Position numbers and translations under genes: made by a program. A model generated the notes under the pieces. The model was not told where the DNA came from. It did not search any database and was given only the letters and a program-made list of their open reading frames with translations. This document shows positions 1 through 44,191 of a stretch of DNA of 44,191 nt, piece by piece. The first letter of the stretch is position 1, and each line of letters opens with the position of its first letter. Source of the stretch: Deltaproteobacteria bacterium (GTDB lineage Bacteria; Desulfobacterota; Syntrophia; Syntrophales; UBA8958); assembly GCA_029553375.1 (NCBI GenBank), contig JAKPCH010000014.1:1-44191 (forward strand), written 5' to 3'.

Positions 1-1156
1 GGTGCATCTCCGGGGGGACGTCCTCCGCGGTGATGGTATCGCCTCGGGACATGAGGACCATCCGTTCGAGGAGGTTCTCCATCTCCCTGATGTTGCCCGG
101 CCAGGGGTAGCGAAGGAAGAGGTCCCTCACCTCCTGCTCCACCCCCCTCACCTCCCGCCCGAGCTTGCGGTTGAACTTGTCGATGAAGAAATCCGTCAGG
201 GCCGGGATGTCGTCCTTCCTCTCCCGGAGGGCGGGGAGGTGGATGGGCAGGACGTTGAGGCGGTAGAAGAGGTCCTCCCGGAAGCGGCCCGCCTTCACGT
301 CCGCCATGAGGTTCCGGTTCGTCGCCGCGATGAGGCGGACGTCGACCTTGATGGTCCTCAGTCCCCCCACCCGCTCGAAGGCCTGCTCCTGGAGGACCCG
401 CAGGAGCTTCACCTGCATCGCCGAGGGCAGCTCCCCCACCTCGTCGAGGAAGAGGGTCCCCTTGTGGGCCAGCTCGAAACGGCCGGGCTTCGTCACGGCG
501 GCGCCCGTGAAGGCCCCCTTCTCGTGGCCGAAGAGCTCGCTCTCCATGAGGTTCTCGGCGATGGCGGCGCAGTTGATCTTGATGATGGGGTTTTGCCGCC
601 GGGGGCTGTTGAGGTGGATGGCGTCGGCGATGAGCTCCTTGCCCGTCCCCGTCTCCCCCGTGATGAGGATGGTGGTCGTCGTGGGGGCCACCCTCTTGAT
701 CGTCTCGAAGACGGTCAGCATCTCCGGGCTGGTGCCGACGATGCCGTAGCGTTCTATGTCCTCCCGGTTCATGACCAGTTCCTCGAGGTTGAGGTTCCTC
801 GTCTTCACCGCCTTGGCCAGGACATTCTTCAGGTCCTCCTGCTCGAAGGGCTTGGTGATGTAATCGAAGGCCCCCTTCTTCAGGGCGTCCACGGCCGTCG
901 CCACGGTCCCGTAGGCGGTGATGATGATCACCGGGACGGACGGGTACAGGCTCCTGACCCGCTCCAGGAGGCCCAGGCCGTCCAGGTTCGGCATCTTGAG
1001 GTCCGTGACCACCACGTCCGCGCCCCCCCCGGCGAGGAGGGCCAGGGCCTCGACGCCGTCCGCCGCCGTCGCCACCTCGTAACCCTCCTTCCTCAGCATG
1101 GCCCCCAAAACGAGGCGCATGTTCAACTCGTCATCGACAATCAGCACCCTGCTCAT
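1..1156 (-). CDS. sigma-54-dependent response regulator, NtrC family (3' end outside window)
   Basis: Two-component transcription activator that remodels sigma-54 RNA polymerase by ATP hydrolysis. Reading the minus strand from ATG 1156 gives a receiver domain (residues about 1-120) with acidic pair VDDE and phospho-acceptor Asp52 in VVTDLKMPNLDG, then an AAA+ domain with Walker A GETGTGKE, the sigma-54 contact loop GAFTGA, Walker B TLFLDEVGEL and the RYPWPGNIRE segment. The visible 385 residues stop at the end of the AAA+ domain, so the C-terminal Fis-type DNA-binding helix is off the window edge. It begins 20 bp after the histidine kinase gene and is almost certainly its cognate regulator. 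Family assignment is firm; the target genes are not known from the sequence. Confidence 0.95.
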   Translation of the reverse strand, partial: MSRVLIVDDELNMRLVLGAMLRKEGYEVATAADGVEALALLAGGGADVVVTDLKMPNLDGLGLLERVRSLYPSVPVIIITAYGTVATAVDALKKGAFDYITKPFEQEDLKNVLAKAVKTRNLNLEELVMNREDIERYGIVGTSPEMLTVFETIKRVAPTTTTILITGETGTGKELIADAIHLNSPRRQNPIIKINCAAIAENLMESELFGHEKGAFTGAAVTKPGRFELAHKGTLFLDEVGELPSAMQVKLLRVLQEQAFERVGGLRTIKVDVRLIAATNRNLMADVKAGRFREDLFYRLNVLPIHLPALRERKDDIPALTDFFIDKFNRKLGREVRGVEQEVRDLFLRYPWPGNIREMENLLERMVLMSRGDTITAEDVPPEMH

Positions 1157-1176
1157 GAACTTCACTCCTCATCGCC

Positions 1177-2700
1177 TCATGGCGAGGCGTTCAAACGGAT
1201 ATAGAAGATACTGCCCTGACCGGGCAGGGACTTGACCCTGATGTGGCCGCCGTGATCCCTGATGATCCGCCGGCAGATGGCCAGGCCCAACCCCACCCCC
1301 CGCTCCTTGGTGGTGAAGAAGGGCTTGAAGATGTTGCGGATGTCCTCCTTCCTGATCCCCGGGCCCGTGTCGCGGATGGAGATACCCACGGCCTCCCCCG
1401 TGTCGCCCACGATCTTCCTCGTCTTGATGGTGAGCTTCCCGCCCTCCGGCATGGCCTCCAGGGCGTTGAAGGCGATGTTGAGGATGACCCGGAGGAGCTG
1501 CTCGCGGTCCGCCGGGACGAGGGGGATGTCGGGACGCAGCTCCTCCTCGATGACCACCCTCTCGGCCAGGGCGCTGGTGCGGAGGATCCCCAGGGCCTTG
1601 TCCACGACGGCGTTGATATCCTCGTCCTTGAGGGCGAGATTGTAGGGTTTGGCGTAATGGAGGAACTGGGTGACGACGTTGTTGAGGCGGTTCACCTCTT
1701 CGATGATGACCTCCAAGAGGCGCTGATCCTCCTCCCGCGTCGCCTCGGAGCGGAGGTACTGGGCGGCGCCCTTGATGGAACCCAGGGGGTTGCGGATCTC
1801 GTGGGCCAAAACGGGGGCCATCTCCTCGAGGAGCATCGTCTTTTCCTTCTCGAGGCGCCGGTCGAAGGAATACATGAAGGAGAAGATGTCCCGGCTGTCG
1901 GGGAAGAGGTTGTCCAGGAGGGTCTTGAGGATCTGTTTGGCCGGCTCGATGGCGATGACGAAGAGGAAGGACGCCAGGAGGGCCGCCGTGAATAGGGAGG
2001 CGTCCCGGCCCGCGAAGAGGCGTATCACCACGTAGACCACCGTCGTAGCCAGGAGGGTCAGGAGGGCCGTGACGAGGGCCCGGGCCATGAGCTCCTTCAG
2101 CTCCACCAGCTGGGGGTGGGTGATGACGGCATAGACCAGGTAGAGGAAGACGGCGGCGAAGATGTCGGAGAGGGGGGGGAGGTCGAGCCACAGGCGGGCA
2201 AGGAGGTCCAGGAAGATCAGGAGGGCCGCCGCGGCCCCGGCGACGGCCAGGTAGACGAGACGCGTCTTTTCCACCCCCGCCGGCCTCCTCCTGATGCCGA
2301 AAAGGACCATCCCGTAGGCGACGGCCGTGAAGGCGGCCGCGGAGGCCCCGAAGACCGTCGCGGCGGGGAGGGGTCTCTCGAGGGGCAGAAAGACCGCCAG
2401 GGCCGCGACGGCGTTCGCCGCCGCCGCGGCGGCGACGTGACGGCGGGTCTTCTTACGGGTTTCGCCGGCCAGGGAGCCCCCGAAGTGGATCGCGGCGGGG
2501 GCCAGGGCGAAGAGGGAAAGGGCCGCCACGCCCTCCCAGAACACGGGGGTAAAGAGGCGCTGGGCGAAAGAGGAGGCCTTGTAGGAAAAGACGCACAGAC
2601 ACACCAGGGCGAAGGAGCGGGCGGCCGTCTCGCCCCGCTTCAGAAAGAACAGGGACACGGCCAGGGCCAGACTTACGGCGGCGAGGGTAAAGGCCTCCAT
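1177..2700 (-). CDS. multi-pass membrane sensor histidine kinase
   Basis: Sensor kinase of 507 residues. The first 255 or so residues form about eight or nine hydrophobic segments with no large periplasmic domain, so the signal is probably sensed in or near the membrane. Then follow a HisKA domain with phospho-accepting His in APVLAHEIRNPLGS (about residue 300) and a HATPase domain with N box NIAFNALEAMPEGG, G1 box IRDTGPGI, F box IFKPFFTTKE and G2 GVGLGLAIC. The start is set at ATG 2700, which has AGGAAGG four bases upstream; TTG 2703, one codon earlier, is too close to that site. It lies 20 bp upstream of the NtrC-type regulator and forms a two-gene system with it. Ligand unknown. Confidence 0.93.
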   Translation of the reverse strand: MEAFTLAAVSLALAVSLFFLKRGETAARSFALVCLCVFSYKASSFAQRLFTPVFWEGVAALSLFALAPAAIHFGGSLAGETRKKTRRHVAAAAAANAVAALAVFLPLERPLPAATVFGASAAAFTAVAYGMVLFGIRRRPAGVEKTRLVYLAVAGAAAALLIFLDLLARLWLDLPPLSDIFAAVFLYLVYAVITHPQLVELKELMARALVTALLTLLATTVVYVVIRLFAGRDASLFTAALLASFLFVIAIEPAKQILKTLLDNLFPDSRDIFSFMYSFDRRLEKEKTMLLEEMAPVLAHEIRNPLGSIKGAAQYLRSEATREEDQRLLEVIIEEVNRLNNVVTQFLHYAKPYNLALKDEDINAVVDKALGILRTSALAERVVIEEELRPDIPLVPADREQLLRVILNIAFNALEAMPEGGKLTIKTRKIVGDTGEAVGISIRDTGPGIRKEDIRNIFKPFFTTKERGVGLGLAICRRIIRDHGGHIRVKSLPGQGSIFYIRLNASP

Positions 2701-2743
2701 CAACCCTTCCTGAAGGATGTGGACTCAAGCACGATGACGATCG

Positions 2744-2771
2744 AGTCTACCACAAGGCGGGGTAAAGACAA
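2744..2771 (-). promoter_or_regulatory. candidate sigma-70 promoter for the two-component pair
   Basis: On the minus strand TTGTCT (2771-2766) and TAGACT (2749-2744) are separated by 16 bp, about 45 bp upstream of the kinase start. Four of six bases match consensus in each box. Weak, seen by eye only. Confidence 0.35.
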
Positions 2772-2803
2772 CAGGCCCAAATGGTACGGGGGGCAACGAA
2801 ACA

Positions 2804-2829
2804 GGGGGCGCCCCCTGGGGGACGCCCCC
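2804..2829 (-). terminator. GC hairpin between small gene and histidine kinase
   Basis: Arms GGGGGCG (2804-2810) and CGCCCCC (2823-2829) pair around a loop that is itself CCCCC-T-GGGGG. It lies about 40 bp after the stop of the small minus-strand gene. There is no proper T-run on the minus strand, so termination is only possible, not shown. Confidence 0.3.
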
Positions 2830-2867
2830 GTTCGCCGAGGTTATGGCGTGGAGGTCGATGTCTCTAT

Positions 2868-3248
2868 TTAGGGCTGTTCACCTTCCGCCGGCGGGGCATA
2901 GCGGAAACAACGGTCGTTTTCGTAGACGACGGGGGAAATGATGAAACCGTCCTCGATCTTGATGACCCGGAGGCCTTCCTGCCCCCTCAGCTTGGCGGCC
3001 CTCCCCCGCAGGTAGACCCTGATGTTCCCCCCGAGGAGATTGGTCAGGTCGTAGAGGCCCTGGACCTGATAATAATCGACGGCCTCGGAGCCGTCCGTCC
3101 CCCACTGCCACATCTCCGTGGCCCCCGCCCCGCTCTCCTGGAAAAAGGCGTCCAGTCTCTCGTGCCACTGTTCCGGCAGGGTTTCCGCCACCATCTCAAA
3201 GGTCCGGTTCATCTCCTGGGCCATGGCCTTCTTTGACTTCTTGGTCAT
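2868..3248 (-). CDS. hypothetical protein, 126 aa
   Basis: I do not recognise the family. ATG 3248 is preferred over the longer frame from 3323 because AAGGAGAAGAGAT lies just upstream. The product has a short basic N-terminus (MTKKSKKAMA), a probably helical stretch around LPEQWHERLDAFFQ, and a mixed beta-rich second half ending in an acidic, proline-containing tail. There is no signal peptide or membrane segment, so it is presumably cytoplasmic. It stands alone between the trp operon terminator and the two-component system, on the same strand. A sigma-54-like motif about 105 bp upstream suggests, as inference only, that the neighbouring NtrC-type regulator could control it. Confidence 0.6.
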   Translation of the reverse strand: MTKKSKKAMAQEMNRTFEMVAETLPEQWHERLDAFFQESGAGATEMWQWGTDGSEAVDYYQVQGLYDLTNLLGGNIRVYLRGRAAKLRGQEGLRVIKIEDGFIISPVVYENDRCFRYAPPAEGEQP

Positions 3249-3352
3249 ATCTCTTCTCCTTCGTTTCTCTCCAAGGTTCGTAAAGTTGCCTGCTACCTGC
3301 TCCCGTTGCGCTTTTTCTTTCATGGGCGGCCGAAGTCCTTAACCGATCCGAG

Positions 3353-3370
3353 AAACAGGAAACGTGCCAG
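3353..3370 (-). promoter_or_regulatory. possible sigma-54 promoter
   Basis: The minus strand reads CTGGCACGTTTCCTGTTT. The -24 half CTGGCACG is perfect; the -12 half reads CTGT where TTGC is expected, so GT replaces the usual GC. It points towards the small gene starting at 3248 and lies in the same interval as genes for a sigma-54 activator system. Confidence 0.35.
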
Positions 3371-3441
3371 AGTCACGCCGCGGGGACAATCCACCTCCAC
3401 TGGGCCGATCTTACTGGGGATTGTGAAAAAGGACCCCATGG

Positions 3442-3464
3442 GGCGGGCCCACGGGAGGCCCGCC
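3442..3464 (-). terminator. intrinsic terminator of the trp operon
   Basis: Arms GGCGGGCC (3442-3449) and GGCCCGCC (3457-3464) form an 8-bp GC stem with a 7-base loop about 80 bp beyond the trpA stop. On the minus strand a CCTTTTT run follows after about ten bases. The adjacent palindrome at 3465-3509 may be part of the same termination region. Confidence 0.6.
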
Positions 3465-3509
3465 GTGCCGCGTAGAACATTATGCGCCGCATAGAGTTCT
3501 ACGCGGCGC
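3465..3509. repeat. large near-perfect palindrome downstream of trpA
   Basis: The arms at 3467-3478 and 3496-3507 are perfectly complementary over 12 bp (GCCGCGTAGAAC with GTTCTACGCGGC). Beyond a short mismatch the inner arms TATGCG (3481-3486) and CGCATA (3488-3493) continue the symmetry almost to the centre. It could be an extra terminator stem for the trp operon or a protein-binding palindrome. It lies within the 3249-3545 gap, in which I see no gene. Confidence 0.6.
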
Positions 3510-3545
3510 CGTGAGACCAAAAGAAGGCGCGCAGAAGGGGCGGCC

Positions 3546-4349
3546 TCAGGGCACCGGCCCCAGGGCCGCCTTCAGGGACCTGGTGAAACGGCAGACCTCG
3601 GCGAGGAGATCCCCCCGGAGGCGGGTTTTGTCGATCAAGGAGACGAGGGCGCTCCCCACGACGACGCCGTCGGCGAAGGGGGCCAGGCGGGCCGCTTGGT
3701 CGGGGGTGGAGATCCCGAAGCCCGCCACCACGGGCAGAGGGGTCAACTCCTTGATCCTTCTCAACTTCTCCCTGGCCTCCTCCTCGGCCGGGCGACCCGT
3801 CCCCGTCACCCCCGTCATGGTGATGTAGTAGACGAAACCGGAGGCGTCCTCGAGGATGGCCCTCATCCGCTCCTCCCCCGTCGTGGGCGCGACGAGGGGG
3901 ATGAAGTCCAGGCCCCGGCCGTCGGTGTGACGGCGCAACTCCCCGGCCTCCTCCCGGGGGAGATCGACGACGAGGAGGCCGTCCACCCCCGCCTCGGACG
4001 CCCGGCGGGCGAAACGACCCGGTCCGGCCACGAACAGGGGGTTGTAGTAACTGAACAGGACGAAGGGGAGGGAGGTGACCTTGCGGAGGTCCCGCAGCAT
4101 CTCGAGGATGGCCTCGAGGCTGGCCCCCTTTCTGATCGCCTCCTGGGAGGAGGCCTGGATCACCGGCCCGTCCGCCGTGGGATCGGAAAAGGGCACCCCG
4201 ACCTCCAGGATGTCCACCCCCGCCTCCGCCAGGGCCGGGATGAGGCGGCAGGTCGTTTCCATATCCGGGTGGCCGGCGGTGATGTAGACCACCAGGGCCT
4301 TTTCCCCCTTCTTCCGCAACTCTTCGAACTTAGAGGCTATTCTCGACAT
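3546..4349 (-). CDS. trpA: tryptophan synthase alpha chain
   Basis: Cleaves indole-3-glycerol phosphate to indole and glyceraldehyde 3-phosphate; the indole is channelled to TrpB. The 267-residue product is of normal length. With the start at ATG 4349 the catalytic pair is Glu49 (DILEVGVPFSDP) and Asp60 (PTADGPVIQ), the same numbering as the Escherichia coli enzyme. The phosphate-binding glycines are seen in VAGFGIST and DGVVVGSALV. GGGAGGGTGAG precedes the start, and the gene begins one base after the trpB stop. A longer frame reaches 4421 but would overlap trpB and lacks a comparable ribosome site. It is the last gene of the trp operon, followed by a hairpin terminator. Confidence 0.97.
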   Translation of the reverse strand: MSRIASKFEELRKKGEKALVVYITAGHPDMETTCRLIPALAEAGVDILEVGVPFSDPTADGPVIQASSQEAIRKGASLEAILEMLRDLRKVTSLPFVLFSYYNPLFVAGPGRFARRASEAGVDGLLVVDLPREEAGELRRHTDGRGLDFIPLVAPTTGEERMRAILEDASGFVYYITMTGVTGTGRPAEEEAREKLRRIKELTPLPVVAGFGISTPDQAARLAPFADGVVVGSALVSLIDKTRLRGDLLAEVCRFTRSLKAALGPVP

Positions 4350-4350
4350 C

Positions 4351-5535
4351 TCACCCTCCCGTCTCGATGGTCCCGACGTCCTTGTCACCCCGCCCCGAGA
4401 GGTTGACGATGACGATGTCATCCCCCGCCAGGGTCGGGACGAGACGAACGGCGTAGGCCAGGGCGTGGGCGCTCTCCATGGCGGGGATGATCCCCTCGCA
4501 GGCGGACAGGAGGCGGAAGGCGTCGACGGCCTCCTCGTCCCCCACGGCGACGTACCGGGCCCTCTTCCGCTCCTGGAGGTAGCAGTGTTCCGGGCCGACC
4601 CCCGGGTAGTCGAGACCGGCGGCGATGGAGTAGGCGTCCCGCACCTGACCGTGTTCGTCCTGGAGGATCTTCGTCTTGTTGCCGTGGAGGACCCCCACGC
4701 GGCCCGCCGTGAGGGAGGCGGCGTGGCGCCCGGCCTCGATGCCGGCCCCGGCCGCCTCGACGCCGATCATCCCCACCCCCCTGTCGCGGCGAAAGGGATG
4801 GAAAAGGCCCATGGCGTTGCTCCCCCCGCCCACGCAGGCGACGAGGTAACGGGGCAGGCGCCCCTCCCGGGCAAGGATCTGGCGCCTCGCCTCCCGGCCG
4901 ATGACGCTCTGGAAATCCCGCACCATGACGGGATAGGGGTGGGGACCGGCGGTGGTGCCGATGACGTAGAAGGTGTCCCGCACGTCCGTCACCCAGGCCC
5001 GCATGGCCTCGTTCATGGCGTCCTTCAGGGTGGCCGTCCCCGCCGACACGGGGACCACCTCGGCACCGAGGATCTTCATCCTCAGGACGTTGGGGGCCTG
5101 ACGCCTCATGTCCTCCTCCCCCATGAAGACCCGGCACTCCATGCCGAAGAGGGCCGCCACCGTCGCCGTGGCCACGCCGTGCTGTCCCGCCCCCGTCTCG
5201 GCGATGACCTTCCTCTTGCCCATGCGGCGTGCGAGGAGGGCCTGGCCGAGGGTGTTGTTGATCTTGTGGGAACCCGTGTGGTTCAGGTCTTCCCGCTTCA
5301 GGTAGACCTTGGCGCCCCCCAGGCGCCGGGTGAGGTTCCCGGCGAAATACAGCGGCGTCTCCCGACCGGCGTAGTCGTGGAGGTAGGCCCTGTACTCCCT
5401 CCGGAAGGACGGGTCGCGCCGCGCCTCCCGGTAGGCCTCCTCGAGGTCGATCAGGGCGGGCATGAGGGTCTCCGCCACGTACCGTCCCCCGAAGACGCCG
5501 AAATGACCATTTCTGTCGGGCATTCGTTCCTTCAT
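4351..5535 (-). CDS. trpB: tryptophan synthase beta chain
   Basis: PLP enzyme joining indole to L-serine to make L-tryptophan in the TrpA2B2 complex. The product has 394 residues, typical of TrpB1. The PLP lysine is Lys91 in [13 protein letters not shown], the N-terminal family signature [11 protein letters not shown] is present, and the phosphate cup reads [10 protein letters not shown]. The C-terminal NLSGRGDKD is intact. The start ATG 5535 overlaps the trpF stop by two bases and has GGAGGGGAG upstream; ATG 5523 is an alternative that loses four residues. Confidence 0.98.
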
Positions 5536-6263
5536 CTCCCCTCCCCCTCCCAGGCTCTCACGGCGGCCAAAAGGGCCGCCATCTTTTCACGATCCTTTAC
5601 TCCCGGCGCCTCCTCCACGCCGCTGTTGACGTCCACCGCCGCGGGGGCGACGGCCGAAAGGGCCGCGGCCACGTTCCGGGGCGCGATGCCGCCGGCGAGG
5701 ATCAGGGGCCTCTTTCCCGCCACGGCCCTCGCCAGGTCCCAGTCCGCCGTCCTGCCCGTGCCCCCCCGGCGGTCGCCGTCCCGGGCGTCCACGAGGACGG
5801 CCCGCACGGGATAGAGGTCGATCCTTTCGAGATCCCCCCGGTCCCGGGGCGAGAAGGCCTTGACGACCCGCTCGCCGGACAGGCGCCGGCAATCCTCGGG
5901 CCCCTCGTCCCCGTGGAGCTGAAAGAGATCGAGGCCGCAGCGGGAGGCGACGGCGAGGATCACCTCCGGGTCCTCATCGACGAAGACCCCCACGAGGGCG
6001 GGGCGTCGCCCCCGCCCGGCGGGCCCCGGGAAGGGGCGTGCCTCATCGCCGAAACGGCGCCTGACCTCGGCGGCGATCCCGGCGGCCCGGGACGGCTCGA
6101 TGTAACGGGGGCTCGGGCGGTGGAAGACGAACCCCAGGGCGTCCGCGCCCAGGGCGGCGGCCTCGAGGGCGTCTTCCAACCGGGTGATGCCGCAGAACTT
6201 GACGGCCGTCACGGCCTTCCCCGTCATCTCTCCGCCGCGTCCTTCAGCCCCTTTAGGCCTCAC
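5532..6263 (-). CDS. trpF: phosphoribosylanthranilate isomerase
   Basis: Catalyses the Amadori rearrangement of phosphoribosylanthranilate to CdRP, the third step from chorismate to Trp. It is a TIM-barrel protein with general base Cys in VKFCGIT (residue 24 of this start) and general acid Asp in VLVDARDG (about residue 159); GGTGRTADW and LAGGI bind phosphate. GTG 6263 overlaps the trpC stop as GTGA and has AAGGAG eight bases upstream, favouring it, although 15 residues precede the usual start; ATG 6227 would give a more standard N-terminus. Separate from trpC here, unlike the enterobacterial fusion. Confidence 0.95.
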
Positions 6264-7039
6264 CCGATGAGCTCCTTGAGTTTCGCCCCCCGGTCCGGGG
6301 CGCGCAGGATGGCCTCGCCGACGAGAAAGGCCGAGACGCCCGCCTCCAGGAGCCTCTCTATATCCCGTCGTCCCCCGATGCCGCTCTCGCTCACGACGAC
6401 CTTCCCCGGCGGCACCAGGGGGGCGAGGCGGAGAGTCACGGCGAGATCCGTCTCGAAGGTGACGAGGTCGCGGTTGTTGATCCCGATCACCTCCGCTTCG
6501 GCGTCCAGGGCCTTCTCCAGGTCCTTTTCGTCGTGGACCTCCACGAGGGGCGTCAGGCCCTCCTCCCGGCAGAGGGCCGTATATTGAGCCAGTTGACCCC
6601 TCCCCAGGATGGAGGCGATGAGGAGGAGGGCGTCGGCGCCCATGGCCGCCGTCTCCCGGATCTGGCAGGCGTCGACGACGAAGTCCTTCCTCAGGACCGG
6701 CAGGCCCGTCGCCCCCCGCGCCGCGGCGAGCAACGCCGCCGAACCGCCGAAATAGGCCCCCTCCGTCACCACGGAGACGGCCGCCGCCCCGTGGGCCTCA
6801 TAGAGGCGCGCCAGGGCGGCGGGGTCCAGGTCCTCCGTCAGGCGCCCCCGGGAGGGGGAGGCGGCCTTGATCTCGGCGATGACGGCCACCCCCCGACCCC
6901 TCAGGGCCGCCGCCAGGTCCCTCTTAAGAGCCGGGCGGGCCTTCCCCGCCGCCTCCCCGAGGGGGGAGCCCTTCTTCGCCGCCGCCACCTCCTCTCTCTT
7001 CAAGGCGACGATGCGCGCCAAAAAACCACCCGCCTCCAT
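6260..7039 (-). CDS. trpC: indole-3-glycerol phosphate synthase
   Basis: Closes the indole ring by decarboxylating CdRP. The 259-residue TIM-barrel protein carries the family motifs in order: EIKAASPSRG (Lys58), LRKDFVVDACQI (Lys118), GINNRDL and VVSESGI. Length and motifs are normal for a free-standing TrpC. The start ATG 7039 lies 13 bp after the trpD stop with a G-rich ribosome site. It overlaps trpF by four bases, so translation is likely coupled. Confidence 0.97.
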   Translation of the reverse strand: MEAGGFLARIVALKREEVAAAKKGSPLGEAAGKARPALKRDLAAALRGRGVAVIAEIKAASPSRGRLTEDLDPAALARLYEAHGAAAVSVVTEGAYFGGSAALLAAARGATGLPVLRKDFVVDACQIRETAAMGADALLLIASILGRGQLAQYTALCREEGLTPLVEVHDEKDLEKALDAEAEVIGINNRDLVTFETDLAVTLRLAPLVPPGKVVVSESGIGGRRDIERLLEAGVSAFLVGEAILRAPDRGAKLKELIG

Positions 7040-7052
7040 CCCCGGCCCCCCC

Positions 7053-8060
7053 TCAGGCGTTGCTCAGCTCGATGAGGGCCTTGAGCTTCTTCATGGCCCC
7101 TCCGCTGTCGATGGCCTCCTCGGCGACGCGGATACCCTCGGGGATCGTCGCGGCCCGCCCCCCGGCGCAGACGGCCAAGGCGGCGTTCAGGACGACGATC
7201 CGGCGCCGGGCCGACACCTCCCCGGCCAGGACGGCCTTGGTGATCTCGGCGTTTACGGCGGCGTCGCCCCCCCGGAGCTCCTCCGGGTCGTCCCTCGTCC
7301 CGAAGAGGGTCAGGGGGTCGATATTGTAGGTCCTGACGAGACCGTCGTCCAACTCGGAGACCCGCGTCTCCCCCGTGACCGTCGCCTCGTCGAGACCGTC
7401 GGAACCGTGGACGACGAAGGCGCGCCTCGTCCCCATCCGGGCCAGTACGGCGGCGAACATCTCCGTCAGCCTCGGGTCGTAGACCCCGATGAGCTGGGCC
7501 GTGGCGGAGGCCGGGTTCGTCAGGGGCCCCAGCATGTTGAAGATGGTCCTGAAACCTATCTCCCGGCGGGGGGGGAGGGCGTATTTCATCGCCCCGTGCA
7601 GGCGGGGGGCGAAGAGAAAACCGAGGCCGATCTGCTGGAGACACTCCTCCACCACCTCCGGGGGGGCCTCGATGTTCACCCCCAGGGCCTCGAGGAGATC
7701 GGCGCTCCCGCAACCGCTGGAGACGGCCCGGTTGCCGTGCTTGGCCACCGTCAGGCCCGCCGCCGCCACGACGAAGGCGGCGGTGGTGGAGATGTTGAAG
7801 GTGTTGCGTCCGTCGCCGCCCGTCCCGCACGTGTCCACCACGGTGTGGGAACGGGCGTCGATGCGCGTCGCCATGCGCCTCATGACCTTCGCGGCCCCCG
7901 AGACCTCCTCCACCGTCTCGCCCTTCATCCGCAGGGCCGTCAGGAGGGCGGCGATCTGGGCCGGCGTACCTTGCCCTTCCATGATCACCGTCATGGCCGC
8001 GGCCGTCTCGTCTTCCGTCAGGTCCGCGCCGTTTACGACCTTTGCCAGGATCTCCTTCAT
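7053..8060 (-). CDS. trpD: anthranilate phosphoribosyltransferase
   Basis: Transfers the phosphoribosyl group of PRPP to anthranilate. Of 335 residues, with the PRPP loop DTCGTGGDGRNTFNIST, the anthranilate/PRPP segment KHGNRAVSSGCGSAD and the metal-site region (VHGSDGLDE). I start it at ATG 8060, sharing one base with the trpG stop; GTG 8063, just before it, sits eight bases after the GGAGG inside the end of trpG and is equally possible. The GTG at 8072 overlaps that ribosome site and is unlikely. TrpD is not fused to TrpG as it is in Escherichia coli. Confidence 0.97.
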   Translation of the reverse strand: MKEILAKVVNGADLTEDETAAAMTVIMEGQGTPAQIAALLTALRMKGETVEEVSGAAKVMRRMATRIDARSHTVVDTCGTGGDGRNTFNISTTAAFVVAAAGLTVAKHGNRAVSSGCGSADLLEALGVNIEAPPEVVEECLQQIGLGFLFAPRLHGAMKYALPPRREIGFRTIFNMLGPLTNPASATAQLIGVYDPRLTEMFAAVLARMGTRRAFVVHGSDGLDEATVTGETRVSELDDGLVRTYNIDPLTLFGTRDDPEELRGGDAAVNAEITKAVLAGEVSARRRIVVLNAALAVCAGGRAATIPEGIRVAEEAIDSGGAMKKLKALIELSNA

Positions 8061-8650
8061 CACGCGGCGCACCTCCTTTCCCCCTTCGCCATCTCCAGAA
8101 AGTTTCTCAAGAGCCGCTTCCCCTTGGGGGTCAGGACCGACTCGGGGTGGAACTGGACCCCCTCGACAAGGTAGTGGCGGTGACGCAGGGCCATGATCTC
8201 CCCCTCGGCCGTCTGGGCCCCGACCTCCAGGCAGGGGGGGATGGTCTCGGGTCGGACGATGAGGGAGTGGTAGCGGCCGGCCTCGAAGGGCGAGGGGAGG
8301 CCGGCGAAGACGCCCTTCCCGTCGTGGAAGACCGCCGATGTCTTGCCGTGCATGAGGCGCCCCGCCCCGACGACCTCGGCGCCGAAGGCCCTGGCGATGG
8401 CCTGGTGGCCGAGGCAGACGCCGAGGATGGGAAGGGTGGCGTGGAACTCCTCGATGAGGGGAAGGGTGACGCCGGCCTCCTCGGGCCGACCCGGTCCCGG
8501 CGAGAGGACGACGGCGTCGGGGTCGAGGAGGGCGACCCCCTTGAGGTCGATCTCGTCGTTCCTCCTCACGACGGTCTCGGCGCCCAGTTGCCTCAGGTAC
8601 TGGACGAGGTTGTAGGTGAAGGAATCGTAGTTGTCGATGACAAGGACCAT
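8060..8650 (-). CDS. trpG: anthranilate synthase component II (glutamine amidotransferase)
   Basis: Class I glutamine amidotransferase that releases ammonia for TrpE. Of 196 residues, with oxyanion loop LSPGPGRPEEAG, nucleophile Cys79 in GVCLGHQAIA, and the His168-Glu170 pair in GVQFHPES. GGAGG sits just before ATG 8650. The same family serves folate synthesis (PabA); with no second copy visible here, a dual role cannot be excluded, but the place between trpE and trpD supports TrpG. Confidence 0.96.
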   Translation of the reverse strand: MVLVIDNYDSFTYNLVQYLRQLGAETVVRRNDEIDLKGVALLDPDAVVLSPGPGRPEEAGVTLPLIEEFHATLPILGVCLGHQAIARAFGAEVVGAGRLMHGKTSAVFHDGKGVFAGLPSPFEAGRYHSLIVRPETIPPCLEVGAQTAEGEIMALRHRHYLVEGVQFHPESVLTPKGKRLLRNFLEMAKGERRCAA

Positions 8651-8660
8651 AAAAACCTCC

Positions 8661-10169
8661 TTAAAAATCCGTGATATCCAGGCCCGCCGCCGCCATGGAC
8701 GCCGCCCGGAGCATCCCCGCGGCCTTGGCGGCCGTTTCCTCGTATTCCGCCTGGGGGTCCGAATCGGCCACGATCCCGGCCCCCACCTGGAGGGACAGCT
8801 CCCGCCCCCTGAGCTCCAGGGTCCGGATGGTGATGCAGAAGTCCATCCCTCCCCCGTAGGCGAAGTAGCCCACGGCCCCCCCGTAGGCCCCCCGGTCCTG
8901 TGGTTCCAACTCCGCGATGATCTCCATGGCCCTCACCTTCGGGGCCCCCGTCAGGGTCCCGGCGGGGAAACAGGCCCGGAAGAGGTCGAAGGCGTCCTTT
9001 CCCTCCTCCAGCTCCGCCCGGATGGTCGAGACGAGGTGCATGACGTGGGAGTAGCGCTCCACGTTCATGTAGGCGGTGACCTGGACGCTCCCCGTCCTCG
9101 CCACCCTCCCCAGGTCGTTCCTCCCGAGGTCGACGAGCATGACGTGCTCCGCCCTCTCCTTCGGGTCCCCGAGGAGCTCGTCCGCCAGGCGCCGGTCCTC
9201 CTGCTCCGTCCGCCCCCTCCGCCTCGTCCCGGCGATGGGCCTCAGGAGGGCCTCGTCGCCCTCGAGGCGCACCATCACCTCCGGGGAGGAACCGATGAGG
9301 TGGAGGTCTTCGCACCTCAGGAAAAAGAGGTAGGGGGAGGGGTTGATGAACCTCAGGGCCCGGTAGAGGTCCAGGGGGGGCAGATCGACCTCCCCCCTCA
9401 GACGGCGCGAGAGGACCACCTGGATGGCGTCGCCCCTGACGATATGTTCCTTGGCCCGGCGGACGAGGTCCCGGAAGGCGGCGGGCGTCACGTCGCTCTC
9501 CAGGGACGGGGCCGCCGCCCGCGCCGCCGCACCGAGGGAGGGCGTGACGGCCCCCCGGCCCTCCCCCAGGGCGGAGATCATCCCCTCGACCCGCCCCACG
9601 GCGCGCCCGTAGGCCTCCGCGGCGTCCCCGTCCCCCTCCTCGACGGCGGCGTAGGAGACCACCTTGAGGGTGTGGCGGACGCGGTCGAAGACGATGACGG
9701 TGTCGGTGATCATGAAGGCCCCCAGGTCCCTCTCCTCGTCCCTCGTCAAGAGACCACGGAGGCGGTCCTCGAAGAAGCCCACGGCCTCGTAGTTGAAGTA
9801 ACCCACGGCCCCCCCGCAGAACCGGGGCAGGTGAGGCAGAGAGACCGTCGGCCCCTCCGAGACGATCCCCCTCAGGACGCCGAGGGGGTCGCCGTGGTGG
9901 GGCACGCGGCGGACGGAGCCGTTTTGCATGATCACCACCTCCCGTGCCCGCAGGCGGACCACCGCCCGGGGGTCGGTGCCGATGAAGGTGTAGCGGCCCC
10001 ATTTCTCCCCCCCCTCGACGCTCTCCAGGAGAAAGACGAAGGGGCGGTCGCAAAAACGTTTGAGGACCGTCACGGGCGTCTCGCCGTCGGCGAGGATCTC
10101 CCCGTAGACGGGCACCCTGGCGCCCCCCTCGGCGAGGCGCCGGAACTCTTCCCAGGTCGGACGGATCAT
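8661..10169 (-). CDS. trpE: anthranilate synthase component I
   Basis: Makes anthranilate from chorismate using ammonia from TrpG. The 502-residue product has the Trp-binding element FLLESVEGGEKWGRYTF near the N-terminus, so feedback inhibition by tryptophan is expected, and a chorismate-binding domain with PIAGTRRRG, VDLGRNDLGR, FPAGTLTGAPKVRAM and GGAVGYFAYGG. GGGAGTCGAGAA precedes ATG 10169. First structural gene of the trp operon, 24 bp beyond the attenuator terminator. Confidence 0.97.
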   Translation of the reverse strand: MIRPTWEEFRRLAEGGARVPVYGEILADGETPVTVLKRFCDRPFVFLLESVEGGEKWGRYTFIGTDPRAVVRLRAREVVIMQNGSVRRVPHHGDPLGVLRGIVSEGPTVSLPHLPRFCGGAVGYFNYEAVGFFEDRLRGLLTRDEERDLGAFMITDTVIVFDRVRHTLKVVSYAAVEEGDGDAAEAYGRAVGRVEGMISALGEGRGAVTPSLGAAARAAAPSLESDVTPAAFRDLVRRAKEHIVRGDAIQVVLSRRLRGEVDLPPLDLYRALRFINPSPYLFFLRCEDLHLIGSSPEVMVRLEGDEALLRPIAGTRRRGRTEQEDRRLADELLGDPKERAEHVMLVDLGRNDLGRVARTGSVQVTAYMNVERYSHVMHLVSTIRAELEEGKDAFDLFRACFPAGTLTGAPKVRAMEIIAELEPQDRGAYGGAVGYFAYGGGMDFCITIRTLELRGRELSLQVGAGIVADSDPQAEYEETAAKAAGMLRAASMAAAGLDITDF

Positions 10170-10193
10170 TTCTCGACTCCCAAGGGACCAAAC

Positions 10194-10225
10194 AAAAAGG
10201 CCGTGCTCCGAGGCACGGCCTTTTT
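10194..10225 (-). terminator. trp attenuator terminator
   Basis: Perfect 13-bp stem (10194-10206 with 10213-10225), six-base loop, ending on the minus strand in GGCCTTTTTGTTTG. It lies between the leader peptide stop (10304) and trpE (10169), the place of an attenuator. The 17 bases at 10189-10205 are identical to 18771-18787 in the aroF attenuator. Confidence 0.88.
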
Positions 10226-10245
10226 TCGAGATGAGGGCGAACGAA

Positions 10246-10282
10246 AAGGCCGCGGAGCACCCGGCGGGTTCCCCGCGGCCTT
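10246..10282 (-). promoter_or_regulatory. trp leader hairpin (candidate antiterminator or first terminator)
   Basis: 10-bp stem AAGGCCGCGG / CCGCGGCCTT (arms 10273-10282 and 10246-10255), followed on the minus strand by TTCGTT. Its 5' arm can instead pair with CGCGGCCT at 10332-10339, immediately after the Trp codons, and its 3' arm can pair with AAAAGGCC of the following terminator. These exclusive pairings are what an attenuator needs. The direction of control cannot be decided by eye. Confidence 0.6.
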
Positions 10283-10303
10283 CGATTCCCTGTCAGTCAA
10301 AGA

Positions 10304-10378
10304 TCAACGGCGGCGGACGAACCCCTCCCTGAGGCCGCGCCACCACCAGCTGTTCCTTCCGCTTACGAAAATCATCAT
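10304..10378 (-). CDS. trpL: trp operon leader peptide with three tandem Trp codons
   Basis: A 24-residue reading frame, MMIFVSGRNSWWWRG followed by a basic end -FVRRR-stop. It starts at ATG 10378 with GAGG five bases upstream; a second ATG follows at once. Three consecutive TGG codons occupy 10348-10340. It lies upstream of trpE and ahead of two hairpins, the last a strong terminator. This is the classic layout for ribosome-mediated attenuation by charged tRNA-Trp. Too short for routine gene calling. The Arg-Arg-Arg-stop ending matches that of the aroF leader. Confidence 0.88.
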   Translation of the reverse strand: MMIFVSGRNSWWWRGLREGFVRRR

Positions 10379-10396
10379 CGATTCCTCACCGATGCC

Positions 10397-10424
10397 GCCT
10401 AACAGAACCTTTCACCCCTGTCAA
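10397..10424 (-). promoter_or_regulatory. candidate trp promoter
   Basis: TTGACA (10424-10419) overlaps the tyrA stop, and TTAGGC lies 16 bp further (10402-10397). The -35 is perfect and the -10 poor. The distance from TTGACA to the leader start (41 bp) is close to that in the aroF leader (47 bp). Read-through from tyrA is the alternative way to transcribe trp. Confidence 0.4.
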
Positions 10425-11155
10425 CCCTTTTTTGTCAAGGCCTCCATTTGCTCCCGGAAAAGATCGAGGAAGCGTCTCGCGTGGGGCCCCACGTGGGGAT
10501 TCTCCCCCACCAGGGCACGGTAGAGGGGGGGATTGGCCGAGACGCGGTCCACGAGGTCCATCCGGGCCCGAAAGGCGGGGGTGGAGAAGGCCGCCAGTTC
10601 CTCCCGGGAGAGACCGCCGGCCGCGACGGCCAGGCCGAAGACGAGGTTGTCGAGGTGGTTCAGACCCTGGACGACGGCCATGATCTCGTCGTGGCGCCCG
10701 GCGTCGGCGACGACGACCCGGGCCCCCGCCTCCTTAAGGACCCGGGTGATCCAACCCCGCCCCTCCTCTCCCCGGCCGGGGCAGAGGACGACGTTCTCCC
10801 CCCTCAGGGAGGTCACCCGGGGGCCGAAGAGGGGGTGGAGGCCCACGACCTCGCCCGGGGCCGTCTCCATCATGGCCGCCATGGCCTCGACCTTCAGGGA
10901 GGTGAGGTCCATGAGGAGGGAGTCGGGCGGCAGGTGGGCCCCCACGGCCCGGATCACCTCCACCGTGGCGGGGATGGGGACGGCGACGACGACGACCCGG
11001 CAGAGGCCCGCCAGCTCCCGCGGCGAAGGCCCCTCCCTCCTGCCCGCCGTCACGACCTCGTGACCCCGTTTACGGAAAAAGGCGGCGAACCAGGCGCCCA
11101 TGCCGCCCGTGCCGCCCATGATCCCGATCTTTTCCCTGTCCCAGCGCTCCCCCAC
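10421..11155 (-). CDS. tyrA: prephenate dehydrogenase
   Basis: Oxidatively decarboxylates prephenate to 4-hydroxyphenylpyruvate, the tyrosine branch. Of 244 residues, short for the family and without a C-terminal ACT domain. The N-terminus has the NAD(P)-binding loop IGIMGGTGGMGAWFA; the characteristic GLHPLFGP and the helical segment QGLNHLDNLVFG follow. GTG 11155 starts four bases after the aroC stop with GGGGTGAG upstream. Cyclohexadienyl (arogenate) dehydrogenase activity is possible. It ends the aro block, and the trp leader starts about 40 bp later. Confidence 0.92.
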   Translation of the reverse strand: MGERWDREKIGIMGGTGGMGAWFAAFFRKRGHEVVTAGRREGPSPRELAGLCRVVVVAVPIPATVEVIRAVGAHLPPDSLLMDLTSLKVEAMAAMMETAPGEVVGLHPLFGPRVTSLRGENVVLCPGRGEEGRGWITRVLKEAGARVVVADAGRHDEIMAVVQGLNHLDNLVFGLAVAAGGLSREELAAFSTPAFRARMDLVDRVSANPPLYRALVGENPHVGPHARRFLDLFREQMEALTKKG

Positions 11156-11159
11156 GGTC

Positions 11160-12218
11160 TCACCCCCCCACGACGGCCCGCTGACGCAGGAGGTGGTCCG
11201 CCAGGACCAGGCAGACCATGGCCTCGCAGACGGGGAGGATCCGGGGGAGGACGCAGACGTCGTGGCGTCCCCGGACGCGGATCTTCCGCGGTTCTCCCCG
11301 CACGTCGACGGTCGCCTGCGGGGCCGCCACGGAGGGGATGGGCTTGCAGGCCGCCCTCAGGACGATCTCCTGGCCCGTGCTGATCCCCGCCAGGACGCCG
11401 CCGGCGTTGTTGCTCAAGAACCCCCCGGGGACGAGGGGGTCGTTGGCGGCGGTCCCCCTCATGGCGGCGGCGGCGAAACCGGCCCCGATCTCCACGGCCT
11501 TCACCGTCCCGATGCCCATGAGGGCCCCCGCCAGGGCGGCGTCGAGTTTCTCGAAGACCGGTTCCCCCAGGCCCGGCGGGCAGCCCGTGACCCTGATCTC
11601 GCAGACGCCCCCCACGGTGTCCCCTTCCCTCCGGCAGTCGGCCAGGACCTTGGCCATGGCCGCGAAGGCCTCGGCGTCGGGGCAGGCAAGGTCGTTGCCC
11701 CGGGCTTCCTCTTCGCGGAAGCGGGTGATCCCGACACCGCCTACGGCCACGGTGAAGGCCCTGACGACCATCCCCGCCCGGCCGATGACCTTCCGGGCCA
11801 CGGCCCCGGCGGCGACGCGGGCCGCCGTCTCCCGCCCCGACGCCCTGCCCCCGCCCCGGTGGTCCCGGTGGGAGTATTTCATCCAGTAGGTGAAGTCCCC
11901 GTGGCCCGGGCGGAACACCTCCCTCAGCTCCTCGTAGGGGGCCGGGTCGGCGTCGGCGTTCCTTATCAGAAGGGCGATGGGGGTCCCCGTCGTCTTCCCC
12001 TCGAAGACCCCCGAGAGGATCTCCACCCGGTCCCCCTCCCGCCGGGTCGTGGCGAAGCGGCCCCGGCCCGGACGGCGCCGGTCGAGGTCCCCCTGGATGT
12101 CCTCCTCCCCCAGGGGGAGGCCCGGGGGGCAGCCGTCGATGACGGCCCCGACGGCGGGGCCGTGGGACTCGCCCCAGGTGGTCACCCGAAAGACGCTGCC
12201 TATCGTGTTGCCGGCCAT
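11160..12218 (-). CDS. aroC: chorismate synthase
   Basis: Last step of the shikimate pathway, converting EPSP to chorismate with reduced FMN. The 352-residue product is of normal length. The signatures [43 protein letters not shown] and the RGGGRASGRETAARV loop are all seen. GGGAGAACTGAGATT precedes ATG 12218, which overlaps the end of aroK by 19 bp. The reduced-flavin requirement suits an anaerobe but does not prove it. Confidence 0.97.
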   Translation of the reverse strand: MAGNTIGSVFRVTTWGESHGPAVGAVIDGCPPGLPLGEEDIQGDLDRRRPGRGRFATTRREGDRVEILSGVFEGKTTGTPIALLIRNADADPAPYEELREVFRPGHGDFTYWMKYSHRDHRGGGRASGRETAARVAAGAVARKVIGRAGMVVRAFTVAVGGVGITRFREEEARGNDLACPDAEAFAAMAKVLADCRREGDTVGGVCEIRVTGCPPGLGEPVFEKLDAALAGALMGIGTVKAVEIGAGFAAAAMRGTAANDPLVPGGFLSNNAGGVLAGISTGQEIVLRAACKPIPSVAAPQATVDVRGEPRKIRVRGRHDVCVLPRILPVCEAMVCLVLADHLLRQRAVVGG

Positions 12219-12733
12219 AATCTCAGTTCTCCCATGATCTCTTGGGCCGCCTCCGGGGGCGTGAGCCCCGTCGTCTCCACGACCAGATCGGCGACGGACC
12301 GATAGAGGGGGACCCGTTCCTCAAGGGCCGCGAGGGTGTCGGCGACGAGATCGCCGCCCTTGAGGGACGGCCGCTGGGGGGCCGTCTTCCCATCGGCGGC
12401 GATCCTTTTGATGAGCTCTTCCGGCGCCGCCGCGAGGTAGACGAAGACACCCCTCCCCCTCAGGAGGCGGACGTTTTCGGGGTCCACGACGGCACCGCCC
12501 CCGAGGGCGATGACGGCGTCGTCCGTTTTCTCCGCCAGGTCCCGGACGGCCTCCCTCTCCAGGCGGCGGAAGGCCCCCCACCCCCCCCGGGCGACGACGG
12601 CGGCGATGGAGGCGCCCGAACGCTCCTGGACCATGGCGTCCGTGTCGTAGAAGGGTCTTTTCAGCCACCGGGCCAGGAGGGCCCCCACCGTCGTCTTGCC
12701 GGCCCCCCGGAAACCGATGAGGACGAGGTTCAT
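12200..12733 (-). CDS. aroK: shikimate kinase
   Basis: Phosphorylates shikimate at the 3-hydroxyl using ATP. Of 177 residues, with P-loop GFRGAGKTT (7-15), shikimate-binding DTD (30-32), ALGGGAVVD as the Walker-B-like glycine segment, and the lid region around RPSLKGGD. Start ATG 12733 overlaps the aroA stop as ATGA, so the very long open frame running upstream is not the gene. Confidence 0.96.
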   Translation of the reverse strand: MNLVLIGFRGAGKTTVGALLARWLKRPFYDTDAMVQERSGASIAAVVARGGWGAFRRLEREAVRDLAEKTDDAVIALGGGAVVDPENVRLLRGRGVFVYLAAAPEELIKRIAADGKTAPQRPSLKGGDLVADTLAALEERVPLYRSVADLVVETTGLTPPEAAQEIMGELRLWPATR

Positions 12734-14019
12734 CTCAAACCCCCAAGGGTCTCCCAGAAGGAGGGGAAGGACTTGGCCACGCATGAGGGGTCGCGGATGA
12801 CCATGGACCCCGTGGCCATCCCCAGGGCGGCGAAACTCATGGCGATGCGGTGATCGTCGTAGGTCTCGATCTCGGCCCCGTGGGGTCTCCCCCCCTCGAT
12901 GACGAGGCCGTCCGGGGTCTCCCAAACCGAAACCCCCGTCTTCTTGAGCTCCGTCGCCAGGGCCTTCAGACGGTCGCTCTCCTTGATGCGGAGGTGGGCG
13001 GCGTTCTCGATCACCGTCCTCCCCTCCCGGCAAGCCGCCACGACGGCCAGGGTGGGGACCAAGTCCGGCGTGTCCCCCATGTCGAAGACCATCTCCCCCC
13101 CGGGCAGGGGGCCGCCGATCACCGCCACCCCCCCGCCCTCGGCCTCGACGCGACAGCCCAGGCGGCCCAGGTGCCCCAGAAAGGCCGCGTCGCCCTGGAG
13201 GGTCCGGGGCGGGAGGTTCGTCACCACCACGGCGGCCCCGCACAGGGGGGCGAGGGCGAGGAAATAGGAGGCGCTCGAGGCGTCCCCCTCCACGGCGAAC
13301 ACCCCGGGGCGGTAAGGTCTCCCGGCGGGGATGAGCCAGGACCGGGGGTCGGGGTGGGAGACACGGACGCCGAAGGCCTCCATGACCCCTTTCGTCATGG
13401 CCAGGTAGGGGCGGGACGTCACGGACCCCGCCAACTCGATCTCCACGTCCCTGCGGGCGTAGGGGGCCGCGATCATGACGGCCGAGACGTACTGGCTGCT
13501 GTCGAGGTCCCCGAAGACGGCCCTTCCCCCTTCGAGGCCCGCCGCCTCCAGGGTCAGGGGCGGACACCCCTCCTTCCCCTCGTAGCGCACGACGGCGCCC
13601 ATACCGGCGAGGACCACCGCGAGGGGGGCCACGGGGCGCTGGTGGAGGCGCTGTGTGCCCCTGAACCTGAAGGGGCCCCGCCCGAGGGCGGCCACACCCA
13701 TGACCAGACGCAGGGCCGTGCCGTTGTTCCCCACGTCTATCCCGGAAGGGGGACAGGCCACGGCGCCGGCCGTACCCGTGACGACGAGGTCGTTCCCCCT
13801 TCTTTCGATCACCGCCCCCAGGCGGCCGAGGGCCTCCATGAGGACGAAGGTGTCCTCCGAGAGGAGGGCGTCGCGGATCACCGAGGTCCCCGCCGCCAGG
13901 GAGGCGATGACCAGGGCCCGCTGGGTGTAGCTCTTCGAGCCGGGGACGGTCACCGTCGCCTCCCTTTTTTGCCATTTCTCCACCTTAAACGTCGGGCCCA
14001 TCCTCCCCTCGCTTTCCAT
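12730..14019 (-). CDS. aroA: 5-enolpyruvylshikimate-3-phosphate synthase
   Basis: Condenses shikimate 3-phosphate with phosphoenolpyruvate. About 429 residues. The signature elements are VPGSKSYTQRALVIASL near the N-terminus, DVGNNGTALRLVMG, LDSSQYVSAVMIAAP, EGDASSASYFLALA and DDHRIAMSFAALG near the C-terminus. I chose ATG 14019 because GGGGA lies six bases upstream; GTG 14031 and ATG 14001 are alternatives and differ only before the first beta strand. It overlaps the end of aroE. Confidence 0.96.
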   Translation of the reverse strand: MESEGRMGPTFKVEKWQKREATVTVPGSKSYTQRALVIASLAAGTSVIRDALLSEDTFVLMEALGRLGAVIERRGNDLVVTGTAGAVACPPSGIDVGNNGTALRLVMGVAALGRGPFRFRGTQRLHQRPVAPLAVVLAGMGAVVRYEGKEGCPPLTLEAAGLEGGRAVFGDLDSSQYVSAVMIAAPYARRDVEIELAGSVTSRPYLAMTKGVMEAFGVRVSHPDPRSWLIPAGRPYRPGVFAVEGDASSASYFLALAPLCGAAVVVTNLPPRTLQGDAAFLGHLGRLGCRVEAEGGGVAVIGGPLPGGEMVFDMGDTPDLVPTLAVVAACREGRTVIENAAHLRIKESDRLKALATELKKTGVSVWETPDGLVIEGGRPHGAEIETYDDHRIAMSFAALGMATGSMVIRDPSCVAKSFPSFWETLGGLR

Positions 14020-14851
14020 CGTTTTCCCCACCGCCGGATCCGGGGACGGGGAGACCGACCCCCTCGTAGAGGGCCTTCTCCATGACCGCCAGGGGCGGGG
14101 TCAGGCCCGTCCAGATCCGGATCTGTCCCGCCCCCTGGTGGAGGAACATCCTCAGACCGGATACGACGAGGCACCCCGCCCGATCGGCCAGGGTCAGGAG
14201 CCTCGTCCGGGGGGGGCGATAGACGGCGTCCATGACCCACCGAAAACGCCCCAGTTCCCTTTCCCCCAGAAGGGAGGCGTCCTCGTTAGGCGCCATCCCC
14301 ACGGGGGTGGTGTGGATGAGGCCCTCGGCCTCCACGCGGCCTATCTCCCCGAGGGGCACGAAGGCGCAACCGAAGGCGCCTGCCAGGGCCTCGCCCCGGC
14401 CGCCGTCGCGGTTGACGACGACGGGGATCCCGCCGGCGGCCCGAACGGCGAAGACGGCCGCCCTCGCCGCCCCCCCCGCCCCGAGGACGGCCACGACGGC
14501 ACCCGCCATGGACGTCCGTTCCTCGACGCCCGCCCGGATGCCGAGCCAGTCCGTGTTGAAACCCACCAGACGGCCGGCGTCGTTCCTGACGGTGTTGACG
14601 GCGCCGATGGCGAGGGCCTCCCCCGCCACCTCGTCCAGGTAAGGGATGATGACCTCCTTCAGGGGCATGGTGACGCTCACCCCCCTGAGGCCCCTCTCCC
14701 TGATCGTCGCGACGCAGGCCGCGGCCGCGGCGACGGGGTAGGCCTCGTAGGCGGCCTCGATCCCCAGGGCCGCGAAGGCCGCCCGGTGCATGGCCGGGGA
14801 GAGGCTGTGACCCAGGGGGAACCCGCAGAGTCCGAAGGGGGCCTTACCCAT
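13985..14851 (-). CDS. aroE: shikimate 5-dehydrogenase
   Basis: NADP-dependent reduction of 3-dehydroshikimate. Of 288 residues. The substrate motif GHSLSPAMHRAAF, catalytic Lys65 in VTMPLKE and Asp101 in GFNTDW match the Escherichia coli enzyme in position. The nucleotide loop is VLGAGGAARAAVFA, followed by VVNRDG. ATG 14851 is preferred over ATG 14857 because GGAGG lies six bases before it. The gene overlaps both neighbours. The C-terminal 20 residues are a low-complexity acidic/Gly tail. Confidence 0.96.
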   Translation of the reverse strand: MGKAPFGLCGFPLGHSLSPAMHRAAFAALGIEAAYEAYPVAAAAACVATIRERGLRGVSVTMPLKEVIIPYLDEVAGEALAIGAVNTVRNDAGRLVGFNTDWLGIRAGVEERTSMAGAVVAVLGAGGAARAAVFAVRAAGGIPVVVNRDGGRGEALAGAFGCAFVPLGEIGRVEAEGLIHTTPVGMAPNEDASLLGERELGRFRWVMDAVYRPPRTRLLTLADRAGCLVVSGLRMFLHQGAGQIRIWTGLTPPLAVMEKALYEGVGLPVPGSGGGENDGKRGEDGPDV

Positions 14852-15536
14852 CCTCATCCTCCCCCAGGACGGCCAGGAGCCTCGTCATCTCCCCCACGCC
14901 GAACTGACCCGGCGCCGTGGGTCCCGCCGTGTCGAGGCGGCAGTAGGTGAGGGGGCTCCCCAAGAGGGCCCCATAGACGCGGCTCATCCGCCCGGCCTCT
15001 CCCATGGCGAAGGCCACGACCTCCCGTCCCTCCCGGCGCCCCCGCGGGATGAGACTCAGGACGCGCAGGCCGTCGGCGGCCGTCTCGGCCCGGGTGACGA
15101 TCTTTATCACGTCGGCGCCCGCGTCCCGGCAGGCCCGGTACCTCCCCGCCAGGGTCGCCGCGGGCGGCGTCCCGGCGAGGTCGTGGTGGGAGATGATGAG
15201 CCTCGTCCTTTTCCCCCCCCTTTCGACGGCCGCCGACAGGGCCTCCCGGAGGGCCCGCGGCGTCCTCAGCTCCACGTCCACGTAATCCACCCCCGCCTCG
15301 GCCGCCGCGATGAGGGGGGCGATCCGCTCCTCTTCCGTCCCCGTGAAGCACCCGCCCTCGTCGCGGCGCCGGTTCGTGACCACGAGCCTCCCCGGCCCGG
15401 CGTGCCAGAAATCGGCGGGGATCCCCCCCCTGAGACGGTCCAGGCGCACCTCGACGACCCCGGCGGCGCCCGCGGCCTCCACACGGAGGCGGCGGGCCTC
15501 CTCGACCGTGGCGGGCAGGACGGAGACGCAGATCAT
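14844..15536 (-). CDS. aroD: 3-dehydroquinate dehydratase, type I
   Basis: Schiff-base dehydration of 3-dehydroquinate to 3-dehydroshikimate. Of 230 residues. The catalytic His lies in LIISHHDLAG (about His118) and the Schiff-base lysine is Lys145 in DVIKIVT; EVRLDRL and TNRRRDEGG form the rest of the site. Type I, not the smaller type II enzyme. ATG 15536 shares a base with the pheA stop and has GGAGGG upstream. Confidence 0.95.
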   Translation of the reverse strand: MICVSVLPATVEEARRLRVEAAGAAGVVEVRLDRLRGGIPADFWHAGPGRLVVTNRRRDEGGCFTGTEEERIAPLIAAAEAGVDYVDVELRTPRALREALSAAVERGGKRTRLIISHHDLAGTPPAATLAGRYRACRDAGADVIKIVTRAETAADGLRVLSLIPRGRREGREVVAFAMGEAGRMSRVYGALLGSPLTYCRLDTAGPTAPGQFGVGEMTRLLAVLGEDEDG

Positions 15537-16615
15537 CAGTCGCCCTCCTTACGGGGATAGGAGCCGAGGATCTTCAGGGAGGAGGTCTTCCCCTCCAGGG
15601 CGGCGAGACACGACCGGAGGGGTTCCATCCCGGCGTGGCCCTCGAGGTCCACGAAGAACAGGTATTCCCACATCCGCTCCCGGATGGGGTGGGACTCGAT
15701 GCGCAGCAGGTTCACCCCCGCCGCCGCGAAGGGGCCGAGGGCCTCGTGGAGGGCCCCCGGGGCGTGGCGGGTCGTGAAGAGGAGCGACGTCTTGTCCCGT
15801 CCCGAGGGAGGCGTGGCCCTCCGGCCCAGGACCAGGAAACGGGTCGTGTTGCGCGGCGAATCCTCGATCCCCTCGACGGCGACCTTCATGCCGTGGATCT
15901 CCGCCGCCAGGCGCCCGCCCACGGCCGCCGCGTCCTCTTCCCCCCTGGCCCGCTCCACGGCCCGGGCCGTGCTCTCCGTCTCCACCCAGAGGGCCTGGGG
16001 GAGGTTCTCCCGCAACCACCGGCGGCATTGACCGAGGGCCTGGGGATGGGAATAGACGCGGCGGATCCCGTCCGTGCCGCCGTCGGCCGTGACGAGACAG
16101 TGGGAGACCCTCAGGCAGACCTCGGAGACGATGACGAGGGGCGTCGTGACGAGGCGCTCCAGGGTCGTCTTGACGGACCCCTCCCGGGAGTTCTCCACGG
16201 GGACCAGGGCCAGGGCGGAGGCGTCCCTCTCCGCCGCGTCGAAGACGTCGGGGATGGCGGGGGCGAAGAGGCACCTCGCCCCCCTCCCGAAGACGCGCTC
16301 CACGGCCGCGTGGCTGAAGGAGCCCGCCGGACCGAGGCAGGCCACCGTCACGGGTCCCTGAAGGGCCCGGCAGGCGGCCAGGATCTCGCGGTAGATCTCC
16401 TTGAGAGACTCGGGAGCCAGGGGGCCGTCACCGGCCCGGGCGATCCTCTCCATGACCCGGGCCTCCTGGGCGGGATCGTAGAAGGCCATCCCCGCCCGTT
16501 CCTTCAGCTCCCCCAACGCGCGGGCCAGAGCGGCCCGCTCGTTCAGGAGGGCCACGATCCCCTCGTCGAGGCGGGCGATCTCGGCCCGGAGCCTCTCCAT
16601 CTCCGTCCCCGTCAC
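15536..16615 (-). CDS. pheA: bifunctional chorismate mutase / prephenate dehydratase
   Basis: P-protein making prephenate and then phenylpyruvate, the phenylalanine branch. Of 359 residues. Residues about 5-85 are an AroQ mutase helix bundle (ERLRAEIARLDEGIVALLNE, then RAALARALGELK). Next is the dehydratase with GPAGSFSHAA, VPVENSREGSV and TTRFLVLG. An ACT regulatory domain ends the protein (GALHEALGPFAAAGVNLLRI). Where the usual Phe-binding motif reads ESRP this protein has ESHP, a possible change in feedback control. GTG 16615 overlaps the aroB stop and has GGAGGAGGG upstream; ATG 16600 is an alternative. Confidence 0.95.
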   Translation of the reverse strand: MTGTEMERLRAEIARLDEGIVALLNERAALARALGELKERAGMAFYDPAQEARVMERIARAGDGPLAPESLKEIYREILAACRALQGPVTVACLGPAGSFSHAAVERVFGRGARCLFAPAIPDVFDAAERDASALALVPVENSREGSVKTTLERLVTTPLVIVSEVCLRVSHCLVTADGGTDGIRRVYSHPQALGQCRRWLRENLPQALWVETESTARAVERARGEEDAAAVGGRLAAEIHGMKVAVEGIEDSPRNTTRFLVLGRRATPPSGRDKTSLLFTTRHAPGALHEALGPFAAAGVNLLRIESHPIRERMWEYLFFVDLEGHAGMEPLRSCLAALEGKTSSLKILGSYPRKEGD

Positions 16616-17703
16616 GACCGTCCCTCCTCCAGGACCTCCCGGACCAGCGCCGGGGGCACCCCGCCGTTGATGAAGGGCATGCCGGGCCGTTTCAGGAGGA
16701 CGAAGTTGATCCGCTCCCCTTCCTTCTTCTTGTCCCTCTTCATGGCCTCCATGACGGCCTCCGTCTCCACGCCGGCGGGCAGGGCGACGGGGAGGCCCAG
16801 GCTCGTCAGGCACCTCACGATCCGCTCCCGGTCCTCTCTCGGGAGGTGGCCCAGCCGTTCCGACAGGCCCGCGGCGGCGGCCATGCCCATCGCCACGGCC
16901 TCGCCGTGGGGGATGACGTAACCCGAGGCGGCCTCCACGGCGTGACCGACGGTGTGGCCGAAGTTGAGGACGCGCCTCACCCCCCGCTCCTCCTCGTCTA
17001 TCTCGACGATCCCCTTCTTGATCCGGCAGGAGCGGGAAACGACGGTCGTCATGAAATCCCTGTCCCGATCCTCGAGGGCCTTGCGGTTGGCCTCGAGGAG
17101 ATCCAGGAGATCCGGTTCCTCGATGATGCCGTACTTGACGATCTCCGCCAGGCCGTTGACGAACTCCCGGGGGGGCAGGGTCTCGAGGAGCTCCAGGTCG
17201 ATGATCACCGCCTTCGGCTGGTGGAAGACCCCCAGGATGTTCTTCGCCCCCCCCTCGTCCACGGCCGTCTTGCCCCCGACGGCGCTGTCCACCTGGGCCA
17301 TGAGGGTCGTGGGGACCTGGATGTAAGGTATGCCCCGCATGTAAACGGCGGCGACGAAACCCGTCAGGTCCCCCACGACGCCCCCTCCCAGGGCGATGAG
17401 GGCCGAGGAGCGGTCCGCCCCCTGGGCCGCCAGGGCCCGGGCGACGGCGAGGGCGGTCTCGACGGTCTTGGAGGCCTCCCCCGGGGGGAAGGTGACGCTT
17501 TGGGCCGCAAGGCCCATATCGGCGAGAAGGCCCATCAGGCGCCTGCCGTGGTGGTGGAAGACCCGTTCGTCGGAGACGACGGTATAATCCCTCCCCCACC
17601 CGCTGCGGGCGATCATGAAGACCCCCCTATCGAGGATCCCGAAACCGATGTGGATGTCGTAGGAGACGGAGGGCCGGGGGAGATTGACGCGCAGGGTCTT
17701 CAT
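16612..17703 (-). CDS. aroB: 3-dehydroquinate synthase
   Basis: NAD- and metal-dependent cyclisation of DAHP to 3-dehydroquinate. Of 363 residues. The NAD segment [20 protein letters not shown], the [20 protein letters not shown] signature, the metal ligands in [20 protein letters not shown] and the His of [10 protein letters not shown] are all present. ATG 17703 overlaps the aroF stop (ATGA), with GGGAGG upstream. The C-terminus ends at the pheA start overlap. Confidence 0.97.
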
Positions 17704-18722
17704 GCCCGGCCTCCCTTTCCCATGGCCGCCTTCATGACCCCGATGTCCGCCATGAGATCGTAGAACTTCTCGGGCTTGAGGGACTGCATGCCGTCCGAGA
17801 CGGCCTTCTCCGGTTCGGGGTGGACCTCGACGATGATCCCGTCGGCCCCCACGGCCACGGCGGCCCGGGCCAGGGGCCGGACGTAACGCCAGTTGCCCGC
17901 GGCGTGGCTCGGGTCCACGATGACGGGGAGGTGGCTCAACTCCTTCAGGACCACGACGGCGCTCAGGTCGAGGGTGTTTCTCGTCGCCGTCTCGAAGGTC
18001 CTGATCCCCCGCTCGCAGAGGATCACCTCCTCGTTGCCCCCGGAGAGGATGTACTCCGCCGACATGAGGAGCTCCTCCACGGTGGTCATCATCCCCCTCT
18101 TGAGGAGGACGGGCTTGCGGGCCCTCCCCACGGCCTTGAGGAGGGCGAAGTTCTGGGCGTTGCGGGCGCCGATCTGGAGGATGTCGGCGTACCGCTCCAC
18201 GAGGTCCACGTCGGAGGTGTTGACCACCTCCGTGACGACGGGCAGGCCCGTCCGGTCCCCCACCTCCCTCAGGAGGCGCAGGCCCTCCTCCTCCATGCCC
18301 TGGAAGCTGTAGGGGGAGGTGCGGGGTTTGAAGGCCCCGCCCCTCAGGACGTCCGCCCCCGCCTTCTTCGCCACGTAGGCGCACTCCATGAGCTGTTCCT
18401 GGCTCTCCACGGCGCACGGACCCGCCATGACGGTGAAGGTCCCCCCCCCGATCCTCAGGGGCCCGACGGGGATCACCGTGTCCTGACCCCTGAACTCCCG
18501 GCTCGCCAGTTTGTAGGGCTTGAGGATGGGCATGACCTTCTCCACCCCCCCCATGAGGGCGATGTTCTGGAGGTGTTCCTTCCCCCGCCCGTCGCCGACG
18601 GCGCCGATGATGGTTCTCTCCACCCCCGCCGAGACGTGGGGCCGGTAACCCACCGACTCGATCCACTCCACGACCCGTTCTATCTGCCTCTCCGAGGCGT
18701 TTTTCTTCATCACGATCACCAT
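17700..18722 (-). CDS. aroF: 3-deoxy-7-phosphoheptulonate (DAHP) synthase, type I-beta with regulatory N-domain
   Basis: Commits phosphoenolpyruvate and erythrose 4-phosphate to aromatic synthesis. Of 340 residues. The first 70 or so residues form a ferredoxin/ACT-like domain ([17 protein letters not shown]) like the Thermotoga maritima enzyme, where this domain mediates feedback by Tyr and Phe. The barrel has [55 protein letters not shown] and [12 protein letters not shown] 18722 is preferred, with GGAGG ten bases upstream. First structural gene after the aromatic leader peptide. Confidence 0.96.
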
Positions 18723-18775
18723 GACCCAACTACCTCCTCCGGGCCCGGGCACCGCCGCCGCCCCGGCGGTCAAAC

Positions 18776-18814
18776 AAAAAGGCCGTGGGCGGCATCTTCG
18801 ATCCGCCCATGGCC
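18776..18814 (-). terminator. aro attenuator terminator
   Basis: On the minus strand GGCCATGGGCGG (18814-18803) pairs with CCGCCCACGGCC (18792-18781) over 12 positions with one A-C mismatch, a ten-base loop, then TTTTT (18780-18776). It sits between the leader peptide stop (18849) and aroF (18722). Confidence 0.85.
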
Positions 18815-18848
18815 CTGGTTTTTCTATCTCTTTCGGTTTAAGTCAGAA

Positions 18849-18935
18849 TCACCGGCGCCTCGGGCAGACCTGTCCGTAGAAATAGAAATAACCGAACCAG
18901 CGGTTTGTCGTCTCTCTACGGTTAGGTCTGTTCAC
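18849..18935 (-). CDS. aromatic leader peptide upstream of aroF (28 aa, WFGYFYFY)
   Basis: A reading frame from GTG 18935 to TGA 18849. Residues 13-20 read W-F-G-Y-F-Y-F-Y: one Trp, three Phe and three Tyr codons in eight positions, then GQVCPRRR-stop. AAGGAG (18951-18946) lies ten bases before the GTG. An intrinsic terminator follows and then the operon for the common aromatic pathway plus pheA and tyrA. The inference is ribosome-mediated attenuation sensing Phe, Tyr and perhaps Trp together. Too short for routine gene calling; I know of no standard name for this gene. Confidence 0.82.
   Translation of the reverse strand: MNRPNRRETTNRWFGYFYFYGQVCPRRR
18865..18930 (-). promoter_or_regulatory. 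long leader hairpin spanning the aromatic codons
   Basis: In the transcript CAGACCT and CCGTAGA (18930-18924, 18921-18915) pair with TCTACGG and AGGTCTG (18880-18874, 18871-18865): two 7-bp stems separated by a 2x2 internal loop. Most aromatic codons lie in the loop and the last Tyr codon in the 3' arm. A translating or stalled ribosome must disrupt it, so it is a candidate attenuator stem. An inner AACCG/CGGTT pairing is also possible. Confidence 0.65.
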
Positions 18936-18958
18936 GCCCCGGTTTCTCCTTCGGACCT

Positions 18959-18987
18959 TTGAGATCACATCCCCGTTTGCCTGTCAA
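18959..18987 (-). promoter_or_regulatory. candidate aro operon promoter
   Basis: TTGACA (18987-18982), 17-bp spacer, TCTCAA (18964-18959), preceded by a run of ten T on the minus strand. The -10 is poor, and the implied start point falls just before the leader ribosome site. Geometry resembles the candidate trp promoter. Confidence 0.4.
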
Positions 18988-19011
18988 GAAAAAAAAAATC
19001 GGCCCGGGGGA

Positions 19012-19040
19012 TTGACTTTCCCCGCCCGGCCTTGTATCGG
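19012..19040 (+). promoter_or_regulatory. candidate promoter for the secreted protein / OmpA lipoprotein pair
   Basis: TTGACT (19012-19017), 17-bp spacer, TATCGG (19035-19040), divergent from the aro promoter and 59 bp before the start codon at 19100. The 377-bp gap 18723-19099 otherwise holds only the aro leader. Confidence 0.4.
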
Positions 19041-19099
19041 AATTTTGCGCGGAGAAATGGACAAGCTCCTCAAATGTCGCTCTTGAGAAGGGAGGTACC

Positions 19100-19537
19100 A
19101 TGAAACGTCTTGTCGTGCTCGTCGGATGTCTGTGGTTGGTGTTGGTCCTTTCACCGCCCCTTGCCGTCGGGGCGTCCGAGTTCCCCTGGATGCCCGATTT
19201 CAACCTCAAGGCCGAGGCGGACCCCTCGGGTTTCCGGGCCCGTCTGGCGGCGCGTTTCGATTTCGACGACGTGAGGATCAACGCCGTCATCCAGTCGGTG
19301 GATGAGCCCGCCGACGCCTACATGGTCCTGCGCCTCGGCGAGATGGCGAAACGTCCCCCCGAGTACGTCCTGAAGCAGTACAAGAGCCGCAAGGCGCAGG
19401 GCTGGGGCGCCGTGGCCAAGAGCCTGGGCATCAAACCGGGCTCGCCGGAGTTCCACGCCCTGAAGAGGGGTGACGACCTCTACGGCGGCGGGCAGGGCCG
19501 GGGAAAGGGCAAGGGGAAAGGGAAACAGAGAGACTGA
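19100..19537 (+). CDS. small secreted protein of unknown function
   Basis: Of 145 residues. A clear N-terminal signal peptide (KRLVVLVGCLWLVLVLSP, cleavage expected near AVGAS) points to export. The mature part has a helical central region (RINAVIQSVDEPADAYMVLR, then LGEMAKRPPEYVL), the segment SRKAQGWGAVAKSLGIKPGS and a Gly/Lys tail (GQGRGKGKGKGK). I do not recognise a family with certainty. GGGAGG lies four bases before the ATG. It is followed 26 bp later by an OmpA-type lipoprotein, so a role in the envelope is plausible. Confidence 0.75.
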   Translation: MKRLVVLVGCLWLVLVLSPPLAVGASEFPWMPDFNLKAEADPSGFRARLAARFDFDDVRINAVIQSVDEPADAYMVLRLGEMAKRPPEYVLKQYKSRKAQGWGAVAKSLGIKPGSPEFHALKRGDDLYGGGQGRGKGKGKGKQRD

Positions 19538-19563
19538 ACGAAAACGATCAAGGAGGTATGCCC

Positions 19564-20730
19564 ATGAGGAAGATCATCGCCGTCGCGGCCGTGGTCGCAT
19601 TGGCGCTGGCCCTGGGAGGCTGCGCCCTCGTCAAGACGGGTGCCGTACCGGCCCCGCCGACACCCGTGGACCTGAACCCGAAACTCGCGTCGGGGCAGTT
19701 CGTCCAGAAGGTGGATGTCTTTGAGGTCATCGCGGATTCCACCATGTCCATGGCGGACCCGTACCTGGGCAGCACCAAACTGAAGGTCGAGAAGGACCTC
19801 CTCTCCCTCTTCGACGGCACCATACCCGATCTGAGGCTCACGGCGGCGGCGCGGGCCTTCGGCAGTTTCGAGTTCCTCGGCGGCGACACGTCCCGCCTCC
19901 TGTACGGACCCGAACCCTATCGAAAGTCCCGCCTTCCCATGGCGGCGGCTGACCTCTCCCCCCGGGGCTTAAGCCCCCTGAACACGGCCATCGACGGCGC
20001 CGCGCAGGATCTGCGTGACCAGTCGGGCCGGATGGCCCTCATCATCTTCAGCGACGGCGAGGACATGGAGGCCTTTCGGCCGGAAGAGACGGCGGCGCGC
20101 ATGAAAGGCGCCTACGGCGACCGCATCTGCATCTACGCCGTGCACCTCGGTGAGACGGCCGCGGGGCGGAAACAGCTCCAGCGGATCGTCGACGCCGGCG
20201 GCTGCGGCTTCGTGGCGAAGGGCGCGGACGTCGCCTCCCCCGCGGGGATGGCGGATTTCGTCTCCCAGGTCTTCTTGAAGGCCCCAGGGGTCGTCGCCAG
20301 GCCGGCGCCGACCCCGCCCCCGAAGGAGGAGGTCGTCGAGGCCAAACCCCAGGCCCAGGCGGCCCCCGTCGTCACCCCGAAGGAGCCGTTGACCATCAGG
20401 CTCAACATCGAGTTCGACACGGCCAAGGCCGTCATCAAACACATATATCACAACGAAATCAAGAGGGTGGCCGATTTCATGAAGGAACACCCCACGGTGA
20501 AGGCCGTCATCGAGGGGCACACGGACAACGTCGGCAAGGAGGCGGCCAACATGAAGCTGTCGCAGCGGCGGGCCGATGCCGTGATGCAGTACCTCGTCAC
20601 CAAGTTCAAGATCGACGCCTCCCGCCTGGAGGCCGTCGGTTACGGACCCCACCGGCCCATCGCGACCAACAAGACCAAGGAGGGCCGCCAGCACAACAGG
20701 CGCGTGACGGCGGTCTTCAGCGGCATCTGA
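19564..20730 (+). CDS. lipoprotein with von Willebrand A-like and OmpA C-terminal domains
   Basis: Of 388 residues. It begins with a signal peptide and lipobox ALGGC (Cys20), so it is lipid-anchored. Residues about 45-240 resemble a vWA domain, with a MIDAS-like ADSTMSM and LIIFSDGED. A Pro/Ala/Lys-rich linker follows (about 245-280), then an OmpA-like peptidoglycan-binding domain with IEGHTDNVG, LSQRRADAV and HNRRVTAVF. ATG 19564 is preferred over 19558, as AGGAGG is seven bases upstream. It probably links the outer membrane to peptidoglycan and binds a partner through the vWA part. Ends at a strong terminator. Confidence 0.9.
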   Translation: MRKIIAVAAVVALALALGGCALVKTGAVPAPPTPVDLNPKLASGQFVQKVDVFEVIADSTMSMADPYLGSTKLKVEKDLLSLFDGTIPDLRLTAAARAFGSFEFLGGDTSRLLYGPEPYRKSRLPMAAADLSPRGLSPLNTAIDGAAQDLRDQSGRMALIIFSDGEDMEAFRPEETAARMKGAYGDRICIYAVHLGETAAGRKQLQRIVDAGGCGFVAKGADVASPAGMADFVSQVFLKAPGVVARPAPTPPPKEEVVEAKPQAQAAPVVTPKEPLTIRLNIEFDTAKAVIKHIYHNEIKRVADFMKEHPTVKAVIEGHTDNVGKEAANMKLSQRRADAVMQYLVTKFKIDASRLEAVGYGPHRPIATNKTKEGRQHNRRVTAVFSGI

Positions 20731-20758
20731 CGGACCCGTCCCCAAGGCGGGGAGGCGC

Positions 20759-20793
20759 GGCGGCGAGGGCGACCCCCTCGCCGCCTCTTTTTT
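20759..20793 (+). terminator. intrinsic terminator
   Basis: Stem GGCGGCGAGGG (20759-20769) with CCCTCGCCGCC (20775-20785), five-base loop, then TCTTTTTT (20786-20793). Directly after the OmpA-type lipoprotein gene. Confidence 0.9.
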
Positions 20794-20818
20794 GGCCCCC
20801 TTGGCGACCATATTTCCT

Positions 20819-20848
20819 TTGACACCGCCTTGCGCCTTCCCCTAATAT
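20819..20848 (+). promoter_or_regulatory. promoter of the glycan cassette
   Basis: Perfect TTGACA (20819-20824), 18-bp spacer, TAATAT (20843-20848), 27 bp before ATG 20875 and after the preceding terminator. Confidence 0.6.
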
Positions 20849-20874
20849 GGCGCCCCATCATTAGGTGAAGGTAG

Positions 20875-23112
20875 ATGGCTTTGGACAGGGAAGCTCTGGC
20901 GCGGGAGGGGGAGAGACTGTTCCGATCGGGGGATCTGGCGGCCGCCCGGGAGTGTTTCCTCCGCCTCCTGGCCCTTGATCCCGACGACCTCGAGGCCGAA
21001 AACAACCTCGGCGTGATCCTCCTCCAGGAGGGACGCGTCGAGGAGGCCCGGGGGATCTTCGAGGGAATCCTCGCGCGGGACCCCGCCCACGGCGACGCCC
21101 TGGTCAACCTCTTCTTGGTCCTGAGGGAGGAGGGGAGAGGGAAGGACATGCTCCCCCACCTGGAGAAGGCCCTCGCCCTGAGACCCGGAGACCTCGAACT
21201 GCAGCGTCTGTCGGCGGAGGCCCGCGGGGCTGCGGGCGAGGTCTTCTTCGTTCTCTCGGCCGGATTATGCGGTATGGAGACGATCAGCGCCGTCCTGAAC
21301 ACGATCCCGGACGTCCACTGCACCCTCGTGACCCCTTCCCAGCTGGGGCGGGAGGCCTGGGAGCGCTCCCGCGACGTAACGTCGGGCAGGGTCCTCCTGG
21401 GGGAAAAGATCTATCCCCTCATCACCCGGGACGTGGCGGCGCGGCGAACCTGCGGCGTCGTCTCCTCGGGTCTCATCTTTTTCGCCCCCCAGATCGCCCG
21501 GGACATCCCGGAGGCGAGATTCGTCTTCATCCTCCGCCACCCCCTCGAATTCGTCCGCTCGGCCCTCTACCGCAACTATTACGGCGGCCATCGGGAAGAC
21601 GTGTTTCGTCCCGCCCCCTTGAAAGGGACCGAGGGCGAGGTCGATTGGAGGGATAAGAGCCAGGCGGAGAAGATCTGCCACCTCTGGAACCTCTGCCAGG
21701 AGGCCATGGCCGCCACGGTTGATCTCCTCCCCGCCGGGGCCTCCCTCACCCTGAAATACGAGGATCTCTTCTCAAAACCCAGGGAATGGGAGCGGCTCTT
21801 CAAGTTTCTTGGTCTACCGGGACCGCCGGGGCGGCTGGCCGAGACCGCCGCCCTCCGCCGGGGAGAGGTCAAGACCACGGGACGTTTCCCCCGCGTACGG
21901 GATTGGTCGCCCTCATTCCGGGGTCTCATCGAGGACGCCTGTCGGGTCTGGGGGGTCCGGCACGGGTACCTCGAACCTTGCGGCCAGGGAGGCAAAGGGG
22001 TGAAAAGAAAGGGCTCGGGACGCCGGGTCCCCCTCGTCACCGTAGGTCTTCCCCTCTACAGCGGGGGCACCACCCTCGCCGGTGCCATCGAGGGGATCCT
22101 CGCCCAGGATTTCCGTGACTTCGAGCTCATTGTCTCCGATCACGGCCGTGACCCCTTCGTGGAGGAGGTTGCCCGCCATTACGAGAAAATGGACCACCGC
22201 GTCCGTTTCGTCCAGAGCGACGACCGCGGGGATTATCTGGGCGTCCACAACCTCGCCCGGATGATCGAGTTCTCCGAGTCGCCCTACTTCATGTGGGCTT
22301 CCTGGGACGACCGGGTGGCCCCCTTCTTCATCTCCCGGTGCCTCTCCGTCCTGGAGAAGGACGAGGCCGTGGCCCTCGCCTATCCCCGTTCCTACGTGTT
22401 TGACCGCGAGGGGAAGGTCCTGGGATACTGGGCCGACGCCCTGAAGGCCGACTCCGATGACCCGGCGGAACGCTACCTCAACGTCATCCGTGATTTGAAA
22501 CAGTGCAACGCCTTCTACGGTCTCTTCCGGCGGCCCCTGATGAGGAAGACGAGGTCCCTGAGGATGAAGGCCTATGCCCACGACAATCTCTTCCTGGCGG
22601 AGATCTCCCTCTTGGGCAAGATCGTCCAGATCGACGACGTCCTCTTCTACCGGCGGCTCACCCGCAACTACGACCGGAGTCTCGACGAACACCACGCCGA
22701 TGTCATCCGAGCCCTTGACCCCTCCTACCAGGAAGAGGGTATAACCCTTCCCTTCTGCCGTCTCACCTACGCCCACTGCGAGATCATCAACCTCTCCCCT
22801 TTGCCGGGAGAGGTGAAGGAAAGGTTGACTGCGGAGACCATCCGTTGCTTCAGGGAGCGCTGGGGTGGTAACATGCGCTACGAGCTGGACCGGCTGGTCT
22901 CCCTCGTGCGCCGGGGGATCCACTACCTCACCTGGGACGGGAGGGGACGGGAGACGGTGGGCGAGGAGGCGCCTTATCTTTCGAATTTTCATCTCTTCGG
23001 GCTTCTCAAGCGGCTTCAGGAGGGCCTGTTCATCTACCCGGAGCGCCGGGACCTGTGGGAGACCCTGGAGATCCTCAAGGACCGGGCGAGGAAGGGGAGG
23101 GAAACGATATGA
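20875..23112 (+). CDS. TPR / sulfotransferase-like / family 2 glycosyltransferase fusion protein
   Basis: Of 745 residues with three parts. Residues about 5-120 are TPR repeats (DLAAARECFLRLLALDPDD and EGRVEEARGIFEGILARDP). Residues about 120-365 resemble a sulfotransferase; the 3'-phosphate motif RFVFILRHPLEFVRSALY is good, but the PAPS P-loop is degenerate (LSAGLCGMETIS in place of xSGTT). Residues about 385-620 are a GT2 domain with VTVGLPLYSGGTTLAGAIEG, FELIVSDHG and WASWDDRVAP as the acidic metal motif. A C-terminal 120 residues are unassigned. It probably decorates a surface glycan or protein; whether the middle domain still transfers sulfate is doubtful. First gene of the cassette. Confidence 0.85.
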   Translation: MALDREALAREGERLFRSGDLAAARECFLRLLALDPDDLEAENNLGVILLQEGRVEEARGIFEGILARDPAHGDALVNLFLVLREEGRGKDMLPHLEKALALRPGDLELQRLSAEARGAAGEVFFVLSAGLCGMETISAVLNTIPDVHCTLVTPSQLGREAWERSRDVTSGRVLLGEKIYPLITRDVAARRTCGVVSSGLIFFAPQIARDIPEARFVFILRHPLEFVRSALYRNYYGGHREDVFRPAPLKGTEGEVDWRDKSQAEKICHLWNLCQEAMAATVDLLPAGASLTLKYEDLFSKPREWERLFKFLGLPGPPGRLAETAALRRGEVKTTGRFPRVRDWSPSFRGLIEDACRVWGVRHGYLEPCGQGGKGVKRKGSGRRVPLVTVGLPLYSGGTTLAGAIEGILAQDFRDFELIVSDHGRDPFVEEVARHYEKMDHRVRFVQSDDRGDYLGVHNLARMIEFSESPYFMWASWDDRVAPFFISRCLSVLEKDEAVALAYPRSYVFDREGKVLGYWADALKADSDDPAERYLNVIRDLKQCNAFYGLFRRPLMRKTRSLRMKAYAHDNLFLAEISLLGKIVQIDDVLFYRRLTRNYDRSLDEHHADVIRALDPSYQEEGITLPFCRLTYAHCEIINLSPLPGEVKERLTAETIRCFRERWGGNMRYELDRLVSLVRRGIHYLTWDGRGRETVGEEAPYLSNFHLFGLLKRLQEGLFIYPERRDLWETLEILKDRARKGRETI

Positions 23113-24326
23113 AGGAATGTCTTATCTGCCGTCACGAGGTGCAACCCTTCCTCTCCTTCGGGAGGATGCCGGTGGCCAACGCCTTCCTGACGGAGGAGGA
23201 GTTCGGGCGGGAGTACTTCTTCGAGCTTAAGGTGGGTTTCTGCCCCCGCTGCACGGCCGTGCAGCTCCTGGAGCTGGTGGACAGGGAAAGGATGTTCCAT
23301 GAAAACTACGCCTTCTTCTCTTCCACCTCCCTGAGGATGGCCGATCACTTCGCGGCCTTTGCCGGCGAGGTCATGAAGACCCTCAAGGGCCCGGACCCCT
23401 TCGTCGTGGAGATCGGGAGCAACGACGGCATCATGCTCAGGCACTTCGCCTCTTCCGGGGTGCGGCACCTCGGCGTGGAGCCCTCGGCCAACGTGGCCTG
23501 GGAGGCCCAAAAAAGGGGTGTCAACACCCTGTGCCGTTTTTTCGACGCCTCCGTCGCCGCCGAGATCGTCGCCCTTCACGGGAAAGCGGACGCCGTCCTG
23601 GGGGCGAACGTCATGTGCCACATCCCCTATCTTTCCTCCGTCTTCCAGGGCGTCAAGACCCTTCTGAAACCCGAGGGTCTCTTCATCTTTGAAGACCCCT
23701 ACCTCGGGGCGATCATGGAAAAGACGGCCTATGACCAGATATACGACGAGCACGCCTTCTATTTTTCCCTCTCCGCCGTGTCGGCGGCCATCGCCCCCTA
23801 CGACCTCGAGGTCATCGACGTGAAGAGACAGGACGTTCACGGCGGTTCTCTCCGGTACCTCATCGGTCACCGGGGGGTCCACCCCGTCGGTCGGGCCGTG
23901 GAAGAGACGCGTTTTGCCGAGGAGCAAGCCGGTCTGGGCCGCCTCGAGACGTACCACGAGTTCCGCCGGCGGGTGGAGAGGTCCCGGGACGACCTCATAA
24001 ACCTCCTCGAGGACCTGAAGGGGAAGGGGAGGTGCATCGCTGGCTACGCCGCCACCTCGAAGAGCGCCACGGTCATCAACTACTGCGGCATCACGAGGCG
24101 CCACCTCGACTACATCAGCGACACCACCCCCATTAAGCAGGGCAAGTTCAGCCCCGGCGCCCACATCCCCGTCCTGTCCCCTTCCCGCTTCCACGAAGAC
24201 CCGCCGGACTACGCCGTCCTCTTCGGTTGGAACCACAAGGAGGAGATCATGGAGAAAGAGAGGGAGTTCACGGCCCGGGGGGGGAAATGGATCCTGTACG
24301 TCCCGGAGGTCCACGTCCTGCCGTGA
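23109..24326 (+). CDS. nucleotide-sugar C-methyltransferase
   Basis: Of 405 residues, overlapping the previous stop as ATGA. The N-terminal zinc site is seen as CLIC and CPRC (residues 4-60), SAM binding as VVEIGSNDGIMLRHF, and the C-terminal C-methyltransferase domain as GYAATSKSATVINYCGI with YISDTTPIKQGKFSPG. This three-part layout is that of the TylCIII/NovU class, which adds a methyl carbon to a keto-deoxysugar nucleotide to make a branched sugar. The methylated carbon (C3 or C5) cannot be read from the sequence. It fits with the aminotransferase and SDR genes following it. Confidence 0.92.
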   Translation: MKECLICRHEVQPFLSFGRMPVANAFLTEEEFGREYFFELKVGFCPRCTAVQLLELVDRERMFHENYAFFSSTSLRMADHFAAFAGEVMKTLKGPDPFVVEIGSNDGIMLRHFASSGVRHLGVEPSANVAWEAQKRGVNTLCRFFDASVAAEIVALHGKADAVLGANVMCHIPYLSSVFQGVKTLLKPEGLFIFEDPYLGAIMEKTAYDQIYDEHAFYFSLSAVSAAIAPYDLEVIDVKRQDVHGGSLRYLIGHRGVHPVGRAVEETRFAEEQAGLGRLETYHEFRRRVERSRDDLINLLEDLKGKGRCIAGYAATSKSATVINYCGITRRHLDYISDTTPIKQGKFSPGAHIPVLSPSRFHEDPPDYAVLFGWNHKEEIMEKEREFTARGGKWILYVPEVHVLP

Positions 24327-25429
24327 TCCCCAACGCCGACCCGAAGGCCCAATACCTGTCCCACCGGAACGAGATCGACGCCGCCCTCAGAAGGGTCCTC
24401 GACGGGGGGCGGTTCATCCTGGGCGAGGAGGTCGCGGCCATCGAGGAGGAGTTCGCCGCCTATGTCGGCGTCCGTTACGCCGTCGGCGTCGGCAGCGGCA
24501 CGGAGGCCCTCCATCTCGCCCTGAAGGCCTGCGGCGTGGGCCGGGGCAAGGAGGTCGTAACCGTTTCCCACACCGCCGTCGCCACCGTGGCGGCCGTGTC
24601 GCTGGCCGGGGGCCGGGCCGTCTTCACGGACATCGAGGCCGACTACTTCACCATGGACCCCCGCGGGCTCGAGGCCGCCGTCACGGCGAGGACACGGGCT
24701 GTCGTCCCCGTCCACCTCTACGGACAGGCGGCGGACATGGAGCCCATCATGGAAGTGGCGAAGAGACACGGCCTTTTCGTCGTGGAGGACTGCGCCCAGG
24801 CCCACGGCGCGACCTACCGGGGCCGTCGGGTCGGTTCCTTCGGCCACCTGGGGTGCTTCAGCTTCTACCCGACGAAAAACCTCGGCGCCCTGGGAGACGG
24901 GGGGATGGTCGTCACCGACGACGAGGGGCTGGCGAAACGGGTGCGCCTGTTGAGGGAATACGGTTGGGAGGAGAGGTACGTGAGCTCCTGCCGGGGATGG
25001 AACAGCCGCCTCGACGAGATCCAGGCGGCGGTCCTGCGGGTGAAGCTGCGTCACCTCGACAAAGACAACAAACGCCGGCGGGAGATCGCGGCCCTTTACG
25101 ACGGCTGTCTCGAAGGTCTCGACCTCGTCACGCCCAAGGTCCGGGAAGGGTGCGGACACGTCTACCACCTCTACGTCATCAGGTCCCCCCGGCGGGGCCG
25201 CCTCATGGATGAACTGTCCCGGGAGGGCATCGGGGTCAACGTCCACTACCCCGTGCCCGTGCACCTCCAGAATGCCTACCGCCGCCGGGGGCACCGGGGG
25301 GGGCTGGAGGAGACGGAACGGGCGGCCCGGGAGATCCTCTCCCTGCCCATCTTCCCGGAACTCACCGACGAGGCCGTAAGAAAAGTCGCCGATGTCATAA
25401 GGAAATGCCATGAAAGACGGGGGCCTTGA
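24323..25429 (+). CDS. DegT/DnrJ/EryC1/StrS-family sugar aminotransferase
   Basis: PLP enzyme that converts a keto-sugar nucleotide to an amino sugar. Of 368 residues from GTG 24323, which overlaps the previous stop as GTGA. The family features are GSGTEALHLALKA (cofactor phosphate), VVPVHLYGQAADMEPI, EDCAQAHGATYRGRRVGSFG and the PLP lysine (about Lys185) in FSFYPTKNLGALGDGG. ATG starts are absent in the right place, and the ribosome site is weak, so translation is probably coupled. The N-terminal NADPKAQYLSHRNEIDAAL is typical of the family. Confidence 0.93.
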   Translation: MIPNADPKAQYLSHRNEIDAALRRVLDGGRFILGEEVAAIEEEFAAYVGVRYAVGVGSGTEALHLALKACGVGRGKEVVTVSHTAVATVAAVSLAGGRAVFTDIEADYFTMDPRGLEAAVTARTRAVVPVHLYGQAADMEPIMEVAKRHGLFVVEDCAQAHGATYRGRRVGSFGHLGCFSFYPTKNLGALGDGGMVVTDDEGLAKRVRLLREYGWEERYVSSCRGWNSRLDEIQAAVLRVKLRHLDKDNKRRREIAALYDGCLEGLDLVTPKVREGCGHVYHLYVIRSPRRGRLMDELSREGIGVNVHYPVPVHLQNAYRRRGHRGGLEETERAAREILSLPIFPELTDEAVRKVADVIRKCHERRGP

Positions 25430-26486
25430 CTTCGTGACGACCCCTCCCCAAGAAGACAAGGGCAGGAAGGGGGAAGAAAGGGGCCTCGATGCCGTCCTCG
25501 AGGGGCTCAAGGGCAAGACCCTGGTCATAACGGGGGGGGCCGGATACGTGGCGACGAACATCGTCAAGGCCCTGGCTGACACGCCGTGCCAGGTCGTGCG
25601 CCTCGACCGGGAGGGGGTGGAATTCCCGGCCGTCCGCGGGGCCTTCGATCTGGAGGACCGCCGGGGGGACGTGAGGGACGAGAGGGTCTGGCCCGACCTC
25701 TTGAGGCGGGGGGACGTCGTCTTCCACCTCGCGGGGCAGACGAGTGCCTACGCGGCCGCCCGGGACCCGGCGGCGGATTTCGAGATCAACGTCCGCCCCG
25801 TCCTCGCCCTGGCCGCCGCCTGTTCAAACCTCAGGCGCCGCCCCGACGTGGTCTTTGCCGGCACCGTCACAGAGGCGGGCCTCACGGATCGTCTGCCCGT
25901 GGACGAGACCCACCCCGACGACCCCCTGACGATCTACGACCTCCACAAGCTGGCGGCGGAGAGATACCTGCGCCATTTCGCCCGGGAGGGGGTCCTGAGG
26001 GCCTGCACCCTCCGCCTGGCCAACGTCTACGGCCCGGGCCCCAAGAGCGGTAGCGCCGACAGGGGGATCCTGAACAGGATGATCGCCCTCGCCCTGCGGG
26101 GAGAGACGTTGACCCTCTTCGGGGGCGGGGAATGGGTCCGCGACTACGTCTACGTGGGCGACGTGGCGGCGGCCTTCCTCTACGCCGCGGACGAGATGGA
26201 CAGACTCAACGCGGGCCACTTTCTTATCGGCAGCGGGGTTGGTCACACCCTGGCCGAGGCCTTCTCCCTCGTCGCCGAACGGGCGGCGGCCGTCACGGGG
26301 CGGCGCGTGGCCCTCGTGAAGAAGGATTTCCCACCCGGTTCCCATCCCATGGAGAGGAGGAATTTCGTGGCCGACACGTCCCGTTTCCGCGCCCTCACGG
26401 GTTGGAGGGCCGCCATCCCCCTTGGGAAGGGTATCGATTTGACCATAGAGTCCTACATGAGGACCGAGGGCAAGGGTGATTCATGA
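25410..26486 (+). CDS. NAD-dependent nucleotide-sugar epimerase/dehydratase (extended SDR)
   Basis: Of 358 residues, with about 35 extra residues before the Rossmann fold. Cofactor loop GGAGYVATN (the third Gly of the usual GxxGxxG is Ala), Thr in FAGTVTEAG, catalytic pair YDLHK, and GGGEWVRDYVYVGDVA for the nucleotide-sugar side. It overlaps the end of the aminotransferase by 20 bp. Which carbon it acts on cannot be predicted. Confidence 0.87.
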   Translation: MKDGGLDFVTTPPQEDKGRKGEERGLDAVLEGLKGKTLVITGGAGYVATNIVKALADTPCQVVRLDREGVEFPAVRGAFDLEDRRGDVRDERVWPDLLRRGDVVFHLAGQTSAYAAARDPAADFEINVRPVLALAAACSNLRRRPDVVFAGTVTEAGLTDRLPVDETHPDDPLTIYDLHKLAAERYLRHFAREGVLRACTLRLANVYGPGPKSGSADRGILNRMIALALRGETLTLFGGGEWVRDYVYVGDVAAAFLYAADEMDRLNAGHFLIGSGVGHTLAEAFSLVAERAAAVTGRRVALVKKDFPPGSHPMERRNFVADTSRFRALTGWRAAIPLGKGIDLTIESYMRTEGKGDS

Positions 26487-27412
26487 AGGACATCACGCCC
26501 CGCGCCAGCGCCCTTTGGGAACGTATCAACGAGACCTACCTCACCCCCGAGAGCCTCGAGGATCTGTCCAACTTCAAGCGCGACAGGGTCAACTACAAGA
26601 TCTCCCTCTGGAACCCCCACACCAACGGCGTCCGCTACCTCAAGACCCTCCTCTACAACCTGTGTTCGTCCCTCTCGGAGGAAAACCGCCGGCGTCTCGC
26701 CAACACGAGGGGCAGGGAGTTCGGCAACCCCATCACCGTCCGCTACGACGGCCAGGAGATCTGCCTCGATTACCTCCAGGCCGCCTGGGAGCTGGAGTTC
26801 CTGGAGCGTCACCTCCCCCGCCCCCTTGCGGGGGCCGCCATCCTCGAGATCGGGGCCGGTTACGGCAGGACCTGTCACACCATCCTCTCCAACCACGACC
26901 CGTCCCTCTACTGTATCGTCGATCTGGACAACTGCCTGACCCTGGCGCAAAGGTACCTGAAGACGGTCCTCAGCCCCGGCGCCTACGAGAGGATCCGCTT
27001 CCTTCCCGTGACGTCCATAGACTACCTGGAGGGGATGCATTTCCATCTCGCCGTCAACATCGACTCCTTCGCCGAGATGGAGGCCCCGACGGTCCGTTAC
27101 TACCTCGACTACATAAACCGGCGGTGCGACCATCTATACGTGAAGAACCCCGTGGGCAAATACGACGACCCTTCCCTCGACACGGCGCCCGTGGGGGAAG
27201 AGGTGGCCGCCGCCCGGCGTATGGGCCTCCTCCTCGACGTGGTGGACATCAACGACAATCTCGATATCCTTAAAAACGCGAAAAAATTCATCGAGGCCTA
27301 CCGCCCGGCTCCGACCTGGACCTGCCTCGCCGAAGGCTGGGCTCCCCCGTGGAGCTTTTACTGGCAGGCCCTCTACGGCCGGGGAGGGGAGACGCGGGGG
27401 CGCAGGGAGTGA
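26483..27412 (+). CDS. putative sugar O-methyltransferase
   Basis: Of 309 residues, starting within the previous stop (ATGA). The SAM-binding segment ILEIGAGYGRTCHTIL and CIVDLDNCLTLAQRYL, with the later FHLAVNIDSFAEM and LYVKNPVGKY, resemble the family annotated as putative sugar O-methyltransferase in surface polysaccharide clusters. The assignment is by memory of those motifs, so the fold is surer than the substrate. Neighbours support methylation of a glycan residue. Confidence 0.75.
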   Translation: MKDITPRASALWERINETYLTPESLEDLSNFKRDRVNYKISLWNPHTNGVRYLKTLLYNLCSSLSEENRRRLANTRGREFGNPITVRYDGQEICLDYLQAAWELEFLERHLPRPLAGAAILEIGAGYGRTCHTILSNHDPSLYCIVDLDNCLTLAQRYLKTVLSPGAYERIRFLPVTSIDYLEGMHFHLAVNIDSFAEMEAPTVRYYLDYINRRCDHLYVKNPVGKYDDPSLDTAPVGEEVAAARRMGLLLDVVDINDNLDILKNAKKFIEAYRPAPTWTCLAEGWAPPWSFYWQALYGRGGETRGRRE

Positions 27413-27425
27413 CGGGAGGAAACCC

Positions 27426-28424
27426 ATGAAAAGCGAAACACCAAGCATGCAAGGGATAAGGGTCTTCATCACGGGCGGGCTCGGCTTCATCGGGAGCAAC
27501 CTGGCCCGCCGGTGCCTCGAACTGGGGGCGAGGGTGACGATCTACGACAACCTCGATCCCGCTTCGGGGGGGAGGCTCCACAACATCAGAGGCATCGAGG
27601 ACGACGTGGAGGTCCATTTCCACGACATCATGAACTTCGACTACCTCGTCGATCACATCGTCGGTCAGGAGATCATCTTCAACTGCGCCGCCTCGACGTC
27701 CCACCCCTTCTCCATGCGGGAGCCCTGGAGGGATCTCGACGTGAACAGCCGCGCCGTCGTCAACCTCATCGAGGCCGTCCGCCGCTTCAACCGGGGGGTG
27801 AAACTCGTCCACATCGGGACGAGCACCCAGCTCGGGAGGCTCGTCTATCAGCCCGCCGACGAGAACCACCCCGAGTTCCCCACGGACATCTACTCGGCTA
27901 ACAAGAGCGTCTCCGAGAAGTTCGTCCTCATCTACGCCCGCGCCTACAGCATCAGGGCGACGGTCATCAGGCTGGGGAACGTCTTCGGTCCCCGGGCCAG
28001 CATCCACAGCCCCGAGTTCACCTTCAACAACTACTTCATCGGCCTGGCCCTCCAGGACCGGGACGTGACCGTCTTCGGCGACGGGAGTCAATTGCGGAAC
28101 GTCCTGTACGTGGACGACGCCGTGGAGGCCCTCGTGGCGGCCTCCCTCTCGCCGGCGACGGACGGGGAGACCTTTTTCGCCGTCGGCGACCACCACTACA
28201 GCGTCTCCTTCATCGCCGAGGAGACGGTCCGCGCCGTGGGCCGCGGCCGGGTGCGGCACGTACCGTGGCCGGACGAGAGAAAGACGACGGAGATCGGCGA
28301 CGCCGTCATCAGCAACGGCAAGATCAAGAAGACCCTCGGCTGGACCCCCCGGGTCTCCTTCGCGGAGGGTCTGGAGTGGACGAGGGATTACTACCTCGAC
28401 CATCTGGAACACTACCTGAGGTAG
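27426..28424 (+). CDS. nucleotide-sugar epimerase/dehydratase (extended SDR)
   Basis: Of 332 residues. NAD loop TGGLGFIGSNLARR, catalytic YSANK, GTSTQLGRL as the Ser/Thr strand, and FGDGSQLRNVLYVDDAVEA at the nucleotide-sugar site. Closest in character to the UDP-glucose 4-epimerase/CDP-tyvelose epimerase group. It lies 13 bp after the O-methyltransferase gene, with GGAGGAAACCC upstream. Confidence 0.88.
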   Translation: MKSETPSMQGIRVFITGGLGFIGSNLARRCLELGARVTIYDNLDPASGGRLHNIRGIEDDVEVHFHDIMNFDYLVDHIVGQEIIFNCAASTSHPFSMREPWRDLDVNSRAVVNLIEAVRRFNRGVKLVHIGTSTQLGRLVYQPADENHPEFPTDIYSANKSVSEKFVLIYARAYSIRATVIRLGNVFGPRASIHSPEFTFNNYFIGLALQDRDVTVFGDGSQLRNVLYVDDAVEALVAASLSPATDGETFFAVGDHHYSVSFIAEETVRAVGRGRVRHVPWPDERKTTEIGDAVISNGKIKKTLGWTPRVSFAEGLEWTRDYYLDHLEHYLR

Positions 28425-28429
28425 GCCTC

Positions 28430-29371
28430 ATGAGGATCATGATCACGGGGGCCCTCGGCCATATCGGTTCCAAGGTCATCCACTCCCTGAAAGAGGGGAT
28501 GTTCGAAGAGGTGCGCCTCTTGGACAACCTCTCGACGAACCGCTACCCCTCCCTCTTTCATCTCCCCGAGGGGGTCCCCTTCAAGTTCCGCGAGGGTGAC
28601 ATCAGGACGGCGGACCTCGACGAGGAGCTGGACGGAGTGGACGTCGTCGTCCATCTCGCCGCCGTGACGGACGCCGCCACGAGTTTCGAGCGGCCCCGGG
28701 AGGTGGAGGAGGTCAACCTCCACGGCACCCGCCGGGTAGCCGAGGCCTGCCTCCGCCGGGGATGCCGTCTCCTCTTCCCCTCGACGACGAGCGTCTACGG
28801 GACACAGAAAGAGGTGGTGGACGAGGACTGCCCCGAAGAGGACCTGAAGCCCCAGAGCCCTTACGCGGAAAGCAAGCTCAGGGCCGAGAGGCTCCTGGAG
28901 GACCTGGGGGCGAGGGGCCTGGATTTCGTCATCTGCCGCTTCGGCACCATCTTCGGCCCCTCCGTGGGCATGAGGTTCCACACGGCCGTCAACAGGTTCG
29001 TCTGGCAGGCCTGCCTGGGTAGGCCCATCACGGTGTGGCGGACGGCCCTGCACCAGAAAAGGCCCTACCTGGACCTGGAAGACGCCGTGAGGGCCGTCTT
29101 CTTCATCGTGGAAAGAGGGCTCTTCGACGGGCGGATCTACAACGTCGTGACGGCCAACCACACCGTGAACGACATCGTCGTGATCCTGCGGGACTTCCTG
29201 CCCGCCGTCGCCGTGGAGTTCGTCGACAGCCCCATCATGAACCAGCTCAGTTACCACGTCCGCGGCGATCGGTTCAGGGGTGTCGGCTTCACCTACCGGG
29301 GGGACCTGCGCCGGGGCATCGGGGAGACCTTGAGATTTCTCAAGGGGATAATAAACGTAACGGAGGGGTAG
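28430..29371 (+). CDS. nucleotide-sugar epimerase/dehydratase (extended SDR)
   Basis: Of 313 residues. MITGALGHIGSKVIHSL binds NAD; PSTTSVYGTQ supplies the Ser/Thr and PYAESKLRAE the Tyr-Lys pair. RRPYLDLEDAVR-like sequence (QKRPYLDLEDAVRAVFF) is the substrate side. ATG 28430 lies five bases after the previous stop with GAGG eight bases upstream; the open frame extends further back but overlaps the previous gene. It is the third SDR of the cassette and differs clearly from the other two, so it is not a recent tandem copy. Confidence 0.88.
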   Translation: MRIMITGALGHIGSKVIHSLKEGMFEEVRLLDNLSTNRYPSLFHLPEGVPFKFREGDIRTADLDEELDGVDVVVHLAAVTDAATSFERPREVEEVNLHGTRRVAEACLRRGCRLLFPSTTSVYGTQKEVVDEDCPEEDLKPQSPYAESKLRAERLLEDLGARGLDFVICRFGTIFGPSVGMRFHTAVNRFVWQACLGRPITVWRTALHQKRPYLDLEDAVRAVFFIVERGLFDGRIYNVVTANHTVNDIVVILRDFLPAVAVEFVDSPIMNQLSYHVRGDRFRGVGFTYRGDLRRGIGETLRFLKGIINVTEG

Positions 29372-29375
29372 GGAT

Positions 29376-30116
29376 ATGGGTTTTATGAGTCGTCAGGAGT
29401 TCGAGGACCTGAGGCTGAAGGCCGCCCGGGACATGGACGGCGACGGTGAGCTGAAGAAAAAGGCCCTGGAGGTCCTGGCCGAGGCCGACCGGTACCACTG
29501 GATCCACCAGACGACCTGGTTCGGCGAACCCATCCTCAATCTCCCCCAGGACATGTTCGCCCTCCAGGAGATCATCTACAGGACAAGGCCGGACTTCATC
29601 GTCGAGGCGGGCGTGGCCTGGGGCGGTTCCCTCCTCTTCTACGCCACCCTCATGGAGGTCTTGGGGGGGAAGGGGATCATCGGCATCGACATTTACATCC
29701 CCGAGGACCTGCGGGAGAGGATCGCCGCCAAGGGACCCCTAGCCCGGCGCATCACCCTGCTCGAGGCCTCGTCCATCGAAGAGTCGACAAGGCGCCGTGT
29801 TCGTGCCATAATAGGGGACACGGACAGGGTGATGGTCGTTCTCGACTCCAACCACACCCATAACCATGTCCTGGCGGAATTGAGGATGTACTCCCCCCTC
29901 GTCGGCATGGGCCACTACCTGGTCTGCGGCGATACGGTCATCGAGGACATGCCCCCCGACGCCGCCCGGCCCCGCCCCTGGGGGAGGGGAAACAACCCGA
30001 AGACGGCCCTCGGGGCGTTTCTCGCCGAGACGGACGCCTTCGAGGTGGACGAGGCCCTGGGGAGGAAGTTGTTGTTCACCTGTAACCCCGGCGGTTTCCT
30101 GCGCCGCGTCCGATGA
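29376..30116 (+). CDS. cephalosporin hydroxylase (CmcI)-like family protein, probable O-methyltransferase
   Basis: Of 246 residues. The family pattern is clear: FIVEAGVAWGGSLLFYATLM as SAM loop, IIGIDIYIPED, and VVLDSNHTHNHVLAELRMYS, whose acidic/His cluster probably binds a metal. Members modify antibiotics or act as O-methyltransferases on rhamnose in mycobacterial glycolipids and in surface glycans. Here it ends the glycan cassette, so sugar O-methylation is the likely role. ATG 29376 is used; ATG 29385 is possible. Confidence 0.85.
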   Translation: MGFMSRQEFEDLRLKAARDMDGDGELKKKALEVLAEADRYHWIHQTTWFGEPILNLPQDMFALQEIIYRTRPDFIVEAGVAWGGSLLFYATLMEVLGGKGIIGIDIYIPEDLRERIAAKGPLARRITLLEASSIEESTRRRVRAIIGDTDRVMVVLDSNHTHNHVLAELRMYSPLVGMGHYLVCGDTVIEDMPPDAARPRPWGRGNNPKTALGAFLAETDAFEVDEALGRKLLFTCNPGGFLRRVR

Positions 30117-30153
30117 GGGGGCGGCTGCGGGCGCCGCGGCGGACGGAGAGACC

Positions 30154-33100
30154 ATGTCCCGGCCGGGTAGGGCCTTGGGTATCTGCATCGGGTCCGCGAC
30201 CCTGACGGCCGTCACGGTCCACCGGGACGGCGGGGGGGGCGTCCGCGTCGGCGAGATCTTCTCCCGGAACCACCACGGCGACCCCCGGGAGGCCCTCGCG
30301 GCCCTCCTGGCCTCCCTCGGCCAAAACTACCTCGGCGCCGTCGCCGTCACGGGCCGCAAGTTCCGCCACCTCGTCAACGTGACCTCCATCTCCGAGGCCG
30401 AGGCCGTGGAGAGGGCCCTCTTCCACGTCAACGGGAGGTACCCGGGCCTCCAGGCCGTCGTCAGCGCCGGGAGCGAGACCTTCCTCCTCTACCGCCTGGG
30501 GCCCGACGGCCGGATCACGGCCGTCTACGGGGGCGGCAAATGCGCCTCGGGGACGGGGGACTTCTTCCTCCAGCAGATCCGCCGCATCGGCCTCGGTCTC
30601 GAGGAGGCCGTCCGCCTGGCCCGCTCCCAGGAACCCTACCAGGTCTCGGGTCGGTGCAGCGTCTTCTGCAAGAGCGACTGCACCCACGCCACCAACAAGG
30701 GCGTCCCCAGGGAACGGGTGGCGGCGGGTCTCTGCCTCATGATGGCGGGCAAGGTCCTGGAGCTTGTCCGGAAGGCGGCGGCCGAGAGCGTCATGATCGT
30801 CGGCGGCTGCGCCAAGAACGAGGTGATGATCGATCACCTGAAGAAAGAGATCCCCCGCGTGACCGTGCCGGAGGAGGCCTCCCACTTCGAGGCCCTTGGC
30901 TGCGCCCTCTGGGCCCTGGACAACGGGCGGGAGAATAAGGGAATCCCCTCCCGCCTCTTCCGGGAGCGGGAGGCCTCCTTCCCCCGCCTGCCCCCCCTGG
31001 GGGAGGCGGAGGCGATGGTGGAGTTCCGGGCGTCCCGAAGGGGACAGGCCCGGGAGGGCGACCGGTGCGTCCTGGGCCTCGACGTGGGCTCCACGACGAC
31101 CAAGGCGGTCCTGGTGAGGGAGGAGGACGACCTGATCGTCGCCTCCGTCTATCTCCGCACGGAGGGGGACCCCGTGGGGGCGTCGAGGGCCTGCTACCGC
31201 AGCCTCATGGACCAGCTGGGGGAGACGGCCCACAGGATCCGCATCACGGGCCTCGGCGTCACGGGATCGGGGCGCCAGATCGCCGGCTTCCACGCCATGA
31301 CGGACGGGATCGTCAACGAGATCATCGCCCACGCCACGGGGGCCCTCCACTTCGACCCGGAGGTGGACACGATCTTCGAGATCGGCGGCCAGGACGCCAA
31401 GTACACCTTCATCGTCAACGGCGTCCCCTCAGACTACGCCATGAACGAGGCCTGCAGCGCCGGGACGGGTTCCTTCCTCGAGGAGGCGGCCAAAGAGACC
31501 CTGGACATCCCCATGGAGGAGATCGCCCCCGTGGCCCTCAAGGCCCAGTCCCCGCCCAACTTCAACGACCAGTGCGCCGCCTTCATCGGCAGCGACATCA
31601 AGAACGCCTTTTTGGAGGGCATCCCCCGGGAGGACATCGTGGCGGGCCTCGTGTACTCCATCTGCGCGAACTACATCAGCCGCGTCAAGGGGAACCGCGC
31701 CGTGGGGCGTAAGGTCTTCATGCAGGGGGGGGTCTGTTACAACCGCGCCGTCCCTCTGGCCATGGCGGCCCTGACGGGGAAGAGGATCGTCGTCCCCCCC
31801 GACGCGGGTCTCATGGGCGCCTTCGGCGTCGCCCTGGAGGTGAAGAACCGCCGGCGACTGGGCCTCCTCGAGGAACGGTCCTTCTCCCTTGCAGAGCTGG
31901 CGGCGCGGGAGATCGAATACGGCCCCCCCTTCATCTGCAAGGGGGGCGGCGAGGGTTGCGACCGGCGCTGCGAGATCGCCCGGCTCCGCATCGACGGCAA
32001 GACCTACCCCTTCGGCGGGGCCTGCAACCGGTGGTACAACGCCCGCTCCCGCCTGAGGATAGACACGGAGCCCCTCAACCACGTCGGGCGCTACGAGCGG
32101 GCCGTCTTCAAGCGGGAAGGGTCCGTCTCCCCGGGGAGGCCGAGGATCGGGATAAACAAGTCCTTCTTCACCAACGCCTACTTCCCCCTCTACCGGACTT
32201 TCTTTACCGACCTGGGCTTCGAGGTCGTCCTGCCCGGGACGCCGAGGCCCGAGGGGGCCCGGCTTACGAACTCGGAGCTCTGCTTCCCCGCCGAGATCGC
32301 CCACGCCTATCTCTACGACCTCCTCGAAGGGGGGCCCGATTTCCTCTTCCTCCCCCAGGTGACGGGGGACTTCGTGGAGAACGTCCCGGAGGCCGGCGTC
32401 ACCTGCCCCCTCTCCCAGGGCGAGCCCTTCTATCTCCGGACGGCCTTCAAGGACCACGAGACCTTCCGGTGCCTCGAGGCCCGGGGGAGGGTTCTGTCGC
32501 CGCCCGTGGATTTCTCCCGGGGACCCGCGGCGGCCCGGGAGACCTTCGTGGACCTGGCCGCCCGCCTGGGCGTGGACCGCCCCCGGGCCCGGGAGGCCTA
32601 CGAACGGGCCGTGGCGGCCCAGGAGGAGGTCCGGCGCCTCGTCGCCGAATCGGGACGGGAGGTCCTCGACCGCCTCGAGGAGGACCCCGGGGCCTTCGCC
32701 GTCGTCGTCTTCGGGCGCCCCTACAACGCCTTCGTCTCCGAGGCCCACAAGGGCATCCCCAACAAGTTCGCCTCCCGGGGGATCCCCGTGATCCCCCTGA
32801 CGGCCCTCCCCTTGGACGGGGACTGCCCGAAGGAGAACATGTACTGGTCCGCGGGCCAGCGGATCCTGAAGGCCGCCGAGTTCGTGAGGTCCCACCCCCG
32901 CCTCTTCGCCTGCTACGTCACCAACTTCTCCTGCGGCCCCGACTCCTTCCTCATCACCTATTTCCGCGACCTCATGGGCCGCAAGCCCTCCCTGACCCTC
33001 GAGCTGGACAGCCACGTGGCCGACGCGGGCCTCGAGACCCGCATCGAGGCCTTCATCGACATCGTCCGGCGCCACCTCCAGCTCGGCGGGAAGGGACCGG

Positions 33101-34473
33101 CGAGGACGACGGCCCCCTTCCGGCCCGCCCGGGTCGAGAGGTCCCGGGGGGGGTGGGACTACGTCGACTCGGCGGGACGGCGCCTGTCCCTAAAGGACCC
33201 CCGGGTCAAGGTCCTCCTCCCCTCCATGGGACGCTTCCTCTCCGAGGCGGGGGCGGCCTGCCTGCGGAGGCTGGGGATGAACGCCGCCGCCCTCCCCCCC
33301 GCGGGGGAAGAGACCCTGAAGACGGGCCGCGGCCACACCTCCTGCAAGGAATGCCTCCCCATGATCGTCACCGTCGGCGGCCTCCTCGAGTACGTGGAGG
33401 GGCAGAGGAAAGGGGACGAAAAGCTCGTCTATTTCATGCCGACGGCCTCGGGGCCCTGCCGTTTCGGCCAGTACAGCGTCTTCCTCTCCGACCTCGTCCG
33501 GGGCCTGGGGATACCCGACGTGGCCGTCCTCTCACCCACGGCGGAGGACAGCTACAGCAGCTTCGGGGGGGCCGGGGCCGAGCTGGCCCTCTGGAACGGC
33601 GCCTGCGTGGCCTCCCTCTTCGAGGAGATCCACTCCCTCCTCCTGACGAACGCCGTCCGCCCGACGGAGGCCCTCGCCGTCTTCGAGGAGGAGTGGCGAA
33701 GGGCCCTGACGATCCTCGCGACGACCTCCCGAATGCGGGAGACGGCGGCGGGCCTGAGGGAGATCGCCCGGCGCCTGGCCGCCGTCCCCGTAAGGCGGCG
33801 CCGTGACGAGACCCCACTCGTCCTCGTGACGGGGGAGATCTTCGTGCGCCACGACGGGATCTCCCGGCGGTACCTCGTGGAGGAGCTGGCGGCGCGCGGT
33901 TTCGCCGCCAAGGTCTCCTCCCTCCTGGAATGGGTGTACTACACGGACTACTGCGTCATGGCGGGCCTGGCCCGGGGGGACGTCGGCGCCCTGGACCGCC
34001 TTTCCCTCCTCCTCAGGAACCGCGTCATGAGGCGCCGGGAGCGGCTCCTCCGCCGGGCCCTCGGGGAGAGCGGCCTCGTGGGGGACCTGGCGGAGGACGT
34101 GGAGGACACCATCCGCCACGGGCGGCGCTTCATCAACCCCGTCCTGACGGGCGAGGCGATCCTCACGGTGGGGGCGGTCCTGAGGGAGGTGGCCGACCAT
34201 TGCTGCGGCGCCATCGCCATCGGCCCCTTCGGGTGCATGCCCAACCGCCTCGCCGAGGCCGTCTTGTCCCGCCGGGCGACCCTCGAGGAGAAGGCCGCGG
34301 CGGGCGGCGGCGCCCCCCGGCCGTCCCTCGCCTCGGAGGGCATCCGGGACCTCCCCTTCCTGGCCATCGAGAGCGACGGCAACCGTTTCCCCCAGATCAT
34401 CACGGCCAAGCTGGAGGCCTTCCTCCTCCAGGCGGGGCGCCTCCACGAGGCCATGGCCCGCCGGGGGCATTGA
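30154..34473 (+). CDS. giant fused acyl-CoA dehydratase activase (two BadF/BadG-type ATPase domains, DUF2229, C-terminal dehydratase-like part)
   Basis: Of 1439 residues. Residues about 8-255 form one ASKHA ATPase domain (GGGKCASGTGDFF) with a Cys-rich CSVFCKSDC near 169. A second, about 305-560, has LGLDVGSTTTKAVLV, EIGGQDAKYTF, NEACSAGTGSF, NDQCAAFIGSD and MQGGVCYNR, as in activases of 2-hydroxyacyl-CoA dehydratases, where cysteines hold a [4Fe-4S] cluster at the dimer interface. From about 660 comes the DUF2229 type (GINKSFFTNAYFPLYRTFF). The C-terminal third has cysteines in FSCGPDS, HTSCKECLP, GPCRFGQ and DHCCGAIAIGPFGCMPN. Known single-chain proteins of this layout have no settled function; ATP-driven low-potential electron transfer is inferred. 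No dehydratase partner is nearby. Confidence 0.85.
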   Translation: MSRPGRALGICIGSATLTAVTVHRDGGGGVRVGEIFSRNHHGDPREALAALLASLGQNYLGAVAVTGRKFRHLVNVTSISEAEAVERALFHVNGRYPGLQAVVSAGSETFLLYRLGPDGRITAVYGGGKCASGTGDFFLQQIRRIGLGLEEAVRLARSQEPYQVSGRCSVFCKSDCTHATNKGVPRERVAAGLCLMMAGKVLELVRKAAAESVMIVGGCAKNEVMIDHLKKEIPRVTVPEEASHFEALGCALWALDNGRENKGIPSRLFREREASFPRLPPLGEAEAMVEFRASRRGQAREGDRCVLGLDVGSTTTKAVLVREEDDLIVASVYLRTEGDPVGASRACYRSLMDQLGETAHRIRITGLGVTGSGRQIAGFHAMTDGIVNEIIAHATGALHFDPEVDTIFEIGGQDAKYTFIVNGVPSDYAMNEACSAGTGSFLEEAAKETLDIPMEEIAPVALKAQSPPNFNDQCAAFIGSDIKNAFLEGIPREDIVAGLVYSICANYISRVKGNRAVGRKVFMQGGVCYNRAVPLAMAALTGKRIVVPPDAGLMGAFGVALEVKNRRRLGLLEERSFSLAELAAREIEYGPPFICKGGGEGCDRRCEIARLRIDGKTYPFGGACNRWYNARSRLRIDTEPLNHVGRYERAVFKREGSVSPGRPRIGINKSFFTNAYFPLYRTFFTDLGFEVVLPGTPRPEGARLTNSELCFPAEIAHAYLYDLLEGGPDFLFLPQVTGDFVENVPEAGVTCPLSQGEPFYLRTAFKDHETFRCLEARGRVLSPPVDFSRGPAAARETFVDLAARLGVDRPRAREAYERAVAAQEEVRRLVAESGREVLDRLEEDPGAFAVVVFGRPYNAFVSEAHKGIPNKFASRGIPVIPLTALPLDGDCPKENMYWSAGQRILKAAEFVRSHPRLFACYVTNFSCGPDSFLITYFRDLMGRKPSLTLELDSHVADAGLETRIEAFIDIVRRHLQLGGKGPARTTAPFRPARVERSRGGWDYVDSAGRRLSLKDPRVKVLLPSMGRFLSEAGAACLRRLGMNAAALPPAGEETLKTGRGHTSCKECLPMIVTVGGLLEYVEGQRKGDEKLVYFMPTASGPCRFGQYSVFLSDLVRGLGIPDVAVLSPTAEDSYSSFGGAGAELALWNGACVASLFEEIHSLLLTNAVRPTEALAVFEEEWRRALTILATTSRMRETAAGLREIARRLAAVPVRRRRDETPLVLVTGEIFVRHDGISRRYLVEELAARGFAAKVSSLLEWVYYTDYCVMAGLARGDVGALDRLSLLLRNRVMRRRERLLRRALGESGLVGDLAEDVEDTIRHGRRFINPVLTGEAILTVGAVLREVADHCCGAIAIGPFGCMPNRLAEAVLSRRATLEEKAAAGGGAPRPSLASEGIRDLPFLAIESDGNRFPQIITAKLEAFLLQAGRLHEAMARRGH

Positions 34474-34484
34474 CATCTAACTAC

Positions 34485-35408
34485 TTGAAATCATTGAAGA
34501 ATATAGCTGAATTGGACCCCGGACGACTCACCCTGGCCCTCGCGGGGCTGCGCCTCGACGTGGCCCTCCACGGCCCCGCGGCACCCTACCTCGAGGCGGA
34601 CCTGAGGGCCCTCGCCGCCGGTTTCGTCGTCTCAGGGAAGGGGAAGGCCGACCTCACCTGCCGGGTCTACTACGACCACGGGCGGATCTACGGGCGTCGT
34701 TTCCCCGGTCAACCCCTACTCGTCCGACCGGCGGACTCCCCCCTGGCCGCGGACATCGCCCGCCGCCTGGCGGGGCTGGGGGTCCCCCTCCCCGCGCCCC
34801 CCGAGGCCATGACGGGCTTCCTCAACGGCTGCCTCCTCAGGGACGAGGGGTGCGGCGAGGGCCTCATATACCTGTTCTACTCCCGCCGGGCGATCCACTT
34901 CCCCGCGACCCTCTGGAAGCTCCTGTTCGTCTTCGCCTCCCTGGCGATGGTCCCCAGGGGGAGGCTCATGGTCCACGGCGCGGGGGTCAAGAGGGGACGG
35001 CGGGGCTACCTCTTCCTCGGCGCCTCGGGGGCGGGCAAGTCGACCGTCTGTGCCCTCTCCGGGGACGGTGTCGTCTTCTCCGACGACGCCACGATCGTCG
35101 AGGTCCGCGACGGGTGCTGCCGTATTCACCCCACCCCCTTCCGCCAGGTCGGGACGGCGTCACAGCGGCGGCAGGCGAGGCTCGCCGAGATCCTGTTCCT
35201 CCACCGGGACGGGGGCCTCCGGCTGCAACGGCGGCCCGAGCGGCTTGCCTTCGCCGAGCTCCTGGGGGTGCACCTCCATGCCTTCGCCGTCATGGACGGG
35301 ACCCTGCGGAAGGAGGCCTTCCACCTCTGCCGGCGGGCCTGCGCGGTCACCAGGGCCCACGACCTCTTCTTCACGAAGGACCCCCGCTTCTGGGCCCTCC
35401 TGCGGTGA
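34485..35408 (+). CDS. HPr-kinase-like P-loop protein
   Basis: About 307 residues from TTG 34485; TTG 34494 and TTG 34512 are also possible, and no good ribosome site or ATG is present. The C-terminal half has Walker A LFLGASGAGKSTV and VVFSDDATIVEV, the arrangement of the HprK/serine kinase-like family. The N-terminal half is unassigned (ALAGLRLDVALHGPAAPYLE). Such stand-alone HprK-like proteins lack the phosphocarrier context and their substrates are mostly unknown. It begins 11 bases after the giant activase. The bases around the start are unusually AT-rich. Confidence 0.75.
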   Translation: MKSLKNIAELDPGRLTLALAGLRLDVALHGPAAPYLEADLRALAAGFVVSGKGKADLTCRVYYDHGRIYGRRFPGQPLLVRPADSPLAADIARRLAGLGVPLPAPPEAMTGFLNGCLLRDEGCGEGLIYLFYSRRAIHFPATLWKLLFVFASLAMVPRGRLMVHGAGVKRGRRGYLFLGASGAGKSTVCALSGDGVVFSDDATIVEVRDGCCRIHPTPFRQVGTASQRRQARLAEILFLHRDGGLRLQRRPERLAFAELLGVHLHAFAVMDGTLRKEAFHLCRRACAVTRAHDLFFTKDPRFWALLR

Positions 35409-36118
35409 CCCCGCCCCGGGGGTTCGCCCGCGTCCCGAAACGGGCGGGGCCGGGGCGTCGAGATGCGCCCCGCGGCTGTTGCCTGTGCCTGAACACGGAG
35501 ATCTGCCCCATCCGGGACGACAGGGAGGACCTCAGGGCGACGGTTTCGTCGTCGGCTCCCCCGTCCGCAACGGCTCTACGACGGCCTGCCACAAACGCTC
35601 CCGCCGTCTCCCGCGTCGGCTGTCAAGGGGGCCGCTGGGTCAACGGGAAGCACCTGGGCCTCCAGGACGTCTTTCCCCGCCGCCTCCCCGGCCGGCTCCT
35701 CTTCGCCCTCGACGGGGCCTCCGCAAGCGGATCGTCCTCCTTCCCCACCCGGAGGCACACGTCCACGCCCGGCCCGGTGGACGGAAAAGGGTTACCCGTA
35801 GGCCCCCCACGACCCGTCACCCTCCAACCCGCGCCCGGGGCCTTCTCGCCGCCGTCCCCCCTTTCTGGCCATCGCCCGCCCTGCGGACTCCGTCGTTATC
35901 CTATACGATACTGATATTATTTCAGAAACAGGAGAGAATAAGATTAGTCGCTAATCAAGTTTATCTCTTCGTTATTATTGCAAAATCCCAGACATTGCGG
36001 TAATCGTTGATTTTTTCGTAAATACTTAATATAGATATATTTTTTACTTGGCTCATTAATGAGACTGGAAGACCAGATCCGACCTAATATGATAGATTTA
36101 CCTGATAATATGAGTGCC
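35409..36118. other. convergent intergenic region with AT-rich island, no gene recognised
   Basis: The stretch separates two converging genes. From 35409 to about 35890 it is GC-rich with open frames but no protein I recognise. From about 35893 to 36118 composition turns sharply AT-rich. Short palindromes lie here: GATTAG-TCG-CTAATC (35942-35956) and CTCATTAATGAG (36052-36063). TTGATT-17 bp-TATAGA (36007-36035) resembles a promoter on the plus strand, but leads only into the antisense of the next gene. Confidence 0.6.
36052..36063. repeat. perfect 12-bp palindrome in AT-rich island
   Basis: CTCATTAATGAG is fully self-complementary. It may be a DNA-binding site or a relic of an inserted element; nothing else near it decides. 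Confidence 0.5.
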
Positions 36119-37774
36119 TCATGGCGGTCGGTAGAGCCCCCCGGACCAGTCCGCCAGGTCCGCCAGGGACCGGGCGGCGAGGAGGGAGTGGTCCGCCCCG
36201 GCGGGGTCGATCCCCAGGTCTTCGGGCGTCTGGACGATCCCCCGGCGGCGGAGGTCCGCCTTCATCGCCTCCGTGACCCGGCGTCCCGGGGCCGTGTCGC
36301 CCGCCACGGCCCCCAGGGCCGCCTCCCGTTCCTCGAGGGAGGCGCACCGGTGGAGGTGGGCGAGGCCGCACTCGGTGACGACATGGGTGACGGCGTCGCC
36401 GTAGATCATGACGGGGGGGATCTTCAGACCCGCCCGGGCCATGACCTCCCAGGCTTCCAGGCGGTCCACGAACGACGGCTCCCCGTCCGCCCCCCGGGTC
36501 TCGAGGAGCTGGACGACGAGTTTGCGCCCCCTCGGGACGCCGCCCACGAGGGCCGCCGCCGTCTCGTCCTCAGCGCCCGCCTTCAGCCACGCCGCGCTGG
36601 AGTGGCGCCGCCCCGGGGGGTTGCAGCCCATGTTCGGGGCGCCGCCGAAACCCGTCATGCGGCCCGCCACGGCGGTGGAACTGTTGCCGTAGCGGTCCAT
36701 CTGGAGGGTGGCCCCGACGAAGGCGTCGATGCCGTAGTGCCCCAGGGCCTGGCAGAAGGCCCGGTTGGAGCGGAGGTTCCCGTCGGGGCCCACGGCGAAG
36801 ACGTCCGGCCGGGCCGCCACGTAGTCCTCCATCCCCACCTCGGAACCGAAGGCGGCGACGGACTGCACGAAACCCGTCTCGATGGCGGGGATGAGGGTGG
36901 GGTGGGGATTGAGGGCCCAGTGGGTGCAGACCTTGCCCCTCAGACCCCGGGCGGCCCCGTAGGTGGGCAGGATCAGCTCGACGGCCGCCGTGGCGTAGCC
37001 GATGCCGTGGTTCAGGGAGCGCACGGCGTAAGGCTCGTAGATCCCCCGGACGACCATCATGGCCATGAGGATGTGGTTCCGCCTGATCCGGGCGGGGTCC
37101 CGGGTGAAGAGGGGCTCCATGTGACAGGGCCTCCCCGTGGGGACGACGAAATCGACCCAGTCGCCCGGGATGTCCACCCTGGGGAGGTCTTCGACGACGC
37201 GTTCCACTTGGGCGACGACGATGCCGCGGCGGAAGTGGGTCGCCTCAACGATGGCGGGGGTGTCCTCCGTGTTGGGGCCCGTGTAGAGATTCCCCCGGCC
37301 GTCGGCGAGGATCCCCGCCACGAGGGCGACGCGGGGGGCCAGATCGAGGAAGTACCGGGCAAAGAGCTCCAGGTAGGTGTGGATCTCCCCGATCCTCATC
37401 TTCCCCGCCCGGACGAGCTCCATGACCCGGACCGCCTGGGGGCCGCAGTAGGAAAAGTCCACCTTCCCGGCGATCCCCCGCTCGAAGAGTTCACAGTGGG
37501 CCGGCAGGGCGATGACGGACTGGACCAGGTGGAGGTCCCGGACCCGGGCGGGATCGACGCGGCAGAGGGTCTCGGCGAGGAACTCGGCCTGTTTCTGGTT
37601 GTTCCCCTCGAGGGCCACCCGGTCCCCCGGCCTGATCAGGGCCTCCAGGAGGGCCGGGGCCCTCTCGGGCGCCACCACCTTTCCCGCGCCCCCCGCCGTC
37701 AGGCCCCTCGCCCGCCCCAGGCGCTCTGTATAGTCCTCTCTCCACGTGTCCCGTTCCTGTCGGCCCCGCCCCAT
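36119..37774 (-). CDS. mdcA: malonate decarboxylase alpha subunit (acyl-carrier-protein transferase)
   Basis: In malonate decarboxylase this subunit swaps malonate for acetate on the carrier-protein thioester. Of 551 residues from ATG 37774, with GGAGG seven bases upstream; family length is similar. The signature stretches GILADGRGNLYTGPNTEDTP, DLPRVDIPGDWVDFV, RGIYEPYAVRSLNHGIGY, NPHPTLIPAIETGFVQSV and GFGGAPNMG are all present. The other subunits, carrier protein and prosthetic-group genes (mdcB, C, D, E, G) are not within the window, on either side. It may act as a CoA transferase for another acid, or the rest may lie elsewhere. It converges on the HprK-like gene. Confidence 0.9.
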   Translation of the reverse strand: MGRGRQERDTWREDYTERLGRARGLTAGGAGKVVAPERAPALLEALIRPGDRVALEGNNQKQAEFLAETLCRVDPARVRDLHLVQSVIALPAHCELFERGIAGKVDFSYCGPQAVRVMELVRAGKMRIGEIHTYLELFARYFLDLAPRVALVAGILADGRGNLYTGPNTEDTPAIVEATHFRRGIVVAQVERVVEDLPRVDIPGDWVDFVVPTGRPCHMEPLFTRDPARIRRNHILMAMMVVRGIYEPYAVRSLNHGIGYATAAVELILPTYGAARGLRGKVCTHWALNPHPTLIPAIETGFVQSVAAFGSEVGMEDYVAARPDVFAVGPDGNLRSNRAFCQALGHYGIDAFVGATLQMDRYGNSSTAVAGRMTGFGGAPNMGCNPPGRRHSSAAWLKAGAEDETAAALVGGVPRGRKLVVQLLETRGADGEPSFVDRLEAWEVMARAGLKIPPVMIYGDAVTHVVTECGLAHLHRCASLEEREAALGAVAGDTAPGRRVTEAMKADLRRRGIVQTPEDLGIDPAGADHSLLAARSLADLADWSGGLYRPP

Positions 37775-37883
37775 GTACCTACCTCCCCCAAGGCGATGGA
37801 CAATCCATACCACAAAAGGGGGTGTCTTTCCGCCCCCCTGCGGCACCGGTCACGGGGCAAACACCGAGGTCCCACAAACAGCC

Positions 37884-37912
37884 TTGTCATCCTCCCGGGG
37901 AGCCTGTATAAA
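37884..37912 (+). promoter_or_regulatory. promoter for the CYTH gene
   Basis: TTGTCA (37884-37889), exact 17-bp spacer, TATAAA (37907-37912). Five of six bases match in both boxes, the best sigma-70 promoter seen in the window. It is divergent from mdcA and leaves a leader of about 90 bases before ATG 38007. Confidence 0.7.
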
Positions 37913-38006
37913 GTCTTGGGGAGAGGCAGCGCCCCGGAGGGTCTCCTTCGGACCCCCCCGGGGACGCCGCGGAGGGAATCCGGACCCGCTCCCTGGGAGA
38001 CACGGG

Positions 38007-38492
38007 ATGGACCTAGAGATCGAGCGCAAGTTCCTTGTCCGGGGCGACGCCTGGCGGGCGGGGGAGGCCGGTGTCCTGTACCGCCAGGGTTTTTTCAGGG
38101 TGACGGACCGGATCGTCGTCCGGGTGCGGATCGAGGGCGAGAGGGCCTTCCTCGCCGTCAAGGTCCTCATCGACGCCATGACGAGGCGTGAGTTCACCTA
38201 CGCCATCCCCCACGGCGACGCCGTGGAGCTCCTCAATCTCTGCCCCCACCCCCCCGTGGAGAAGTACCGCTACCGGCGTCCCTTCGGGGGCCTCACCTGG
38301 GAGATCGACGAGTTCCTCGGGGAGAACGAGGGCCTCATCGTGGCCGAGGTGGAATTGTCCTCCCCCAACCAGGAGATCGTCAAACCCGACTGGGTGGGAC
38401 GGGAGGTGACGGACGACCCCCGCTACCTCAACGTGAACCTGGCCGCGGAGCCCTACCGGCGCTGGGTGGGAGAATCAAGAAACGGCTCGTAA
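38007..38492 (+). CDS. CYTH-domain protein (triphosphate tunnel metalloenzyme)
   Basis: Of 161 residues. The family signature ExExK is at the N-terminus (MDLEIERKFLV, Glu4, Glu6, Lys8), followed by tunnel strands ending in charged residues: RVRIEGERAFLAVKV, EKYRYRR, WEIDEFLGE and VAEVELSSP. Members hydrolyse inorganic triphosphate or nucleoside triphosphates; some are class IV adenylate cyclases. Single-domain proteins of this length are most often tripolyphosphatases. GGGAGACACGGG precedes ATG. Confidence 0.92.
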   Translation: MDLEIERKFLVRGDAWRAGEAGVLYRQGFFRVTDRIVVRVRIEGERAFLAVKVLIDAMTRREFTYAIPHGDAVELLNLCPHPPVEKYRYRRPFGGLTWEIDEFLGENEGLIVAEVELSSPNQEIVKPDWVGREVTDDPRYLNVNLAAEPYRRWVGESRNGS

Positions 38493-38566
38493 AAATCGGG
38501 AGGAAAGGACCTTGCGGCCTCCTACTATGGCGGGGCCGAAAATGAAAAAAAGGAGGGAAAAGAGCT

Positions 38567-38938
38567 ATGGCTGCAGGAAAAGGGGAAAAGATCCCGCTTC
38601 TCGCCGCGGCCTCAGCGGGGTTGATCTGCTGGTTGTCCCTCGGGGTGTCGGTTTGCGCCCACGAACCCCAGGAGGTCACCCTAAAGTATGACCGGTCCGC
38701 CGGCTCCCTGTCCGTTACGGTGACCCATACACCATACCGGGCGAGCAGTCATTTCATCAGGGAAATCGAGGTGAAGAAGAACGGCCGGGTTGTGGGCAAA
38801 CACCCCTACACGGAACAGACCGAGGGCACCTTCACCCGCGCCTATCCCGTGTCGGCCTCATCCGGCGACGTCCTCGAGGCCGTGGCGACATGTAACAGGT
38901 ACGGCTCCCGGTCGGGGAAGACCGTCGTAAACCGGTGA
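38567..38938 (+). CDS. small exported beta-rich protein
   Basis: Of 123 residues. Hydrophobic N-terminal segment (IPLLAAASAGLICWLSLGVS) with a likely cleavage near VCAHE. The mature part is beta-rich with two conserved-looking stretches, VTVTHTPYRASSHFIREIEV and DVLEAVATCNRYGSRSG; I have seen similar small periplasmic proteins next to cytochrome-like membrane proteins in anaerobes, but no function is established. AAGGAGG lies about ten bases before the ATG. The next gene starts inside its stop codon, so the two are translated together. Confidence 0.75.
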   Translation: MAAGKGEKIPLLAAASAGLICWLSLGVSVCAHEPQEVTLKYDRSAGSLSVTVTHTPYRASSHFIREIEVKKNGRVVGKHPYTEQTEGTFTRAYPVSASSGDVLEAVATCNRYGSRSGKTVVNR

Positions 38939-39381
38939 CGGTAAACAACGACGGCAGCGGGGCGAAGGCGGTGTTACTTTACCTCCACGGCGGGTCCATG
39001 CTCCTGGGGTTTCTCCTCATGGCGGCGGGTTTCACGGCGGCCCGTTACTTTCGGCAACGGCGTTCCTGGTTCCCCATTCACCGGAGATTCGGGGTGGCGG
39101 GGGCCGCCGCCGTCGTTGCAGGTTTCACCGCCGCCCTGTTCATGGTGACCTTGGGCGGCGGCTCCCACTTCGGCGTCCCCCATGGCAAGGCGGGCGCCGC
39201 TGCCGTCTTGGCGAGCGTCCTGACGCCCCTTCTGGGTCAGCTCCAGTTCACCTTACGTTCCCGGGCGGCCGTCCTGCGCCGCCGGCACCGCCAGGCCGGG
39301 TACGTCACCCTCGTCCTGGTCGCCCTGACCGCCCTCTCGGGCCTGGCCCTCGTGGGCGTCCTGCCGGGGCCGGGTCCGTGA
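38935..39381 (+). CDS. cytochrome b561-like four-helix membrane protein
   Basis: Of 148 residues from GTG 38935, overlapping the previous stop (GTGA). About four transmembrane segments. Histidines in YLHGGSMLLG, FPIHRRFG, GVPHGKAG and RRRHRQAGY sit near helix ends as in b561-type proteins that hold two b hemes. A small membrane electron carrier or a quinol-linked partner of the exported protein encoded just upstream is inferred. Heme binding is not proven. Confidence 0.75.
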   Translation: MTVNNDGSGAKAVLLYLHGGSMLLGFLLMAAGFTAARYFRQRRSWFPIHRRFGVAGAAAVVAGFTAALFMVTLGGGSHFGVPHGKAGAAAVLASVLTPLLGQLQFTLRSRAAVLRRRHRQAGYVTLVLVALTALSGLALVGVLPGPGP

Positions 39382-39424
39382 CGGGGCCACAGCCGCCCAA
39401 GGCACAGCAAAGGGAGGTGGGGAC

Positions 39425-40405
39425 ATGAAAACCTTAAGCGGAAAAAGAATCGTCATCCTCCTGTGCTGCCTGTTGATGATCGCCTCCGGGGCCGCCTGCG
39501 GCCCGGGGGAGAAGCCGGCGGCGCGTCCCCTAAAGATCGGCTGGTCCGCCTGGACGGGTTGGTACCCCATGGCGATCGCCCAGGAGCGGAAATTGTTCGA
39601 AAAACACGGGGTAAACGTACAGCCCGTCTTTTACCGGAACTACATGGAGGTCCTGGCCGACCTGGGGAGCGGGAAGACGGACGGCTGTTTTACCGGCCTG
39701 TACGAGGCCCTCAAGGCCAATATCACCGATTTGAAGGTGGTCCTCATCACCGACTACTCCGACGGCGCCGAGGGGCTCGTGGTGACCCGGGACATCCGCT
39801 CCCCCAAAGACCTCAAGGGCAAAAGGGTGGGGATACAGGGCGCCCTCTCGGGGAGCGAGTTCCTCGTGGTGACCTTCCTCCGGCGCCACAACCTCCAGCC
39901 CGGGGATATCACCTTCGTCAACGTGTCGCCCGATGCCGTCCTGGAGGAGATGCCCCACCGGATCCATGGGGGGTACACGTGGGACCCCTACTTGGCCCAG
40001 GCCCGGGCCAAGGGACACCGCCTCCTGTTCACCACGGCGGACATGATGGGGATGGTCGTCGATGTCGTGGCCTTCCATGGGGCCGTGGCCAAAACCCGGG
40101 GTGGGGATATCCGCCGGTTCATCTCCGCCTGGTTCGAGGCCCAGCGTTACTGGGAGGAACACCCCGACGAGGCGGCGGACATCATCGCCCGGGTGACGGG
40201 CGTGAAGAAAGAGGAGATAACCCGCGAGGGGTGCCGGTTTTTCTCCCTCCGAGACAATCTCGAGGCATTCCGGCCCGGCGGCGACCACCGCTCCATATAC
40301 CATACGGCCCGGAAGCAGGTGGAGTTCTTTATCGGCATCGGCGATTCCAACAGATACCCTGATATCAACCGGATCCTGACACCGGAATTTCTGCCGTCCC
40401 CATGA
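39425..40405 (+). CDS. NMT1/SsuA-type periplasmic substrate-binding lipoprotein
   Basis: Of 326 residues. Signal peptide with a Cys at 25 (LLMIASGAACGPGE; the lipobox is weak at -3). The fold signature is KIGWSAWTGWYPMAIAQERK, then LGSGKTDGCFTGLYEALKA, LKGKRVGIQGALSGSEF and NVSPDAVLEEMPHRIHGGYT. Such proteins bind nitrate, sulfonates, taurine or pyrimidine precursors. No permease or ATPase gene lies nearby; instead it overlaps a hybrid histidine kinase by four bases (ATGA), so it may serve as a signal receptor rather than a transporter part. AAGGGAGGTGGGGAC lies before the ATG. Confidence 0.9.
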   Translation: MKTLSGKRIVILLCCLLMIASGAACGPGEKPAARPLKIGWSAWTGWYPMAIAQERKLFEKHGVNVQPVFYRNYMEVLADLGSGKTDGCFTGLYEALKANITDLKVVLITDYSDGAEGLVVTRDIRSPKDLKGKRVGIQGALSGSEFLVVTFLRRHNLQPGDITFVNVSPDAVLEEMPHRIHGGYTWDPYLAQARAKGHRLLFTTADMMGMVVDVVAFHGAVAKTRGGDIRRFISAWFEAQRYWEEHPDEAADIIARVTGVKKEEITREGCRFFSLRDNLEAFRPGGDHRSIYHTARKQVEFFIGIGDSNRYPDINRILTPEFLPSP

Positions 40406-43400
40406 AGAACCTGCCCCTGACGCAAAAGATGATCATCGCCTTTCTCACCGTGGCGATCCTGCCCCTCCTGGGCAGTTTCGCCGTCAACGCCTATCTCACC
40501 TACGACGAGCTGAAGGGCAACACGGAGCGCTCCCTCCAAGGCGCCGCCTCCGCGGCGGCGCAGGCCGTCGACGACTTCATCGTCGACAATCTCAACACCA
40601 TCCGCGTTCAGTCCCTCCTGCCCACCGTCGTCGACTACCTATCCTTGCCGGAGACAAGACGCCGCCACAGCCGGGAGGAGTCGCAAATCGTCCGGGTCCT
40701 CGACTCCTTCCGACGCCGGGATCACGTGCATATACGCTCCTGTGCCCTCTACGACGGACGGGGTCGGATGATCATGGACAACTTCGGCATGGAGAGGGGC
40801 AACGGGGGAGACCTGCCGGGGTTGACCCTCGCCGAGATCATTAACCGGGGCACACCCGTCGTTATGGACATCCGGCGGTCCACCCCCCATCAGGCCGCCG
40901 CCCTGGATTTCCTCAGCCCCGTCCGGAATGTCAACGGCGACGTCATCGGGGTCCTCAAGACCAGTTTCAACGTCGCGGTCATTCAGAAGATAGTCTTTGA
41001 AAACGAGGGCCTTCTCGGCCCCGGCTCACTGGCGCTCCTCGTCGACGAAAGGGGACAACGGATCGCCGACAGCCACGACCCCGGCCTCACGGTCAAGGAT
41101 AACCTGTCCCTTCCGCCTCCGTCGCCGGGGACGCGTCAAGCCCTGTTCACGGCCCGTCTCTATACCCAGGCAGGGAACGAGTATCTCTGCGCCGCCGCCC
41201 CCATCGCCGCCAAGCCCTGGACCCTCGTCTTCGCCCTGCCCTGGACGGCCTTCCTGGCCGTCGTCCAGAAGCAGTTCTTCCTCGCCCTTTTCCTGATCGT
41301 CCTCTTCGCCTCCCTGGCCGCGGCCGCCGCGGTCTTCGCCTCCCGCTCCCTCGCACGCCCCCTTTTGGAGCTGACGGAGCATACCCGTCAGATCGGAAGG
41401 GGTTTTTTCGGCAGGCGCCTCACCCCGTCATCCGGGGACGAGATCGGTCAGTTGACGGAAACCATCAACGAGATGACGGCAGCCATCGAAGAGTATCACC
41501 AGGAGATCCTCACCCGGAGCAATCATCTCCAGACACTCCTGTCCACCATCCCCGACGCCTTCCTCCTGATAGGCCGCGACGGTCGGGTCTTGGAAGTCAA
41601 CAACCAGTTCTGCACCCTGTTCGATTACGACGATCCGGAGACCATCTTCCCCCTGAACATCTTGACGCTGGTCCGGGAGGGGCGGAAGCGGGAGGAATTG
41701 AGGGCCTTTCTCAGCGGGTCTTTCGACCGCGGCGAGGGCACTTTCGAGTTCGCGGCCCTTAAGAAGGACGGCGTCGAGGTGCCCCTCTACCTGCGGATGC
41801 GCCGCATCAACCTGGCCGATGAGGAACTGGCCGTCGTCCTCCTCACGGACCTGACGGCCATCAAGGAGGCACAGGAACTGGTCCGGCAGAGCGAGGAAAA
41901 ATACCGCCGCCTGGTGGAAAACGCCAACAGCATCATCCTCCACTGGGACACCGAGGGGCGTATCATCTTCATGAACCCCTACGCCCTCGACTTCTTCGGC
42001 TACACCTGGGAAGAGGTCCGGGGACGCCACGTCATGGACGTCATCGTCCCCGAGATCGAAGAGCATTCGGAGCGTAACCTCCGGGAGATGATCGACGCCA
42101 TCATCGCGGACCCTGACGCTTTCCGCCACAACGAGAACGAGAACGTCAAGAAAAGCGGCGAGCGTTGCTGGATATCTTGGACGAACCGGGCCATCGTCGA
42201 CCAGGAGGGGCGGGTGAGGGAGGTCCTCAGCATCGGCAACGACATCACGGAGAAACGCAATCTCCAGAACAAGCTCCTCCAGGCGCAGAAACTCGAATCC
42301 ATCGGCACCTTGGCCGGGGGCATCGCCCACGATTTCAACAACCTCCTCATGGGCATTCAAGGGTACGTCTCCCTGCTGAGGCTTCAACTCGGCCCCGAGT
42401 CGCCCCATATCGAGAAACTCCGTAGCATCGAGAAGCAGGTCGAAAGCGGCGCCCGTCTGACCCGGCAGCTCCTGGGTTTCGCCCGGGGCGGTAAATACGA
42501 AGTGAAAATGACGAACATGAACGAGCTGATCGCCCAGAATGCCGAGATGTTCCAGCGGACGAAAAAGGAGCTCCGTATCATCAAGGACTTCGCCCCCGAC
42601 ATCCTGAGCGTCCAGGTGGACCGGAACCAGATGGACCAGGTCTTCCTGAACTTGTATATCAACGCTTGGCAGGCCATGCCGGCGGGCGGAGACATCTTCA
42701 TCAAGACGGAAAACGTCGTCCTCAGCGACGCCGAAGCGGCGCCACGAGAACTGGACCCGGGCGGTTACGTCAAGATCACCGTCCGTGACACGGGGGTGGG
42801 AATGGATGAGAAGACCAGCGCGCGGGTCTTTGACCCCTTCTTCACCACTAAGGAGATGGGGCGGGGCACGGGCCTTGGCCTGGCATCAGTATACGGCATC
42901 GTCAAGAACCACGGAGGACACATCGAAGTGACAAGCCGCAAGGGTCAAGGAGCCGCCTTTCACATCTATCTGCCCGCCGTCGACGGGGCGGCGCCGTCAA
43001 CGACGGAGCAACATGAAGAGGAGACAGTCAAACCGGGCGGGGAAACGATTATGGTCATCGACGACGAGGAGACGAACACGGAAATCATTCAGAAACTGTT
43101 GGAAACCCAGGGGTACCGGGTGATCACGGCCCGGAGCGGCACCGAGGCCGTCGCCATATACGGCGAGCGGTGGCGGGAGATCGATCTCGTCATCATCGAC
43201 ATGATCATGCCCGTCATGGACGGCGGCGAGACCTTTGCGCACCTGGCCCGGATCAACCCCGATATTCGGGCAGTCCTGGCCAGCGGCTACAGCTTAGACA
43301 AGAAGGCCAAGGGGATCCTGGCCCAGGGTGTGAAGGCCTTCATCCAGAAACCGTTCCGCATGGCCGAATTGTCCCGGTCCATCCGGGAGGTCCTTAACGG

Positions 43401-43419
43401 CACGTCGAGGCAACTTTGA
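40402..43419 (+). CDS. hybrid histidine kinase (Cache-HAMP-PAS-PAS-HisKA-HATPase-REC)
   Basis: Of 1005 residues. First membrane segment at about 10-30, a periplasmic Cache-like sensor (about 35-285), second membrane segment (about 290-313), HAMP (to about 368), PAS at about 375-490 and about 495-620, then the kinase core: His643 in GGIAHDFNNLLMGIQGY, N box LYINAWQAMP, G boxes RDTGVGMDEK and GRGTGLGLAS. A receiver domain ends it, with phospho-acceptor Asp933 in LVIIDMIMPVMDG and the conserved Lys in FIQKPF. Coupled with the binding-protein gene; no separate output regulator is seen here. Confidence 0.95.
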   Translation: MKNLPLTQKMIIAFLTVAILPLLGSFAVNAYLTYDELKGNTERSLQGAASAAAQAVDDFIVDNLNTIRVQSLLPTVVDYLSLPETRRRHSREESQIVRVLDSFRRRDHVHIRSCALYDGRGRMIMDNFGMERGNGGDLPGLTLAEIINRGTPVVMDIRRSTPHQAAALDFLSPVRNVNGDVIGVLKTSFNVAVIQKIVFENEGLLGPGSLALLVDERGQRIADSHDPGLTVKDNLSLPPPSPGTRQALFTARLYTQAGNEYLCAAAPIAAKPWTLVFALPWTAFLAVVQKQFFLALFLIVLFASLAAAAAVFASRSLARPLLELTEHTRQIGRGFFGRRLTPSSGDEIGQLTETINEMTAAIEEYHQEILTRSNHLQTLLSTIPDAFLLIGRDGRVLEVNNQFCTLFDYDDPETIFPLNILTLVREGRKREELRAFLSGSFDRGEGTFEFAALKKDGVEVPLYLRMRRINLADEELAVVLLTDLTAIKEAQELVRQSEEKYRRLVENANSIILHWDTEGRIIFMNPYALDFFGYTWEEVRGRHVMDVIVPEIEEHSERNLREMIDAIIADPDAFRHNENENVKKSGERCWISWTNRAIVDQEGRVREVLSIGNDITEKRNLQNKLLQAQKLESIGTLAGGIAHDFNNLLMGIQGYVSLLRLQLGPESPHIEKLRSIEKQVESGARLTRQLLGFARGGKYEVKMTNMNELIAQNAEMFQRTKKELRIIKDFAPDILSVQVDRNQMDQVFLNLYINAWQAMPAGGDIFIKTENVVLSDAEAAPRELDPGGYVKITVRDTGVGMDEKTSARVFDPFFTTKEMGRGTGLGLASVYGIVKNHGGHIEVTSRKGQGAAFHIYLPAVDGAAPSTTEQHEEETVKPGGETIMVIDDEETNTEIIQKLLETQGYRVITARSGTEAVAIYGERWREIDLVIIDMIMPVMDGGETFAHLARINPDIRAVLASGYSLDKKAKGILAQGVKAFIQKPFRMAELSRSIREVLNGTSRQL

Positions 43420-43542
43420 TTTCGACGGATCGTGTCAACGGCAATGAGACACCACAGGCGTAAAGATCCGTCCGTCGCGGGTTTGCGGATCGTAATCAGG
43501 CGGGACTTTGCTGATTAGGAGTTTTGTCCGTCCCGTCCCGCC

Positions 43543-43790
43543 GCGAAGGCGCAGCGTCGGGCGCAACTCTTGAGCGATACGCAAACTTACGGAAGGGCGT
43601 GAAAGGCAAACGGCTCGCGTGTCCAATGTCATCATCGCGCGTGACGCGGAAGGTTAATACGCAGCCTGTGCCCCTGAATAACAGGGATGGTCAAATGAGC
43701 CCGGTATCCAAAGCAACCCCAAGCGGTCGATCATCCTCGGTGGGTGGGCGAGGTGAAAATGTTTACCGATAAGGCGACTCGACCGACGGG
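43543..43790 (+). other. possible 5' group II intron fragment
   Basis: This stretch in the gap 43420-43799 does not encode a recognised protein. It contains the strings AGCCTGTGCCCCTGAATAAC, AGCCCGGTATCC and GGTGAAAATGTTTACCGATA, which I associate by memory with domain I of bacterial group II introns. CCTGT and ACAGG form a small hairpin in it. No reverse transcriptase follows: an unrelated gene starts at once, so it would be a truncated relic. The part before 43543 holds short inverted repeats (GATCCG/CGGATC, GGCGGGAC/GTCCCGCC) without a T-run. Confidence 0.4.
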
Positions 43791-43799
43791 AGGGGGAAA

Positions 43800-44191
43800 A
43801 TGATCGGCGCCATCGCCGGCGACATCATCGGCTCCGTCTACGAGGGCCGTGGCATCAAGACGAAGAACTTCCCGCTCTTTCATCCCCGCTGCCGCTTCAC
43901 GGACGACACCGTCCTGACCGTCGCCGTTGCCGACGCGATCCTCGGCGGGACCCCGTATATGGAATCGGTGCGGCGAATCGCCAGGCGCTATCCCCGGGCC
44001 GGCTACGGCGGCTCGTTCAGGCAGTGGCTTCACGCGGCGGACCCCAGGCCGTACAACAGCTGGGGCAACGGCTCCGCCATGCGGGTCAGCCCCGTGGGCT
44101 TCGCCTTCGCGACAGAGGACGACGTCCTCGCCCAGGCAAAAGCGACGGCGGAGATCACCCACAACCACCCGGAGGGCATCAAGGGGGCCCA
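43800..44191 (+). CDS. ADP-ribosylglycohydrolase family protein (3' end outside window)
   Basis: The 130 visible residues start at ATG 43800 after GGGAGGGGGAAA. MIGAIAGDIIGSVYEG is the family N-terminus; FTDDTVLTVAVADAI carries the metal-binding Thr-Asp-Asp, and GNGSAMRVSPVGFAF and ITHNHPEGIKGA are the next family blocks. Members remove ADP-ribose from Arg residues or other targets, or hydrolyse related compounds. Cut by the window edge after the His-rich block. No ADP-ribosyltransferase such as DraT is visible. Confidence 0.92.
   Translation, partial: MIGAIAGDIIGSVYEGRGIKTKNFPLFHPRCRFTDDTVLTVAVADAILGGTPYMESVRRIARRYPRAGYGGSFRQWLHAADPRPYNSWGNGSAMRVSPVGFAFATEDDVLAQAKATAEITHNHPEGIKGA

Follow-up and report, generated by a model that had tools for sequence, protein, structure and literature searches.

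The aroF operon of this Syntrophales bacterium is preceded by a short leader ORF with a run of tryptophan, phenylalanine and tyrosine codons, and the arrangement is very probably a ribosome-mediated attenuator of transcription, of the kind classically known for trp, phe and his, whose codon block is multivalent. The window, meaning the whole 44,191-nt stretch of DNA that was analysed, holds this leader together with a supraoperon reaching from aroF to trpA (Table 1). A broader reading, for and against which the balance is regarded as even, is that the single leader integrates the charging of tRNA-Trp, tRNA-Phe and tRNA-Tyr for the whole shikimate/Phe/Tyr(/Trp) supraoperon and belongs to a modular Syntrophales family whose members have most of the switch in common and differ in an exchangeable codon block (W/F/Y ahead of aro genes, W ahead of trpE and of a protein of outer-membrane type, F ahead of a Liv-type ABC transporter, Leu ahead of leuA), with hisL-like tandem terminators in most members.

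Table 1. Features of the two attenuators and the supraoperon in the window
Feature	Position	Strand	Details
Promoter-like element	18960..18987	(-)	TTGACA 18987-18982 and TGTGATCTCA 18969-18960
Shine-Dalgarno AAGGAG of leader ORF (assigned from sequence)	18946..18951	(-)	10 nt 5' of GTG
Leader ORF	18849..18935	(-)	GTG 18935 to TGA 18849; 28 aa, VNRPNRRETTNRWFGYFYFYGQVCPRRR*
Control codons W-F-G-Y-F-Y-F-Y (leader codons 13-20)	18876..18899	(-)	7 aromatic
Region 1, AGACCTAACCGTAGA	18915..18929	(-)	pairs with 18880-18866; duplex -21.6 kcal/mol, z -3.4
Region 2, GGTCTGCCC	18862..18870	(-)	near-invariant in Syntrophales; partner is region 1 or region 3
Region 3, GGGCGGATC	18800..18808	(-)	antiterminator partner of region 2; 5' part is terminator 5' arm
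Intrinsic terminator T1 (regions 3:4) with T-run	18775..18815	(-)	GGGCCATGGGCGG-loop-CCGCCCACGGCC-TTTTT
aroF, DAHP synthase (PRK08673/TIGR01361)	17700..18722	(-)	first gene of operon
aroB-pheA-aroD-aroE-aroA-aroK-aroC-tyrA-trpE-trpG-trpD-trpC-trpF-trpB-trpA	3546..17703	(-)
Second attenuator	10193..10438	(-)	inside supraoperon, between tyrA and trpE
Promoter-like TTGACA of second attenuator	10438-10415	(-)
Trp-only leader (WWW) before trpE	10378-10304	(-)	MMIFVSGRNSWWWRGLREGFVRRR*
Two tandem terminators of second attenuator	10283-10242, 10226-10193	(-)

A first-pass annotation had given the leader its coordinates, its 28 residues and its seven aromatic codons at positions 13-20, and all of these are as described. 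The ribosome site it proposed corresponds to the AAGGAG ahead of the GTG, the long hairpin it drew over the codons is borne out by the fold of the 191-nt leader RNA (-79.1 kcal/mol, z = -6.1), which encloses the aromatic codons, and the intrinsic terminator it placed at 18776-18814 was found at 18815-18775. When the 300 nt 5' of the window's aroF were shuffled with dinucleotides preserved, seven aromatic codons in nine never arose (0/2000) and six in nine arose in 4/2000 shuffles; the comparative support for the leader is far stronger than this single-sequence figure. About 3% of the relatives' shuffled upstream regions do reach six aromatic codons in nine, as would suit a reading in which the ORF with its aromatic run is fortuitous and the hairpin serves only to terminate some unrelated small RNA; this reading is scarcely credible and is already contradicted by the comparative sequence data, in which 112 of 119 loci have the leader, codon selection is specific to one frame, and both the spacing and the promoter element are conserved.

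These comparative data begin from the nearest genomes, in all of which AroF was found (100/100), the named relatives being mostly Syntrophales, Syntrophaceae or Smithella. Alignment among relatives had been proposed as a check on the first reading, to which close relatives with neither aromatic codons nor a terminator would have been fatal; in the event the aromatic codons are kept while the flanks change, in other orders of the phylum as well, and 112 of the 119 distinct Syntrophales (Desulfobacterota) aroF upstream regions hold a leader of 23-34 aa with an aromatic block, nearly all of these 112 with a terminator. The seven exceptions include a locus whose leader has the region 2 box in another frame (L045), one at a contig end (L141) and one interrupted by Ns (L166). 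At one locus (L106, G036:C95) the leader has apparently been lost, a promoter-like sequence directly joining the retained terminator before aroF.

All three residues are kept in 105/112 leaders and F and Y only in the other 7/112; the order of the aromatic codons and the flanks vary, and the position of W moves (the leader at locus L115 of genome G044 reads MDRAVERNNSKYFSYYWYFFLKICPLLRVG). Within the nine-codon block, codons for W, F or Y number 800 and other codons starting with T only 9; aromatic codons make up 79% of the block in frame 0, compared with 14% and 19% when it is read in the two alternative frames, which points to selection on the encoded residues and not on T-richness. The geometry is likewise held, the last aromatic codon lying 2-3 codons before region 2 in 105/112 leaders and the stop 8-9 codons beyond region 2 in 99/112. 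Upstream, TTGAC occurs at most 130 nt 5' of the leader start in 101/103 loci (16 expected; median 61 nt), in an element with the consensus CTTGACA followed by TGTGTTTTTAT. The short motif TTYTAYTTYTAYGG proved about as frequent in the relatives as its reversed control, and AroF upstream regions were used instead. Two further observations concern the surroundings of these leaders: a Shine-Dalgarno-like AGGAGG stands just 5' of the leader stop in 49/112 loci, where no start codon was seen downstream, and a cobalamin riboswitch (RF00174, 96 bits) lies near one aroF leader on the opposite strand (L221, 996-1162, (-)).

In terms of sequence the parts of a ribosome-mediated attenuator are in place: an ORF that has a putative ribosome site and whose control codons specify end products of the operon, a Rho-independent terminator between the leader and the first gene, and predicted 1:2, 2:3 and 3:4 pairings that are mutually exclusive and selectable by ribosome position. 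The R1:R2 duplex is better than shuffles in 70% of loci and R2:R3 in 91%, region 1 lying close to the leader start and region 3 here comprising the terminator 5' arm and loop. Covariation was assessed on a 78-sequence alignment, in which the 3:4 terminator covaries (94% paired, 39 double-change cells, 0/500 shuffles as high) and the 2:3 antiterminator is paired in 92.9% of cells against at most 42% when slid; within Syntrophales the covariation of 2:3 is not above shuffles (35/500), because region 2 hardly varies. Two features of the alignment lend independent support to 2:3, namely a conserved GAUC in the terminator loop, whose sole possible partner is region 2, and columns 84-85, which fit region 2 more closely than region 4.

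Region 2 is a fixed RNA box, GGUCUGCCC, across Syntrophales leaders, where it is also read as a conserved C-terminal VCP; this would suit a nascent-chain arrest peptide of the TnaC type, responsive to free aromatic amino acids and not to tRNA charging. The box is conserved as RNA, however, with GGUCUGCCC or CGUCUGCCC falling in other frames at three loci, where region 2 reads GVGRSAH (L045), GPGLPVG (L209) and RPSARV (L223) in place of VCP. These changes of frame argue against an arrest peptide, the order of the aromatic residues is freely permuted, and the candidate was rejected as very improbable. A T-box or riboswitch was also rejected, there being no covariance-model match; a search of the window with Rfam, its Trp and Phe leaders included, gave nothing above the gathering threshold, and matches up to E 10 were at chance level.

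The attenuator reading was explored by computed masked folding, in which the RNA downstream of the ribosome footprint was folded. A ribosome placed at the stop codon lets the terminator form in 76/76 loci; stalling at the last six aromatic codons yields the antiterminator in 99% of loci, for transcripts with region 4 still incomplete. In the window, the stop-codon position gives 10 terminator pairs, and a ribosome stalled at F17, Y18 or F19 gives 8.8-9.9 antiterminator pairs with near-complete antitermination even at equilibrium; stalls at W13, F14 and Y16 hardly differ from the absence of a ribosome at equilibrium if upstream RNA is allowed to re-pair, region 1 then pairing again across the ribosome. 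From this difference phenylalanine and tyrosine are predicted to be the stronger signals and tryptophan the weaker one. In many relatives the full-length equilibrium folds favour the terminator even when the ribosome is stalled, and the model therefore needs kinetic trapping.

According to the proposed mechanism, transcription would start just 5' of the leader ORF. When charged tRNA-Phe, tRNA-Tyr and tRNA-Trp are plentiful, the ribosome would reach the stop codon and cover region 2, and the 3:4 terminator would form before aroF; when an aromatic aminoacyl-tRNA is short, the ribosome would stall within the W-F-Y block a few codons 5' of region 2, disrupting region 1 so that 2:3 pairs, the terminator is blocked and transcription continues into the operon. 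In an untranslated leader 1:2 would form and termination would be the default. Ribosome stalling, premature termination and a response to each amino acid would follow from this arrangement, and a response to tyrosine, and to tryptophan above all, is one that we infer.

The strongest evidence for the codons as sensors is the contrast among leaders of the same genomes. A covariance model of region 2 and the terminator matched several loci per genome, and codon counts differ sharply by downstream class: W118/F303/Y430 in the 112 aro leaders, W0/F140/Y4 in 23 ABC transporter leaders and W94/F1/Y5 in 28 trpE leaders. The trpE class has WWW or WWWW (WRWW in one case) in 28 of the 30 trpE genes examined, and most trpE genes internal to a supraoperon likewise have a W-run leader, the window's included. 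At the loci examined the codon block fits the downstream function wherever that function is known, so that the retention of all three residues at aroF is probably best read as sensing of all three; the earlier proposal that one leader senses several aromatic amino acids at once gains support from the W-only, F-only and Leu-only leaders alongside it. As with multivalent attenuators such as that of ilvGMEDA, the codons stand for several end products, and selection has retained them.

Several of these loci merit description in their own right. Phe-coded leaders (FFSFFSFF type) with a similar switch stand before a Liv-type (Peripla_BP_6) ABC transporter operon with an AMP-ligase, both in the window's own genome (L344/L349, G000:C95) and at loci within L332-L365, and the coding of the leader suggests that this operon handles or takes up phenylalanine or a derivative. 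WWW leaders with a similar switch precede an outer-membrane-type protein of the Phenol_MetA_deg family (PF13557) at L329, L330, L331 and L334, and Leu-run leaders with related terminators precede leuA at L342, L357, L358, L361 and L363.

A narrower account, doubtful yet of real weight, is that the attenuator effectively senses only phenylalanine and/or tyrosine and that the Trp codon is a passenger. The aroR leader of C. glutamicum is a precedent, having a Tyr codon without a response to tyrosine (PMC11802643); W is single in most leaders and missing from 7/112, early stalls are predicted to antiterminate poorly in the window's fold, and tryptophan has its own leader before trpE. Against these points, W is kept in 105/112 leaders despite its moving position, and it occurs in the leaders of other orders too; the ABC transporter Phe leaders share the same chassis and have no W in 23 loci, so W is no by-product of the chassis. 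The idea that W is confined to leaders of operons with trp genes was rejected, as most leaders without downstream trp genes have W and one locus with trp genes (L063) has a leader without it.

The multivalent reading of the aroF leader can be set in the context of the operon that it precedes. The gene order from aroF to tyrA given in the first-pass annotation was confirmed, though the operon does not end there: trpE-G-D-C-F-B-A follow on the same strand. Control of the entire common pathway from the leader, as then suggested, fits the gene order; the trp half, however, has its own attenuator. The two attenuators may thus form a two-tier circuit, in which aromatic supply would be read at aroF and tryptophan supply at trpE.

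For most Syntrophales other than the window, the best explanation may be extended, with a likelihood somewhat below even, to a six-segment switch resembling hisL, in which 1:2/3:4/5:6 would terminate twice and 2:3/4:5 would read through both terminators. A second hairpin with a T-run is present in 99/111 loci, about 70 nt after the leader stop, and region 4 can pair with the 5' arm of this second terminator in 68/68 partial transcripts tested, the duplex beating shuffles in 87%. Both terminators share the self-complementary CCATGG, however, so that the 4:5 pairing may be incidental; moreover, equilibrium favours 5:6, and the second terminator is absent in the window.

In other groups of the phylum, aroF upstream regions carry aromatic leaders with unrelated flanks, such as MKQGLADRFYGFWFYFNYFYGGPPVG, MELNRFFNAYYFFFWFGFYFRPSARVEV and MGRNTWQSLYFYYYCSYHRGGWAPGMR, and W also occurs in aroF leaders of other orders; in many of the upstream regions examined from elsewhere in the phylum an aromatic leader is absent. 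In several of these leaders region 2 has diverged and can still pair with the terminator arm of its own locus (CGUCUGCCC with GGGCAGACG; ACUCUGCC with GGCAGAGU), and a cross-phylum duplex test (own -22.3 vs swapped -17.4 kcal/mol) leans toward 2:3, with some exceptions. Two aromatic leaders before aroF (L246 and L256) lie outside the 2:3 scheme, the leader tail pairing an intermediate segment (CCCATCC/GGATGGG) and not the terminator arm; judging by these pairings they are a different switch layout.

That the leader is conserved throughout a large bacterial group suggests that it alone may read the supply of the whole aromatic family. If true, the aromatic pathway would have an attenuator answering to three amino acids, on a logic familiar from the branched-chain ones, located where the pathway begins and retained through an order made up mostly of uncultured syntrophs. 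The exchange of codon blocks on a single switch amounts to a natural experiment on codon-based sensing, and attenuator codons may suggest substrates for poorly annotated transporters. With a pan-aromatic leader at aroF and a Trp-only leader at trpE, a supply/demand split within one transcript becomes testable.

Classical and multivalent attenuation are already known, and the aroF case is a variant, the mechanism itself not being new. The pheL and trpL leaders of E. coli are classical attenuators, each sensing one amino acid and controlling one branch; they share with the Syntrophales leader a short ORF with control codons, 1:2/2:3/3:4 alternatives and an intrinsic terminator before the first gene, but each answers to a single end product, whereas the Syntrophales leader combines codons for three. 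In the ilvGMEDA (Ile/Val/Leu) and thr (Thr/Ile) operons the codons of a single leader represent several amino acids made by one common pathway, although these are branched-chain and threonine pathways, not aromatic ones, and there is no homology. A mixed Trp/Phe/Tyr leader, of which the earlier annotation knew no standard description, was not found described in the non-subscription literature searched.

Closer in gene context is the uORFC-13-1 motif before aroF in Acholeplasma (24 sequences; PMC8632094), a uORF with Phe codons and a terminator, which is defined by at least one Phe residue only and has another structure in other organisms. For the aroA'-aroB'-pheA-aroF-tyrA-trp supraoperon of Desulfovibrio vulgaris, a putative attenuator was listed in 2005 (PMC1173090, Table 7); the likeness is that of a predicted attenuator before a combined aro/trp supraoperon in a deltaproteobacterium, although the tabulated entry derives from a terminator/antiterminator database and, as listed there, does not describe a leader peptide or codons. 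The Syntrophales leader is judged, on the comparative sequence evidence, to be a real multivalent ribosome-mediated attenuator akin in principle to aroR of C. glutamicum and the ilv leaders. The actinobacterial aroR also places an aromatic-codon leader peptide before an aroF (DAHP synthase) operon under ribosome-mediated attenuation; its Phe-Tyr-Phe leader, in which no Trp codon is described, responds to phenylalanine and not to tyrosine (Neshat et al. 2014, reviewed in PMC11802643), so that codons by themselves are no proof of response. In comparison to aroR, the Syntrophales leader usually contains 6-8 aromatic codons, with Trp, Phe and Tyr all represented, and stands before a whole aro(-trp) operon.
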